A stretch of DNA of 52,697 bases from positions 80,001 through 132,697 of the forward strand of contig NZ_LR734870.1 in the NCBI RefSeq assembly GCF_900010725.2, in the 5' to 3' direction. The stretch is from Planktothrix serta PCC 8927. GTDB lineage: Bacteria; Cyanobacteriota; Cyanobacteriia; Cyanobacteriales; Microcoleaceae. The notes below the pieces were generated by a model, which worked only from the letters and a program-made list of their open reading frames with translations, made no database searches and was not told the origin of the DNA. Shown one piece after another: positions 1-52,697 of the stretch. Every line of letters begins with the position of its first letter. The stretch's first letter is position 1. The position numbers and the translations under genes were made by a program.

Positions 1-26
1 AATTGATGGGGTTAAGGGATTGTTAT

Positions 27-1967
27 TCATAAGTCTTGCTCAAAATTAATAGATTTTACAAAATGTAAATAACCTTGTTGATCGGGATGAGTGACAATGG
101 CTAAACCTGTTTCTCCCCAAGGGGTCATGGCTTGAGGAGAAACAGGGCCAAGATAATTCCCTAAAAAATTCCCTTCTAAATTAAAAAAGGTGTATTTTCC
201 CTGTTGATCCGCTATAACATATCCCCAGGGGGTCGCGCAAGCGAGGGTGGGTGGAGAACTTAAAGGAATCCGAATCACACTGAGAGGTTTTAAACGTAAT
301 AGGACAAGCTGGGGTTGATCATCTAGTCCTATACCTAATAAAGTATAGGGTTGGGGAGTCGAAAGCAGTTGTTTTAAAGGAATTGATAATTTAAGATTTC
401 CAATGGGTATTCCTCGGCGAGTATAGACCCTGAGCATATTAAAATTTTGTTGCTTAAAGTTTAACCAAATTACGAGTAAATGTCGGCGATCTAAAAATAG
501 AATTTCTGGAACTTGAGGAACAGAAAATGATAATCTTTTGATCGGTTTGATACAAGTAGAACCAAATTTTTCTGTTAAGGAATAAAATCGTAATTGTCCT
601 GAAAATGCTAAAGCCATATAGCGACTTTCAGGTTCAATTGCTATTCTATACAGTAAATCTTGAGATGATGCTAGTTTTAAAGTCGTTAAATTATTATCTT
701 TTACCTCCGAGTTATCATAGATAATTGATTTTTTATGATTATTTTTTAGAGATTTAATCGTACTCAAGTTTAACAAAAATTTAGGATTTCTTTGAAAAGG
801 AGTGAAGTGATGGATTCGATTTTGAGTCAGAATGCAACAGCCATTTCCCATCGGAAGAATTGCTAGAATCGGTTCAGAAAATTTAATTTCATCTTCAGAA
901 AAAATATCAATTTGCTGAACTGATAGAGAGGAATCTTGGGGAGTAGACCAAATTTCTAAACTTTGACCAAAGGCTGTATAAAGATAAGGAAAATTGGCAA
1001 TACAACTTAGGGGAAATCTGGAATGCTGAACCGAGGGTAAAGAAATCGTATGATCAAGTAATAAAGGAGCACTAGGAGGATTAGCTTCCGATAATGGGGA
1101 AGGATTTTCTGGGGGAGAATCAGGGATTTTCCAAACAATAATAGAGTCAGCAAGACTTTGAATTTGGGGATTAACCCGGACTTGTTTCAATGCTTCTATC
1201 ATCTCGGTTGCGGTGCTGTAGCGACGAGCCGGGAGTTTTTCTAAAGCTTTTTGAATTACGGTTTGTAAGACTTCTGGAATTTCTGGGGGGATTTGCAACC
1301 GTTGATTTAAGTGCGCCCACATCAACTCCCCCGGTAAACCATGAAAGGGGCGATCGCCGACTAAAAGCTCAAATAATACAATCCCAACGGCATAAATATC
1401 GGATCGGGGCGAATAAAGACCATAAAACCGTTCTGGAGCCATATAAGCGGGAGATCCCCCGGTAAAGGTGGAGGGTTTACTGTCCGCTTTAAATTTTCCA
1501 GCCAGGGGAAGACGGCGAGCAATCCCAAAGTCTGATAATTTTGAATGCCATCCTTGGGATTGTAGGGTAAGTAGGATATTTTCAGGTTTAATGTCACAAT
1601 GAATAATACCCCGTTGATGAATGTAGTGTAAACCTTCTAAAACCCCAATAATCAGGTTTAACGCTTCTTGTAACCGCAGAGAATCCTGTTGGTCGAGAAG
1701 ATGACGAACTGTTCCCCCTTCACAATAGTCCATCACCAAATAGCGTCCTGTCTGGATATGTTCAAGACCTAGACAGGCGGCAATGTGGGGATGTTGCAGA
1801 CTAATAATAAACCAAAGTTCCTGTAAAAACTGGTGAGTGGGTGCGCGTTGATGACTCAGTTCCTTCAAAGCCACCAGTTGTCCCGTGCGACGATCACTGG
1901 CACAGTAAACTTTACCAAACTGGCCTTGTCCTACTAACCCCAAAATTCGGTATCGAGAAGCCTGCAT
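27..1967 (-). CDS. spkG: Serine/threonine protein kinase, SpkG-like
   Basis: A 646-residue Hanks-type kinase. Residues 1-265 hold the catalytic domain: a glycine loop (GQGQFGKV), Lys35 in VALKEL, the catalytic loop HCDIKPEN with Asp125, DFG at 146-148 and MAPERF. The arginine of the usual HRD is Cys124, so this is a non-RD kinase and activation-loop phosphorylation may matter less. Residues 290-646 are a beta-rich region resembling a propeller, with no transmembrane segment that I can see. Its neighbours are a ferredoxin, phycobilisome-like and V4R genes, as in the Synechocystis slr0144-slr0152 cluster, whose last gene is the kinase SpkG. Here the kinase is divergent from the ferredoxin branch instead of co-directional. 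Kinase identity is certain; the SpkG assignment rests on context and is likely. Confidence 0.85.
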   Translation of the reverse strand: MQASRYRILGLVGQGQFGKVYCASDRRTGQLVALKELSHQRAPTHQFLQELWFIISLQHPHIAACLGLEHIQTGRYLVMDYCEGGTVRHLLDQQDSLRLQEALNLIIGVLEGLHYIHQRGIIHCDIKPENILLTLQSQGWHSKLSDFGIARRLPLAGKFKADSKPSTFTGGSPAYMAPERFYGLYSPRSDIYAVGIVLFELLVGDRPFHGLPGELMWAHLNQRLQIPPEIPEVLQTVIQKALEKLPARRYSTATEMIEALKQVRVNPQIQSLADSIIVWKIPDSPPENPSPLSEANPPSAPLLLDHTISLPSVQHSRFPLSCIANFPYLYTAFGQSLEIWSTPQDSSLSVQQIDIFSEDEIKFSEPILAILPMGNGCCILTQNRIHHFTPFQRNPKFLLNLSTIKSLKNNHKKSIIYDNSEVKDNNLTTLKLASSQDLLYRIAIEPESRYMALAFSGQLRFYSLTEKFGSTCIKPIKRLSFSVPQVPEILFLDRRHLLVIWLNFKQQNFNMLRVYTRRGIPIGNLKLSIPLKQLLSTPQPYTLLGIGLDDQPQLVLLRLKPLSVIRIPLSSPPTLACATPWGYVIADQQGKYTFFNLEGNFLGNYLGPVSPQAMTPWGETGLAIVTHPDQQGYLHFVKSINFEQDL

Positions 1968-2076
1968 GGTGTATTTTAGACCACCTCATTAACGGTATTT
2001 CCGATAGTATTAAAGTATACCTAAAATCTAGGCATTACTGACAAATCATTAAGTTACCCAGCGATGACGAGCGCTT

Positions 2077-2388
2077 ATGTTTTCTTCTGTTGAATCGGAA
2101 TCCACCAAACTACAGCAGGGGCCAGCCCCTACTAAAATCATACAGTCTCAAAACCAGTATCGAACCTGTCGGATCAAAGTGCCGGACTTAGAGAAACCTG
2201 TTCCTGCACTTTGTGTTGATCAGGAATACTACAGCTTTTTTAAGGCGGTAGAAGCTGCTGATAAAACCTTAGAAATTGTAGCTAAACTGGGAAATGGGGG
2301 GGACGGCACCGCCATTACAAAAACCTCAAAAGGCTATGCAATTTGGGTCAAAGAACCTGATGCTGAACTGTATCGTTCTAAAGCCTAA
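2077..2388 (+). CDS. Small conserved cyanobacterial protein in the PSII-assembly cluster
   Basis: A soluble 103-residue protein with no signal peptide or membrane segment. The first 25 residues are polar and look disordered; residues 28-100 form a compact domain with short beta strands (RTCRIKVPDL, TAITKTSKGYAIWV). I do not recognise a named domain. It lies 122 bp upstream of the ferredoxin gene on the same strand and divergent from the kinase, so it probably shares transcription with the ferredoxin and phycobilisome-like genes. Its position fits one of the small unknown genes of the slr0144-slr0152 cluster, but I cannot say which. The ATG is preceded by no clear Shine-Dalgarno sequence. Confidence 0.75.
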   Translation: MFSSVESESTKLQQGPAPTKIIQSQNQYRTCRIKVPDLEKPVPALCVDQEYYSFFKAVEAADKTLEIVAKLGNGGDGTAITKTSKGYAIWVKEPDAELYRSKA

Positions 2389-2510
2389 ATTCGGGATTAT
2401 GATTGAATTTGGAGGAGTTAACGCCCCTGTTATACTGAATTGAGTGGTTTAGTTGTGCAATCTACATTATTTCTGCGACCTGACTTATCTAATTTAATTT
2501 TCACGCTCTA

Positions 2511-3011
2511 ATGGCTAAAATACTTCGACTAGAACCAATTGCCGAAGAAATGGCAGTTAAGACTAATTCTAATTTGCTTTCGGCATTAATGACTAAGGAA
2601 CTTCACGTTCTGAAAGAATGTGGGGGGCGGGGAATGTGTGCAACCTGCCATGTTTTTATTAAAGAGGGCATGGATGGTTTATCTAAAGTTAGCCGTCGTG
2701 AACAAAGAACTCTGGAAGTAATCACAACAGCCAAACCCAATTCCCGTTTAGCTTGTCAAGCTCACGTGATTGGGGAAGGAATTGTTGTTGAATTACCTTC
2801 TGGGATGTATATTGATGCCATCGAAGATATAGAATCGTTAGTTGGGCGACGAGCAGAACAGGAACTTCTGCATCCGATTACAGGGGAAGTTGTGGTTGAA
2901 GCTGGAAAATTGATTACTCGATCAATTCTGACTCAGTTGAAAGAAACTCGTTTACAAGTGGGCGAATATCTAGCTCGAACTCGTAACGCTAAAGATGACG
3001 GGAATCAGTAA
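2511..3011 (+). CDS. 2Fe-2S ferredoxin, Fd5/Slr0148-like
   Basis: A 166-residue plant-type ferredoxin. The cluster ligands are Cys37, Cys43, Cys46 (CGGRGMCATC) and Cys82 (RLACQAH). The domain covers residues 1-95; the remaining 70 residues are a helical extension that ordinary photosynthetic ferredoxin (about 98 residues) lacks. Known from the Synechocystis homologue (from memory): Fd5 is phosphorylated at Thr18 and Thr72 in a SpkG-dependent way. Both threonines are present here at exactly those numbers (AVKTNS and VITTAK), and a SpkG-like kinase gene lies 0.5 kb away. It is 17 bp from the phycobilisome-like gene downstream, so the two are probably one transcript. The role is probably electron transfer or redox sensing in photosystem assembly rather than bulk photosynthesis. 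Confidence 0.88.
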   Translation: MAKILRLEPIAEEMAVKTNSNLLSALMTKELHVLKECGGRGMCATCHVFIKEGMDGLSKVSRREQRTLEVITTAKPNSRLACQAHVIGEGIVVELPSGMYIDAIEDIESLVGRRAEQELLHPITGEVVVEAGKLITRSILTQLKETRLQVGEYLARTRNAKDDGNQ

Positions 3012-3028
3012 TCAGTTAGACCCTAGTA

Positions 3029-3517
3029 ATGCTTATGTTGACTCAGTTACAACGTTTGAGTGTTGAAGTCGATGGCCGTTATGCAACACCAGAAGAATTA
3101 GACTTTTTAAGGTCTTATTTGGAAACGTTTAAATATCGCGTCAGCGCCTATCAAAAAATCAAAAAGAATGAATCTGTTATTATTGATCAAATTCAAGACA
3201 AACTCCTACAACAGAACCCGGAAATTTTCATTCAGGGTTCTGTTGATTTCACCTCAAAATGGCGTTTAGATACCATCCGAGTTTTACGATATTCAGCCCT
3301 GGCTTTATTAATAGATGATCCTGATTACTTACGAGAACGCTTGTTAGTTTGGTTTGCGACTATTTTACAAGCGTTTAAAGTCCAAAATTTAACTCAATTA
3401 ACTTACCAAGGGATGTCTGATGTTATAGAAAGCTATTTAACGCCAGAAGAAAATGATTTATTTTTACCTCTAATTAAACTGGATTTAGCCATTTTGTGTA
3501 AAAAAAGATTTTCCTAA
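3029..3517 (+). CDS. Phycobilisome-like (globin-fold) protein without a bilin cysteine
   Basis: A 162-residue protein of the phycobiliprotein fold. Residues 55-110 follow the allophycocyanin pattern (WRLDTIRVLRYSALALLIDD, then YLRERLL). Phycobiliproteins attach bilin to a cysteine shortly before the RDxxxxLRY stretch; that cysteine is missing here, and the only cysteine is near the C-terminus (ILCKKRFS). A covalent chromophore is therefore unlikely; an assembly or scaffold role is an inference from context. It follows the ferredoxin gene by 17 bp and converges on the pentapeptide-repeat gene with 16 bp between the stops. A second ATG two codons in is an alternative start. A second member of the family lies at 5503-5985. 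Confidence 0.8.
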   Translation: MLMLTQLQRLSVEVDGRYATPEELDFLRSYLETFKYRVSAYQKIKKNESVIIDQIQDKLLQQNPEIFIQGSVDFTSKWRLDTIRVLRYSALALLIDDPDYLRERLLVWFATILQAFKVQNLTQLTYQGMSDVIESYLTPEENDLFLPLIKLDLAILCKKRFS

Positions 3518-3533
3518 ACTTCCCCTGATCTAA

Positions 3534-4694
3534 TCATGTATAAACTTTTCCATTGGGTAAGATAGCACCCTGTAACTGTGCACCCTTAATTTCAGCATTC
3601 GCTAAAATAGCCCCTTTTAAATTAGCACCTCTTAAATCAGCCTTGCTCAAATTAGCTCCCATTAAATTCGCTTCGCTTAAATTTACATTACCCAGATGAG
3701 TATTTCTTAAATCAGCATTAATCAGACAAGCTTTGCTTAAGTTAGCAGAACTTAAGTTACTAGAACTTAAGTTCGCATCCATGAGTAATGCTCCCGCTAA
3801 ATTAGCTTCGCTTAAATAAGCCCCAGCTAAATTAATTCCCGTTAATAATTTTTGTCTTAAATCAATTCCACCTAAGTCAGCACCACTTAAATTAATCCCA
3901 CTTAAATGAGCACCATTTAAACACACATTCCTAAGATAGGTTTTGCTCAAATTAGCTTTACTGAGATTGGCGCGGCTCAAGTTCGCCTCATTCAGATCCG
4001 CTTCTAATAAACTAGCGGAATTGAGAAAAGCATCTGTTAAATCAGCGTGTCTTAAATTCGCTTTTAACATTTGAGCTTTACTCAAATCAGCACCTATCAA
4101 ATTAGCACCACTTAAATTAGCGCGGACAATTGTAGCTTGACTCAAATCTGCTCCTGATAAGTCTACATCTTTCAAATTCGCTTGAGTTAAATCCGCGTTT
4201 TTTAAGATGGCTTGACGGAGATTCGCTTTAATTAAATAAGCTTTGATCAAACAGGCTTGAGTCAAAACAGCTTCTAGGAGAATTGCAGAACTAAAATCAG
4301 CACTTTTGAGATTACCATGATTAAGATCAGCCTCTTGCAAATTTGCCCAATTTAGGTGAGCCCCTTCCAGATTAACCCGACTCAGATTAGCCCCAGTTAA
4401 AATTGTGCCACTCAGACTGGCTCCACTCAGATTAGCCCCGGTTAAATTGGCTCCGGTTAAATTGGCTTTACTTAGATTAACGACACTGAGATGGGCTTCG
4501 CTTAAGTCAGCATTACTTAAATCTGCACCAATGAGATGAGGTCGATTTTGAGGTTCTCGAATATTAGCTAAACCCAGAGTTGGTACCGTATTGGGTCGAT
4601 AAGAATTGGTACTCAGAATAATGCCTCGTAGACTGACGCCTTTAAAATCCCGTTCTCCGTCTGCATATCGACTCAGTAGTTCAATAGCGTCCAT
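3534..4694 (-). CDS. Pentapeptide-repeat protein
   Basis: A 386-residue protein built almost entirely of A(N/D)LXX pentapeptide repeats from about residue 50 to the end, which fold as a right-handed quadrilateral beta helix. The first 45 residues (MDAIELLSRYADGERDF..) form the short cap seen in many cyanobacterial members. There is no signal peptide, so it is probably cytoplasmic. Large pentapeptide-repeat families are typical of cyanobacteria and mostly without known function. It lies 46 bp downstream of the V4R gene on the same strand, at the end of the minus-strand branch of the PSII-assembly cluster. I do not recall this gene from the Synechocystis cluster, so it may be a local addition. 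Confidence 0.9.
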   Translation of the reverse strand: MDAIELLSRYADGERDFKGVSLRGIILSTNSYRPNTVPTLGLANIREPQNRPHLIGADLSNADLSEAHLSVVNLSKANLTGANLTGANLSGASLSGTILTGANLSRVNLEGAHLNWANLQEADLNHGNLKSADFSSAILLEAVLTQACLIKAYLIKANLRQAILKNADLTQANLKDVDLSGADLSQATIVRANLSGANLIGADLSKAQMLKANLRHADLTDAFLNSASLLEADLNEANLSRANLSKANLSKTYLRNVCLNGAHLSGINLSGADLGGIDLRQKLLTGINLAGAYLSEANLAGALLMDANLSSSNLSSANLSKACLINADLRNTHLGNVNLSEANLMGANLSKADLRGANLKGAILANAEIKGAQLQGAILPNGKVYT

Positions 4695-4739
4695 GGGTTT
4701 AACCTAAAATAACTCGCTTACCAACGGGAAACTTTTCAA

Positions 4740-5402
4740 TCACGCTGTTTCACAGAGTTCCTTCAGAATAGTTTCATGATCTTTTCCTTGATCAACTAAA
4801 GCTTCCACCGATTGTAAACGATTACTCAAACCGAGAATAAATTGATTACAATCTGCACCCATCGATTCACAGGTAGTTTGAACACAATGGAGTTCTCGCC
4901 CTGTTAATCGACTAAAGAAAGAACTAAAAACACCCGCTTCCAAAAAACAAACAGGTCGGTTCCAGGGAGGAGCCACACTGGCAAAGGGGGAATTTTTTGT
5001 AATTATAATTAGGAATCCAGCGTTAACATACTGGGCATCAAAATCAAATGTTCCCCAACCATGAGTTTTCCAACATTGCTGTAAACACTGGATGAATTCG
5101 ATCATTTCCATCTGAGCGACAGCTTTGTCATAATATTCACTGATTTCTTCACAAAAACGGATATAAAAATTCTTTCCCCACCAACGACCGCAATTGAATA
5201 AGACTAAGCGGCTGGCTTGACCCGTTTCTTGTTCTAACCCCGCATAAATTGCCTGAAGCAGGGTTGAGGGAAGACCCAGTAGACGCCCACCCAGGCGATT
5301 TTCTAGCAAACCTAATTCTAGATCCCCCTTCACATAAGCATTATAGGCGAAATAGTTGCCTGGAAGTTGGGGTTTAGTGAGTAAATTGGTAATTTCAATC
5401 AT
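4740..5402 (-). CDS. V4R-domain protein, Slr0147-like
   Basis: A 220-residue protein with a V4R (4-vinyl reductase) domain in its C-terminal half. V4R is a small-molecule-binding domain first named from bacteriochlorophyll synthesis protein BchJ. The diagnostic block is GRELHCVQTTCESMGADC, with Cys173, Cys178 and Cys185 as the likely metal or ligand cysteines. It shares layout with the V4R protein at 6372-7082 (a W-G-K region, then the Cys block) and the two are probably paralogues. It is read in the same direction as its neighbours, after the phycobilisome-like gene (100 bp gap). In Synechocystis the cluster also holds two V4R proteins, Slr0144 and Slr0147. The ligand is not known to me; tetrapyrrole is a guess. 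Confidence 0.82.
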   Translation of the reverse strand: MIEITNLLTKPQLPGNYFAYNAYVKGDLELGLLENRLGGRLLGLPSTLLQAIYAGLEQETGQASRLVLFNCGRWWGKNFYIRFCEEISEYYDKAVAQMEMIEFIQCLQQCWKTHGWGTFDFDAQYVNAGFLIIITKNSPFASVAPPWNRPVCFLEAGVFSSFFSRLTGRELHCVQTTCESMGADCNQFILGLSNRLQSVEALVDQGKDHETILKELCETA

Positions 5403-5502
5403 AATTTTAGACAGGTTGTATTGACGGTTGATAGTGAACCGTTAATGGTTGATGAACAGACAGGTAAGTTTTAAACAAGGGCTGCGTAAAAAGCACTAAT
5501 TA

Positions 5503-5985
5503 TTACCGTGTACTCTTCTGTGTTCCAGGTTCTAGTAAATGAGTTTTGACCTGTTCCAAGAAGGGTTGTAAGAAAATCAATGCTTTGGGCGAGAGTAATT
5601 CGTTTAAACGAGTATTGAGCAATTGATAAACTTGAGTATCAATTGCTTGGCTATTGTGGGCTTGAACTAAACCCAATAACCAATCAATGACTCGTTCTTG
5701 AAGGTATTTGGAATCATTCAATAACATCGCCATCGCACTATGGCGAAAAATCAGAATCCATTGTTGTAGAATTTGTTCTAAGCGTTCTTGTTTTTCTTGA
5801 GGAAATTGGGTTTGGATTTGATCGGCAATCGGTTGAAATATAACAACTTCCCGATCCCGAAGAAATTCATAAATTTTCAATCGTTGGGCTAAAGTTTCTG
5901 CATAGCTTTTAAAACCCAGCAATTCTTCCGTTTGAAGATAACGATTTTCCGCTTGAACTAATAATTCATTTAATTCGGCTTGCAT
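5503..5985 (-). CDS. Phycobilisome-like protein, no cysteine, Slr0146 position
   Basis: A 160-residue helical protein similar in layout to the one at 3029-3517. It keeps the phycobiliprotein core pattern (QQWILIFRHSAMAMLLNDSKYLQER shortened to its ends IFRHSAMAMLLND and YLQERV), but contains no cysteine at all, so it cannot bind a bilin covalently. Family membership is clear from the pattern of helix E/F residues; function is not established. It lies between the two V4R genes, as slr0146 does between slr0144/slr0145 and slr0147. The gap to the upstream gene (6109-6375) holds a heptanucleotide repeat tract and a palindrome. Confidence 0.75.
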   Translation of the reverse strand: MQAELNELLVQAENRYLQTEELLGFKSYAETLAQRLKIYEFLRDREVVIFQPIADQIQTQFPQEKQERLEQILQQWILIFRHSAMAMLLNDSKYLQERVIDWLLGLVQAHNSQAIDTQVYQLLNTRLNELLSPKALIFLQPFLEQVKTHLLEPGTQKSTR

Positions 5986-6009
5986 AGAAATTCAAGATGT
6001 GCATGAAAC

Positions 6010-6060
6010 AGTAATCAGTAATCAGTAATCGGTAATCAGTAATCAGTAATCAGTAATCAG
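6010..6060. repeat. Tandem heptanucleotide repeat (GTAATCA)n
   Basis: Seven head-to-tail copies of GTAATCA, one with a base change, in the gap between two genes of the PSII-assembly cluster. This is the short tandemly repeated repetitive (STRR) class known from filamentous cyanobacteria. A single further copy (ATTACTGATT) follows the palindrome at 6068-6095. Confidence 0.9.
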
Positions 6061-6067
6061 ATTACTG

Positions 6068-6095
6068 GTAGAGACACGCTATAGCAAGTCTTTAC
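6068..6095. repeat. Degenerate copy of the GTAGAGAC palindrome family
   Basis: A 28-bp imperfect palindrome (GTAGAGAC, then ACGCTATAGCAA, then GTCTTTAC) flanked on both sides by ACTG(G)/ACTGATTACTG repeats. It has the same arms as the elements at 30093-30120 and 50722-50751. Confidence 0.6.
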
Positions 6096-6108
6096 ACTGA
6101 TTACTGAT

Positions 6109-6375
6109 TTAAAATAAACCCATTAAATCATCGATAGTGACATCGAGTTCATTCGAGTCGTCAGACGCAGAAGAATCAGAAATAACAGGCATAACTCCGA
6201 CTTGGGGAACTCCTTCCCAATCAATCCTTTGAAAAAAATCGGCGACGGATAGAGTTAAATTCATCTTTGATGGAGCCGGATCACCACTTTGCACCCGTGA
6301 GGGTGTACCCAACCAATTAAGGTTACTAAAAAAGTCTTGAACAGACTCATTCAGCCAAGCTTTTTGATTGTTCAT
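6109..6375 (-). CDS. Small acidic protein, Slr0145 position
   Basis: An 88-residue acidic protein with two copies of a short motif: VQDFFSNLNWLGTPS near residue 11 and VADFFQRIDWEGVPQ near residue 45. The C-terminus is strongly acidic (SNELDVTIDDLMGLF). I recognise no named domain; the repeated F-F-x-x-(L/I)-(N/D)-W-x-G motif looks like a short docking element. Its ATG overlaps the stop of the upstream V4R gene (ATGA, 4 bp), which points to coupled translation and a joint function. Slr0145 sits in the same place in Synechocystis. Confidence 0.75.
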   Translation of the reverse strand: MNNQKAWLNESVQDFFSNLNWLGTPSRVQSGDPAPSKMNLTLSVADFFQRIDWEGVPQVGVMPVISDSSASDDSNELDVTIDDLMGLF

Positions 6376-7082
6376 CGCAACACAACTCCATCTTGTAATT
6401 TCCGTTGAATATCTCTGGCTGTTGCACCTTCATTTAACCAGAAACCCGCAGCATCAATCCGATCAGGGTTTCCTAATAGAAATTTACAATAGGTTTCTCC
6501 CATCGAATAACATTGCAGTTCAATACAACTTAGACTTTTCTTGACCAAATTGCTAAAAAATCCGGCAAATAATCCCGCATAAATATGACAAACGGGTTTT
6601 CCTACATCTCCGAGACTTCGAGCAACAGCCGAGTCAAATAAGTTAATAAAGATACAACCGTGTTTGCGATCGCTCATGTCTACTTCCCAACGTCCCCAAC
6701 CTTGGGAGGTAAACGGCCACCACCAGGTTTCTAATAAAAACATCAGGTTAGACTGTCGAATACTTTGACCAAACTCGGCTTCATACCACTGTTGGAAAAA
6801 TGCGGCATCCTTAACGCCCCATTCTTTGCCAATGGTGTACATAATCACAGATGAGGCATTGCCAACTTCTTCTTCTAATCCCTCAACTAAACCAATAATA
6901 AAATCTTCACTGGTAAAGATATTACGCATTTGATTCCAGTCTGTCACCGTACCCATTGATGAGTCAAAGCTGAAAAAATCTTGAAATCGATAATGATTAT
7001 GGGCTTTAGGATTGGTTCGTTTTAGTTTAGATTGATGCTGAATAAGATCTGGGGTGGCGGTGGTTAAGACCATCTGCTGCAT
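6372..7082 (-). CDS. V4R-domain protein, Slr0144-like
   Basis: A 236-residue protein with a C-terminal V4R domain. The ligand cysteines are Cys186, Cys191 and Cys199 in SLSCIELQCYSMGETYC. The N-terminal half carries the region shared with the V4R protein at 4740-5402 (LEEEVGNASSVIMYTIGKEWG). It is the first gene of the minus-strand branch and overlaps the next gene by 4 bp. The Synechocystis homologue is associated with photosystem II assembly complexes, from memory. The start at 7082 is an ATG; a second ATG three codons later is possible. What it binds cannot be read from sequence. Confidence 0.83.
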   Translation of the reverse strand: MQQMVLTTATPDLIQHQSKLKRTNPKAHNHYRFQDFFSFDSSMGTVTDWNQMRNIFTSEDFIIGLVEGLEEEVGNASSVIMYTIGKEWGVKDAAFFQQWYEAEFGQSIRQSNLMFLLETWWWPFTSQGWGRWEVDMSDRKHGCIFINLFDSAVARSLGDVGKPVCHIYAGLFAGFFSNLVKKSLSCIELQCYSMGETYCKFLLGNPDRIDAAGFWLNEGATARDIQRKLQDGVVLR

Positions 7083-7588
7083 ACTCCTTTGTAATCAACA
7101 AGGTTTAAAATCGACTTCAAATTTCTAAGGAAGGACTGACATTAAGTATGTTTCAGACCTATAGATGTTCACCGGGAATTGAATCTGCCTGTTTGGTTCA
7201 GTCCACCCAGGTTGTCGGCAAGTGTAACGGATGCACCTCTGTATCTAATTTAACTCGATTTTTTGCGGTGGAACATCAGATTTTTTTTATAGCTTCGGGA
7301 TAGGGGATGAAAACAGGTTTGGCGTTTAGGGTGAAGTGGGTCAGGGGATAAAAAAAATATGGGGAAATAATTAGGTATCAACGGACTTCTAGCCCACCCG
7401 GAGTTCCAAACTCAAGGGCATTGGAGTCAGGGGAAGTCCCTAACGCAATAATAGATGGGTTTTATCAGGTTTTGAGCGCGATCGCTCTTCTATCAAGGGA
7501 TTTTTACCAGAGTAAGAATATGTTATCGTTTTTACAGGTTTATCGAAAATGGGAGCCAGAAGACCCGCACCATAAGGAACGTTGGTGT
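7083..7588. other. Intergenic region upstream of the V4R operon; decayed DNA on its right
   Basis: About 500 bp. The left part must carry the promoter of the minus-strand V4R operon, but I see no convincing -35/-10 pair. From about 7421 one frame stays open on the plus strand into the RRXRR remnant (7589-7740), but its first 55 codons have no family resemblance that I can see and contain a HIP1 octamer near 7480. I treat this part as decayed. Confidence 0.5.
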
Positions 7589-7740
7589 CGGGAGGATGTC
7601 AAGGGGCATAAGTGTTCACCAACCCCGCCAGCAAGAGCTAGGAAGTGGATTGAGTCTGGAAAAGCAGTTAAACTTGTGTCCCAGATGGTGGGCAATTTTA
7701 TGTTCAACTAACAGTTGAGCCGAGTGAATACACAACCCAA
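7589..7740 (+). pseudogene. Remnant of an RRXRR (IscB-type) nuclease gene, frameshifted
   Basis: One frame reads REDVKGHKCSPTPPARARKW and on to IESGKAV, the hallmark start of RRXRR-domain proteins, the N-terminal part of IscB-like HNH nucleases. Family members then run K-W-S-D-L-G and Q-F-Y-V-Q-L. Here the first frame fails after GKAV, but 7693-7740 in another frame reads QFYVQLTVEPSEYTTQ, a typical continuation. A frameshift between about 7670 and 7693 thus broke the gene. The HNH domain is gone: the remnant stops one base before the ATG of the caspase-like gene. It is a fossil of a mobile IS200/IS605-related nuclease; no transposase is visible nearby. Confidence 0.72.
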
Positions 7741-7741
7741 A

Positions 7742-9556
7742 ATGATGAAACATCACGTTTGTATTGCCGTTGGCATTAATCAATATCAATATCTGCAACC
7801 CTTAAACTATGCCCAAAAGGATGCAGAAGCTATCTATAAATTTTGGGTAGATGATGCTGGATTTCCTCAAGACAAGAGTTTATTGATCACCGATAACTCA
7901 CCCCAGGTGTCGAGGATGTCCACCTATCCCAGCCAAGAAAATATTTTAGATTGGGTTGAATCCTTCTGCAAAGAGCAATTGAGCCATGAGGATGTCCTCT
8001 GGTTTTTCTTTAGTGGCTATGGGTTTAGTAAAGAGGGACAGGACTACTTACTGCCCATTGATGGTAACCCAGCGCAGTTAGAAACAACGGGGATTCCCAT
8101 TCAAAAGTTGTTTGATAATCTTAAGGCTGCTCCAACGGATAAAATTTTAGTATTGTTGGATATTAACCGAAGTCAAGGATCGCACGCTGGGGAAAGTGTG
8201 GGAACTCAAACGGTCGAACTCGCCCGCCAGTTGCAAATTCCGACGATTTTATCTTGTCAGCCCGATGAGTTATCACGCGAAACGTCGGCTCTGCGGCAAG
8301 GATTCTTTACCTCGGCGTTATTGGAAGGGTTAAAGGCTGGAGAAACTTCAACCTTAGACCAATTAATCCAGTTTTTAGAGGTACGTTTACCGGAATTAAC
8401 CGAACAACATATCAGACCCAAACAAAATCCAGTATGCGCTGTGTATCCAGCCAATAAACGACTACAGGCACTTTTACCTGAAAATCGTCAGGTAGCAAGT
8501 GTTAGTTCTTCTAATGGTATGAGGGAAATGAATATGGCGACTGTAGAACCCTACCAGAATGGTAATGTTCCTGTATCTGAAGATCCTCTGAAAGTGTCTA
8601 CATCCTTAAATCGAGGGAATGGAGATCTGGGAACGCAGACGAATGAACCTGCTCCGAAAGAGGATTTGTCTTCAAATTCTGCAACTTCTGTACCGCAGAC
8701 GAACCCCGAATCTCCTGCACATTCAACAGAGGATACTATGACAGATAGTTCATTTTTACAACGGTTAATTCTTTGGAGTGGAGCAACGGCTCTGGTGCTC
8801 CTATTGGGTGTTTTTCTGACCAATAAACCTATATTTATCGGTCAAAAAACGGCTAAGTCTTCTATAGAAACTGCAACGGTTGTTCCGGCTTCAAAACCGA
8901 CATCAGCACCCGTCACGACAGAAACAGCACCCCCACCTCAAACTCCTCCTACTGCTGATCAGTTATTAATTCAATCAAAACTACTTTTAAAAGATACTTC
9001 GGCTTCGGGTTTTAGTAGAGCGATTTTTGTAGCCCGACAAATTCCTGATGGTGATCAGAAGTTTAAGGAAGCCCAAGCTGATATCGAACAATGGAGTCAA
9101 ACGATTCTGGATATAGCCGAAGGACGTGCTCAAAGTCAAAATTTACAAGGCGCGGTTGATGCTCTTAAGTTGCTCCCTGATGCTAATCCGGCGATTTATA
9201 AACAGGGGCAACAACAGCTTGAACAGTGGAATGCTCAGTTAGATCTACTGAACAATAATCAAGGAATTCTAAGCCAAGCTAAAGCTTTAATTAAGCCCGA
9301 TCAAGCTTCCTCTTATAGTAATGCGATCGCCCAAGCTGAACAAATTCCTGCGGATCAACCGGGATATTCAGAAGCTCAAAAATTAATTAATCAATGGGGA
9401 AATGAAATCTGGGAAATTGCTCAATCTCGTGCTCAGAAAAAACAATATACTAATGCCATTGAAGCGGCTGAATTAGTACCCCAAAATGCCTCTGCTTACC
9501 CCGCAGCCCAAAAAGCGATTCCAGACTGGAAAACAAAAGCCAAACAGAAGAAATAA
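7742..9556 (+). CDS. Caspase-like (peptidase C14) pseudo-protease with membrane anchor
   Basis: About 604 residues from the ATG pair at 7742/7745; an in-frame TTG at 7715 is a poorer start and lies in the RRXRR remnant. Residues 5-230 are a caspase p20-like domain (HVCIAVGINQYQ, NYAQKDAEAI). Both catalytic residues are replaced: the His of FSGHG is Tyr (FFFSGYG) and the Cys of LDxCRS is Asn (LLDINRSQGS). This matches the inactive YN class reported among cyanobacterial orthocaspases. A Ser/Thr/Pro-rich linker, one membrane segment (about residues 340-360, LVLLLGVFLTN) and a repeat domain follow, with three units around AIFVARQIPDG, AVDALKLLPDA and AIAQAEQIPAD. It is probably a membrane-anchored binding protein rather than a protease. 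Confidence 0.85.
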   Translation: MMKHHVCIAVGINQYQYLQPLNYAQKDAEAIYKFWVDDAGFPQDKSLLITDNSPQVSRMSTYPSQENILDWVESFCKEQLSHEDVLWFFFSGYGFSKEGQDYLLPIDGNPAQLETTGIPIQKLFDNLKAAPTDKILVLLDINRSQGSHAGESVGTQTVELARQLQIPTILSCQPDELSRETSALRQGFFTSALLEGLKAGETSTLDQLIQFLEVRLPELTEQHIRPKQNPVCAVYPANKRLQALLPENRQVASVSSSNGMREMNMATVEPYQNGNVPVSEDPLKVSTSLNRGNGDLGTQTNEPAPKEDLSSNSATSVPQTNPESPAHSTEDTMTDSSFLQRLILWSGATALVLLLGVFLTNKPIFIGQKTAKSSIETATVVPASKPTSAPVTTETAPPPQTPPTADQLLIQSKLLLKDTSASGFSRAIFVARQIPDGDQKFKEAQADIEQWSQTILDIAEGRAQSQNLQGAVDALKLLPDANPAIYKQGQQQLEQWNAQLDLLNNNQGILSQAKALIKPDQASSYSNAIAQAEQIPADQPGYSEAQKLINQWGNEIWEIAQSRAQKKQYTNAIEAAELVPQNASAYPAAQKAIPDWKTKAKQKK

Positions 9557-9560
9557 TCAG

Positions 9561-9703
9561 TAGGGAATAGGGAATAGGGAATGCAGTAAATCACCATTAC
9601 CTATTACCTATTTCCTCAACAGTCAACCGTCGTAGGGGCGGGGTTCTCCCGCCCGTAGCCGTCAACAGTTAACAGTCAACCGTCAACCGTCAACAGCCAA
9701 CAC
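9561..9703. repeat. Mixed heptanucleotide repeat tract
   Basis: Copies of GGGAATA (from 9564), ATTACCT, and, on the right, CAACAGT/CAACCGT units. The hairpin at 9632-9658 interrupts the tract. The right end runs into the last codons of msrA. Confidence 0.8.
9632..9658. repeat. GC-rich hairpin repeat between convergent genes
   Basis: GTAGGGGCGGG, loop GTTCT, CCCGCCC, GTAG: a perfect 7-bp GGGCGGG/CCCGCCC stem with partial outer pairing. It lies between the converging caspase-like and msrA genes and could act as a terminator in either direction, although there is no T tract. It looks like a dispersed repeat. Confidence 0.6.
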
Positions 9704-10346
9704 TCGATTCTGGAAGTTTTACCTGAGTTCCACCTAAACCACAATAACCATTAGGATTTTTGGCTAAATATTGTTGATGGTAACTTTCAGCGTAATAAAA
9801 TTCGGGTGCTTCCAGAATTTCTGTTGTGATTGTGCCAAGACCTGCTTGTTTAAGGGCAGTTTCATAGGCATCCCGTGAGGCTTCAGCTAATTCACGTTGT
9901 TTATCGGTATAAGTATAAATTCCTGAACGGTATTGTGTCCCCACATCGTTACCCTGACGCATTCCCTGAGTCGGGTTATGGCTTTCCCAAAAAACTTTAA
10001 GCAATTGTTCATAACTGATGATTTTGGGATCATAGACGACTCGCACCACTTCGTTATGTCCCGTTAACCCGCTACAAACTTCTTCATAGGTGGGGTTAGG
10101 GGTAATTCCGGCTGCATAACCAACGGCGGTACTAAAGACCCCTTCCTGTTGCCAAAACCGACGTTCTGCACCCCAAAAACAACCCATACCCAATATCACC
10201 ATTTCTAAGCCTGCGGGAAAGGGCGGTTTGAGGGGATTGCCGTTAACATAATGTTTATCGGGTACAGGCATCGCTTCCGTCCGTCCAGGTAAGGCATCGG
10301 AGGGGGAAGGCATTTTCAGCTTTTTACCGAGTCCAAAGATGTACAT
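9690..10346 (-). CDS. msrA: Peptide methionine sulfoxide reductase MsrA
   Basis: A 218-residue MsrA that reduces methionine-S-sulfoxide in proteins and free methionine, using thioredoxin. The catalytic Cys56 lies in [14 protein letters not shown], the substrate-site residues in [15 protein letters not shown] and the conserved end [13 protein letters not shown] (Cys202, likely resolving) follow. There is no signal peptide, and the N-terminal 45 residues are a typical cyanobacterial/plant-type extension. The last codons, ending VGC and TGA, lie inside the heptanucleotide repeat tract (TGTTGAC), so the repeat has supplied the stop codon and perhaps the last cysteine. Gene order suggests a single-gene unit. 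Confidence 0.96.
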
Positions 10347-10433
10347 GATTGAATAGATTTGTGAAGGATAGCTTTACACTCCTTAATATTAACGTTTTTA
10401 TCGGGAGGGTTGCTAACCGAGAAACCGGATTTT

Positions 10434-11990
10434 TCAAGATTGATGATTAATTTTTTGATGAATCGCGTTAATAATTTGTTCTTCCTCCGGGGTGATAACT
10501 TTATCTAAATCAGCAATTTTCTGATATTTAGCTAAAAGTGCCAGGGCAAAATCTGGATTAATTTGTTCGAGTAAACTGTTTAAATCCGGTGGAGAATTAA
10601 GGTTTTTAGAAATGACTTCTAAAGAATTTAAACTCAGAGGAGCATTTTGTAATTGGGGGAGAATTTTTTCTAAAGTTTGATCAGGATTTCGAGCTAAAAT
10701 AATATGAATTAAAATTTGATCCATAATCGCTTCTTGAGCGATCGCAGTTTCTAAATATTTTTCACTTTCAAACTGGACTGTTTCTAAACTTACACCCTTT
10801 TTATCTTGATATAAATTGGATTCATAAAAGCGACAAGCTGCATATCCCAAAGCATAAAGTATTGCAGCATTGGTACTGACACTAATGATAGTCCCAGCGA
10901 AAGGCACATCTTCTAATAAACTTAATCCTAATTTTATGGCTGAATTACTCCCTAATGCTAAACTAAAAATCGCTAAAGCTTCATCTTTTCTGATCGGTTC
11001 ATAAAGATCTAGATCATAAGCATAAGCAATTTGATAAATCATTTCAAATTCTAAGGTTGTATTGTTAGAAAAATCGGCTCCCATTAGAGTAGCGAGTCTT
11101 TCAGATACAAGTTTTGACGCTATTTCAGAACTTCCCAAAGCCAGAACTTTTGAAACCATAATTCGATGGCTAATTTGGCTAGAAGATTCATGAGGATATT
11201 GAGCTTTTAGCTGTTTAACTTCTGTTTCTACTTTCTCTAAATCAATTTTTTCAATAATTTCTAATATTTTATCTACATTTAGAGTTTTAATTAAGGATTT
11301 AAGCAAAGGATTATTACTCATAAAATCCAAAATACCCGGTGTAGGGGTAGTTTTTGAAGTTGGATTTTTTACTGATTTTTTAAGATTAAAAATATTCTCA
11401 ACATTAAAAATATTTTTAACGGCAACTTTCCCCCCTTGCATAACGGTATTGCTAATATTTTCAACACTACCCTTAATATTAACCGCAGTTTCAATCACAG
11501 ATTGTCCGGCGTGAGTCGTGGTATTACTAACGGTTTCAGTTACAGTATTTTTAACTTGTTCCGTAGCGTCTGAAATAGAATTAAATAATAGCTCAAAACC
11601 CATAAATTTTGAGGTTATAGATTCGGTTGAATTCTGAGATTTTGAAGAATTAGGGTTATTTTCTGATAACTGATGAATGGAATTTAGATCGATTTCTTCT
11701 TGCCAATCTGGAAAATCATCACCGATTCTTTTATTATAAATAATAACTTGTGTAATAGAATCTGAAATAATGTGATTTAGAAGAGAAGTACAGAGCCATT
11801 CTACTAAAACTGTTTGAGGAATAATTTTTTCTGCTTCAAACATTAATTTGAGACAGTTTTTACTTAATGTAGCTTTAACAGTAATCCTTTTGGGTTCTAA
11901 ATGACGATTGAGTAAAATAGCGATCGCTTTGGGATTTCCCTGTTTAGCGAGTTCTAGTAAATTGGGTTTGCTGGTTTCTGTTTCCGTCAT
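10434..11990 (-). CDS. Unknown 518-residue helical protein with a cyanobacterial N-terminal domain
   Basis: The ATG at 11990 (MTETETSKP) is preferred; the open frame extends 11 hydrophobic residues further to 12023. Residues 8-110 form a domain I have seen at the start of several cyanobacterial proteins (LAKQGNPKAIAILLNR, ending IGDDFPDWQEEIDL). Residues 130-215 are a helical low-complexity stretch of Val/Thr/Asn repeats (VKNTVTETVSNTTTHAG). Residues 255-420 are helical with a hydrophobic hairpin (LLEDVPFAGTIISVSTNA, LGYAACRFYE), a little like EcsC or DUF697 membrane-associated proteins; that similarity is weak. The last 100 residues are helical. It stands alone between msrA and the fructosamine kinase gene. 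Function unknown. Confidence 0.75.
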   Translation of the reverse strand: MTETETSKPNLLELAKQGNPKAIAILLNRHLEPKRITVKATLSKNCLKLMFEAEKIIPQTVLVEWLCTSLLNHIISDSITQVIIYNKRIGDDFPDWQEEIDLNSIHQLSENNPNSSKSQNSTESITSKFMGFELLFNSISDATEQVKNTVTETVSNTTTHAGQSVIETAVNIKGSVENISNTVMQGGKVAVKNIFNVENIFNLKKSVKNPTSKTTPTPGILDFMSNNPLLKSLIKTLNVDKILEIIEKIDLEKVETEVKQLKAQYPHESSSQISHRIMVSKVLALGSSEIASKLVSERLATLMGADFSNNTTLEFEMIYQIAYAYDLDLYEPIRKDEALAIFSLALGSNSAIKLGLSLLEDVPFAGTIISVSTNAAILYALGYAACRFYESNLYQDKKGVSLETVQFESEKYLETAIAQEAIMDQILIHIILARNPDQTLEKILPQLQNAPLSLNSLEVISKNLNSPPDLNSLLEQINPDFALALLAKYQKIADLDKVITPEEEQIINAIHQKINHQS

Positions 11991-12129
11991 GGTGATGTTA
12001 ATACTAAGGGATAGAAAAAACAATTTTAAGTTTAAGTTAACAGTTTATAATTTTAAAATCCACCGTATATTTACGGATTTTTTTAAAGTTTGATACAATA
12101 AGTTAGAAAAATATTAAAGTGTTTAAAGC

Positions 12130-13017
12130 ATGATGTGGGATCAAATTGCGGAACAGATTAGTCAAGCCACAGGAGAACGGTTTCAAATTAGCGATCGCCG
12201 TTCCGTTAGCGGCGGCTGTATTAATCAAGGATATCAGATTAGTAATGGTTCACGCCATTATTTTATTAAACTTAATCAAGCTTCTGAATTTGCCATGTTT
12301 GAAGCCGAAGCTTTAGGGGTTGAACAAATGTGGGAAACCCAAACTATTCGAGTTCCTAAACCGATTTGTTGGGGAACTGTTGGCAATTCCGCTTATTTAG
12401 TATTAGAATGGCTAGAGTTAGGAGGAAAAAATCATCCTTCAGCCTGGGAAGAAATGGGACAAAAATTAGCGTTACTGCATCAGTGGACACCTGCGCCAAA
12501 TTACCCTGGTTATCAGAAATTTGGATGGGAAATTAATAATACAATTGGCTCTACCCTTCAAATTAATACTTGGAAAAATAGTTGGGCTGAATTTTGGCAA
12601 GAACATCGAATTGGCTATCAATTAAAACTGGCTCAACGGCGGGGAGGCAATTTTGAACAAGGAGAAAAATTATTGAATAAAATTCCCGATATTTTAGGAG
12701 ATTATCATCCCAAACCTTCTCTTGTTCATGGAGATTTATGGGGAGGAAATGCTTCCGTTACGTCTGAGGGAAAACCTGTTATTTTTGATCCAGCTACTTA
12801 TTTTGGAGATCGAGAAGTTGATCTCGCAATGACTGAATTATTTGGCGGTTTTCCAGCCGCCTTTTATCAAGGTTATGATCAAATTTTTCCGTTAGAGTCA
12901 GGTTATGAACGGCGGAAAATATTATACAATCTCTACCATATTTTAAATCATTTTAACCTCTTTGGAGGGGGTTATGGAACCCAAGCGAATCAGATGATTC
13001 GGGAGATTTTACGCTAA
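12130..13017 (+). CDS. Fructosamine kinase family protein
   Basis: A 295-residue kinase of the fructosamine/ketosamine-3-kinase family, fold related to choline and aminoglycoside kinases. It has the glycine-rich start (VSGGCINQGYQI), an ATP-binding Lys (HYFIKLNQ), the catalytic loop LVHGDLWGGN with its Asp and Asn, and the metal-binding Asp in VIFDPATYFGDREVDLAM. The family phosphorylates sugars attached to protein amino groups so that they come off, which is a protein repair reaction. Two ATG codons lie side by side; either may start. It is divergent from the unknown gene at 10434-11990 with an AT-rich gap of 139 bp that probably carries both promoters. Length is normal. Confidence 0.92.
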   Translation: MMWDQIAEQISQATGERFQISDRRSVSGGCINQGYQISNGSRHYFIKLNQASEFAMFEAEALGVEQMWETQTIRVPKPICWGTVGNSAYLVLEWLELGGKNHPSAWEEMGQKLALLHQWTPAPNYPGYQKFGWEINNTIGSTLQINTWKNSWAEFWQEHRIGYQLKLAQRRGGNFEQGEKLLNKIPDILGDYHPKPSLVHGDLWGGNASVTSEGKPVIFDPATYFGDREVDLAMTELFGGFPAAFYQGYDQIFPLESGYERRKILYNLYHILNHFNLFGGGYGTQANQMIREILR

Positions 13018-13069
13018 ACTGTGGGTATACAATCTGTTCAACAAAAACAAAGCCCCTATATCCAGTTAA

Positions 13070-13725
13070 TTCAATGATTTAAACAGGATTTTCTCAAGGA
13101 AAATTTTATGGGAAGTTAAACAATATCAACAGCAATTAAAACAATGGGCAAATTTTGAACTACGGGAGGCAATTCAGGGTCAAGAAGCTCTTGAAGTTTG
13201 GCAAGCTTGGGAACTGCACCTGATTGGGATGGGTATGCGAATACCTGTGATTAATGGTTATGAAGCTACAAAACAGATTAAATCGACTACAAAAGGTCAA
13301 GCAACTGTGATTATTGCTTTAACAGCTAGTACCTTAGAAGAGGAACGAGCCGTTGCTTTATCATCAGGATGTGATGATTTTGTGCGAAAACCGTTTCGTG
13401 AGCAAATCATTTTAGAAAAGATTGCTCAACATCTGGGAGTAAGCTATGTGTATGAACCCGAAGTGCTAACTGCTTCTACCGTATCAGAAGCCGTCCTAAC
13501 GGAACTGAACTCTACGGTTTTAGCACAACTGTCTTTAGAATGGTTAACTCAAGTGCATCATGCTGCTAAAGCCGTAAATGCCAAGCAACTCTTGAAATTG
13601 ATTGACCAACTCCCCCCAATCAAACCCCTATTGTCAATGCTTTGCGAACTAAAATCAATCGATTTGCATTTGAAGAAATTGTAGAAATGACCGCAAAAGC
13701 ATTAACTCATGATACTGATTACTGA
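13070..13725 (+). pseudogene. Decayed response-regulator end of a hybrid histidine kinase
   Basis: One open frame (13070-13684) reads from ELREAIQGQEALEVWQ through a receiver domain and a helical tail. The front of the receiver (beta 1, the acidic pair) is missing and replaced by unrelated residues (LKQWANFELREA), so a deletion joins two parts. The phosphorylation site is lost: family members read M-D-M-R-M-P, here GMGMRIPV. The Lys of the active site is kept (FVRKPF). Near 13630 the frame shifts: the other frame gives NALRTKINRFAFEEIVEMT, a normal family end, and stops at 13725. Only a peptide from the ATG at 13229 could still be made, and it could not take a phosphoryl group. Confidence 0.8.
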
Positions 13726-13740
13726 TTTCTGTATTGTCTA

Positions 13741-15543
13741 ATGAATGACGTTCAATTTGATAGCCCAATTGCTAATATTTTGATTGTTGATGATACACCT
13801 GATAATTTATATCTGTTGTCAGCGATGTTAACAGAACAGGGGTATGATGTCCGATGCGTAATTAATGGTTCTTCGGCTATTATGGGAGCAATTGCTGACC
13901 CACCGGATTTAATTTTGTTAGATATTCGGATGCCACAAATGAGTGGATATGATGTTTGTACACAGTTGAAAGCCTCAGAACGTACCCGTGATATTCCTGT
14001 CATTTTTTTAAGTGCCTTAAATGAAGTTTTTGATAAAATTCAAGCTTTTGAAGTCGGAGGCGTAGACTATATTACCAAACCCTTTGAAATTCGAGAAGTT
14101 CTAGCCCGAATTAAAAATCAACTGAATTTAAAAGCTGCAAAATCTGAAATTCAAAAGCTAAATACAGAATTAGAAGAACGAGTTCAAGAACGCACAAAAG
14201 AACTAGGTCGAGCCAATTTGAGATTGCTACACATGGCTTCCCATGATGCACTCACAGGTTTACCGAATCGAGTGTTTTTTATGGAACGATTGATGGCAGT
14301 TTTGGCTTATACTCATACCCATCCTAAGTCTCAGTTTGGGGTCTTATTTCTCGATTGTGATGACTTTAAAATAGTCAATGATTCTTTGGGTCATTTAGCC
14401 GGAGACCAATTATTAAAGGCTGTGGCGCGACGATTATCCGCTTGTATTCATCCAAATTATACGTTAGCTCGATTTGAAGGAGATGAGTTTACCGTCCTAT
14501 TAGAACAGATTGAATCGATTGATGAAGCCACGTTATTAGCTCAAGCGATTCAACACGCTTTAAGTCAGCCATTTTTACTCTATCAACATGAAGTTTTTAT
14601 TAATACCAGTATAGGCATTGTTTTAGGAACCGTAGAATATCAACAGCCCGAACATTTACTGCGAGATGCAGATACAGCCATGTATCAAGCTAAAGCATCA
14701 GGAAAAGCCCGTTATGAAGTCTTTAATCGGGAAATGCACACTCGCGCTTTAACTCGTTTAAAGTTAGAAAATGACCTAAGACGTGCGATTGACCGTCAAG
14801 AATTTATTGTTTATTATCAACCTATTATTTGCTTGTCAACGGGTCAAATTAGCAGTTTAGAAGCTTTAGTTCGTTGGAAACATCCCCAACAGGGTTTAGT
14901 TCGACCCGATCATTTTATTCCCGTTGCTGAAGCAACAGGTTTAATTATTCCCCTGGGATTATGGGTTTTAGAAAAGTCCTGCAATCAACTGAAGTTTTGG
15001 CAACAACAAGCGATACAACGAGGAGAAATATTTGACATCACAATCAGCGTTAATTTATCCGTTAAACAATTTTCTCAACCTGGTTTAATTGAACAAATTG
15101 ATCGGGTTCTCGAAAGTTTAGAATTGGATAGTAAAAATTTAAAATTAGAAATTACAGAAAGTGCGATTATGGATAATCCCGATTTAGCATCGGAGATATT
15201 TCAACAACTTAAAGCCCGTAAAATTCAGTTAAGCTTAGATGACTTTGGTACTGGATATTCTTCCTTAAGTTATTTACACCGCTTTCCTTTAGATATCCTG
15301 AAAATTGATCGATCTTTTATTAGCAATTTGGATTCTATGGAAAAAAATTTAGAAGTTGTTCAAGCCATTCTCAACCTCGCCCATCATTTAGGCATGAGTG
15401 TGGTAGCTGAAGGCATTGAAACCCAGGAACAATTATCCTTACTGCGGCTTTTAGGCTGTGAATTGGGTCAAGGTTACTTATTCGCTCAACCTTTAGACCC
15501 ACAAGCTACAGAAACGCTGTTTTTATCTCATCCCCAATGGTAA
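13741..15543 (+). CDS. Response regulator with GGDEF and EAL domains (c-di-GMP)
   Basis: A 600-residue protein: receiver (residues 10-130, Asp61 in LLDIRMPQ, Lys in DYITKPFE), a coiled coil (135-160), GGDEF domain (165-325) and EAL domain (340-595). The GGDEF motif reads EGDEF in ARFEGDEFTVLL, so cyclase activity is doubtful, while the rest of the domain is normal. The EAL side has all the usual pieces: LEALVRW, ITESAIM, DDFGTGYSSL, KIDRSFI and VAEGIETQ, so c-di-GMP hydrolysis under phosphorelay control is the likely output. It follows the decayed kinase fragment, which may once have been its partner. No partner kinase remains next to it. Confidence 0.93.
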   Translation: MNDVQFDSPIANILIVDDTPDNLYLLSAMLTEQGYDVRCVINGSSAIMGAIADPPDLILLDIRMPQMSGYDVCTQLKASERTRDIPVIFLSALNEVFDKIQAFEVGGVDYITKPFEIREVLARIKNQLNLKAAKSEIQKLNTELEERVQERTKELGRANLRLLHMASHDALTGLPNRVFFMERLMAVLAYTHTHPKSQFGVLFLDCDDFKIVNDSLGHLAGDQLLKAVARRLSACIHPNYTLARFEGDEFTVLLEQIESIDEATLLAQAIQHALSQPFLLYQHEVFINTSIGIVLGTVEYQQPEHLLRDADTAMYQAKASGKARYEVFNREMHTRALTRLKLENDLRRAIDRQEFIVYYQPIICLSTGQISSLEALVRWKHPQQGLVRPDHFIPVAEATGLIIPLGLWVLEKSCNQLKFWQQQAIQRGEIFDITISVNLSVKQFSQPGLIEQIDRVLESLELDSKNLKLEITESAIMDNPDLASEIFQQLKARKIQLSLDDFGTGYSSLSYLHRFPLDILKIDRSFISNLDSMEKNLEVVQAILNLAHHLGMSVVAEGIETQEQLSLLRLLGCELGQGYLFAQPLDPQATETLFLSHPQW

Positions 15544-15551
15544 TCCTAAAG

Positions 15552-15577
15552 AAAAAAATTTTCCTCTCAAATTTTTT
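15552..15577. terminator. Possible A/T-only bidirectional terminator
   Basis: AAAAAATTT, a short loop (TCCTCTC), AAATTTTTT: a 9-bp perfect stem of A and T only in the 35 bp between two converging genes. With a run of T on either strand it could stop transcription both ways, but the stem is weak. Confidence 0.35.
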
Positions 15578-15578
15578 A

Positions 15579-15812
15579 TTAAGGTAAAAATTGCCAAGCT
15601 TGGGTGACTAATTCACTCAACCAAAGCCGTTGTTCTCCATTGAGAACACTATCATCAGCCAAAACCTCAGCTTTGAGATCTTCTAAAGATTGTTGACGCG
15701 ATCGCGCAATTTTAATTACACCTGCGAGAGCCGTCGCTACTAACTCATCGCTAACAGGTTGCTGCCGCAGGGCAATCATTTCTTGAGGACTGGAGGGAAT
15801 TGGATAGTTCAT
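15579..15812 (-). CDS. Conserved cyanobacterial protein, about 77 residues
   Basis: The first good start is the ATG at 15812 (MNYPIPSSPQEM); the frame is open up to a TTG at 15836. It is a small, soluble, largely helical protein with a conserved look (SDELVATALAGVIKIARS, then LVTQAWQFLP at the end). I know no function. It converges on the c-di-GMP regulator and is divergent from the fra operon. A HIP1 octamer near 15701 lies inside the coding region. Confidence 0.65.
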   Translation of the reverse strand: MNYPIPSSPQEMIALRQQPVSDELVATALAGVIKIARSRQQSLEDLKAEVLADDSVLNGEQRLWLSELVTQAWQFLP

Positions 15813-16157
15813 GGTGTGAGGGGGAGGGTTAAACAAAGGACACAGAGCAGAGTTAAAGTCAGAAGTAGATTCTACAGGTTGGGAAGTGCCAATTAAAACA
15901 AAAATAACAAGTTTCTACAAATTATAAACTTTTTGAAAAAATTTTTAGCATAAACAGGGGGGAGACTGCGCCCTGATCCGATCAGGGATCAGCTACGTTA
16001 CACTAATTAATCAATAGATTTAATCTAAATTTATGCAACCTCCTGTCAGTTCAGGTTTTCAATGGGAATTTTCTATTGTTGAGGAAAGGGAACCTGCTTC
16101 AGAGACTTTATCTCATTCTCTCCCTGTTCCCTATTACCTGTTCCCTCCTATAACAGT
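15813..16157. other. Intergenic region upstream of the fra operon
   Basis: About 345 bp that must hold the fra promoter. It contains a short dyad (15971-15987) and a few CTGTTCC/CTATTAC repeat units at about 16118-16147, just before the FraC start. A 45-codon open frame at 16034 overlaps the repeats and is not convincing. No clear -35/-10 pair seen. Confidence 0.5.
15971..15987. promoter_or_regulatory. Perfect 8-bp dyad, possible operator
   Basis: CCCTGATC-C-GATCAGGG. The one-base centre makes an RNA hairpin unlikely, so a dimeric regulator site is the better reading. It lies 170 bp upstream of fraC. No regulator is assigned. Confidence 0.3.
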
Positions 16158-16664
16158 ATGCCAATTATAATCGCCTTGAGAGTCATTTTATTAAGAATCC
16201 TACGGCTTTTATTCTCAATCATGATTGAAGCCTGGATTTTCAAGAAAAGCTTTAATATCTCCCCAAAATTGAGCGTACAATATGCGATGGCTCTCAATTT
16301 ATTGGCGAATTCCTGTGAATGGATTGTCTTTTTAAATGCGGAAACTGTGTTTCCAGCAGAAGCCCGAAAAGAATTAATTTATTATTTGCTAGTAGAACAA
16401 ATTCAGGAAACCTCCCCTTCGATTTTTTTATTAACGGCTTTTAATTTTACTTTATTACTCTTTATTAAATGGATGGGATTTGAAACCTTAAAAATTTTAT
16501 TAAGTAAAGATATCCCTAAAATTACCCAAGTCTTTCAAGGTATTCCCGAAGGTAATCTTCAAATGACTAAAAAATATAAAGATTTTAGAGTTATCTTAAT
16601 TGCCCACACCTTAAGTTATTCCCTGTTTTTAGGATTAGTATTTACCTTATTAATATTAGAATAA
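16158..16664 (+). CDS. fraC: Filament integrity protein FraC
   Basis: A 168-residue membrane protein with hydrophobic segments at about residues 5-25, 40-60, 88-112 and 145-166. It matches the FraC pattern as I remember it from Anabaena: an I-E-A motif after the first segment (IEAWIFKKSF), a short loop, then a W-I-V-F segment and P-A-E-A-R-K-E-L-I-Y-Y. In Anabaena FraC and FraD sit at the septum between cells and are needed for filament integrity and molecular exchange. It heads a three-gene run with fraD (22 bp) and fraE, the same order as in Anabaena. The ATG overlaps repeat-rich DNA upstream. Confidence 0.85.
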   Translation: MPIIIALRVILLRILRLLFSIMIEAWIFKKSFNISPKLSVQYAMALNLLANSCEWIVFLNAETVFPAEARKELIYYLLVEQIQETSPSIFLLTAFNFTLLLFIKWMGFETLKILLSKDIPKITQVFQGIPEGNLQMTKKYKDFRVILIAHTLSYSLFLGLVFTLLILE

Positions 16665-16686
16665 TTTCCTAAATCTATATTTTATT

Positions 16687-17268
16687 ATGAATAAACTCAT
16701 TAATATTCTCAATGTTTTTAAACCTTCTAAACCCCTGGATTGGAGAACCTTTCTCCTCATCAGTCTGACAATTTGGATCGCCTCTATTTTCGGAACGACT
16801 GATGAAAATGTCAGAAATGATTTAGCTATTCTAAGCTGGTTAGCGTTAACGATTGGGGTGGGGTTGAGAACCAGTCAACCCCCTTTTATTTTTGGGGGGA
16901 TTCCTTTAAGTCCTTGGACAACTTCATTGTTACTGTGTTTGATGATTTATCAAAAAACAGAAATCACTAGACCTTATTTTGCCTTAAAATCCTGGCCCCT
17001 ATTAGCAGTTTGTTTACTCTTTATTTTGGAATTTATTCGGGATAAATTTAAAATCCAGTCTCCCCCGCCTTTAGTCCGTATGGAGTTTATCATTATTTTA
17101 CTAATACACATTAATATTTACTGTTTTATAGAATTTGCTGTCCGCGTAGAGAATTGGTTAGAAAGAGTTCCCGAAGTTATTCCCAGACGCGAGATTTTTA
17201 AACCGGATTCTGCTAAAATTGATCAGGAGTTTCAATCCTATTTCGTTAGAGGAATTGATCGAGGATGA
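16687..17268 (+). CDS. fraD: Septal protein FraD, short form
   Basis: A 193-residue protein with several membrane segments (about residues 20-35, 48-62, 75-92, 102-118 and 130-150), and a soluble C-terminal tail (VENWLERVPEVIPRREIF). Position between fraC and fraE identifies it; similarity by eye is modest. Anabaena FraD is much longer (about 340 residues) with a periplasmic coiled-coil region; here the tail is only about 40 residues. The short form fits a filamentous strain without heterocysts. It is spaced 22 bp from fraC. Confidence 0.75.
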   Translation: MNKLINILNVFKPSKPLDWRTFLLISLTIWIASIFGTTDENVRNDLAILSWLALTIGVGLRTSQPPFIFGGIPLSPWTTSLLLCLMIYQKTEITRPYFALKSWPLLAVCLLFILEFIRDKFKIQSPPPLVRMEFIIILLIHINIYCFIEFAVRVENWLERVPEVIPRREIFKPDSAKIDQEFQSYFVRGIDRG

Positions 17269-17323
17269 GACTATTTATTATCTTTATTCCCTATTCCCTC
17301 CTATCAAACTGTGGAGATAAAAG

Positions 17324-18097
17324 ATGAATTTAAAGCGCATTGTTGCGATCGCCAGTAACGTTTTTTTAGAAGTTGTCCGCGATCGCATTCTTTATATTAT
17401 TGGGGTTTTTGCTCTGCTTTTGGTGGCTTCCGTCCGTTTACTTCCCGAAATATCAGCCGGGTTAGAAAATAAAATTATTCTCGATTTTGGCATGGCGATG
17501 ATCAGTTTTCTTAGCTTACTAATTACCGTTTTTGTTAGTGCCAATCTCGTCAATAAAGAAATTGAAAAACGCACCGTTTATCAGTTAGTTTCTAAACCCG
17601 TAAGTCGATCTGAACTGATTATTGGTAAACATTTGGGAATCTCAGCGTTTATTGCCGTTTTAGTCCTAGTGATGGCACTATTGTATTTTGGAATCCTCAG
17701 TTTTAACAAAATTTCCTACCCCTTTACCAGTCTAAGTGTCGCTGTTTTATTTCTATGGCTACAATTATCTTTAATTGCGGCGGTGGGGATTTTATTAGGA
17801 GTATTTACCAGTTCGCTTCTCGCCAGTTTATTAACCTTTGGTGTTTATGTGATGGGAAGTTTAAGCCGTGACTTATTAGCATTAGGAAAATATAGCGAAA
17901 ACCCCGCCATAGAACAATTTATGAGAGGGTTATATGTAATTTTACCCGATTTAGCCCGACTAGATTTAAAAAATGAAGCCATTTATGGTTACTTACCCGC
18001 TCCCCCCTTATTAATCATGAACGTGGCTTATGCTATCCTTTATATGATTCTCTTATTGTCCCTATCCATTACAATTTTTTGGCGACGAGAATTTTAG
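17324..18097 (+). CDS. fraE: ABC-2 type permease, FraE
   Basis: A 257-residue ABC transporter permease with six membrane segments: about residues 22-40, 56-78, 105-128, 135-158, 163-185 and 232-252. The cytoplasmic coupling stretch KEIEKRTVYQLVSKPVSRSE is typical of ABC-2 permeases of this type. FraE is needed for filament integrity in Anabaena. No ATPase gene lies next to it, which is normal since the partner is coded elsewhere. The gap to fraD is 55 bp and holds a few CTATTCC repeat units. Two HIP1 octamers lie in the first 70 bp of the gene. Confidence 0.87.
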   Translation: MNLKRIVAIASNVFLEVVRDRILYIIGVFALLLVASVRLLPEISAGLENKIILDFGMAMISFLSLLITVFVSANLVNKEIEKRTVYQLVSKPVSRSELIIGKHLGISAFIAVLVLVMALLYFGILSFNKISYPFTSLSVAVLFLWLQLSLIAAVGILLGVFTSSLLASLLTFGVYVMGSLSRDLLALGKYSENPAIEQFMRGLYVILPDLARLDLKNEAIYGYLPAPPLLIMNVAYAILYMILLLSLSITIFWRREF

Positions 18098-18100
18098 TTA

Positions 18101-18131
18101 TAGGGGGGAACAGGGAACAGGGAATAGGGAA
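18101..18131. repeat. (AACAGGG)n heptanucleotide tract
   Basis: About four AACAGGG/AATAGGG units directly after the fraE stop. Confidence 0.8.
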
Positions 18132-18213
18132 AAAGTACCTTTTTAAGGGTTTGAGGTTTTGTTGATATCCTAACCTATCCTTCAATTACTATCAGGAATA
18201 AAAAATAGCGTTG

Positions 18214-19050
18214 ATGTACACCATGATAATTACAGAAAAATTACCACAACTCCAAGCCCTATTTCAACAAATGGATCGGGCATTAATTGCTTATTCGGGA
18301 GGAGTAGATAGCACTCTTGTTGCTAAAATTGCTTATGATATTTTGGGCGATCGCGCTTTAGCAATAACAGCCGTTTCTCCTTCCTTATTACTCGAAGATT
18401 TAGCAGAAGCTCGAATTCAAGCCGCAGAAATTGGCATTCAACATCGAGAAATTGAAACTCAAGAAATGGAGAATCCGAATTATACATCAAACCCAGTTAA
18501 TCGCTGCTATTTTTGTAAAAGTGAACTCCATGACACCTTAAAACCCTTAGCTCAAAAATGGGGTTATTCTTATATTGTCGATGGGGTAAATGCCGATGAT
18601 TTACGAGATTATCGCCCCGGAATTCAAGCCGCCAAAGAACGAGGTGTCCGTTCCCCCTTAGCCGAAGTAGGTGTTAGCAAAACTGAAGTCCGAGAACTTT
18701 CTAAATATTTAGGGTTAATGGCCTGGGATAAACCCGCTCAACCCTGCTTAAGTTCGCGCTTTCCCTATACTGAAGAAATTACCATTGCTAAATTACAACG
18801 GGTGGGTAGAGCCGAAGTTTATTTAAGAAAATTAGGCTGGAAAAATTTACGAGTTCGCTCAGAAGCAGATACCGCCCGCATCGAATTACCCCCCGAACAA
18901 ATCAAAGAATTTGTATCTCAAACAGAACTTTCCCAATTAGTTCAAGCTTTTCAACAATTTGGGTTTGTTTATGTTACTTTAGATTTAGAGGGATATCGAA
19001 GCGGAAAATTAAATCAAGTCCTACCTTCGGAATTATTAGTCCGTCCCTAA
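18214..19050 (+). CDS. larE: ATP-dependent sulfur transferase LarE
   Basis: About 278 residues. LarE makes the thiocarboxyl groups of the nickel-pincer nucleotide cofactor of lactate racemase and related enzymes. The PP-loop SGGVDSTLV near residue 29 binds ATP. CYFC (CxxC) and the Cys of QPCLSSRFPY give three cysteines: this set fits the cluster-binding form, where a 4Fe-4S cluster supplies sulfur, rather than the form with one sacrificial Cys. Other conserved parts are IVDGVNADDLRDYRPG and EVRELSKYLGL. The TTG at 18211, the ATG at 18214 and the ATG at 18223 are all in frame; I use 18214. LarB, LarC and a LarA-type racemase are not in the window. Confidence 0.93.
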   Translation: MYTMIITEKLPQLQALFQQMDRALIAYSGGVDSTLVAKIAYDILGDRALAITAVSPSLLLEDLAEARIQAAEIGIQHREIETQEMENPNYTSNPVNRCYFCKSELHDTLKPLAQKWGYSYIVDGVNADDLRDYRPGIQAAKERGVRSPLAEVGVSKTEVRELSKYLGLMAWDKPAQPCLSSRFPYTEEITIAKLQRVGRAEVYLRKLGWKNLRVRSEADTARIELPPEQIKEFVSQTELSQLVQAFQQFGFVYVTLDLEGYRSGKLNQVLPSELLVRP

Positions 19051-19241
19051 ACCTAAAAAATATCCCTACCATTAACTATGGCAGGGGCGAGGACAGTCAG
19101 ACGCTATTGGTTTTTATTGTGTAGGAATTTAAGCTAACTGTAGCTTAGGGTTGTGACAATTTTCCGAGTGTCCATCCTCAAAAAATAGGATAATAATCTG
19201 CGATCGCTTAAAATCGGGTTAAAGTTTAATCGAAGCGAACA

Positions 19242-20015
19242 ATGAATTTTTCCTCCTGGCATCCTTTGGGTGTGGCCCCGAATGCGTGGAATGTGAATCA
19301 AACCGACGCCGATATTACCCGCCCACCCCTGGAACCTCGGCCCATTACGATAACCACCGAGACAAAAACCCTGCGTTTGGACTTAGCAAAAACCGCTATT
19401 ATTGTTATCGATCTGCAAAATGATTTTTGTCATCCCGACGGTTGGTTAGCTCATATTGGCGTGGATATCACCCCGGCGCAACAACCGATTTCCCCTTTAA
19501 ATAGATTACTGCCTCGGTTGCGTTCAGTGCAGGTTCCTGTGATTTGGTTGAACTGGGGAAACCGTCCCGACTTACTCAATATTAGTGCGGGTTTGCGTCA
19601 CGTTTACAACCCCACGGGAGAAGATATTGGGTTAGGCGACCCTTTACCTAAAAATGGTTCCTCTGTTTTAATGGCAGGAAGTTGGGGGGCGGCAATTGTG
19701 GATGAATTAGACCAACAACCCCAAGATATTTATATTAATAAATATCGGATGAGTGGGTTTTGGGATACTCCTTTAGATAGTATTTTAAGAAACTTAGGAA
19801 AAACCACTTTATTATTTGCTGGAGTTAATGCCGACCAATGTGTAATGGCGACTCTACAGGATGCCAATTTTCTAGGCTATGATTGTATTTTAGTTAAAGA
19901 TTGTACGGCAACCACATCCCCAGATTATTGCTGGTTAGCAACGGTTTACAATGTTAAACAATGCTTTGGGTTTGTTTGTGATTCTCAAGCTATTTTAGAG
20001 GGCATTCATTCATAA
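19242..20015 (+). CDS. Isochorismatase-family cysteine hydrolase
   Basis: A 257-residue hydrolase with the family triad: Asp57 (VIDLQNDFC), Lys167 (INKYRMSGFW) and Cys200 (GVNADQCVMATL). Such enzymes cut amide or ester bonds of small molecules such as nicotinamide, biuret, ureidoacrylate or carbamoyl groups. Residues 1-50 are an N-terminal extension that plain isochorismatases lack. The gene starts a three-gene run on the same strand with a cupin and a CocE-type hydrolase, which suggests breakdown of a small nitrogen or ester compound; the substrate cannot be read. A heptanucleotide tract follows the stop directly. Confidence 0.88.
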   Translation: MNFSSWHPLGVAPNAWNVNQTDADITRPPLEPRPITITTETKTLRLDLAKTAIIVIDLQNDFCHPDGWLAHIGVDITPAQQPISPLNRLLPRLRSVQVPVIWLNWGNRPDLLNISAGLRHVYNPTGEDIGLGDPLPKNGSSVLMAGSWGAAIVDELDQQPQDIYINKYRMSGFWDTPLDSILRNLGKTTLLFAGVNADQCVMATLQDANFLGYDCILVKDCTATTSPDYCWLATVYNVKQCFGFVCDSQAILEGIHS

Positions 20016-20052
20016 CTATTCCCTATTCCCTATTCCCTGTTCCCTGTTCCCT
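20016..20052. repeat. (CTATTCC/CTGTTCC)n heptanucleotide tract
   Basis: About five head-to-tail units directly after the stop codon at 20015, in the gap between the hydrolase and the cupin gene. Confidence 0.85.
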
Positions 20053-20097
20053 TTTGCTTAAGAATTTTGAACACAACTCAAATAGGATTGATATATT

Positions 20098-20544
20098 ATG
20101 ATTGAGCGCTGTATGATTCCAGTCGTCAAATCTCCTAGAGATTATCAAGCTTATCGTATTAGCCCTCAAGATACAAATCGATTAGCCATTATTTTCGATC
20201 CCGATGCCGCTAATACCTCTTTAACGGTTTGTGTAGAAATTTTTGAAGTTGGGGGAAAAACTCCTCCCAACCGTCATCAATTAGCGGTAGAAATGTTTTT
20301 TGTGATTAAAGGGGAAGGAGTGGCAATTTGTGATGGAAAAACGGTTGAAATTAAGGCTGGATATAGTATTTTAGTTCCGCCAACAGGAACTCATATTATT
20401 AAAAATACAGGTTCAACTCGCTTATATGCTTTATGTATTATGGTTCCTAATGAAAATTTTGTAGAATTAATTCGCAGTGGTACCCCGGTAGAATTGGATG
20501 AAGAAGACTTAAACGTCTTAAGTCGGAGGGATGTGTTTGTTTAG
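20098..20544 (+). CDS. Single-domain cupin protein
   Basis: A 148-residue cupin. Motif 1 is seen as NRHQLAVEMFFVIKGEG (metal-binding His and Glu) and motif 2 as VPPTGTHIIKNTG (His). Small cupins bind a metal and act as enzymes or ligand sensors; this one is too generic to name. It lies between the isochorismatase gene and the CocE-type hydrolase, and the three are likely to act on one compound. An in-frame ATG five codons downstream (MIPVVKSP) is an alternative start. Confidence 0.85.
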   Translation: MIERCMIPVVKSPRDYQAYRISPQDTNRLAIIFDPDAANTSLTVCVEIFEVGGKTPPNRHQLAVEMFFVIKGEGVAICDGKTVEIKAGYSILVPPTGTHIIKNTGSTRLYALCIMVPNENFVELIRSGTPVELDEEDLNVLSRRDVFV

Positions 20545-20680
20545 GGTTAAATCATTTTGACTTCTGATGATTTTTTAAGATTAGTTAAGATAGGGTTACT
20601 GATGGAAACAAAAAAAGTACATTATACTCAAGGGATTATTTGTTAATAGCAACTTTTAACCGATTAAGCTTGATTTTCTA

Positions 20681-22336
20681 ATGATTATTAAAGAAACAGC
20701 CTCTCTAATTACCCGTGATGGAATTCGACTTGATGCGGATATTTATCGACCCCAGACCGAGGAAAAATTACCCGTTTTATTAATGCGACAACCTTATGGG
20801 AGAGCGATCGCCTCTACCGTTGTTTACGCTCATCCTAAATGGTATGCTCAACAGGGGTATATTGTAGTAATTCAAGATGTTAGGGGACGAGGAACTTCAG
20901 AAGGAGAATTCCAACTTTTTATTCATGAAATAGAAGATGGGTTAGATACAATTAATTGGGTTGCTAATCTTCCTTATAGTAATGGTCAGGTGGGAATGTA
21001 TGGCTTTTCCTATCAAGGAATGACCCAAATTTATGCGGCTTCTACCCGTCCAAAGGCATTAAAAACCGTATGTCCGGCGATGATGAGTCATGATTTATAT
21101 CGAGATTGGGCCTATGAAGGGGGAGCTTTTTGTTTATATGCTAACTTAGGATGGGCGATACAAATTTCAGCAGAAACAGCCCGATTAAAAGAAGATGAAA
21201 CCGCTTATAATTCTCTTTATCAAGCCTCTCGAAACTTACCCTTTTTTGATCCCATTCCTGCTAGTCCAGAAGTATTAAAAAAACACGATCCAGATTCATT
21301 TTATCACGAATGGTTAGCCCAGGATCAACCCGATGAATATTGGCAAAATCTATCTCCAAAATTAGATAATTTAGATTTACCTATGCTGCATATTGGGGGA
21401 TGGTTTGATATTTATTTAAAAGGAACAATTCATTTCTATCAAGAAATGGTAAACCGCAGTCAACACCCCCAACATTTAATTATTGGCCCTTGGGCACATC
21501 TTCCCTGGGGTAGAAAAGTCGGGACACTCAATTATGGGTTAACCGCATCAACGTTTATTGATACCTTGCAAATTCAATGGTTTGATACCTTTTTAAAAGG
21601 TAAAGAAAATCCCATTTTTAATCAAAACCGGGTTGATTTATTTGAAATGGGAAGCCAAAACTGGCGAGAATTTAAACAATGGCCGTCATCCTCATCCCAG
21701 GTTTATTATTTATCAACCAATGGACTCGCTAATTTACGAGAAGATGCCGGAATATTAACCCCAAATTGTCCTAATAATTCTCAAGAAGATGTCTTTGTTC
21801 ATGACCCTTGGCGTCCGGTTCCAGCACTCGGAGGTCATGCCATGTATCCAACGGGTTCTTTTGACCGTTCTACCTTAGACTGTCGCAGTGATATTGTTAC
21901 CTATACCTCTGAAACGTTGAGTCAAGATTTGCATTTAGCAGGAGATTTAACCGTAGAACTTTATTGTACAGCAGACACACCCAGTTTTGATTTATGTGCG
22001 GTTTTATCGGAAGTTAAACCCGATGGCAGTGTCTATAATTTTAGTCAAGGCTACCAACGAATTAATTTAACTAAATCTAACATAAATCCTATTTTAAGTC
22101 AAGAAGAAAATATAAATTGCTATCAAATTAAAATGCAACCCACTTGTATTAAAATTCTTCAAGGGCATTGTTTACGTTTAAGCATAAGTGCGGCTTGTTT
22201 TCCTGCTTATCCAGTTAACCCCGGACTCGAAAAACCTATTAATCAAACCCGTTTAATGGATCATCAAATTATCACATTAAATATTAACTCTGGGGGTGAT
22301 TTCCCCTCAAAAGTTATATTATCAACTCCAGATTAA
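20681..22336 (+). CDS. CocE/NonD-family hydrolase
   Basis: A 551-residue alpha/beta hydrolase of the X-Pro dipeptidyl-peptidase/CocE family. The nucleophile Ser110 lies in the elbow YGFSYQGM; the oxyanion Tyr/Gly region is VRGRGTSEG; the catalytic His is in GPWAHLPWG. The jelly-roll C-terminal domain (LTVELYCTADTPSFDLCAVL) is typical of the family. No signal peptide: cytoplasmic. Substrates of the family range from dipeptides to esters such as cocaine and cephalosporins, so the substrate cannot be named. It ends the three-gene run with the isochorismatase and cupin genes, 136 bp after the cupin. Confidence 0.9.
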   Translation: MIIKETASLITRDGIRLDADIYRPQTEEKLPVLLMRQPYGRAIASTVVYAHPKWYAQQGYIVVIQDVRGRGTSEGEFQLFIHEIEDGLDTINWVANLPYSNGQVGMYGFSYQGMTQIYAASTRPKALKTVCPAMMSHDLYRDWAYEGGAFCLYANLGWAIQISAETARLKEDETAYNSLYQASRNLPFFDPIPASPEVLKKHDPDSFYHEWLAQDQPDEYWQNLSPKLDNLDLPMLHIGGWFDIYLKGTIHFYQEMVNRSQHPQHLIIGPWAHLPWGRKVGTLNYGLTASTFIDTLQIQWFDTFLKGKENPIFNQNRVDLFEMGSQNWREFKQWPSSSSQVYYLSTNGLANLREDAGILTPNCPNNSQEDVFVHDPWRPVPALGGHAMYPTGSFDRSTLDCRSDIVTYTSETLSQDLHLAGDLTVELYCTADTPSFDLCAVLSEVKPDGSVYNFSQGYQRINLTKSNINPILSQEENINCYQIKMQPTCIKILQGHCLRLSISAACFPAYPVNPGLEKPINQTRLMDHQIITLNINSGGDFPSKVILSTPD

Positions 22337-22338
22337 CT

Positions 22339-22367
22339 GTAGGGTGTGTAAGCTCCGCGCACGCACC
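22339..22367. repeat. GTAGGGTG...CGCACGCACC palindromic repeat
   Basis: GTAGGGTGTGTAAGC, centre TCCG, CGCACGCACC. It is a degenerate partner of the element at 40058-40089 and follows the stop of the CocE-type gene by 2 bp. Confidence 0.6.
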
Positions 22368-22426
22368 AACTGTCAACTATCAACTGTCAACTATCAACTG
22401 TCAACTATCAACTGTCAACTATCAAC
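22368..22426. repeat. Heptanucleotide tract, alternating CAACTGT and CAACTAT
   Basis: About eight units alternating in the last bases, cut on its right by the inserted element at 22427. Confidence 0.9.
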
Positions 22427-22551
22427 TATAGCAATCCTAAATGATTTGTGAAAAAGTTTTGTAGGGGTTTGGTTTCCAAACCCAGGCGCAAAGAGGGTTT
22501 GGAAACCAAACCCCTACGATAAAATATTACAACCTATTTAGGAATGCTATA
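22427..22551. mobile_element. MITE-like element with inverted ends
   Basis: A 125-bp element: TATAGCAATCCTAAAT at the left end and ATTTAGGAATGCTATA at the right, inverted with 15 of 16 matches. Inside is a perfect 23-bp inverted repeat (GTAGGGGTTTGG.. to ..CCAAACCCCTAC, about 22461-22517) round an 11-base loop. The same heptanucleotide tract flanks it on both sides, so it lies inside the tract. The TATA at each end fits insertion at TA, as for IS630/Tc1-type elements. There is no coding capacity. Confidence 0.7.
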
Positions 22552-22612
22552 TCAACTATCAACTATCAACTATCAACTATCAACTATCAACTATCAACTG
22601 TCAACTGTCAAC
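22552..22612. repeat. Heptanucleotide tract, right part (CAACTAT)n
   Basis: About seven CAACTAT units then two CAACTGT units. The last units run through the stop codon of the cyclase gene. Confidence 0.9.
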
Positions 22613-24843
22613 ACCTTAATATTTTGATAAAGTTGATTCAGATATTGCTCAACCTCTGGAGGTTTAGCTGTAAAGCTAATATAAAAGGTTCCAGATTCAG
22701 CCGTTTTTTCTAGGACTTTTGCATAAATATCATCACTCCATTGTTCTGATTCTAATTTCATATTAATCTTTAAATTTGCTAACACCCCAGGAATAATATC
22801 ATTATTGGCTTCTGTAACAATTAAACCACTTTTTTCTGATAATTCCACTAAACCCCCTATCAATAGACTTCCATCAATATGTTTACCTTCTAAAATCGAA
22901 TATTGTAAAACGATGGGTGTTGAAAGCGGATAAAAATGTTCTTCTTCCTTAGAAATAAATAAATTATATTGTCCTGCAATTCCCCCGACTTCATAAATTG
23001 TAATCGGTTTTTTCACTCCTTTGGGTTGAACTAATTTGTGATTTTCAATTTTAATTAAATCCTGACCTGCTTCCTTTAAAGTCATTTCAGAAATTAAAAT
23101 TTGTCCTCCCGTTGTATAAGATTCAACCCGATAAGCTAAATTCACTTGATTACCCACAACACCGTATTTTGTACGCTTTTCTGACCCAATATTTCCAACG
23201 ACAACTTCCCCAGTATTAATCCCAATTCCCATATCTAAAGGAGACAAATCCCACTGTTGTAATTTTTCATTCACCTTCTGCATCGCTAATTGCATCGCCA
23301 CCGCACAAGCAATTGCTCGTTGAGCATCATCTTCTCGTAAAGTTGGAGCACCAAATAATACTAAAATCCCATCTCCCATAAACTCATCAATGGTTCCTTG
23401 ATAGTTAGTAATAACATCAGCCATTGAGGATAAATAGAAGTTTAAAATTTTGACCACTTCTTCAGGTTGTAAACGTTCAGAGAGAGCCGTAAATCCGCGT
23501 AAATCCGACGTTAAAATCGTGATTTTTCGCCGTTCTCCGCCGAGTTTTAACCCTTCGGGTTTTTCGAGTAAATTAGAAACAATTTCAGCACTTAAATAAC
23601 GCCCAAAAATATTGCGAATATCCGCCGCCGAACGGGCAATATAAGCGGTAATTGCGATCGCTGAACCTGCTAAGGCTAAAAAAGGAGGAACAACAGGAAT
23701 CCACCATCCTTGAATAAACAAAAGATAGGTACTTCCGAGTAAAACTCCCGTTGCTAAAAGCGAAATTAAAACCTGTCGGACAATTAATAATTTAACTTTA
23801 GCAGTCCCTCTAAATTTCCAAGTTAAAATTGCCCCAGTTCCCGACCATAGAAATATCCAAATCCATTCTAAGGGATCAGAAATAGTTTGAATTAAAGGAC
23901 GATGATCTAAGGCTGTACTAATAATTTGACTGGCTATATTGGCATGAATTTCTACCCCAGACATTCTTTCGTTGGCTGATAATGTGTAAGGCGTTGAGAT
24001 TAAATCTTTGAAGCTTTCCCCGACAGAGCCGATTAAAATAATTCGATTTTTTGCCCAATCTTTAGGAAGTTTATCAGTTAAAATATCCTCAAAAGAAACC
24101 GTTTCAAAACTTTGATTAGACCCTCGATAATTTAAAAAAACTTGATACCCTCCGGCATCTGCCCGAATATAACCGCCATCATTTTTAGCCAAGGGTTTAA
24201 ATACAATATTGTTAAATTTCCACCAATTATTTGTTCCGGGTACTATTTCGGGTGCAATTCCTTGAGAATCTAAATAAAACATCGCCAAGAATAACCCTAA
24301 ACTGTAAACAGGTTGTTCTTGATCATTTTTAACCACTAACAATGCTCGCCGAATAATATTATCTTCATCTAAAATCAAATCATTAGCTGCGACTCGATTT
24401 TTTTCTTTTAAAATTGGAGGAGCCGCCACAGATTCTAAGGCTTCATCTCCAACCACTTTTTCAATTCCAATTAAATTAGGGGTATCTGCAAACAGTTTAA
24501 GCAACTGAGCATGACCGGGCTCAAAGGGTAAATCTCGATAAATATCTAACCCAATGGCTATCGGTTTCATTGCTATCAATTTCTCGATTAATTTTGCATA
24601 AATTTCATCGGGAACATAACCCTGACCAATATATTTCATATCGGCTTCATCTAACCCGATAATCGCAATCCGTTGATCACGGGGATCAAGGGGACGTAAG
24701 CGCATATATTGGTCATAAACTGACCATTCCCAAGATTGTAAAAGACCAGAAAAACGCAGCAGGATTACAAGACCCGCCATCACTGGGGTTGTAATCCAAA
24801 TGCCACGCCACTCCCATACTAATTGTTTAATTTGTGCTCTCAT
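22594..24843 (-). CDS. CHASE2-domain adenylate/guanylate cyclase
   Basis: A 749-residue membrane cyclase. An N-terminal membrane segment (residues 16-32) is followed by an extracytoplasmic CHASE2 sensor (about 35-310), three membrane segments (about 325-345, 352-373, 380-402) and a class III cyclase domain (about 430-620): ILTSDLRGFTALSER and DEFMGDGILVLFG carry the two metal-binding Asp; TKYGVVGNQVNLAYR has the Lys, Asn and Arg of the active site. Residues 635-749 may be a PilZ-like domain. The C-terminus, ending V-D-S and TGA, is read from the heptanucleotide repeat. It lies in one run with DUF928 and CHAT genes. Makes cAMP or cGMP; the choice is not clear. Confidence 0.93.
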   Translation of the reverse strand: MRAQIKQLVWEWRGIWITTPVMAGLVILLRFSGLLQSWEWSVYDQYMRLRPLDPRDQRIAIIGLDEADMKYIGQGYVPDEIYAKLIEKLIAMKPIAIGLDIYRDLPFEPGHAQLLKLFADTPNLIGIEKVVGDEALESVAAPPILKEKNRVAANDLILDEDNIIRRALLVVKNDQEQPVYSLGLFLAMFYLDSQGIAPEIVPGTNNWWKFNNIVFKPLAKNDGGYIRADAGGYQVFLNYRGSNQSFETVSFEDILTDKLPKDWAKNRIILIGSVGESFKDLISTPYTLSANERMSGVEIHANIASQIISTALDHRPLIQTISDPLEWIWIFLWSGTGAILTWKFRGTAKVKLLIVRQVLISLLATGVLLGSTYLLFIQGWWIPVVPPFLALAGSAIAITAYIARSAADIRNIFGRYLSAEIVSNLLEKPEGLKLGGERRKITILTSDLRGFTALSERLQPEEVVKILNFYLSSMADVITNYQGTIDEFMGDGILVLFGAPTLREDDAQRAIACAVAMQLAMQKVNEKLQQWDLSPLDMGIGINTGEVVVGNIGSEKRTKYGVVGNQVNLAYRVESYTTGGQILISEMTLKEAGQDLIKIENHKLVQPKGVKKPITIYEVGGIAGQYNLFISKEEEHFYPLSTPIVLQYSILEGKHIDGSLLIGGLVELSEKSGLIVTEANNDIIPGVLANLKINMKLESEQWSDDIYAKVLEKTAESGTFYISFTAKPPEVEQYLNQLYQNIKVLTVDS

Positions 24844-24874
24844 AGAGCCTATTTTAGCGTGTATATTTTTGGGT

Positions 24875-25678
24875 TTATTGAGCAGATTGTTCGTCAGAAT
24901 TACTTACTGTTGGTTCGGGTGCAAATGGAGCTTCTATAATTGATTCTTCAATTTTAATAGAATTGAGTAAACTTTTCCATTCTTCTTGCTGGGAATCTCG
25001 CAACTGAGCCATGATCATTAATGTATCTTGCCAGAGGTTTTCACGGACATAAATTTCTGCTTTTTTTAACGGATCTTGAGTTTTTTCTAGTTCCCTTTCT
25101 AGGGTAGGGGTCAATTTATTTCGCTGAATATAAACTTCTAAAGACGCAACATTTGGAAGAGATTCAAGATTATTAGAATCTGTAGAATTAGGATTGCTAC
25201 TTTGACACTTCATTGAAAATAGCCACTTATATTGTTTTCCAACTTCTAAAGCTACCGTTTTAGGCAAAGCAATCTGCACAATACTCCCGTCTAAAGGCAG
25301 TTGAATTGTTGTTAGATAAACATCTTTTCCCCTGTTATTCACTAGAACAAACTCACCGAGTGCGACCCCAGATTGAGGAAAAGTGATTTCGGGAATATAA
25401 ACAAAAAATGTTGGGTTAGCAGAAACCGTTGAGGTATTCTTACTTGGTACTAAAGCAGTCATGGGTATATCACTGATTTTGCACTCAGGTGACCGTGTTC
25501 CTCCTCCGGCGGTACTTACTGGCCCCTCACCCTTGGGTGCCGGGGGAAATTCTAAACTGATTTGCATTGGGGAATTGACCCGGTTTTTAACGGGAGAAGG
25601 AACACTCGCTAGACTCGCTGTAATAGGCAAAACCATGCCTAAAATCAAACTCAAACAACTCACAGATTTGATAACCAT
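24875..25678 (-). CDS. DUF928-domain secreted protein
   Basis: About 267 residues from the ATG at 25678 (MVIKSVSCL), which gives a normal signal peptide (residues 1-25, cut near ASLASV); the open frame extends 16 codons further to 25726. The DUF928 signature is the stretch TVSANPTFFVYIPEI, then ALGEFVLVNN and GKQYKWLFSMKC. It probably works in the periplasm or on the cell surface. DUF928 genes often travel with CHAT/TPR and CHASE2 genes in cyanobacteria (family knowledge), as here. The function is not known. It lies 31 bp upstream of the cyclase gene on the same strand. Confidence 0.85.
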   Translation of the reverse strand: MVIKSVSCLSLILGMVLPITASLASVPSPVKNRVNSPMQISLEFPPAPKGEGPVSTAGGGTRSPECKISDIPMTALVPSKNTSTVSANPTFFVYIPEITFPQSGVALGEFVLVNNRGKDVYLTTIQLPLDGSIVQIALPKTVALEVGKQYKWLFSMKCQSSNPNSTDSNNLESLPNVASLEVYIQRNKLTPTLERELEKTQDPLKKAEIYVRENLWQDTLMIMAQLRDSQQEEWKSLLNSIKIEESIIEAPFAPEPTVSNSDEQSAQ

Positions 25679-25851
25679 AAGATTATGCCTCTTTATGCTT
25701 GTAAAGATGATCATAAGATGCACCATCCAGATTAGAAAACCTGCATCTGATCAAGATTTGCTTTATCAGAAAATTAGCAGATTACGGGGACTTATGCCTC
25801 TGAGACTGTCTTAGGGGTTGAGAAGTTGCCAAAGGACTAAAATCTTCTATT

Positions 25852-28587
25852 CTAATTCAAAATTCCTTGCCATTCTCCTTGTAATGTAAACCCCGACCAA
25901 TAATAAGGAGGTATCCATTCTGAGGTTTCATTTTGTTGCATTTCAATTTGAGCTTGCCGTAAAGCCGCGACTGGAGATAATCGTTGTTCTAACATTTTTT
26001 GATAAAATTTAACCATTAATTGGGAGGTTGCTTGATCATCAACTTTCCATAAACTGACCATGACTCGACTCGCACCCGCATACATAAATCCCCTCGTTAA
26101 TCCTACTAATCCTTCCCCTTTGATTTCCTGTCCTAATCCCGTTTCACAGGCACTTAATACGACTAATTCTACAGGTAATTTTAAATTAAAAATATCATAG
26201 AGTCGTAAAAATCCATTTTGAGATTGTCCGCTTTGATCGACTAAAGAAAATACTAAACCCGATAATTGAGGATTTTCACTATTGAGTAAACCATGAGTTG
26301 CAAAATGAATAAAACGATATTGGCTCAATTGAGGATTTGTTGCTGTTTCTCGATTGGCATTAAAGCCGATTTCTTGTAAACTTTCCTGCTCAGGAAATAA
26401 GGCTAAAATCTGTTTTGCTTCTTCTTGGGTAAAGGGTAAACGATCAAATAAAACACCGGATTCTCTGGCAGAACGTTCTAAGTCGGGAGGCAGGGATTTA
26501 ATAGCCCTAGAAACCACAGCTTTTAATCGTTCATCTGTTGAACTAAATACTGGATCAGCTAATATTGCTAACAGTTTTTCGGCAGGTTTTCGAGTTTGGG
26601 TTTCTTGTCGTAAAATTCCTAAAACTGAAGCAGAGGGTAACGTCACTAATTCATGATTGCTAATTAATGGTATTGAATCCTCCTCGCTGTTGTTTTCGGA
26701 TAGAGGAAGGGCGGCAAAGGGAACATATTGTAAGGCTCCATCAGCCACAATGAGTAATCTTTTATTTTCTAAGTTAGGGATGAAGGGAAACACTATTTTT
26801 GTTAAGGCTTTTCCCGTTTCTTCATAGAGCGATCGCCGAATTCTTTTACTGGGTAAAATTAAATTTTCTCGAAAGGTTTTAACGCTGGTTTTAATGGCTT
26901 CTTCTCCAGGTAATTCATGACTTTGGATAGAATTAGGGCTAACAACCCATAAATAACTCCGGTCTTTTCCTAGAGAATATTCTAATAAAATAGTATCATT
27001 ATCTAATAATTTTTGAATTTCTGATAAATTTAAAGGTTGAGGTTGAGTTAAGGCGGCATAATGGGGATTATTCTCCCGAATTTTATCTAAAACTTGATTA
27101 TACTGTTGGAGCAATGTTTCAATTTCTTGGTTAATTTCCTGTTTTTGAATAATCGTATGGGACTGGCTTAACAGTTTAATGCGTTGTTCTTCTAAAGCCG
27201 ATAATTTTTGTTTTAAGGTTTGTTTTTGCTCTAAGAGTTGAGGATCAATACCAGAAGTGATCTCTCCTTGAGCTTCTGCTAAAATATCTAATAAGGATCG
27301 GGCTTTGGCTCGTTCACTAATTTGTAAGGCTTTTCCATCCCATCCTTGCTTGGGTTGTTGTTGATTCAGTTGCATTAACAAATCAATATAAAATTGATAA
27401 TAATCCTGTTTAGAGGCTAAAAAAGCAGATCTTAAATCTTGATTTGCAATTTGGGTTCGTAAATCTTCAATAATGGTTAAAGCCGTTTCAATTTGAGCGA
27501 TCGCTTCCTCAAAATTCTCTTGTTTTCGTTTAACGGTTGCGACTCGATATCGAGATAAGGCTTCTTTAGGGCGATCGCCTACTTCCTGACGAATTTGTAA
27601 GGCTTTGTTATAGAATTCTAAGGATTGTTCTAACTTTCCTTGTTGAAAATAAACAAATCCAATATTATTTAAGGTACTGGCTTCTCCGGTGCGATCGCCA
27701 ATTTTTTGCCACAGGGTTAAGGCTTGATTATAGGTTGTTAAAGCTAAATCAAATTGATTCAAATTAGCATAAACAAACCCAATATTATTTAACGTTGCTC
27801 CTTTCCCTCTTTGAACCTGAATTGCCGTCTGATCACCAAACTTTTGAATCACTTCTTCCCCTAAACTTAAAGCCTGTTTATAGTGATCAAGAGCCTGTTC
27901 AAATTGACCCAATTCCGATTTAACTTGACCAATATTATTTAAAATAGCTGCCACATTAGCGGGATTTCCTAAAGGTTTTACTACTGCTAAGGCTTGATTA
28001 TAATAATTTAGAGCTTGTTGAAATTCTCCTAAATTAAAATAAACAATAGCCATTTCATTCAAAGCCGCCAACTCCCCTGTTTTAAAATTGAGAGTTTGCC
28101 ATAAAGGAAAGGTTTGATTGAGAGTATCTAAGGCTTTTTGATATTCTCCTAATTGAGCATAAATTTTGGCAAGGGAAACTAAAGTTGTGGCTTGAGTTTG
28201 TTGATCTTCAAGGGTTTGAGTTAAAATCAGTAATTGATTATAACAATTAATCGCCTTGGGATATTCCCCTAAATTACTATAAACAGAACATAAAAAATTG
28301 CGAGTAATTGATTCTTGAAGAGAATTATTTGCTTCTCGCCACAGACGTAACGCTTCTTCCCACTGCTGAATAGCATCCCGAAACCCCGCTACTGTTCCTT
28401 CTCGATACCGTTTCATCCCTTGATTAAAACTATTTTCTGGGCTATAAGTAGAATTAAGAATTTGTGCGGATCGCCATTCTTGGGCGATCGCAGGTAAAAC
28501 TATTGTTGAAGCCAAAAAAGATCCCAGAATCAGGATGCAAAACCAAACTCTGGACAATTGATTTTTACTTCTCCGCCCATGTATCAT
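25852..28587 (-). CDS. TPR and CHAT-domain protein
   Basis: A 911-residue protein. The start has a signal-anchor (residues 15-35). Residues 50-400 hold about eight tetratricopeptide repeats (GEYQKALDTLNQTF, NQFDLALTTYNQAL), 460-510 a coiled coil, 600-910 a CHAT caspase-like domain. The expected catalytic pair is present: His near 765 (HFATHGLL) and Cys near 812 (LSACETGLG). CHAT proteases are known from separase-type and gasdermin or Craspase cleavage systems; here the substrate is unknown. It leads the minus-strand run CHAT, DUF928, cyclase and is divergent from the FecR gene by 135 bp. That layout suggests coupled regulation. Confidence 0.92.
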   Translation of the reverse strand: MIHGRRSKNQLSRVWFCILILGSFLASTIVLPAIAQEWRSAQILNSTYSPENSFNQGMKRYREGTVAGFRDAIQQWEEALRLWREANNSLQESITRNFLCSVYSNLGEYPKAINCYNQLLILTQTLEDQQTQATTLVSLAKIYAQLGEYQKALDTLNQTFPLWQTLNFKTGELAALNEMAIVYFNLGEFQQALNYYNQALAVVKPLGNPANVAAILNNIGQVKSELGQFEQALDHYKQALSLGEEVIQKFGDQTAIQVQRGKGATLNNIGFVYANLNQFDLALTTYNQALTLWQKIGDRTGEASTLNNIGFVYFQQGKLEQSLEFYNKALQIRQEVGDRPKEALSRYRVATVKRKQENFEEAIAQIETALTIIEDLRTQIANQDLRSAFLASKQDYYQFYIDLLMQLNQQQPKQGWDGKALQISERAKARSLLDILAEAQGEITSGIDPQLLEQKQTLKQKLSALEEQRIKLLSQSHTIIQKQEINQEIETLLQQYNQVLDKIRENNPHYAALTQPQPLNLSEIQKLLDNDTILLEYSLGKDRSYLWVVSPNSIQSHELPGEEAIKTSVKTFRENLILPSKRIRRSLYEETGKALTKIVFPFIPNLENKRLLIVADGALQYVPFAALPLSENNSEEDSIPLISNHELVTLPSASVLGILRQETQTRKPAEKLLAILADPVFSSTDERLKAVVSRAIKSLPPDLERSARESGVLFDRLPFTQEEAKQILALFPEQESLQEIGFNANRETATNPQLSQYRFIHFATHGLLNSENPQLSGLVFSLVDQSGQSQNGFLRLYDIFNLKLPVELVVLSACETGLGQEIKGEGLVGLTRGFMYAGASRVMVSLWKVDDQATSQLMVKFYQKMLEQRLSPVAALRQAQIEMQQNETSEWIPPYYWSGFTLQGEWQGILN

Positions 28588-28722
28588 GACTTAATTCCCA
28601 AATTCAATTCCAGCGTTTAGGATGAGGTGATCAAAGTGTCCTAGACAGTTTTACTGGTCATTTTAACCTAATAGTGTCAGGATTTAGAAATAGTTTTAAG
28701 TTTCTCATTCTCCTCTTAACTT

Positions 28723-29496
28723 ATGTTAACGTTTTCCCTTTTTTCTGGATTTTCTGGCTGGTTTCAATCTCCTCGTTACTGGAGACGAATTCTAACGGGT
28801 TTAATTATCGGATTTTGTCTGGTTTTTAGTACCGGACTGTTCCAACAGTCTACCGTTGCTCAAATTAATCTTGCTATCATTCAAGAAATTTTAGATGGAG
28901 ATCAAGTCTTTATTCAAGATAATCAAGCAAAAGTAGAGGATCAAGCAGAATTTGGGCAAATTGTGCTTACGAAAAAATCTCGCGCTGGAGTGATATTTAA
29001 TAATGGAGCAGCCGGACGCATGGATGCTAATTCTGTTGTTACGGTCGGTCAATGCGTCGAAATAAAACAGGGACAAATCTTAGTTAGTGGCCCTATTAAT
29101 GGATGTATTGCGGGGTTTACTGTTGGGGTTCAAGGAACAATTTATATCCTAGAAACCACCGATAATAATACAGGGAATGTTAAAGTTTTGGAAGGAACTG
29201 TACAGGTGAGTTCCTCCGATGGAACTGGAGAACCTGTAGAAGTTAAAGAAGGTGAAAAAGTATCGGTTTTACAAGGAATTTTAAGTCAGGTCATTCCTAT
29301 GACTCCTGAAGAGATTGTGTCTATTTTATCGGGTCGATTATTCTCAGGATTTACGATTCCTGTAACACCAGAAGGAGCATTATATTCCCTGTGTTCTCGT
29401 CTTTTACCTGGGTTTAGTTGTTCAACTAGCGGAATTCCGACTCCTTCAATTCCAACCCCTCCTGTTCCCGTTCCTATTCCGCGTTTACCCTTCTAA
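28723..29496 (+). CDS. FecR-domain exported protein
   Basis: A 257-residue protein with an N-terminal signal-anchor (about residues 22-45, ILTGLIIGFCLVFSTGLF) and a FecR domain (about 60-200), seen in GQIVLTKKSRAGVIFNNGA and VGVQGTIYILETTDNNTG. The C-terminus is Pro-rich (PTPSIPTPPVPVPIPR). FecR domains act in signal transfer across the inner membrane or as beta-structured surface proteins. It is divergent from the CHAT gene and its stop overlaps that of the Uma2 gene by 4 bp (convergent). Identity of the domain is good, the function not. Confidence 0.82.
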   Translation: MLTFSLFSGFSGWFQSPRYWRRILTGLIIGFCLVFSTGLFQQSTVAQINLAIIQEILDGDQVFIQDNQAKVEDQAEFGQIVLTKKSRAGVIFNNGAAGRMDANSVVTVGQCVEIKQGQILVSGPINGCIAGFTVGVQGTIYILETTDNNTGNVKVLEGTVQVSSSDGTGEPVEVKEGEKVSVLQGILSQVIPMTPEEIVSILSGRLFSGFTIPVTPEGALYSLCSRLLPGFSCSTSGIPTPSIPTPPVPVPIPRLPF

Positions 29497-30050
29497 ATTA
29501 AGGAGTTTAACGCGATTGTAAATCCTGGGACAATATCTTCTCCCGTTAACGTTGCGGTTGCGGGATATTGAGTAATTGAACTATCAGCATGATATACCCA
29601 AGCTTGTTGATTTTGACGGTCAATTAACCACCCCAACCGCACCCCATTTTCAATATATTCAGTCATTTTTTCTTTACACTTTTTTAAACTATCGGTTTTA
29701 GACCGAATTTCTATCACAAAATCTGGGACTAAATTTAAAAATTCATCTTCTCCTTCATCCCATCCTTGAGGTAAACGTTCTTGAGCAACAAACGCCACAT
29801 CAGGAGAACGAATGGCTCCATTAGGCAGTTTAAATCCGGTACTAGAACCAAATACTTCACCTAAGTTTTGGCTTTCTACCCAAACCAATAAACGAGAGCC
29901 AAACTTTAATTCTCGATTTCCTGAAATTCCACCTGTAGGAGCCATAGTTACTAACGTTCCATCTGCATTTCGTTCAAAGCGTAAATCAGAATTTTGAGAA
30001 CTGATTTGCATCAATTCAGCATCCGTTATTGTATATAAAGATAATACCAT
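29493..30050 (-). CDS. Uma2-family (DUF820) endonuclease-like protein
   Basis: A 185-residue protein of the Uma2 family, with a PD-(D/E)XK-like fold and very many copies in cyanobacterial genomes. The nuclease-like core is seen at RSPDVAFVAQE and DFVIEIRSKTDSL, with the Lys-rich helix KKCKEKMTEYIENGV and the strand RLGWLIDRQNQQAWVY. The role of the family is unknown. It stands alone, with a palindrome (30093-30120) upstream. The two convergent stop codons, of this gene and the FecR gene, share 4 bp. Confidence 0.92.
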   Translation of the reverse strand: MVLSLYTITDAELMQISSQNSDLRFERNADGTLVTMAPTGGISGNRELKFGSRLLVWVESQNLGEVFGSSTGFKLPNGAIRSPDVAFVAQERLPQGWDEGEDEFLNLVPDFVIEIRSKTDSLKKCKEKMTEYIENGVRLGWLIDRQNQQAWVYHADSSITQYPATATLTGEDIVPGFTIALNSLI

Positions 30051-30092
30051 TAGTTTAAATTACCTCAACTATTAACCATTAACTGATAACTG

Positions 30093-30120
30093 GTAGAGAC
30101 GTTGCATGCAACCTCTCTAC
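30093..30120. repeat. GTAGAGACGTTG palindrome, one mismatch
   Basis: GTAGAGACGTTGCATGCAAC then CTCTCTAC: 28 bp, one pair broken (C for G). Flanked by ACTG and ACTGATGACTGATT repeats. Same family as 50722-50751. Confidence 0.8.
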
Positions 30121-30132
30121 ACTGATGACTGA

Positions 30133-32217
30133 TTAAGCTGCTACTAAACCACTATGAATTAATAGAGGTTTTGTACTCGGTTCCCGCCCTCGGAAAGCTT
30201 TAAATACTTCCATCGGATGCAAACTTCCTCCTAATGCTAACACCGTATCGCGGAAGCGTTTCCCGGTTTCAGAGATAGCATTTTCATTTTCTAATCCTGC
30301 TTCTTCAAAGGCAGCAAAAGCATCAGCACTCAAAACTTCTGCCCATTTATAACTGTAATATCCTGCTGCATAACCGCCCGCAAAAATATGACCAAAAGCA
30401 CATAAAAAGGCATCTTCTGGCAGAGGTTTTAAAATCATGCTTTTCTCGGCAATGCGGTTGCGAACAGCGCTAATCGTTTCACTTCCTCCGAGTTGATAAC
30501 GGTGATGTAACTCAATATCAACAAAAGCAAAATGGAGTTGTCGCAGCATTCCAGTTCCGCTCATATAGGTTTTAGCCGCTAACAACTTTTGATAATAATG
30601 TTCGGGTAAGGTTTCTCCGGTTTGATAATGTTTTGCCATGCCAAATAATGTGGATCGATCATAACACCAATTTTCCATAAATTGGCTCGGTAATTCCACA
30701 GCATCCCATTCCACATTATTAATTCCGGCCGCCCCTGCATAGTCAACCGTTGTTAACATATGTTGTAACCCATGACCAAATTCATGGAATAACGTTTCCA
30801 CTTCTGCAAACGTCATTAAACTAGGTTTATCATCTACCGGAGGCGTTTGATTACACTGTAAATAAGCCACAGGTAATCGCACTTTTGTTTCTCCCTGTTC
30901 CACAAATTTAGCGCGAGTAATACACTCATCCATCCAGGCCCCTCCTCGTTTTTCTGCGGGGCGACTATAGGCATCTAAATAGAAGTAGGCAATGGGGTTT
31001 CCGTTTTCATGGGTAACTTCAAAATAACGGACATCTGGATGCCAAACGGGTGCTTGACCATCCGCCGGAGTAATCATAATCCCAAAAATGCGATGAACTA
31101 ACCCAAATAACCCCTCTAAAACTTGGGGTAAGGCAAAATAGGGCCGTAATTCTTCATCTGTAAAAGCAAATTTTTCCTCTCGTTGGCGCTCTGACCAAAA
31201 GGCAATATCCCAATGTTGTAAATTCTCGGTTTCTTCTGCGCCTTTTGAAGCAGCAAAGGCTTTTAAATCTTCAAATTCCTGTTGAGCCGCATCATAACTG
31301 ACAATGCGTAATTCTTCTAATAATGCCTCCACAGCTTCCACATGGGGAGCCATTTTACTCGCTAAACTCAGTTCTGCATAGCTATTAAAACCCAAAATAC
31401 TTGCTTTTTGTTTCCTGAGTTCTAAAATCCGTTCAATTAAGGGAAAATTATCGAATTCTCCACTAGAAGCCCGACTAATATAACCTCGATAGACTTGTTC
31501 GCGTAAATCCCTTCTCTGACTATATTTTAAGAAGGGGCCAAAACTAGGAAAATCCAAGGTAATTCGCCAGGGGCCGTTTTCTGGGGTGGCGTTTTCTTCC
31601 CCGGCTGACCGAGCAGCTTGAGCGGCTAAACTGAGTAAACTCGGAGGTAAACCTGCAATTTCTTCGGGTGTTGTTAGAGTTAAACTAAATGCTTTTGTCG
31701 CATCTAAAACATGATTAGAAAATCGAGTTGAAAGTTCGGCTAATTCTAATTCAATGCCATTAAAATGATCGCGTTCTTCTCCTTCTAATCCCACCCCGGA
31801 TAATTCTGCATCTCGCAGAGCCATATTCACAATACGTTGTTGCGCTGAATCTAATTGCTCCCATTCCAGGCTATTTCTTAACTGTTTAAAAGCTTGATAA
31901 ATTATTTTACTTTGGTTAAGTTCATTGATAAACTGTACAATATTAGGCTGAACTGTTTCATGGGCTGTTCTCAATTCGGGGCTATTTTTTACCCCCATTA
32001 AATGCCCCACAATTCCCCAACTCCACGTTAACCGTTCTTGTAATTTTTGCAAAGGTTCAACTAAATCCGTCCAGGTCGGTTTAAGATATGTTTCTAAGGT
32101 CGCAAGATCCTGTTCCAGTTCCATTAACAGTTGCGTAATTCCAGGAACAACATCATCCGGTGTCATCATTTCAAAGGGTGGTAATCCCTGACCAATCAGT
32201 AGGGGGTTTTCTGTCAT
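30133..32217 (-). CDS. prlC: Oligopeptidase A (M3 metallopeptidase)
   Basis: A 694-residue M3-family peptidase that degrades short peptides, including cleaved signal peptides, in the cytoplasm. The zinc site HEFGH lies at residues 478-482 in TLFHEFGHGLQHM, with the third ligand Glu in the following helix (NVEWDAVELPSQFMENW). Length and ends match the family. It is a housekeeping gene with its own promoter candidate (32273-32301) and no operon partner. It marks the left edge of the odd segment 32.2-35.1 kb. Confidence 0.95.
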   Translation of the reverse strand: MTENPLLIGQGLPPFEMMTPDDVVPGITQLLMELEQDLATLETYLKPTWTDLVEPLQKLQERLTWSWGIVGHLMGVKNSPELRTAHETVQPNIVQFINELNQSKIIYQAFKQLRNSLEWEQLDSAQQRIVNMALRDAELSGVGLEGEERDHFNGIELELAELSTRFSNHVLDATKAFSLTLTTPEEIAGLPPSLLSLAAQAARSAGEENATPENGPWRITLDFPSFGPFLKYSQRRDLREQVYRGYISRASSGEFDNFPLIERILELRKQKASILGFNSYAELSLASKMAPHVEAVEALLEELRIVSYDAAQQEFEDLKAFAASKGAEETENLQHWDIAFWSERQREEKFAFTDEELRPYFALPQVLEGLFGLVHRIFGIMITPADGQAPVWHPDVRYFEVTHENGNPIAYFYLDAYSRPAEKRGGAWMDECITRAKFVEQGETKVRLPVAYLQCNQTPPVDDKPSLMTFAEVETLFHEFGHGLQHMLTTVDYAGAAGINNVEWDAVELPSQFMENWCYDRSTLFGMAKHYQTGETLPEHYYQKLLAAKTYMSGTGMLRQLHFAFVDIELHHRYQLGGSETISAVRNRIAEKSMILKPLPEDAFLCAFGHIFAGGYAAGYYSYKWAEVLSADAFAAFEEAGLENENAISETGKRFRDTVLALGGSLHPMEVFKAFRGREPSTKPLLIHSGLVAA

Positions 32218-32272
32218 TGTTGTAGTCGTCGTTATACTGTTTTCAGTTTAGGAGCCAAACACCTTCTATTGT

Positions 32273-32301
32273 AATATAATGTTGTTATTGGGGTGTTCCA
32301 A
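32273..32301 (-). promoter_or_regulatory. Possible promoter for prlC
   Basis: On the minus strand TTGGAA (32296-32301), a 17-bp spacer and TATATT (32273-32278), about 55 bp upstream of the prlC ATG. Spacing is ideal; the boxes are fair matches. Confidence 0.4.
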
Positions 32302-32359
32302 CGCGGGGCGAGGTTAAAGATTCCGGCGTTGTGGGTGGATTGCTGGTGTCAGCAGTGTT

Positions 32360-34321
32360 TTATGGAGTTTGGGAAGATGATCGAGTATCAGAAACCTTGC
32401 TAATTCCTTGAGACAATAAGGTTCTGTATGCTTGCTGCGGATGAGTTGGCTCGTCAGGGTATTTGAGTTCAAGCAATTTTTCTGACCACATCGGATTAAT
32501 GTAATGAGTTCTAATTGTTTCAGAACTGCGATTCAATAGTTCAGCTAATCTTTTTACAGTTAAATATCTTTCCGAACACAGTTTCAGAATAGTATCTCTC
32601 ATCAACTCAGGACTTACCCGATTCTTCTCTCGAACGGGAGCAGCTATTTCTAGTAATAATAAATTTTCATCTTTATGCACGGAGCTTGTCTGATTATGCA
32701 CGGAGCTAGACTCGTTATGCACGGAGCTTGGCTCGTTATGCACGGAGCTTGGCTCGTTATGTTCGGAGCTAGACTCGTTATGTTCGGAGCTTGGTTCATA
32801 ATATTCGGAGCTTGGAAGCAGTGAAAGCAAATCCGGTTGACCTTTATTTGGTAGAGCATACTGGGTTCCACGTCCACGTCCTGATTGTGCCAACCAGCCG
32901 TTATTGACCAAGTGCTTTAGGCACTCTCCTATATCTCTAGGGTGTTCCTGTCTGTAACACTGAATGTCACTATTACTAATTTCTCCAAACTGATGCGCTA
33001 GTACCAAAATAATTCGATCTAATTCTGTTAGTTCGCAGTAGTTATCTCCCACTATTTCTTTTAGTTCTTGCTCGACATTTTCAGGAATTAAACTAAGCAT
33101 CGGCAGAGCAACAGATGTCATCTCTAAATCGAATTTTTCTGACACTAATGGCCTAAACCATTGTTGTTCTTTCCAGGCTCGTAGAATCTTTTTAAAACCC
33201 GATCCGGCTTTTTCACCTAAACCAAGCATTTGAAACATTGTTTGCAGTTTAGGATTGCGCGGATCGCTGATACCTCCATCATAAAGTTGCAGAATAGAAA
33301 TCCTTAGCCGACCTGGATTATTGAATAAAAAACCATTAGGAAACTTAGTTACTATAATAGGACGAGAAGATAAATGATCGGCATGAATTAAAGTATTTAC
33401 TAGAGCCTCCCTAACCGCTTCATGGACATGAGTTTCTCCCCGCCTCACAGCATCTTTATCTAGTTTAAACGGAACATCTAAATCATTAACTAAACGACTA
33501 TAGACGCGATAATAAAAATTGAAGAGATTAGGCTCCCATTTACCATCAAGTGTCAGTCTATATGTCCAACGAACATCTGGATCGTTAGACAGCCGTTCTT
33601 GATAGTCAAGTTGATAGCGAGGAAGTGCCTCTGAAATACTATTTCCCCTCCCGAACATTAGTAAACCAGCGAGAGTTAACCCTTCTTTATCAGTGTTTCT
33701 ATTGCGCCTCCATCCGCCTAACTGAATCAATAAATTGCGCTCGTCTAATGCTAACCAAGGATGATCTGGTTCCCTGGAGCTAAAGCGTTGACGAAAAGAT
33801 TTTAAAGTTTCTGGATCGAGGTCTCGCAGGTCAAATTTATCTAAAATTTGGATATCTTGAGGGTCATTACTGGCATCGCGTAACATTTGGCGAACTTCAT
33901 CATCCGTGCAAGGATAATCGCCGTCATGGTTGCGTTTATAGGTTCCCGTTATGGGATTTTTATTAATATAAACAGGTCGTTGCGTTCTAGTTGCTCTAGG
34001 AACTTTAATAATAACTAAATTATGACTTTCTATCTTCAAAGTTTGCACGTCAGAATTATCGCAAATTGAGAAGCTTAGTTTTTGCTGATTATTATGATTA
34101 TTCCAAAACTCTTTAAGTAAAACATTAGGATTGCGAACACCTGTAATCTCGAATCTATTTCGATTTTCAGTGACACCTAGAACAATATAACCGCCATCTG
34201 TATTGGCAAAAGCTGATACAGTTTTCCAAACTTCATTGGGAAAACCGCCGTCAGCAGACTTAAATTCAATGTCTTGGTCTTCTCCAAGATTTATTCGCTC
34301 AAGTAATGTTTCTAAATCCAT
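32360..34321 (-). CDS. AlbA_2 (Schlafen-like) and GHKL ATPase protein
   Basis: A 653-residue protein. Residues 1-130 form an AlbA_2 domain (DIEFKSADGG, ANTDGGYIVLGV) that binds nucleic acid; about 290-400 is a GHKL-type ATPase-like part (REALVNTLIHADHL, LFNNPGRLRIS); 430-510 is a winged helix; 520-570 is a repeat of seven heptads; the end is another HTH (TVKRLAELLNRSSETIRTHY). Such proteins are often found in defence islands and as putative transcriptional regulators; function here is not known. It shares the segment between the putative transposon end and prlC with a VapBC pair, so it may be transposon cargo. Confidence 0.85.
   Translation of the reverse strand: MDLETLLERINLGEDQDIEFKSADGGFPNEVWKTVSAFANTDGGYIVLGVTENRNRFEITGVRNPNVLLKEFWNNHNNQQKLSFSICDNSDVQTLKIESHNLVIIKVPRATRTQRPVYINKNPITGTYKRNHDGDYPCTDDEVRQMLRDASNDPQDIQILDKFDLRDLDPETLKSFRQRFSSREPDHPWLALDERNLLIQLGGWRRNRNTDKEGLTLAGLLMFGRGNSISEALPRYQLDYQERLSNDPDVRWTYRLTLDGKWEPNLFNFYYRVYSRLVNDLDVPFKLDKDAVRRGETHVHEAVREALVNTLIHADHLSSRPIIVTKFPNGFLFNNPGRLRISILQLYDGGISDPRNPKLQTMFQMLGLGEKAGSGFKKILRAWKEQQWFRPLVSEKFDLEMTSVALPMLSLIPENVEQELKEIVGDNYCELTELDRIILVLAHQFGEISNSDIQCYRQEHPRDIGECLKHLVNNGWLAQSGRGRGTQYALPNKGQPDLLSLLPSSEYYEPSSEHNESSSEHNEPSSVHNEPSSVHNESSSVHNQTSSVHKDENLLLLEIAAPVREKNRVSPELMRDTILKLCSERYLTVKRLAELLNRSSETIRTHYINPMWSEKLLELKYPDEPTHPQQAYRTLLSQGISKVSDTRSSSQTP
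32675..32815. repeat. 21-bp in-frame repeat, seven units
   Basis: About seven near-identical 21-bp units (GGAGCTTGGCTCGTTATGCAC type) encoding heptads such as SSVHNEP and SSEHNES in the linker of the AlbA_2 protein. The copy number is expected to vary between strains. Confidence 0.9.
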
Positions 34322-34369
34322 TTAATTTTCCTCTTTCTTTGGCTTGGGTTTTCGCTGAACATCTCACCC

Positions 34370-34771
34370 CTATAATTCCCAGTCTTCTATGCGTAAACCT
34401 TGCACTCGTCCAAACTCACTAATATTATGAGTCACCAAAACTAAATTATTAGCTAAAGCGATCGCCGCAATTTGCAGATCGTAGGGGCCGATAGGCGTTC
34501 CTAAAGCTGCCAATTCAGCGCGAATTCTGCCAAAAATACTAGCTGCTGCATCATCAAAAGGTAACGAAACAAATTGAATTAAAAATGCTTCCTGTAGCGC
34601 CAGTGTCCGAGTTGGGTTTGAGCTTCTCATCGCCCCATAAAACAATTCAGCCTTGACCACAGAACAAACAGCAACATCACTCGGCGATAACCGTTCTAAA
34701 TGTTGCTGTACTCCTGAATTGCGACGGTTCAGGTAAATAATACAGACATTGGTATCCAGTAAATAAATCAC
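34370..34771 (-). CDS. vapC: PIN-domain ribonuclease toxin, VapC type
   Basis: A 133-residue PIN protein. Acidic metal ligands are visible: Asp6 (MIYLLDTNVC), Glu in VVKAELFYG and Asp in GPYDLQIAA. VapC toxins cut RNA, often tRNA. The start is GTG, overlapping the antitoxin's stop (GTGA, 4 bp), so translation is coupled. Length is normal and no truncation is seen. The pair sits 42 bp from the likely transposon repeats, next to the tRNA. Confidence 0.9.
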   Translation of the reverse strand: MIYLLDTNVCIIYLNRRNSGVQQHLERLSPSDVAVCSVVKAELFYGAMRSSNPTRTLALQEAFLIQFVSLPFDDAAASIFGRIRAELAALGTPIGPYDLQIAAIALANNLVLVTHNISEFGRVQGLRIEDWEL

Positions 34772-35022
34772 TCGATTTTCTCCCTAACCTCATATTCACC
34801 TTGGGGATACCTCACCAATGGCTCATCAGCTAAACAGCCTGCTGTTTGTTCAAAAAAACCTGATATCCAGCCTAATTTTTCAGGGGTTTGAGTTGAAGTT
34901 TCGGGAGAAACAAGCTGATAGACGATGGCAATCTCTAACTCTTGATTCGCTAAATCTTGAGGAACTTGTAAAATAACTTTTCCCTCAGCATCAACGCGAG
35001 TTTTAACCTTAATCACTTGCAT
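34768..35022 (-). CDS. Antitoxin partner of VapC
   Basis: An 84-residue protein. The N-terminal half (IKVKTRVDAEGKVILQVP) looks like a beta-hairpin DNA-binding fold of the AbrB type; the C-terminal half (EKLGWISGFFEQTAG, LVRYPQGEYEVREKIE) matches the usual toxin-binding tail. It is immediately upstream of vapC with a 4-bp overlap. A strong ribosome-binding site (35031-35037) sets the start at 35022. Confidence 0.82.
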   Translation of the reverse strand: MQVIKVKTRVDAEGKVILQVPQDLANQELEIAIVYQLVSPETSTQTPEKLGWISGFFEQTAGCLADEPLVRYPQGEYEVREKIE

Positions 35023-35030
35023 AAGTTAGT

Positions 35031-35037
35031 TCTCCTT
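35031..35037 (-). promoter_or_regulatory. Ribosome-binding site of the antitoxin gene
   Basis: AAGGAGA on the minus strand, 8 bp before the ATG at 35022. It is unusually strong for this window, where most starts have none. Confidence 0.75.
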
Positions 35038-35063
35038 ATTAATTTGTTAATCAATCTTTTAAA

Positions 35064-35127
35064 CCGCAATAAAGTGTGAAAAACGACATTAATTTGTGAA
35101 TGACGACAAATAATGTGATAATCGACA
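35064..35127 (-). mobile_element. Putative end of a Tn7-like (type V-K CAST-type) transposon
   Basis: Reading the minus strand away from the tRNA, the end starts TGTCGATTA at 35127. Then come three direct repeats of the form TCACAnnTTAnTGTCG: 35104-35118, 35084-35099 and 35064-35079 (the last ends TTGCGG). They begin exactly 20 bp apart. From memory this layout (TGT start, then spaced TGTCG-type TnsB sites) matches the left end of ShCAST in base order and spacing. The end lies 7 bp past the 3' end of the tRNA-Ala, the usual attachment place of such elements. Only this end is seen. Another reading is an operator of the adjacent antitoxin gene. Confidence 0.6.
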
Positions 35128-35134
35128 ACGAAAA

Positions 35135-35207
35135 TGGAGAATAGGGGATTCGAACCCCTGACCTCTGCGGTGCGATCGCAGCACTCTACCAACTGAGCTA
35201 ATTCCCC
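35135..35207 (-). tRNA. tRNA-Ala(CGC)
   Basis: 73 nt without CCA. Acceptor GGGGAAT pairs with ATTCTCC and has the G3-U70 pair that marks tRNA-Ala. D loop AGTTGGTA, anticodon stem CTGCG/CGCAG, loop ATCGCAC with anticodon CGC, T arm AGGGG-TTCGAAT-CCCCT. The HIP1 octamer GCGATCGC spans the anticodon stem and loop. No promoter was clearly seen upstream. Confidence 0.96.
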
Positions 35208-35262
35208 GAATTATTGGAGCCATTTATCGGTGAGGAATGACATCTGACTCCGATTTAATATA

Positions 35263-35991
35263 TTAACACAAGGGAACGGTAGATTGTAAAGGTTCTTGTA
35301 AAAATTTTTTTTGAATTCTCTCTAATTCCAGATCCGAGAACCGATCCACCGCCCAATTTGCCCAGCGTTGCAGAAAATGTAAGGGGTAGGTATGGGCGAT
35401 ACCGACCACTTGTATTCCGGCCCGTTGGGCTGCGATAATCCCCACAAAGGTATCCTCGATGGCGAGACAGTCTGAGGGCTGTAAGTTTAATTGGGGGTAA
35501 ACCTGGTTTAAGCGTTCTACCGCTAACAAATAGCCTTCGGGTTCGGGTTTGCTGAGGGTAATATCATCCCCTGTCACAATAATCGGAAAATTATTCCTCA
35601 GTCCACTGCGATTTAAGATTAGTTCCACTTCCTCCCCCATCGCACCTGTCACCAAAGCTAATTTTAGATCGGCGGCTTGCAACTGTTGGAGTAAGGTTTC
35701 AAGACCGGGATAGAGGGGAAGGGGTTCTAACTGTTGTAAGCGATTTTGGTAGGCGATGGATTTACGTTCAATTAATTGATCTAAATAGGCATTACTAACA
35801 GCCCGACCTCGATAAGTTAACAGGTCTGTTAAACAAGCGCGATCGCTCCGTCCTAAACAAAATTTGCGAATTTCTTCCCGTTTAGAACGTAGGTTTTCTG
35901 TCAGCAATAGTTCTTCTATGAGTTGCTCATGGATGGGTTCATCATTAATAATGACTCCATTAAAATCAAATAGAACCGCCTTTAAACTCAT
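35263..35991 (-). CDS. HAD-superfamily hydrolase
   Basis: 242 residues from the ATG at 35991 (MSLKAVLFDFNG). The open frame extends 46 more codons to 36129, but this stretch is repeat DNA (AACAGGG and CAGTCAA units) and is not part of a natural N-terminus. The protein is of the beta-phosphoglucomutase type: nucleophile Asp9 in LFDFNGVI, Thr in LALVTGAMG, Lys in LSKPEPEGY and Asp in CLAIEDTFVGI. The second Asp of DxD, the acid/base, is Asn (DFNG), which may alter or reduce activity. The tRNA gene lies 55 bp beyond its stop. Substrate not known. Confidence 0.9.
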   Translation of the reverse strand: MSLKAVLFDFNGVIINDEPIHEQLIEELLLTENLRSKREEIRKFCLGRSDRACLTDLLTYRGRAVSNAYLDQLIERKSIAYQNRLQQLEPLPLYPGLETLLQQLQAADLKLALVTGAMGEEVELILNRSGLRNNFPIIVTGDDITLSKPEPEGYLLAVERLNQVYPQLNLQPSDCLAIEDTFVGIIAAQRAGIQVVGIAHTYPLHFLQRWANWAVDRFSDLELERIQKKFLQEPLQSTVPLC

Positions 35992-36006
35992 TATCGCAAA
36001 CCTATG

Positions 36007-36030
36007 AACAGGGAACAGGGAACAGGGAAC
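36007..36030. repeat. (AACAGGG)n heptanucleotide tract
   Basis: About three and a half units upstream of the HAD gene. Confidence 0.85.
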
Positions 36031-36091
36031 ATCGGATCTGGGAACAGGAGAAATAATAGACACTCCTTCGGTGAAACCTGACATCTCACTT

Positions 36092-36110
36092 AACAGGCAA
36101 GATGCCTGTT
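36092..36110. repeat. AACAGGCA/TGCCTGTT inverted repeat
   Basis: Eight-base arms with a 3-base loop (AGA) in the gap between the HAD and debranching-enzyme genes. Compact stem-loop, role unknown. Confidence 0.55.
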
Positions 36111-36117
36111 CCACAGA

Positions 36118-36173
36118 GTCAACAGTCAACAGTCAACAGTCAACAGTCAACAGTTAACAGTTAACAGTCAACA
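36118..36173. repeat. (CAGTCAA)n heptanucleotide tract
   Basis: About eight units, one or two reading CAGTTAA, ending 3 bp before the stop codon of the debranching-enzyme gene. Confidence 0.9.
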
Positions 36174-36175
36174 AA

Positions 36176-38158
36176 TTACCGTTCTGTAGCAGACCAGGCT
36201 CGGAGAATTTCTCCCACTGACCAAGCTTGGGCAATACAGCCCTGGGGGTACATGGGGGCATTACCATCAAAAATTTCGCTAATATTCCCCAGTCCGGCGG
36301 TCGTGAGATGGTTGGCAATGGGGTCTAAAAAACTACGAGCAACCTGGGGATTTTGGAATACCCGTAAATGGGCGATCACATAAGGCCCCAGAAGCCAAGC
36401 CCAAACGGTACCTTGATGATAACCACTATCTCGCTGTATGGGATTTCCCCCATAATAGCCTCGGTAGTGGAGATGATTAGGGGAAAGCGATCGCAATCCT
36501 GATGATGTTAGCAAAAACCGTCCACAGGTTTCAACGACAGCCCGTTGTTGTTCGGGAGAGAGGGCACTGTGAGGCAGAGAAACGGCAAAAATTTGATTCG
36601 GACGCAGGGTGGCATCATTCCCATAAATCCCATCCAACACATCATAACAATAGCCTAATTCAGGATGCCAGAACCGTTCAAATCGAGCTAAAGCCCGATC
36701 CGCTAAGGCATCATATTCTTGATAGGGTCTGCCAATTTGACGGGCAAATTTCCCCATAATTCGCAAAGCGTTATACCAAAGGGCATTAATTTCAACGGGT
36801 TTACCGATGCGAGGCGTCACAACCCAATCTCCAATTTTGGCATCCATCCAGGTTAACTGTGTTCCTATCTCTCCGGCATAGAGTAAACCATCGGCTGGAT
36901 CAAGGTGAATATTGTAGCGAGTTCCGCGACAGTGATATTGAATTATATCCGCGAGCACTGGAAACAAATTTTCAATTACATCAATATCTTCAGTGACTTC
37001 ATAATATTGACGAACGGCTTCAAAATACCACAAGGTAGCATCAACGGTATTATATTCGGGGGTTTCTCCGGCATCGGGGAAACGGTTGGGTAACATCCCT
37101 TGATCAACATATTTAGCGTAAGTATAGAGGATGGCACGGGCAATTTGTAGACGACCTGTAGTGATGGCAATGCCCGGTAAACTAATCATTGTGTCCCGTC
37201 CCCAATCCCCAAACCAGGGATATCCGGCAATAATGGTTTTACCGACTGGATTTTCAGGAATGGAACGATTGACCACAAATTGATCGGCCGCAAATACCAA
37301 TTGTTTCACCCATTCAGGAATTTCTCTACTATTAACGGGACAGCTATCTTGCCAAAATCCTAATAATTTGCGTTCGTGGGTGCGACGGACTTCTAGGGCG
37401 GCTTCTGCATTTAAACTGGGGTTAGGGTCGGTTGTCGCCACAAAACATAAGGATTCTCCGGGGTTCAACGTGGCGGTGAAGGTGGCCGCATGAAGATGAT
37501 CTTCGTGATCCATTAACCCCCGTTCTCGTTCCCGTGCTAAATCAAAGTGATAGTACCATTCATGGGCTGGTGTTACGGTAGCGCGATCTGTTAATAAATA
37601 AAAGGGAACCGCCTCGGAAAATGCAGTCACACAAACCCCGTTTTCAACGGGTTCTACCTGCATTTGCCAGTTCCAAGTCTGGGTATCGCTATGATAATCT
37701 CGATAGTTAACTAAGGCTTTGAGGGTGAGCGTCATCGGCCCCGTAGCACGAGTTAAACTATAACGAACATAAGTTATATTGGCTTCTGGCTGCATCCAAA
37801 TCCGTTTTTCTAGGAGGGCGTCAGCACAGGCAAATTTCCAGGTGGGAACGGTACGATCTAAGTGAAACCGTTCAATGTGGTGATGTCCATAACCATCGAC
37901 GGCACCTCCGGCCCAACGATTGGTATAAAGGGGATAAACTTGTCCCTGGTATTCGACTAAATCATCTATTTTCGTCACCAGCAAGGTACGTCCTAATGGA
38001 GGTTTTAAAGCCGCCACTAATAAACCCTGATAACGTCTGGTTAGTAAGCCTGCTATTGTGCCTGAAGCATAGCCCCCGATGCCATTGGTCACTAACCATT
38101 CTCGTGCTTCTGCACTGGGCAAATCACAGCACGTTTCTCGTCCAAAATTAATACTCAT
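36176..38158 (-). CDS. Amylo-alpha-1,6-glucosidase (glycogen debranching)
   Basis: A 660-residue enzyme that removes alpha-1,6 branches of glycogen. The N-terminal part matches the cyanobacterial/archaeal type (LVTNGIGGYASGTIAGLLTRRYQG). The (alpha/alpha)6 barrel starts near residue 280 (IIAGYPWFGDWGRDTMISLPG) with the acidic residues of this part (D in FGDWGRD), and YHQGTVWAWLLGPYV lies near the end. No signal peptide: cytoplasmic. It is divergent from a GH57 gene 381 bp away, so both may take part in glycogen or alpha-glucan turnover. Length is normal. Confidence 0.93.
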   Translation of the reverse strand: MSINFGRETCCDLPSAEAREWLVTNGIGGYASGTIAGLLTRRYQGLLVAALKPPLGRTLLVTKIDDLVEYQGQVYPLYTNRWAGGAVDGYGHHHIERFHLDRTVPTWKFACADALLEKRIWMQPEANITYVRYSLTRATGPMTLTLKALVNYRDYHSDTQTWNWQMQVEPVENGVCVTAFSEAVPFYLLTDRATVTPAHEWYYHFDLARERERGLMDHEDHLHAATFTATLNPGESLCFVATTDPNPSLNAEAALEVRRTHERKLLGFWQDSCPVNSREIPEWVKQLVFAADQFVVNRSIPENPVGKTIIAGYPWFGDWGRDTMISLPGIAITTGRLQIARAILYTYAKYVDQGMLPNRFPDAGETPEYNTVDATLWYFEAVRQYYEVTEDIDVIENLFPVLADIIQYHCRGTRYNIHLDPADGLLYAGEIGTQLTWMDAKIGDWVVTPRIGKPVEINALWYNALRIMGKFARQIGRPYQEYDALADRALARFERFWHPELGYCYDVLDGIYGNDATLRPNQIFAVSLPHSALSPEQQRAVVETCGRFLLTSSGLRSLSPNHLHYRGYYGGNPIQRDSGYHQGTVWAWLLGPYVIAHLRVFQNPQVARSFLDPIANHLTTAGLGNISEIFDGNAPMYPQGCIAQAWSVGEILRAWSATER

Positions 38159-38539
38159 ACTGTCTTAAACACTCAAAATTTTGCATCAACAATAAAATTT
38201 AAGATTTAGACATCTTTCACTGTCTCAATTCAAAAATTAAACACCTACAACGGATGAATGATCATTTGTCCAATTTTAAGGCTAGAATATCAGCAATAAC
38301 TGTTCATAAGCAGAAAGGTTGTCTTCGTTACCTCACTGTAAAGTCCCAGCGTTACTAACTATAACGTTTTATCGTCCAAATCAAAACCCCCATGCTCTGA
38401 AATTGAACACAAATTAAACAATTTTCTCAAATTTGACGAAATATTGCGGATCATCAACAGCTATTTTTTGTTCTCTGTGTTCTAAAGTGTGACTGAATTT
38501 GTATTTTTCTCCCGTTCCCATTGATCAAGATTTAATTTT
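38159..38539. other. Divergent promoter region of two alpha-glucan genes
   Basis: 381 bp, AT-rich, without an ORF of note, a repeat tract or a hairpin. It must carry the promoters of both divergent genes. I see no clear box or operator. Confidence 0.5.
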
Positions 38540-40027
38540 ATGACAAAGCCTGACTTATTGACCCCTTTACCTGTTTTAGAAGACTTGCGTTCCGGTCTGC
38601 CCAATTTGTGTGGGTGGGAAGTTGAAATCGAGAGCATTGTTAATCACAATCAGCCGATTTTCTTACCCCATACTGATTTAAAGTTGGATCAAATTCAAGC
38701 CGGATTTGCTTGTGCTTTACATTTTCATCAACCTACAATTCCAGCAGGTGTGAATGGGGAATTAATTAGCAATCTTCAATATATGTTTGAACATCCCCAA
38801 GAAGGGGATAACCATAATGCTGAACCCTTTGCGGGGTGCTATCGTCGCATGGGAGAGTTTATTCCTCAATTAATAGCAGAAGGATGTAACCCTCGAATTA
38901 TGTTAGATTATTCGGGGAATTTATTATGGGGATTACGCCAAATGGGGCGGGATGATATTCTAAATTCTCTGAAAACAATTACTTGTAATTCTGCCTATCA
39001 ACCTTATGTGGAATGGTTAGGAACAATGTGGAGTCATGCGGTGATTCCTTCGACTCCAATTCCTGATATTTTATTACAAATTCGAGCTTGGCAACATCAT
39101 TTTGCCTCTATTTTTGGGATAGAAGCGTTGAAGCGAGTTAAGGGTTTTTCTCCCCCAGAAATGCACTTACCGAATCATCCTGATACGTTATATGAATATA
39201 TTAAAGCGTTGAAAGCTTGTGGTTATCGGTGGTTATTAGTGCAGGAACATTCGGTGGAAACCTTGGAGGGTTTAGGATTACCCCAAGACCAAAAATATAT
39301 TCCGAATCGCTTAATTGCTAAGAATTCTCAGGGAGAAGTAGTTAGTATAATTGCTTTAATTAAAACCCAAGGTTCTGATACTAAATTAGTGGCTCAAATG
39401 CAACCTTATTTTGAAGCTAAAACCAAGGAAAAACAATCGATTAGTGGGGTTAAAGTTCCGCCTTTAGTGTCACAAATTGCGGATGGGGAAAATGGCGGTG
39501 TGATGATGAATGAATATCCCCGTGATTTCTTCCGAATTTTTCAGGAATTGCGGGATCAAAATTCTGGGGTTGTGGCGATGAATGGAACAGAATATTTAGA
39601 ACTTTTAGAAGCGTCCGGGGTGAAGCCGGAAGATTACCCAATTTGTCAAGCTGTTCATCAGCATAAAATTTGGCAACAAATTGATCCCAATTCAGTGACA
39701 CCGGAAGCTGTGGAAGCCGCGATCGCTATTTTAAAACAAACCGATCATCAATTTCAAATGGAGGGCGCATCTTGGACAAATCATTTAAGTTGGGTTCAAG
39801 GATATGAAAATGTTTTAGAACCGATGAAACAATTAAGTATTGCTTTTCATCAAAAGTATGATTCTTTAGTTCAAGATAATCCGAATATTACCCAAGAATT
39901 CAACTATCAACAAGCGTTATTGTACAACTTGTTACTACAAACCAGTTGTTTTCGCTATTGGGGACAGGGAACTTGGACAGATTATGCTAAAGAACTTTAT
40001 CGCCGAGGAATGGAAGTATTGAATTAA
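38540..40027 (+). CDS. GH57-family glycoside hydrolase
   Basis: A 495-residue protein of family 57, which acts on alpha-glucans. The start of the catalytic domain has the histidine motif (CALHFHQPTIPAG), a conserved block (IMLDYSGNLLWGL) and the probable nucleophile Glu in GFSPPEMHLP; the fourth conserved block (WSHAVIPSTP) is also seen. It is cytoplasmic, with no signal peptide. The neighbouring divergent gene codes for glycogen debranching, which suggests a role in glycogen breakdown or modelling. The exact activity (amylase, 4-alpha-glucanotransferase or branching) cannot be told. Confidence 0.92.
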   Translation: MTKPDLLTPLPVLEDLRSGLPNLCGWEVEIESIVNHNQPIFLPHTDLKLDQIQAGFACALHFHQPTIPAGVNGELISNLQYMFEHPQEGDNHNAEPFAGCYRRMGEFIPQLIAEGCNPRIMLDYSGNLLWGLRQMGRDDILNSLKTITCNSAYQPYVEWLGTMWSHAVIPSTPIPDILLQIRAWQHHFASIFGIEALKRVKGFSPPEMHLPNHPDTLYEYIKALKACGYRWLLVQEHSVETLEGLGLPQDQKYIPNRLIAKNSQGEVVSIIALIKTQGSDTKLVAQMQPYFEAKTKEKQSISGVKVPPLVSQIADGENGGVMMNEYPRDFFRIFQELRDQNSGVVAMNGTEYLELLEASGVKPEDYPICQAVHQHKIWQQIDPNSVTPEAVEAAIAILKQTDHQFQMEGASWTNHLSWVQGYENVLEPMKQLSIAFHQKYDSLVQDNPNITQEFNYQQALLYNLLLQTSCFRYWGQGTWTDYAKELYRRGMEVLN

Positions 40028-40057
40028 TTTGACTTGTTTTCCTAACCTCTTTTTTGT

Positions 40058-40089
40058 GTAGGTGCGTGCGCTTTGCTTACGCACCCTAC
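40058..40089. repeat. GTAGGTGCGTGCG palindromic repeat between convergent genes
   Basis: GTAGGTGCGT, centre GCGCTTTGCTT, ACGCACCCTAC (32 bp, one bulge). It lies between the converging GH57 and JmjC genes, so it may also stop transcription. Partner copy at 22339-22367. Confidence 0.65.
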
Positions 40090-40095
40090 GAATGC

Positions 40096-41247
40096 TTAAT
40101 AATGACCGAAGGAGGGATTTTTCCAATCATAATCATTGGGGAATTTAAAATTAATAAAAGAAACCGAAATACTGATTTCTAAAGCTTTAACATAATGCCA
40201 CCATCCCACCGGAAGAAAAATCACTTCTCCAGGGTGTAAAATTACATCAATGGAACGAACATTCCGATATAAAGGATAACGATTATAATCAGGATTAGCC
40301 GGATCAATGGGACTGAAAACCCCAATATTATTATAGATAAATGGGGTTTGTTCCGGGGGGATCATTTTAATTAATTTTCGCCCCGAAACTTGAGCTAAAA
40401 AGATATTAATGGTATCATGATGTAAAGGGGTAACAGTTCCGGCTGAACCAAACCAAAAAAAGGTTTTTCCTAATTTCTGGGCTGAGTCTAAATATTCGGG
40501 AAAGATTTCCATATCGTCGAAGAGTCCCCGCATTTCTTCCCGATTCAGAGTATTATTATTGGCAACCATATAGTAATCATTGGTTTCCCCAGCCCGGACG
40601 ACCCAATCAATATAATCTTCAAATAACATCGTTTTTCGATGTTGTTCTATATTAATTTCATAATTCGGGTCAGCGTTACGATTTCCTTGAACTTGAATAC
40701 TAACCTGACCATATTTTTCTTTAAAATATTCGGGAGTCCATCGCTCCATTGCCTGCCAATTTTTCATGATATCCGTTAAGATAACGGGTTTATTTTGTGA
40801 ATAATATTGATCTAAAAATTCAGCTTGGGATAAAAAGGGAATTCGCGGAATACTATTAGACTGGGAGGATAAACCAGCCAGTTGATGTTGAATTTGTAAA
40901 AGAGATTCTAGTTTTTGCAGCTTTTGCAAAATCTCTTGTCCGGCTTGAAAATAAGGTTGATTAGCAATACCTGTAACTTCTTCAACGGCTAACTTAACAT
41001 CAATCCCATTTTTGACCATACATTCAATTAAGGTATCATCGGATTGATTGATAAATTTATTAGCAGCAATCCATTTTTTCCAGCCATCAGGAAGTTGAGG
41101 CGGTTGAGGATGTTGAGGATGCTGAGAAGTTTGAGAGGACTCATTCAGAGGAGATGGAGGGAGCCATTGCAAACTCACTTGCTGTCCATTATCCAAGGTG
41201 ATTTGTAACGGAGGAAGGGTAATTTTTAAGGGTTGAATATCAGTCAT
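40096..41247 (-). CDS. JmjC-type (cupin_8) Fe(II)/2-oxoglutarate oxygenase
   Basis: A 383-residue protein. The catalytic half (about residues 135-380) has the facial triad HxD...H: His and Asp in TPLHHDTIN, His in VGWWHYVKA, and the family end SISVSFINFKFP. The N-terminal 130 residues have a Pro/Gln-rich linker (QTSQHPQHPQPPQLPDGW) and a helical region. Such enzymes hydroxylate proteins or small molecules. It follows the PfkB gene (87 bp) on the same strand, at the end of the signalling run. Substrate unknown. Confidence 0.85.
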   Translation of the reverse strand: MTDIQPLKITLPPLQITLDNGQQVSLQWLPPSPLNESSQTSQHPQHPQPPQLPDGWKKWIAANKFINQSDDTLIECMVKNGIDVKLAVEEVTGIANQPYFQAGQEILQKLQKLESLLQIQHQLAGLSSQSNSIPRIPFLSQAEFLDQYYSQNKPVILTDIMKNWQAMERWTPEYFKEKYGQVSIQVQGNRNADPNYEINIEQHRKTMLFEDYIDWVVRAGETNDYYMVANNNTLNREEMRGLFDDMEIFPEYLDSAQKLGKTFFWFGSAGTVTPLHHDTINIFLAQVSGRKLIKMIPPEQTPFIYNNIGVFSPIDPANPDYNRYPLYRNVRSIDVILHPGEVIFLPVGWWHYVKALEISISVSFINFKFPNDYDWKNPSFGHY

Positions 41248-41333
41248 GTTAACAATAAGATATCTTAATAAAAATCGAAACAGGGAAAACCGGAAGAATC
41301 TATTTTAATTATAGCCGAATTGTTCCCAATTGT

Positions 41334-42215
41334 CTACAATCCGGGGTGATTGTTTAAGAATTGAATCCATTGCCGCGTCCCAAAATGCAAGCAAGACTGA
41401 CTGGCAATTTGGGCAGCTTGGGCTAAGGCAGTGGGAAAGTTTTGAGATAAGATAAAGTGGCAAAATGCCCCATGAAAAATATCTCCTGCACCTAAAGTAT
41501 CAACGGCTTGAATGGGGAGGACGGGGATACTTCCGTTACCTTGTTTGAGGGTAATATATTGAATAGGTTTTTCTCCTTGGGTAATCGCAATATTAGGAAT
41601 ATTCATGGCTTGGAGATAAGCAAAAACATCTTCGGAAGTTTGACAGTGGGGAGGATAAAAGTTATCGGAACAAATGGCATAGTTAATATTGGGTAAAATC
41701 GTTTCTAACCCCGGTTTCCAACTGCCTCCATCTAAAACAATGGGAATTTGTTTGATTTTTGCCTGTTGAATTAAGGTTTGACTGATCGCAAGTTGATGAC
41801 CATCAATTAAAATAATATCAATATTGTCTAAATCTTGAGGTAAATTTGAGAAGTTTGAGATTTGGGATTTTGTGGCATTAATAGAAACAACTGTGCGATC
41901 GCCTGTGGTGGGAGTTACAACAATAGAAGAAACCGGAGGAGCTTCTAAACGAGTTGGATCTAAGTCTATAATATTAATAGCATATTGTTGTAAATCCGTC
42001 CGAATTAGTTGGGTGAGGGCATGGATTCCTAATACACCGCATAGGGTAGATTGATTTCCTAAAACATTAAAAGTAACGGCGGCATTGGTCGCTGGCCCTC
42101 CGGCAGCAACGGTATAATTAGAAGCGACAATTTTTTGATTTTTATGGGGATATTCATTAACCGAATAGATTAGATCAAGTGTAATTAATCCTACAAATAA
42201 ACCCTGTTTAGCCAT
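41334..42215 (-). CDS. PfkB-family sugar kinase
   Basis: 293 residues from the ATG at 42215 (MAKQGLFVG); the open frame extends 26 codons up to 42293 but those lie inside the upstream gene. Family motifs: the N-terminal glycine motif (VAAGGPATNAAVTFN) and, at the C-terminal active site, DTLGAGDIFHGAF with the catalytic Asp in GAGD. PfkB enzymes phosphorylate sugars or nucleosides; ribokinase-like by layout, but the substrate cannot be named. Its start overlaps the stop of the c-di-GMP gene by 8 bp, so translation is coupled to a signalling gene. Confidence 0.88.
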   Translation of the reverse strand: MAKQGLFVGLITLDLIYSVNEYPHKNQKIVASNYTVAAGGPATNAAVTFNVLGNQSTLCGVLGIHALTQLIRTDLQQYAINIIDLDPTRLEAPPVSSIVVTPTTGDRTVVSINATKSQISNFSNLPQDLDNIDIILIDGHQLAISQTLIQQAKIKQIPIVLDGGSWKPGLETILPNINYAICSDNFYPPHCQTSEDVFAYLQAMNIPNIAITQGEKPIQYITLKQGNGSIPVLPIQAVDTLGAGDIFHGAFCHFILSQNFPTALAQAAQIASQSCLHFGTRQWIQFLNNHPGL

Positions 42216-43941
42216 AAGAGTTTTTCTGAAATAATTGGGTGACAGTGTTAGCATCAATGGGCGGTGAAAAACAATATCCTTGTCCATATTCACAGCCTAA
42301 ATCCTTTAAAATAGCAACTTGTTCTTCAGTTTCTACCCCTTCTGCAACTACATCTAAGTTTAAACTATGAGCTAACGTAATCAGAGTTTTAATAATATCT
42401 AAGCTTTTAGGATTAGAGCTAATATTAATAACAAATGATCGATCAATTTTTAAAGTATCTAAAGGTAAGGATTGTAGGTAAGATAAACAAGAATAGCCCG
42501 TCCCAAAGTCATCAATAGCTAATTGAATTTTTCTCAGTTTAAACTGACTCATATATTGGGTTACAATCTCAGGGTTTTCCATTAAAATACTTTCTGTGAT
42601 TTCTAGTTTTAAATTAAATCCTTCCAAGGGGTTAGATTGAATAATATTATCAATTAAGCCACTAAAATCTGAGTTTAAGATTTGGAGTCCTGATAAATTA
42701 ACACTTAGAGATAAGGGAAATTGATCGGGAAATTCATTTTGCCATTGACTAAATTGGCGACAGGATTCTCGAAGTACCCATTCTCCTAAAGGAATAATGA
42801 GTCCAGTTTCCTCTGTGAGAGGAATAAATTCAGAAGGCGGAATTAACCCTCGACTTGGATGTTGCCAACGAACTAAGGCTTCAAAACCTGCTAAATATCG
42901 ATTTTGTAAACTGTAAATGGGTTGATAATAGATTTGAAATTCTTGATTCTCCAACCCCAATTCTAAATCGGATTCTAATTGTAATCGATTTAAAACAGCA
43001 ACTTGCATTTCTGGATTAAAAAAGACAGTGCAATTGGTTTGATTCTGCATTCTGGCATAGTGCATGGCGGTATCTGCTGCTCTTAAAAAATCTTCCGCTT
43101 GTTCATAGCATAAACTTGATAGAGCAATACCAATACTGGTATTACCCGATGCACTAATTCGACGTTCTGGCGGGGATAACTTAAAGGTTTTATGAAGTTT
43201 ATTTGCTGTTTCTAAGGCAACAGTTTCTGATTGAATGCCAGGTAGAAATAACACAAATTCATCTTTCCAAATTCTAGCTAAAACATCAGTAGCTTGAAGA
43301 CAAGCTTTGATGCGTTCAACTTCTTGAATTAAAAACTCTTCTGCCAAGGTTTTTCCATAGCCATATCGAATAACTTTAAATCGATCCAAGGCTAAATAAA
43401 AAACAGCAAAGTCTAATTGATGAAAAATCGCAGATCGAATACATTCTAAAACATGATTTTGATTGGGAAGTCCGGTCAATTTATCATAGAGTGCTAAATA
43501 TTGTAAGTTTTCAACGGCATCTTTAAGTTGTTGCTTTTGGAGGCGACTTTTAGTAACAATATCAATGGTTTTTCGGATGGTTAAAATTAAATCTTGAAAG
43601 TTAATCGGTTTTGTGAGAAAATCAAATGCACCCCGGTTCATTGCCGTTCTAATATTTTGAATATCGCCATAAGCTGAGACAACAACAGCTTTGAGTAGGG
43701 GATCAATTGTAGGAATTTGTTCCAGTAATGCCCAGCCATCCATTCCCGGCATATTTAAGTCAGTTAAAACAACAGAAATATGGGGAGTTGACCGCAAAAG
43801 ATCTAAGGCATCAATGCCACAGGTCGTAAATAGAAACTTGAATTCTCCGATTTCAATTTGATGTTTTAAGCATCTTTCTATCAATCGTTGTAATTCTGGT
43901 TCATCATCAACAACTAAAATATAAGCTGGGGTTTGAGACAT
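42208..43941 (-). CDS. Response regulator with degenerate GGDEF and EAL domains
   Basis: 577 residues from the ATG at 43941 (MSQTPAYILVV); the frame is open to 44010. Receiver 5-125 (Asp61 in VVLTDLNMPG, Lys in FLTKPINF), then GGDEF (about 160-320), then EAL (330-575). The GGDEF motif is WKDEF in ARIWKDEFVLFL, so no cyclase activity is expected. The EAL part keeps FEALVRW, ITESILME, DDFGTGYSCLSY, KIDRSFV and VAEGVETE. A phosphodiesterase under phosphorelay control is the likely role. It is downstream of the histidine kinases and overlaps the PfkB start by 8 bp. Confidence 0.9.
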   Translation of the reverse strand: MSQTPAYILVVDDEPELQRLIERCLKHQIEIGEFKFLFTTCGIDALDLLRSTPHISVVLTDLNMPGMDGWALLEQIPTIDPLLKAVVVSAYGDIQNIRTAMNRGAFDFLTKPINFQDLILTIRKTIDIVTKSRLQKQQLKDAVENLQYLALYDKLTGLPNQNHVLECIRSAIFHQLDFAVFYLALDRFKVIRYGYGKTLAEEFLIQEVERIKACLQATDVLARIWKDEFVLFLPGIQSETVALETANKLHKTFKLSPPERRISASGNTSIGIALSSLCYEQAEDFLRAADTAMHYARMQNQTNCTVFFNPEMQVAVLNRLQLESDLELGLENQEFQIYYQPIYSLQNRYLAGFEALVRWQHPSRGLIPPSEFIPLTEETGLIIPLGEWVLRESCRQFSQWQNEFPDQFPLSLSVNLSGLQILNSDFSGLIDNIIQSNPLEGFNLKLEITESILMENPEIVTQYMSQFKLRKIQLAIDDFGTGYSCLSYLQSLPLDTLKIDRSFVINISSNPKSLDIIKTLITLAHSLNLDVVAEGVETEEQVAILKDLGCEYGQGYCFSPPIDANTVTQLFQKNSYG

Positions 43942-44147
43942 AGTAAGAGAATGAGAAGAGAAGGGAAATCGTGAATGGGAAGATAAAGATTGCGGGTAAG
44001 AATAAGACATAGTGCTTTAAATTGGTAGCCCCATCAAAACTATTATAAAAAAAATCGGGTACACTGGCGATATTTTTTATAATTTTGAGAATTGACTGTT
44101 AAATACAATTAGATGATCTCTATCTTTTCTGAAAAAATACGGTTTGA

Positions 44148-45329
44148 TCAATTCCGTTGCTGATTTTTAGGCAATGTTAGGGTAAACTCAGTATATTGTT
44201 TCCATTGGCTGTCAACTTGAATCGTTCCTCCATGCTGTAAAACAATAATATCGTGAGTTAAAGATAAACCAAGTCCCGTACCTTGTCCTGGCGGTTTGGT
44301 TGTAAAAAATGGAGTAAAAACATCGGAAATTAGTTCGGGTTTAATTCCCATTCCATTATCATAAATTTTGATTTCAATGTTAGATCCTTGATTTTTTGTA
44401 ATTAAGGATAAGGTTGGACTAAAATTTTCTGCTGGATTTCTATCCTCCTGGGTTTTTAAATAAAGGGCATAACAGCTATTATCAATAATATTAATAAAAG
44501 CTCGATGTAAATCAGAGACAATCACTTCTATTACCTCTAAATCAGGATCAAATTTGGTGTTAATTGTAATCATAAAATCTCGATGTTTGACTCGAAAACT
44601 ATGATAGGCGAGTTTAATTGCTTGATCTAAAATAGCATTGAGATTAATACATTGATATTCTCCTGGTTCAGAACGAGCCAACTGCATCATACTTTCAATA
44701 ATCCGACAAGCTCGTTCTCCATGTTCATAAATAGCTTGAGAATCTGTGATTACATCCTGCAATTGAGTGAGAATTTCTTGGGTTTCTAGCTGAGAATTTT
44801 TATGGATATTTAAAAACAATTCATTTAAGCTATCTATCGAAGATTGGGCATAATTAATCACGAAATTTAAAGGATTACGAAGCTCATGGGCAACCCCGGC
44901 GGTAATCGTTCCTAAAGAAGCCAGTTTTTCCTGAGCAATAATTTGTTTTTGTGCAGTTCTTAAGCGTAAATGTACCCGAACTCTTGCCAAAACATCTTGT
45001 TCATCAAAAGGCTTAGTAATATAATCTACCGCCCCCAAAGAAAGACCTTTAACTTTATCAATAGTTTCCGATAAAGCCGTCATGAAAATAACTGGAATAT
45101 CCTGAGTTTTAGGATTAGCTTTTAGGCGACAACAAGTTTCAAAACCATCAATTTTAGGCATTTTAACGTCCAGTAAAATTAGTTCCGGTAATTCTTCCAT
45201 AACTTCCTCTAATGCCTCTTCTCCATTGGTCGCTACAGCTAATTGAAATCCGGCACTGGTTAGGGTTTGTGACAGAATTTTTAAGTTTGTCGGATTATCA
45301 TCAACAATTAAAATCAGTTGGTCGTGCAT
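44148..45329 (-). CDS. Response regulator-histidine kinase
   Basis: A 393-residue protein: receiver 4-120 (Asp54 in ILLDVKMPK, Lys106 in DYITKPFD), then a kinase with the phospho-acceptor His148 in AGVAHELRNPLNF, the N box (IIDNSCYAL), the G1 box (DNGMGIKPE) and G2 (GTGLGLSLTHD). It has no transmembrane segment. It overlaps the large kinase upstream by 16 bp and is followed by the c-di-GMP gene, so a phosphorelay from the large kinase to this protein to the EAL protein is a sound guess. Confidence 0.93.
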   Translation of the reverse strand: MHDQLILIVDDNPTNLKILSQTLTSAGFQLAVATNGEEALEEVMEELPELILLDVKMPKIDGFETCCRLKANPKTQDIPVIFMTALSETIDKVKGLSLGAVDYITKPFDEQDVLARVRVHLRLRTAQKQIIAQEKLASLGTITAGVAHELRNPLNFVINYAQSSIDSLNELFLNIHKNSQLETQEILTQLQDVITDSQAIYEHGERACRIIESMMQLARSEPGEYQCINLNAILDQAIKLAYHSFRVKHRDFMITINTKFDPDLEVIEVIVSDLHRAFINIIDNSCYALYLKTQEDRNPAENFSPTLSLITKNQGSNIEIKIYDNGMGIKPELISDVFTPFFTTKPPGQGTGLGLSLTHDIIVLQHGGTIQVDSQWKQYTEFTLTLPKNQQRN

Positions 45330-48300
45330 TGATTGAGAAACTCCTTAATTTGTGTTAATTTAAACTCTTGAGTCAGGGACTTAATTCGCTCGGCAAAAAA
45401 ACTCAAACGAGGATCAGATTCTTTGATTTTTATGACTTCCTCTTCTAGTTCTAAAACCCTTCCTCGCTTGGCTAATTTAATTAAATTTCCTAGAATTTCA
45501 GGACTAGGAATGATTAAATCAACAGGATTTTCTGGAAGAGGTTGAATCCAAATATTATCGGCATAATTATATTCCCATTCTAACTTTAACCAAGTCTTTA
45601 GTTTACTGAATAATTCTTCTACTTGTAAGGGTTTAGGCAGAAAATCATTACATCCTGCCTCTTGACTTTGTTGTCGATCCCATTGATAAACCGATGCGGA
45701 AGTTGCAATCACAGGGATATCTTTGAGTTTGGGTAAAGAACGAATACGTCTCGTCATTTCAAAACCATCCATAATCGGCATCACTAAATCAGCAATGACT
45801 AACTCCGCTTGGGTTGTTACCAGTTGATATAACCCTTCTTGACCATTACTCGCTTCTACAATTTCAAACCCCAAAGGTTGCAATAAATCCACCACCACTA
45901 ACCGATTTTCTGGCTTATCATCCACAACTAAAATCTTGCGTTTGTCTCCTCTAAATCCGACAATAGAATATAAGAGATTAGGATCGGAAATGGATGGCAA
46001 TTCTGTTGAAATTGGTAAATTCAATTCAAACCAAAAATTGCTGCCTTTTCCTGGGGTACTTTCGACATATAAATCTCCTTTTAGGTGTTGAATTAATCGT
46101 TGAGTAATTGCTAATCCTAATCCAGTTCCCTCTGAACGGTAAGACATTTCAGCAACTTGTTCAAAGGGTAAGAAAATTCGTTCTAATTGTTCAGGATTCA
46201 TCCCAATTCCCGTATCTTCTATTTTAAACTGAATTGTTTGATTCCGGCTGTGATTGGCGGATAAAACTGAATTGAAGTGCTGATCTTCCATGACTTTAAC
46301 ACTAAAAGTAACGCCACCATAATCGGTAAATTTAACCGCATTTCCTAAGAGATTAATTAAAATTTGTCTCAAGCGTTTTTCATCTACTTCTACCGCCATC
46401 GGGGGTTTAAACAGGGGTTTATAAATAAAGGCTAAACCTTTTTGTTTGGCTTTAATCGCACAGATTTCGACAACGCCTTGTAAAAAATTGTCTAAATTAA
46501 CAACTTTGGCAGAAAGTTCTAATTTTCCTGCTTCAATTTTTGATAAATCTAAAATATCATTAATTAAAGTTAAAAGATGGGTTCCACATTGATGAATAAT
46601 TTGGATTCCCGCTTGATCTTTTTCAGATACCGTTATTGACCGTTTTAAAATTTGAGTATATCCTAAAATTCCATTCAACGGGGTTCTTAATTCATGGCTC
46701 ATATTTGCTAAAAATTCACTCTTAGCGCGACTCGCGGCTTCTGCATCTTCTTTCGCTAGTTTCAACGCTTCTTCAACTTTTTTCTGTTCCGTAATATCAA
46801 TATTAATCCCTACAATGCGATTGATTTTACCCGGACGTTCCGGTAAACCCATTCCTCGGCTTAAAATCCAAATATAATGACCCTGTTTATGTCGCATTCT
46901 TAGAATAATTTCATAATGAGAAGATTGGCGATGAATATATTTATAAACTTGGTTCAAAGCAGATTCTAGATCTTCTGGATGAATTCGCTTAATGAATTCA
47001 TTAATATTGGGATTAAATTCTTGTTCTGTGTATCCTAACATTTCTTGATATCGAGGTGAATAATATGCCGCATCTGTGAGAATATTCCAATCCCATAAGC
47101 CATCATTTGCTCCTCGCATTGCTAACTCAAACCGTTCTTGACTTTCTCGCAATGCTTGTTCAATGCGTTTGCGTTCTAAAATCTCTTGTTGTAAGGCTTG
47201 AGTGCGTTCGGTAACTTTTTCTTCTAAGGTCTTATAAAGCAGAGCATTTTCAATGGAAATAGCAGCTTGAGAAGATAATAAGTTTAAAATTTCTAATCGT
47301 TCTGATGTAAAGGCTCCTGTAATTAAATTGTTTTCTAAATAAAGAATTCCCATCAGTTTTCCTTGGTTCAAAAGCGGAACACATAAAATAGATTTAGGTT
47401 GGTTGATTAGGATATAATCATCACTCACAAATTTATTCTCTTCCGTCGCCTGATGAATCACTAAACTCTCTTGGGTGTGAATTACATAATTAACAATTGA
47501 GTTGCAAACTTCCGGGGTATTAGTTTGGCAATTAATTCGTTCAATAGGAATAGCTTGTAAGACTCGAACCCCATCAGGAACGGTGGTTACAGAGGCTTGA
47601 ATTAACCATTGTTCATCGGATTCTAAAATCAAATATCCTCGCTCTGCTCCCGCATTTTCTACCACAATTTTCATAATTTTTGTGAGTAAATGTTCGATAG
47701 AAATTTCACGGGAAAGAGCTTGAGAAGCTTTAAAAATACTGGCAATATCTAGGGAAGTAGATGAACGAATAGGATGAGATTCTTCTAATAATTTAGGATA
47801 ATTTTCTCGATAATCTGTTATATTTTTAGCCTGAATTTTTTCAAGATTCCATGTCCAGTTGCCTTTATAGCTGCCTTGCGTCCACGATAATTGAGTGGGA
47901 TATTGAAATTGTAATAATCCTTCTGTATAAAGGGATTTCAAAAATTCTCTAGTAAAAAAAGGATTTCCTTGAGTTTTTTGATAAACTAAATTGGCTAAGG
48001 ATTGACTCCCTTGAGGAGAACAATTTAATCCTTCAGCAATTAAATGATTAACATCGGATAAACTTAAATTTTCGAGAATAATTTCAAATCCTTGGTCTGG
48101 GCTTCCCTTAATGGTTTCTAGGGTTGATTTTAACAGGGGATTGAGATTTAATTCGTGATGGCGATAGGCTCCAATAATCATTAAATATTGAAGATTTTCA
48201 TCTTGGCTTAAGGTTTTAATCAGGTTTAAGGAAGCCCAATCTGCCCATTGTAAATCATCTAAAAAAATCACCAAAGGATGTTGGGGTTGAATTAAAGCTT

Positions 48301-49648
48301 GAATTAATTTTTTAAAAGCCCATAAAAAACAGTTGGGAGTTGCTTGTAAATCCAGAAATTTTGGTGCGGAAGTTTTGCCGATGACTCGTTCTAATTGCGG
48401 AATAGCATCAATTAAAAGGTGTCCTTTATTTCCGACAAAATCTAAAATTTTTTGCTTCCATTGTTCTAATATTTCTTTTCGTTCTCTTAAAATTTGATGA
48501 CAAAATTCATTCAAAGCTTGAGAAATAGCAAAATAGGGAATATTACATTTATATTGATCGAATTTTCCTGAAATAAAAATCCCTCGTTTAGCCGTAATGG
48601 GTCTATGAATTTCTCGAACTAAGGAGGATTTTCCTACTCCCGAATAGCCCGAAATCCAAATTAATTCTCGGTTTCCTTGACTCACTCGTTCAAAGACATT
48701 TAATAAGGTTTGAAAATGTTGTTCTCGACCATATAATTTTTCTGGAATTTGTAATTTATCCGATAAATCTTGGCTTCCCAGTTGAAAGGTATCAATATAG
48801 CCTTGAGTTTTAATTTGTTCTAAACAGCGTTCTAAATCGCTTTTAATTCCATAGGCAGATTGATATCGATCTTCGGCATTTTTTGCCATTAATTTTAAAA
48901 TAATACGCGATAAAGTTTCGGGTAAAATAAAAGCCGTATAGTGATGGGGAGAAATCGGAGTTTTGGCAATATGACTATGGACTAATTCTAAAGGATCTTG
49001 GCTTTCAAAGGGTAATTGACCCGTTAGTAATTCATAAAAACTTACCCCTAACGCATAAAAATCGCTCCGATAATCAATGGTTCGATTCATGCGTCCCGTC
49101 TGTTCAGGGGAGAGATAGGCTAAGGTTCCTTCTAAGGTATTTGGAGAAATAAAGGTAAGTTTTTCTTGAGATAAAACACTGGCAATTCCAAAATCAACTA
49201 GCTTAACAATTCCCGTCTGACGATTTAATATAATATTACTGGGATTAATATCTTTATGAATAATATTAAATCCATGAATTTGACCTAAAATTTTAGTAAT
49301 GGCGATCGCTAATTGCAAAAACTCAATTAAACTCAATTGACCCGCCAATCTTAACTGGGTTAGAGATTCTCCCCCAAAATCTTCTAAAATCATCATGGGT
49401 TGATGGTCATGGCGTTCTAAGCCATAAACCTTCACAACTCCCGGCAAATTTAAAGACTGAATCAGTTCATATTCGCGTTGAAACCGAGTTAACTGTTTAG
49501 GACTATGCCCCTGTTCCCGCAGGACTTTCAAGACCACAGGCTGTTGATGGGCAAGCCAATAGCCCCGATACACTAAACTGGTGGGGCTGCTATAAAGTAA
49601 AGTAGTGGTGCGAAACCCTGATAGCGTTAGCATTTTAGTTGAATTCAT
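45314..49648 (-). CDS. Ser/Thr kinase-AAA-GAF-PAS hybrid histidine kinase, internally shortened
   Basis: About 1444 residues from the ATG at 49648; the ATG at 49633 (MLTLSGF) fits the family start even better. Order: kinase (1-275; HKDINPSN, VDFGIAS), AAA ATPase (300-600; P-loop GYSGVGKSSL, Walker B IFLDDLQWAD), GAF (about 640-810), coiled coil, PAS (840-960), HisKA (His in MSHELRTPLNG), HATPase (DTGIGMN, GTGLGLA), receiver (VVDDKPEN, ADLVMPI), and a helical tail. Relatives carry 500-600 residues of helical repeats between AAA and GAF. Here the AAA end (KIQAKNITD) joins straight to the pre-GAF stretch (YPKLLEES), so that part seems deleted in frame. Confidence 0.9.
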   Translation of the reverse strand: MNSTKMLTLSGFRTTTLLYSSPTSLVYRGYWLAHQQPVVLKVLREQGHSPKQLTRFQREYELIQSLNLPGVVKVYGLERHDHQPMMILEDFGGESLTQLRLAGQLSLIEFLQLAIAITKILGQIHGFNIIHKDINPSNIILNRQTGIVKLVDFGIASVLSQEKLTFISPNTLEGTLAYLSPEQTGRMNRTIDYRSDFYALGVSFYELLTGQLPFESQDPLELVHSHIAKTPISPHHYTAFILPETLSRIILKLMAKNAEDRYQSAYGIKSDLERCLEQIKTQGYIDTFQLGSQDLSDKLQIPEKLYGREQHFQTLLNVFERVSQGNRELIWISGYSGVGKSSLVREIHRPITAKRGIFISGKFDQYKCNIPYFAISQALNEFCHQILRERKEILEQWKQKILDFVGNKGHLLIDAIPQLERVIGKTSAPKFLDLQATPNCFLWAFKKLIQALIQPQHPLVIFLDDLQWADWASLNLIKTLSQDENLQYLMIIGAYRHHELNLNPLLKSTLETIKGSPDQGFEIILENLSLSDVNHLIAEGLNCSPQGSQSLANLVYQKTQGNPFFTREFLKSLYTEGLLQFQYPTQLSWTQGSYKGNWTWNLEKIQAKNITDYRENYPKLLEESHPIRSSTSLDIASIFKASQALSREISIEHLLTKIMKIVVENAGAERGYLILESDEQWLIQASVTTVPDGVRVLQAIPIERINCQTNTPEVCNSIVNYVIHTQESLVIHQATEENKFVSDDYILINQPKSILCVPLLNQGKLMGILYLENNLITGAFTSERLEILNLLSSQAAISIENALLYKTLEEKVTERTQALQQEILERKRIEQALRESQERFELAMRGANDGLWDWNILTDAAYYSPRYQEMLGYTEQEFNPNINEFIKRIHPEDLESALNQVYKYIHRQSSHYEIILRMRHKQGHYIWILSRGMGLPERPGKINRIVGINIDITEQKKVEEALKLAKEDAEAASRAKSEFLANMSHELRTPLNGILGYTQILKRSITVSEKDQAGIQIIHQCGTHLLTLINDILDLSKIEAGKLELSAKVVNLDNFLQGVVEICAIKAKQKGLAFIYKPLFKPPMAVEVDEKRLRQILINLLGNAVKFTDYGGVTFSVKVMEDQHFNSVLSANHSRNQTIQFKIEDTGIGMNPEQLERIFLPFEQVAEMSYRSEGTGLGLAITQRLIQHLKGDLYVESTPGKGSNFWFELNLPISTELPSISDPNLLYSIVGFRGDKRKILVVDDKPENRLVVVDLLQPLGFEIVEASNGQEGLYQLVTTQAELVIADLVMPIMDGFEMTRRIRSLPKLKDIPVIATSASVYQWDRQQSQEAGCNDFLPKPLQVEELFSKLKTWLKLEWEYNYADNIWIQPLPENPVDLIIPSPEILGNLIKLAKRGRVLELEEEVIKIKESDPRLSFFAERIKSLTQEFKLTQIKEFLNQCTTN

Positions 49649-49830
49649 ATATCGAGTGGTTTGGATCAACAAACTTCAATCTCCAGGTCGAAAATGATTT
49701 ATTCTGGGCTATAAATCGCTTCCTTCGTGAACGGTCGATGTTCCATCCACTTCTCTAAGATACCTAATATTATCCTGGAGATAGTGTGCGTTATATCACA
49801 TTTATATTTGCGTAAGGCCTTTAATTAAAC

Positions 49831-50676
49831 ATGACGATTCAAGCTGGAACCCTTTATATTGTTGGTACTCCCATTGGGAACCTTGAAGATATAACATTAC
49901 GGGCGATAAAAATTTTACAAAGTGTCGATGGGATTGCCGCCGAAGATACTCGTCATACGGCCAAGTTATTACACCATTTTGACATCAAAACTCCGCAACA
50001 GAGTTATTATGAACATAATCAACATCGCCGGATTCCCAGTTTGCTTGAATCTCTGCGTCAGGGAAAGGCGATCGCTTTAGTTACCGATGCTGGAATGCCA
50101 GGAATTTCTGACCCCGGATATGAATTGGTTAAGGCTTGTATTGAAGCGAATATTCCAGTTATTCCTATTCCTGGTGTTAGTGCTAGTTTAACAGCTTTGA
50201 GTGCGGCGGGACTGCCAACGGATCGATTTATTTTTGAAGGCTTTTTACCCACGAAAAATAAAGAGCGCCAACAGCGTTTAACGGTATTAAAAACGGAATC
50301 TCGGACAATCATATTATATGAAGCACCCCATCGTCTTCTGGAAACCTTAGAAGATTTAGATCAAAATTTAGAATCAAAACGGCCGATTGTAATCGCACGG
50401 GAATTAACAAAACGGTATGAAGAATTTTGGCGAGGAACGTTAGCAGAAGCCGTACAATATTATCAAAATCACAACCCTAAAGGAGAACTAACTTTAGTGA
50501 TTGCGGGTGTTGAGGAAACTACAACTCCTCTCACCGAAGATCAAATTAAAGCCGAACTCCAACGTCTCATTCAGCAGGGGATATCCCGCTCTGAAGCCAG
50601 TCGTCAACTCGCCGAGGCTACCTCCGTTCCCCGTCGCCAAATCTACCAATTGGCTTTAACTTTACTTGACAGTTGA
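49831..50676 (+). CDS. rsmI: 16S rRNA 2'-O-ribose C1402 methyltransferase RsmI
   Basis: A 281-residue methyltransferase of the tetrapyrrole-methylase fold. It methylates the 2'-O of C1402 in 16S rRNA with SAM. Seen: LYIVGTPIGNLEDIT at the start, AEDTRHTAKLL, LVTDAGMPGISDPG, IPGVSASLTALSAAG and EAPHRLLETLEDL. Length is normal. The last codons read LLDS and TGA, and this TGA lies inside the heptanucleotide repeat TTGACAG that follows, as for the cyclase gene. Confidence 0.96.
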   Translation: MTIQAGTLYIVGTPIGNLEDITLRAIKILQSVDGIAAEDTRHTAKLLHHFDIKTPQQSYYEHNQHRRIPSLLESLRQGKAIALVTDAGMPGISDPGYELVKACIEANIPVIPIPGVSASLTALSAAGLPTDRFIFEGFLPTKNKERQQRLTVLKTESRTIILYEAPHRLLETLEDLDQNLESKRPIVIARELTKRYEEFWRGTLAEAVQYYQNHNPKGELTLVIAGVEETTTPLTEDQIKAELQRLIQQGISRSEASRQLAEATSVPRRQIYQLALTLLDS

Positions 50677-50697
50677 CAGTTGACGGTTGACGGTTGA
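50666..50697. repeat. (TTGACAG/TTGACGG)n heptanucleotide tract
   Basis: About four units. The first holds the stop codon of rsmI. Confidence 0.9.
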
Positions 50698-50721
50698 AGA
50701 TTAGGGGTTAAGCGTTAAGCT

Positions 50722-50751
50722 TGTAGAGACGTTGTATACAACGTCTCTACA
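50722..50751. repeat. 30-bp perfect palindrome TGTAGAGACGTTG...
   Basis: TGTAGAGACGTTGTA and its exact reverse complement, no spacer. It is flanked by TTAAGC and by CAACAG repeats (50755-50778) before the next gene. Two further copies in the window (6068-6095, 30093-30120). Confidence 0.92.
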
Positions 50752-50784
50752 CAGCCAACAGTCAACAGCCAACAAACAACCAAT

Positions 50785-52041
50785 ATGGCTTATATCACCC
50801 AGCGCCGTCGGTCTGTGCGACCTTCTTCTGTTCGAGGCTATTCTTTAAGGCGATCGCCTGTTAAAGTTCGGACTAGACCTCCCCATCCCTTAGCACGGTT
50901 AAAATACTCTCGGATTCTATTTTTAATTGCCCTATTATTAACCGTTAACTGGACAATGGGAGCGATTTTAAAACTATTATTTCCCCCCGCAAAACCCCAA
51001 CCCCAAACTCACAATATTGCGATTTCTGCTCCGGTTTCCGAGAGCGATAAAACCGTTGTTTATAATATTAAAACTCCCCCTAATTTAATCCCCAGTAAAG
51101 ACTTACAAATTATGGTTGATGGGGCCGTTGATATTGCCAAAATTCAAGGATTACCCACCGAATCTTTATCAATTACCTTAATTGATGTTAGTAAAGCTGC
51201 CAGCCATACTATTGCCGGATATAATAATACTAAGCTGAGATTTCCGGCTAGTGTTGCTAAATTATTTTGGATGGTTGCCTTTTTTGGTTATGCAGAAAAA
51301 GGATATATTGCCAAAGAATCACCCTTTTATACTGACCTATCCCAGATGTTGCGGATTTCCGATAATGATTCAGCCAGTCGCGTTGTCGATGCGATTACCC
51401 AAACTGAATCAGGAGAAAATTTAGACAAAACTGAATTAGAAAAATGGGTAGAAAAACGCAGTCAAGTCAATCAATTTTTTGAAAAATCGGGTTATAGTGG
51501 AATTAATTTAACGACTAAAAATTATCCCATTACAGGGATAGGAGAAGAACCCACAGGTCGAGATTTGCAACTCCGAGAAAATCCCCCCTATTCCAAAGGA
51601 AATCTCGTCACTACTGACCAAACTGCACGATTAATGTATGAAATTTATACCAAACAAGCTATTTCTCCCTTAGCGAGTACAAAAATGGCTTATTTATTAA
51701 CCCGTGATTTAAACCCCAAAGCCTGGAAAAATATTGATTCTAACTCCGTTGAAGGATTTTTAGGAGAATCCTTACCTCCTGATATTTACTATGGGTCTAA
51801 AGTCGGTTATACCAGTCGTTCTCGCCAAGAAATTGCCTTTGTTAGAACCTTAAATGATAAAGCCATTTATATTCTAGCGGTATTTGGAGATGATCCCGCC
51901 TATGCTAAAAATGAAGAAGTTTTCCCTAAAATTTCCCGTTATATTTTTGACCGTTTAAATCAAACTCCCTTAAAATCCACCCCCGAAAAAGTCTCTCAAC
52001 TCAATTCCCTATCTTTCCCAATGGTAGGACTAAATCATTAA
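50785..52041 (+). CDS. Class A beta-lactamase-fold serine hydrolase, membrane-anchored
   Basis: A 418-residue protein with a basic N-terminus (RRRSVRPSS..), one membrane segment (about 44-66, ILFLIALLLTVNWTMG) and a periplasmic hydrolase domain. Catalytic motifs: SxxK at Ser156-Lys159 (FPASVAKL), SDN at 192-194 (ISDNDSAS) and, in place of KTG, KVG at 339-341 (YGSKVGYTS). The last change (Thr to Val) and the length point to a D-Ala-D-Ala carboxypeptidase- or lactamase-like enzyme rather than a classical drug-hydrolysing lactamase. Resistance should not be assumed. It stands alone; the start is an ATG after the repeat region. Confidence 0.88.
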   Translation: MAYITQRRRSVRPSSVRGYSLRRSPVKVRTRPPHPLARLKYSRILFLIALLLTVNWTMGAILKLLFPPAKPQPQTHNIAISAPVSESDKTVVYNIKTPPNLIPSKDLQIMVDGAVDIAKIQGLPTESLSITLIDVSKAASHTIAGYNNTKLRFPASVAKLFWMVAFFGYAEKGYIAKESPFYTDLSQMLRISDNDSASRVVDAITQTESGENLDKTELEKWVEKRSQVNQFFEKSGYSGINLTTKNYPITGIGEEPTGRDLQLRENPPYSKGNLVTTDQTARLMYEIYTKQAISPLASTKMAYLLTRDLNPKAWKNIDSNSVEGFLGESLPPDIYYGSKVGYTSRSRQEIAFVRTLNDKAIYILAVFGDDPAYAKNEEVFPKISRYIFDRLNQTPLKSTPEKVSQLNSLSFPMVGLNH

Positions 52042-52048
52042 ATCGTAG

Positions 52049-52066
52049 TAAGCCCTTCAGGGCTTA
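52049..52066. repeat. TAAGCCCT-TC-AGGGCTTA hairpin
   Basis: 8-bp perfect stem with a 2-base loop just after the serine hydrolase stop. A dispersed repeat type in cyanobacteria; may help terminate. Confidence 0.6.
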
Positions 52067-52086
52067 ATTCCCCTCTATTTTTATCA

Positions 52087-52275
52087 ATGAAAAATATGAT
52101 TCCGCCTCAATCTTGCCCCCATTGTGAAGGAAAAGGCTATATAGAAATTCGAGATTGTTCAGGAGAAATTCAACGGGAAGAAACTTGTTTATTCTGTGAA
52201 GGAACGGGAGAATTAATCGACGAAAATGATATAACATGGAACAGGGAACAGGGAAGAAAAGAATTCACCGTCTAA
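52087..52275 (+). CDS. Small DnaJ-type zinc-finger-like protein
   Basis: A 62-residue protein with two CxxCxGxG units: CPHCEGKGYIE near residue 10 and CLFCEGTGELI near residue 38. This is the zinc-binding pattern of the DnaJ cysteine-rich domain, with two units instead of four. The last 12 residues (WNREQGRKEFTV) are read from AACAGGG repeat DNA, so the C-terminus is a recent addition or the natural stop was lost. Likely a metal-binding chaperone-like peptide; function unknown. Confidence 0.72.
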   Translation: MKNMIPPQSCPHCEGKGYIEIRDCSGEIQREETCLFCEGTGELIDENDITWNREQGRKEFTV

Positions 52276-52290
52276 CTTTGCTGCATCACT

Positions 52291-52551
52291 TTAATTACTG
52301 TTAAAATCGCGTAGATTCCTCTGCATTGTTACGGCATCTCCCTGCCAATTTAATCGCCCCACCAAGTCAGAGAAATCATAGTTGGGTTTTTGCTTCCTCA
52401 CTGACGAAACCGGATTTAAAACCCCTAAAATTTCCTGCTCTTTTAGCAATTGTAACGCCGCTACTATGACTTCAGAAGCCGATGAGTATTTCCCATTTTT
52501 GACTGTTGACAGAACAAACTGCTCAAGTTCAGGAGTTAGGGATATATTCAT
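52291..52551 (-). CDS. ParD-like antitoxin, apparently without toxin
   Basis: 86 residues from the ATG at 52551 (MNISLTPELEQF), the ribbon-helix-helix start of the ParD family; the frame is open 7 codons further to 52572. The helices follow (GKYSSASEVIVAALQLL). The C-terminal half (YDFSDLVGRLNWQGDAVTM) is a tail shared by many cyanobacterial antitoxins. No toxin gene lies downstream on this strand: the next gene is the zinc-finger-like one on the other strand. So it is an orphan antitoxin or the toxin was lost. Confidence 0.72.
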   Translation of the reverse strand: MNISLTPELEQFVLSTVKNGKYSSASEVIVAALQLLKEQEILGVLNPVSSVRKQKPNYDFSDLVGRLNWQGDAVTMQRNLRDFNSN

Positions 52552-52623
52552 AATATTGAGCCACCTAATCAAAGTTAACTACTCCCCCGATAATAACAAG
52601 AATTATCAAATAACTTGGTTCTA

Positions 52624-52697
52624 TTCCCTGTTCCCTGTTCCCTGTTCCCTGTTCCCTGTTCCCTGTTCCCTGTTCCCTGTTCCCTGTTCCCTGTTCC
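52624..52697. repeat. (TTCCCTG)n heptanucleotide array at the window edge
   Basis: At least ten perfect TTCCCTG units running into the end of the window. It is the longest and purest tract here; the true length is not known. Confidence 0.97.

Follow-up and report, generated by a model that had tools for sequence, protein, structure and literature searches.

What is the array of short repeats that lies directly behind the tRNA-Ala(CGC) gene of Planktothrix serta PCC 8927, and what kind of element did it belong to? Type V-K CASTs are Tn7-like elements with Cas12k, and form the family that includes ShCAST, AcCAST, and AnCAST. The initial annotation of the locus proposed that the repeats are the end of such an element, present either as a remnant or as a solo end. 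As judged from the sequence, the region 32302–35127 is almost certainly what remains of a decayed type V-K CAST at a tRNA-Ala(CGC) attachment site. This reading draws on the identity of the left end, its position at the tRNA, the letters of the PAM and protospacer, a stump of tniQ, and the synteny of the cargo. The element is a fossil of an already known kind, and its former activity is that known for the V-K CAST family.

The window (the whole stretch of DNA analyzed; 52,697 bases, G000:C50:80001–132697) is part of contig C50 (132,697 bases) in a 6.27 Mb genome of 155 contigs. Its relevant features are as follows.

32277–32301, no strand: break point region, between the end of the homology upstream of the peptidase gene and the start of the tniQ stump at 32302
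32302–32403, plus: 3′ stump of a V-K tniQ, 33 codons plus stop codon, convergent with the AlbA_2 gene
32360–34321, minus: AlbA_2/Schlafen-type protein of 653 aa (PF04326), CAST cargo
34370–34771, minus: PIN-domain toxin of the tRNA(fMet)-specific VapC type (PF01850; NF047863 above cut-off), putative cargo
34768–35022, minus: small ORF in the antitoxin (vapB-like) position, putative cargo by position
35038–35050, minus: degraded fourth left-end repeat TTAACAAATTAAT, from by-eye comparison with the fourth repeat of the G003 and G022 left ends
35064–35127, minus: left end of a type V-K CAST, with terminus TGTCGA and three TnsB-type repeats (model R1, invariant columns)
35128–35132, minus: TTCGT, putative 5-bp target copy flanking the left end (letters only)
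35135–35207, minus: tRNA-Ala(CGC), the attachment-site gene (ARAGORN; Rfam RF00005, 67.1 bits)
35173–35186, minus: putative anchor protospacer GAGTGCTGCGATCG in the tRNA, identical over 14 nt to the guide in L141 and L238
35187–35189, minus: putative PAM GTA at tRNA positions 19–21, 59 bp from the left-end terminus, from the guides of L141 and L238

A V-K left end behind tRNA-Ala(CGC)

The tRNA-Ala(CGC) gene is intact and is the sole Rfam match above the gathering threshold in the window. On the minus strand it is followed by 7 bp and then by TGTCGATTATCACATTATTTGTCGTCATTCACAAATTAATGTCGTTTTTCACACTTTATTGCGG, such that exactly 7 bp separate the tRNA 3′ end from the TGTCGA terminus (35127–35122), as first annotated; the left end is thus downstream of the tRNA and points at the element. 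The three repeats had been described as starting exactly 20 bp apart. The array is real, but the exact form TCACAnnTTAnTGTCG is found in the middle repeat only (35099–35084), the outer repeat TCACATTATTTGTCG (35118–35104) is one base shorter, the inner repeat TCACACTTTATTGCGG (35079–35064) has 2 mismatches, and the TCACA starts are spaced by 19 and 20 bp. The third repeat is without TGTC. A spaced fourth repeat is visible by eye in the left ends of G003 and G022, and the inner portion of the window left end breaks off at its degraded counterpart.

Taken singly, the repeats occur at chance level (when up to 3 mismatches are allowed, 13.1 matches are expected and 16 found), whereas the ordered array is far above chance and scores 48.7 bits with model R1, with 35067–35127 corresponding to model positions 1–61. 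Model R1 uses sequence only and was made from an alignment of 32 left ends adjoining cas12k genes or fragments in other genera (29 from Cas12k-matching loci, plus three from G040, G045, and G058), with the window and all ten genus genomes excluded from training. The window left end is the top R1 match of the genome, with E-values (rough, by the tool's own statement) of 7.7e-14 on the contig of 132,697 bases and 3.6e-12 in the genome; the runner-up has an E-value of 0.004. It agrees with the alignment at all 15 invariant columns and at 13 of the 16 nearly invariant ones. The annotation had likened the repeats, in base order and spacing, to the left end of ShCAST, and had proposed an alignment with V-K CAST ends as the check. 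The similarity to V-K CAST ends is strong, and the array is predicted to be a TnsB-binding end of the V-K type.

A DNA search with 35030–35135 across 59 genomes (including its own) gave matches in nine. By eye, eight of the 16 non-self loci lie behind a tRNA or a tRNA piece and the other eight are not beside a tRNA, seven of these being in G045 and one beside ssrA in G003.

The putative target site within the tRNA

Published accounts of V-K CASTs describe a left end downstream of a tRNA, a truncated repeat, and a 17-nt anchor spacer (PMC9938897; PMC11406308), and place a GTN PAM 46–82 nt from the left end with one exception (PMC9938897). The layout of tRNA, short guide, and GTN in our reference loci is the same as that published. 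The reference set comprises 44 loci with a Cas12k match (fragments among them), and in 30 of these a tRNA 3′ end faces the Cas12k-side end. In 26 of the 30, a guide of 16–21 matching nt lies next to a repeat 3′ end and can be matched to the tRNA region that follows a GTN; the scan tried only positions after GT and allowed up to 2 mismatches with at least 16 matching nt. Loci L135, L152, L155, and L157 yielded no convincing guide, and L125 and L128 yielded no end. Scripted distances from PAM to end are 54–66 bp in 16 of the 24 rows having both guide and end, and 23–49 or 79 bp in the other eight, a looseness that is partly due to mis-picking of nested ends.

The initial proposal that the tRNA body was the guide target is supported by two cas12k-bearing CASTs of other genomes, L141 (Cyanocohniella sp. 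LLY) and L238 (G174), both of which stand behind tRNA-Ala(CGC). Their guides, next to a truncated repeat, are GAGTGCTGCGATCG, and the tRNA has the same 14 nt directly after GTA. The PAM had been placed at GTT; this is indeed present at tRNA positions 15–17, 63 bp from the terminus, but GTA is more likely to be the PAM of the window element because the guides of both CASTs start right after it. GTA (59 bp) and GTT (63 bp) are both within the published range, although PAM distance alone is weak support because tRNA-Ala(CGC) holds further GTN. On contig C50 the 14-nt sequence occurs once only, in the tRNA itself.

The G174 element resembles that of the window in that its TGTCGA terminus is also 59 bp from GTA (five bases inside the script's first pick), whereas L141 has the terminus TGTACA at 54 bp. 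Both differ from the window in having cas12k, CRISPR arrays, and guides, although the G174 Cas12k frame (559 aa, C1:5500907–5502553) covers model positions 84–629 and is without the first 83. Solo left ends in Kamptonema sp. UHCC 0994 (G022, L021; G022:C10 is contig NZ_JARFTR010000161.1) and in G017 (L102) are situated 8 bp behind tRNA-Ala(CGC) and 60 bp from GTA; their interiors differ from that of the window, and no right end was recognized in the flank examined. G022 also has a CAST with cas12k, tniQ, and tnsB at tRNA-Val. In G017 (L102, G017:C7:2120000–2139900) the tRNA-Ala with its short left-end scar (98–202) is followed 1 kb on by another left-end scar (1103–1188), which accompanies a duplicate of the 3′ portion of that tRNA.

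Cargo genes and a tniQ stump

Inward from the left end are the fourth repeat, the vapB-like ORF, vapC, the AlbA_2 gene, and the tniQ stump. The vapB-like ORF has no Pfam or NCBIfam match and is weakly similar to part of the cas12k-bearing contig L049 (35%, 83 aa); this match and the position of the genes suggest that vapBC is probably part of the CAST cargo. The AlbA_2 protein is 64% identical over residues 1–651 of its 653 to a PF04326 cargo gene adjoining tniQ in the CAST of Aphanothece hegewaldii CCALA 016 (L143), where AlbA_2 and tniQ are likewise tail to tail. This CAST differs from the window in having tnsB, tnsC, tniQ, a regulator, and cas12k (ORFs named by position and similarity), and in having a 1391-codon gene after AlbA_2 where the window has vapBC. 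The window AlbA_2 gene also contains near-identical short repeats at 32650–32877, corresponding to SSVHNEP-like peptide repeats towards the C-terminus.

The annotation had listed tniQ among the genes absent from the window, which is incorrect with respect to its 3′ end. Positions 32302–32403 of the plus strand translate to RGARLKIPALWVDCWCQQCFMEFGKMIEYQKPC followed by a stop, the tail of a V-K TniQ (reference protein PF06527), with 74% identity over 31 aa (E = 1.2e-10) in a genome search and 77% over 30 aa (E = 1.9e-11) in a contig search. Core gene sequence of the V-K type is thus present, as this stump, on the cargo side; its order and strand fit a V-K CAST because in the V-K elements L051 and L143 tniQ faces the cargo, with the left end farther on.

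Missing parts and the far border

The remnant shares with type V-K CASTs the architecture of the left end, its facing of a tRNA, the GTN PAM distance, tniQ sequence, and cargo beside tniQ. V-K CASTs differ in having Cas12k, a CRISPR array, a tracrRNA, a guide, tnsB, tnsC, and a right end, none of which was found in the remnant. The other end, tnsB, cas12k, and a CRISPR array had been noted as absent from the window, and they were not found elsewhere on contig C50 either. For Cas12k, there is no NF038191 match in G000 or in eight genus mates (G005 left out), no tblastn match on C50, and no match for G000 in a census of 242 genomes. No V-K TnsB was found in G000 or nine genus mates, the best G000 match being only 27% identical. 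A TnsC search restricted to C50 gave one 28% match (E = 0.03), and another search gave none. The 3′ stump is all that was found of tniQ.

On C50, blastn with the tracr regions of two CASTs gave only short chance matches, there is no exact CRISPR repeat 3′ end, and no truncated repeat with an anchor spacer was found inside the left end. A right end was not recovered by a fuzzy repeat scan of all 132,697 bases, by model R1, or by blastn with two queries, the right end of a CAST and a presumed one of G003. The parts of an intact element that were not found are therefore Cas12k, tnsB, tnsC, full tniQ, tracrRNA, CRISPR array, and right end, and it is because these and the guide are lacking that the locus is read as a decayed remnant. 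A remnant is one of the two forms first proposed. Since neither a partner end nor a V-K transposase was found, the element should now be immobile and, as far as sequence can tell, inactive.

At the far border, homology of the M3 peptidase region to genus mates ends between about 32252 and 32289. The peptidase gene was seen to adjoin tRNA-Ala in none of the nine mates; the two are on separate contigs in seven drafts and more than 1.6 Mb apart in G001 and G009. The upstream neighbor of the peptidase gene is common to five of the nine mates (G002–G006), and its G000 copy (91%) is on another contig, at C49:143390–144826. The end of the peptidase homology and the location of this neighbor on C49 therefore place the tniQ stump at the break point of a rearrangement. 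As for the reciprocal product, about 0.6 kb beside the neighbor on C49 contains no CAST piece by eye. A CAST-driven replicative rearrangement is a possible cause of the far break. The tRNA-Ala and a phosphatase gene are present in the nine mates, and the G000 flank downstream of tRNA-Ala matches none of them, such that no empty site was recovered.

A proposed history of the element

We infer a guide-directed insertion from the anatomy of the locus and from the two cas12k-bearing relatives at the same tRNA. A short anchor crRNA would have paired with tRNA-Ala(CGC) after the GTA PAM, and TnsB, TnsC, TniQ, and Cas12k would have inserted the intact element about 59 bp from GTA, leaving the left end 7 bp behind the tRNA. 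Later losses, whose order and mechanism are reconstructed here, would have taken the anchor guide, CRISPR array, tracrRNA, and cas12k with its regulator from the region inward of the left end; at the far side they would have taken the right end, tnsB, tnsC, and all but the 3′ part of tniQ. The far break would coincide with a rearrangement of the chromosome by which the element came to adjoin the peptidase gene, and the left end, the cargo (vapBC and AlbA_2), and the tniQ tail would be what remained.

Other left ends in the genome, the genus, and the order

A second V-K CAST fossil is located on the same contig outside the window, at C50:49215–51358 (L035 9215–11358). It contains a tRNA-Pro(CGG), a 29-aa piece of a MerR-type CAST regulator (69%; reference PF13411), an AlbA_2 gene (PF04326) with 77% identity over 486 aa to a cargo gene that adjoins tniQ in a Cuspidothrix CAST (L126), and a tniQ fragment (84% over 45 aa); a left end was not found at these coordinates. 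A weak left-end match elsewhere in G000 (C57:610679–610717, L189; E = 0.004) lies behind tRNA-Pro(GGG), and G006 has a match at the same tRNA (G006:C238:9974–10026; E = 3.8e-5), common to two species of the genus. This locus is a probable third V-K CAST fossil in G000.

Left ends with E-values up to 1e-6 are present in five of the ten genus genomes, and Cas12k was found in none of the nine of the ten that were searched. A tRNA 3′ end is within 45 bp for nine of 13 left-end hits at this threshold, that of the window included (13 of 14 hits checked, from 13 genomes, ten of them the genus; G022:C286 left out). The census sampled 242 genomes of the order. The left-end model has a hit with an E-value up to 1e-6 in 116 of these, a Cas12k hit is present in 77, both are present in 69, and 47 have a left end only; the overlap assumes that the same 242 genomes were used in both searches, with which the genome handles agree, and the figure of 47 will be inflated by the draft state of assemblies, by right ends, and by ends of related elements that are not CASTs. 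A further 29 top-scoring census loci from the 116 genomes were checked for tRNAs, 26 of them belonging to genomes with a Cas12k match; in 22 of the 29 the left end faces a tRNA no more than 73 bp away.

Several of these loci have features of their own. At L022 (G057:C138, 17363–17541) a left end at tRNA-Phe has a surviving guide GACTGAAAATCCTCGTGT by a repeat 3′ end, which corresponds to the tRNA-Phe letters after GTG; G057 has no Cas12k match, and this is a fossil that has kept its guide. At L175, L176, and L185 (G003, G002, and G006) a left end stands close to a gene pair (335 and about 461 codons) that seems to be common to these three species of the genus, and in L185 a tRNA-like 3′ fragment lies ahead of the left end (by eye). 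Beside ssrA (tmRNA) in G003 (L019/L020, G003:C40:357531–358927), a left end and a presumed right end are about 1.4 kb apart; the interior contains ISL3-type transposase ORFs (PF01610, PF14690) in a block with ends GGCTCTCC/GGAGAGCC, and the pair has the appearance of a mini-element into which an insertion sequence has gone. In G045 the left-end-like sequences of L011, L013, L014, L016, and L017 are away from tRNAs and have common inner sequence (by eye), and are possibly a small non-autonomous family with V-K-like ends.

Alternative readings of the left end

The remnant may have decayed while its left end was kept for a present function, such as transposition immunity or the driving of vapBC, which we regard as improbable. 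Remnant left ends are indeed found repeatedly at tRNAs where the genome has no Cas12k match, some being common to different species, and in the window the two outer repeats are intact while the third and fourth have decayed. However, mere survival beside an essential tRNA would look alike, and since no Cas12k was found in G000 or the eight mates searched, there is perhaps nothing to be immune against. The more general form of this idea, that orphan left ends by tRNAs are cis-acting TnsB-binding marks kept by the host and immunizing the site against RNA-guided insertion, is also decidedly doubtful.

An origin of the end in a Tn7-like element that shares the TnsB sites but is devoid of Cas12k, untargeted or non-autonomous, and that reached the tRNA by another route, is very improbable. 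Left-end-like sequences away from tRNAs do exist (the seven G045 copies and the ssrA-linked pair), as do the 47 genomes with model matches and no Cas12k match, but the tniQ stump and AlbA_2 gene match Cas12k-bearing elements in order and orientation, and the PAM distance and tRNA match those of CASTs with cas12k and guides at tRNA-Ala(CGC). Both points favor the decayed V-K CAST.

The idea that the repeats are an operator or promoter of vapBC unrelated to a transposon has next to no probability and was rejected: they do lie 42–105 bp upstream of the vapB start, but the array matches CAST ends in register, no minus-strand promoter-like site was predicted in 34900–35300, and none of 11 vapC-like loci of the genus (from 13 non-self matches listed, two of which had no locus) carries the repeat in an exact-pattern scan or has a tRNA. 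Repeats upstream of vapB homologues away from tRNAs, or an alignment without similarity to CAST ends, had been named beforehand as the findings that would speak against a transposon, and neither was obtained.

Significance of left-end fossils

Decayed Cas12k genes are already published, in that PMC9938897 reports twelve degenerated Cas12k proteins that were left out. No title or abstract on orphan V-K left ends was found in the open-licence literature (preprints excluded), an absence that is not proof.

The locus indicates that V-K CASTs can decay recognizably, such that the left end and cargo stay while the machinery goes, and that a short left-end model detects likely fossils in genomes without a Cas12k match. 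One genome contains two clear fossils and a probable third, in a genus where Cas12k was not found in the nine of ten genomes searched. Counts of such scars would reveal the turnover of RNA-guided transposons, the tRNAs they used, and the cargo they left behind (AlbA_2 and probably vapBC).
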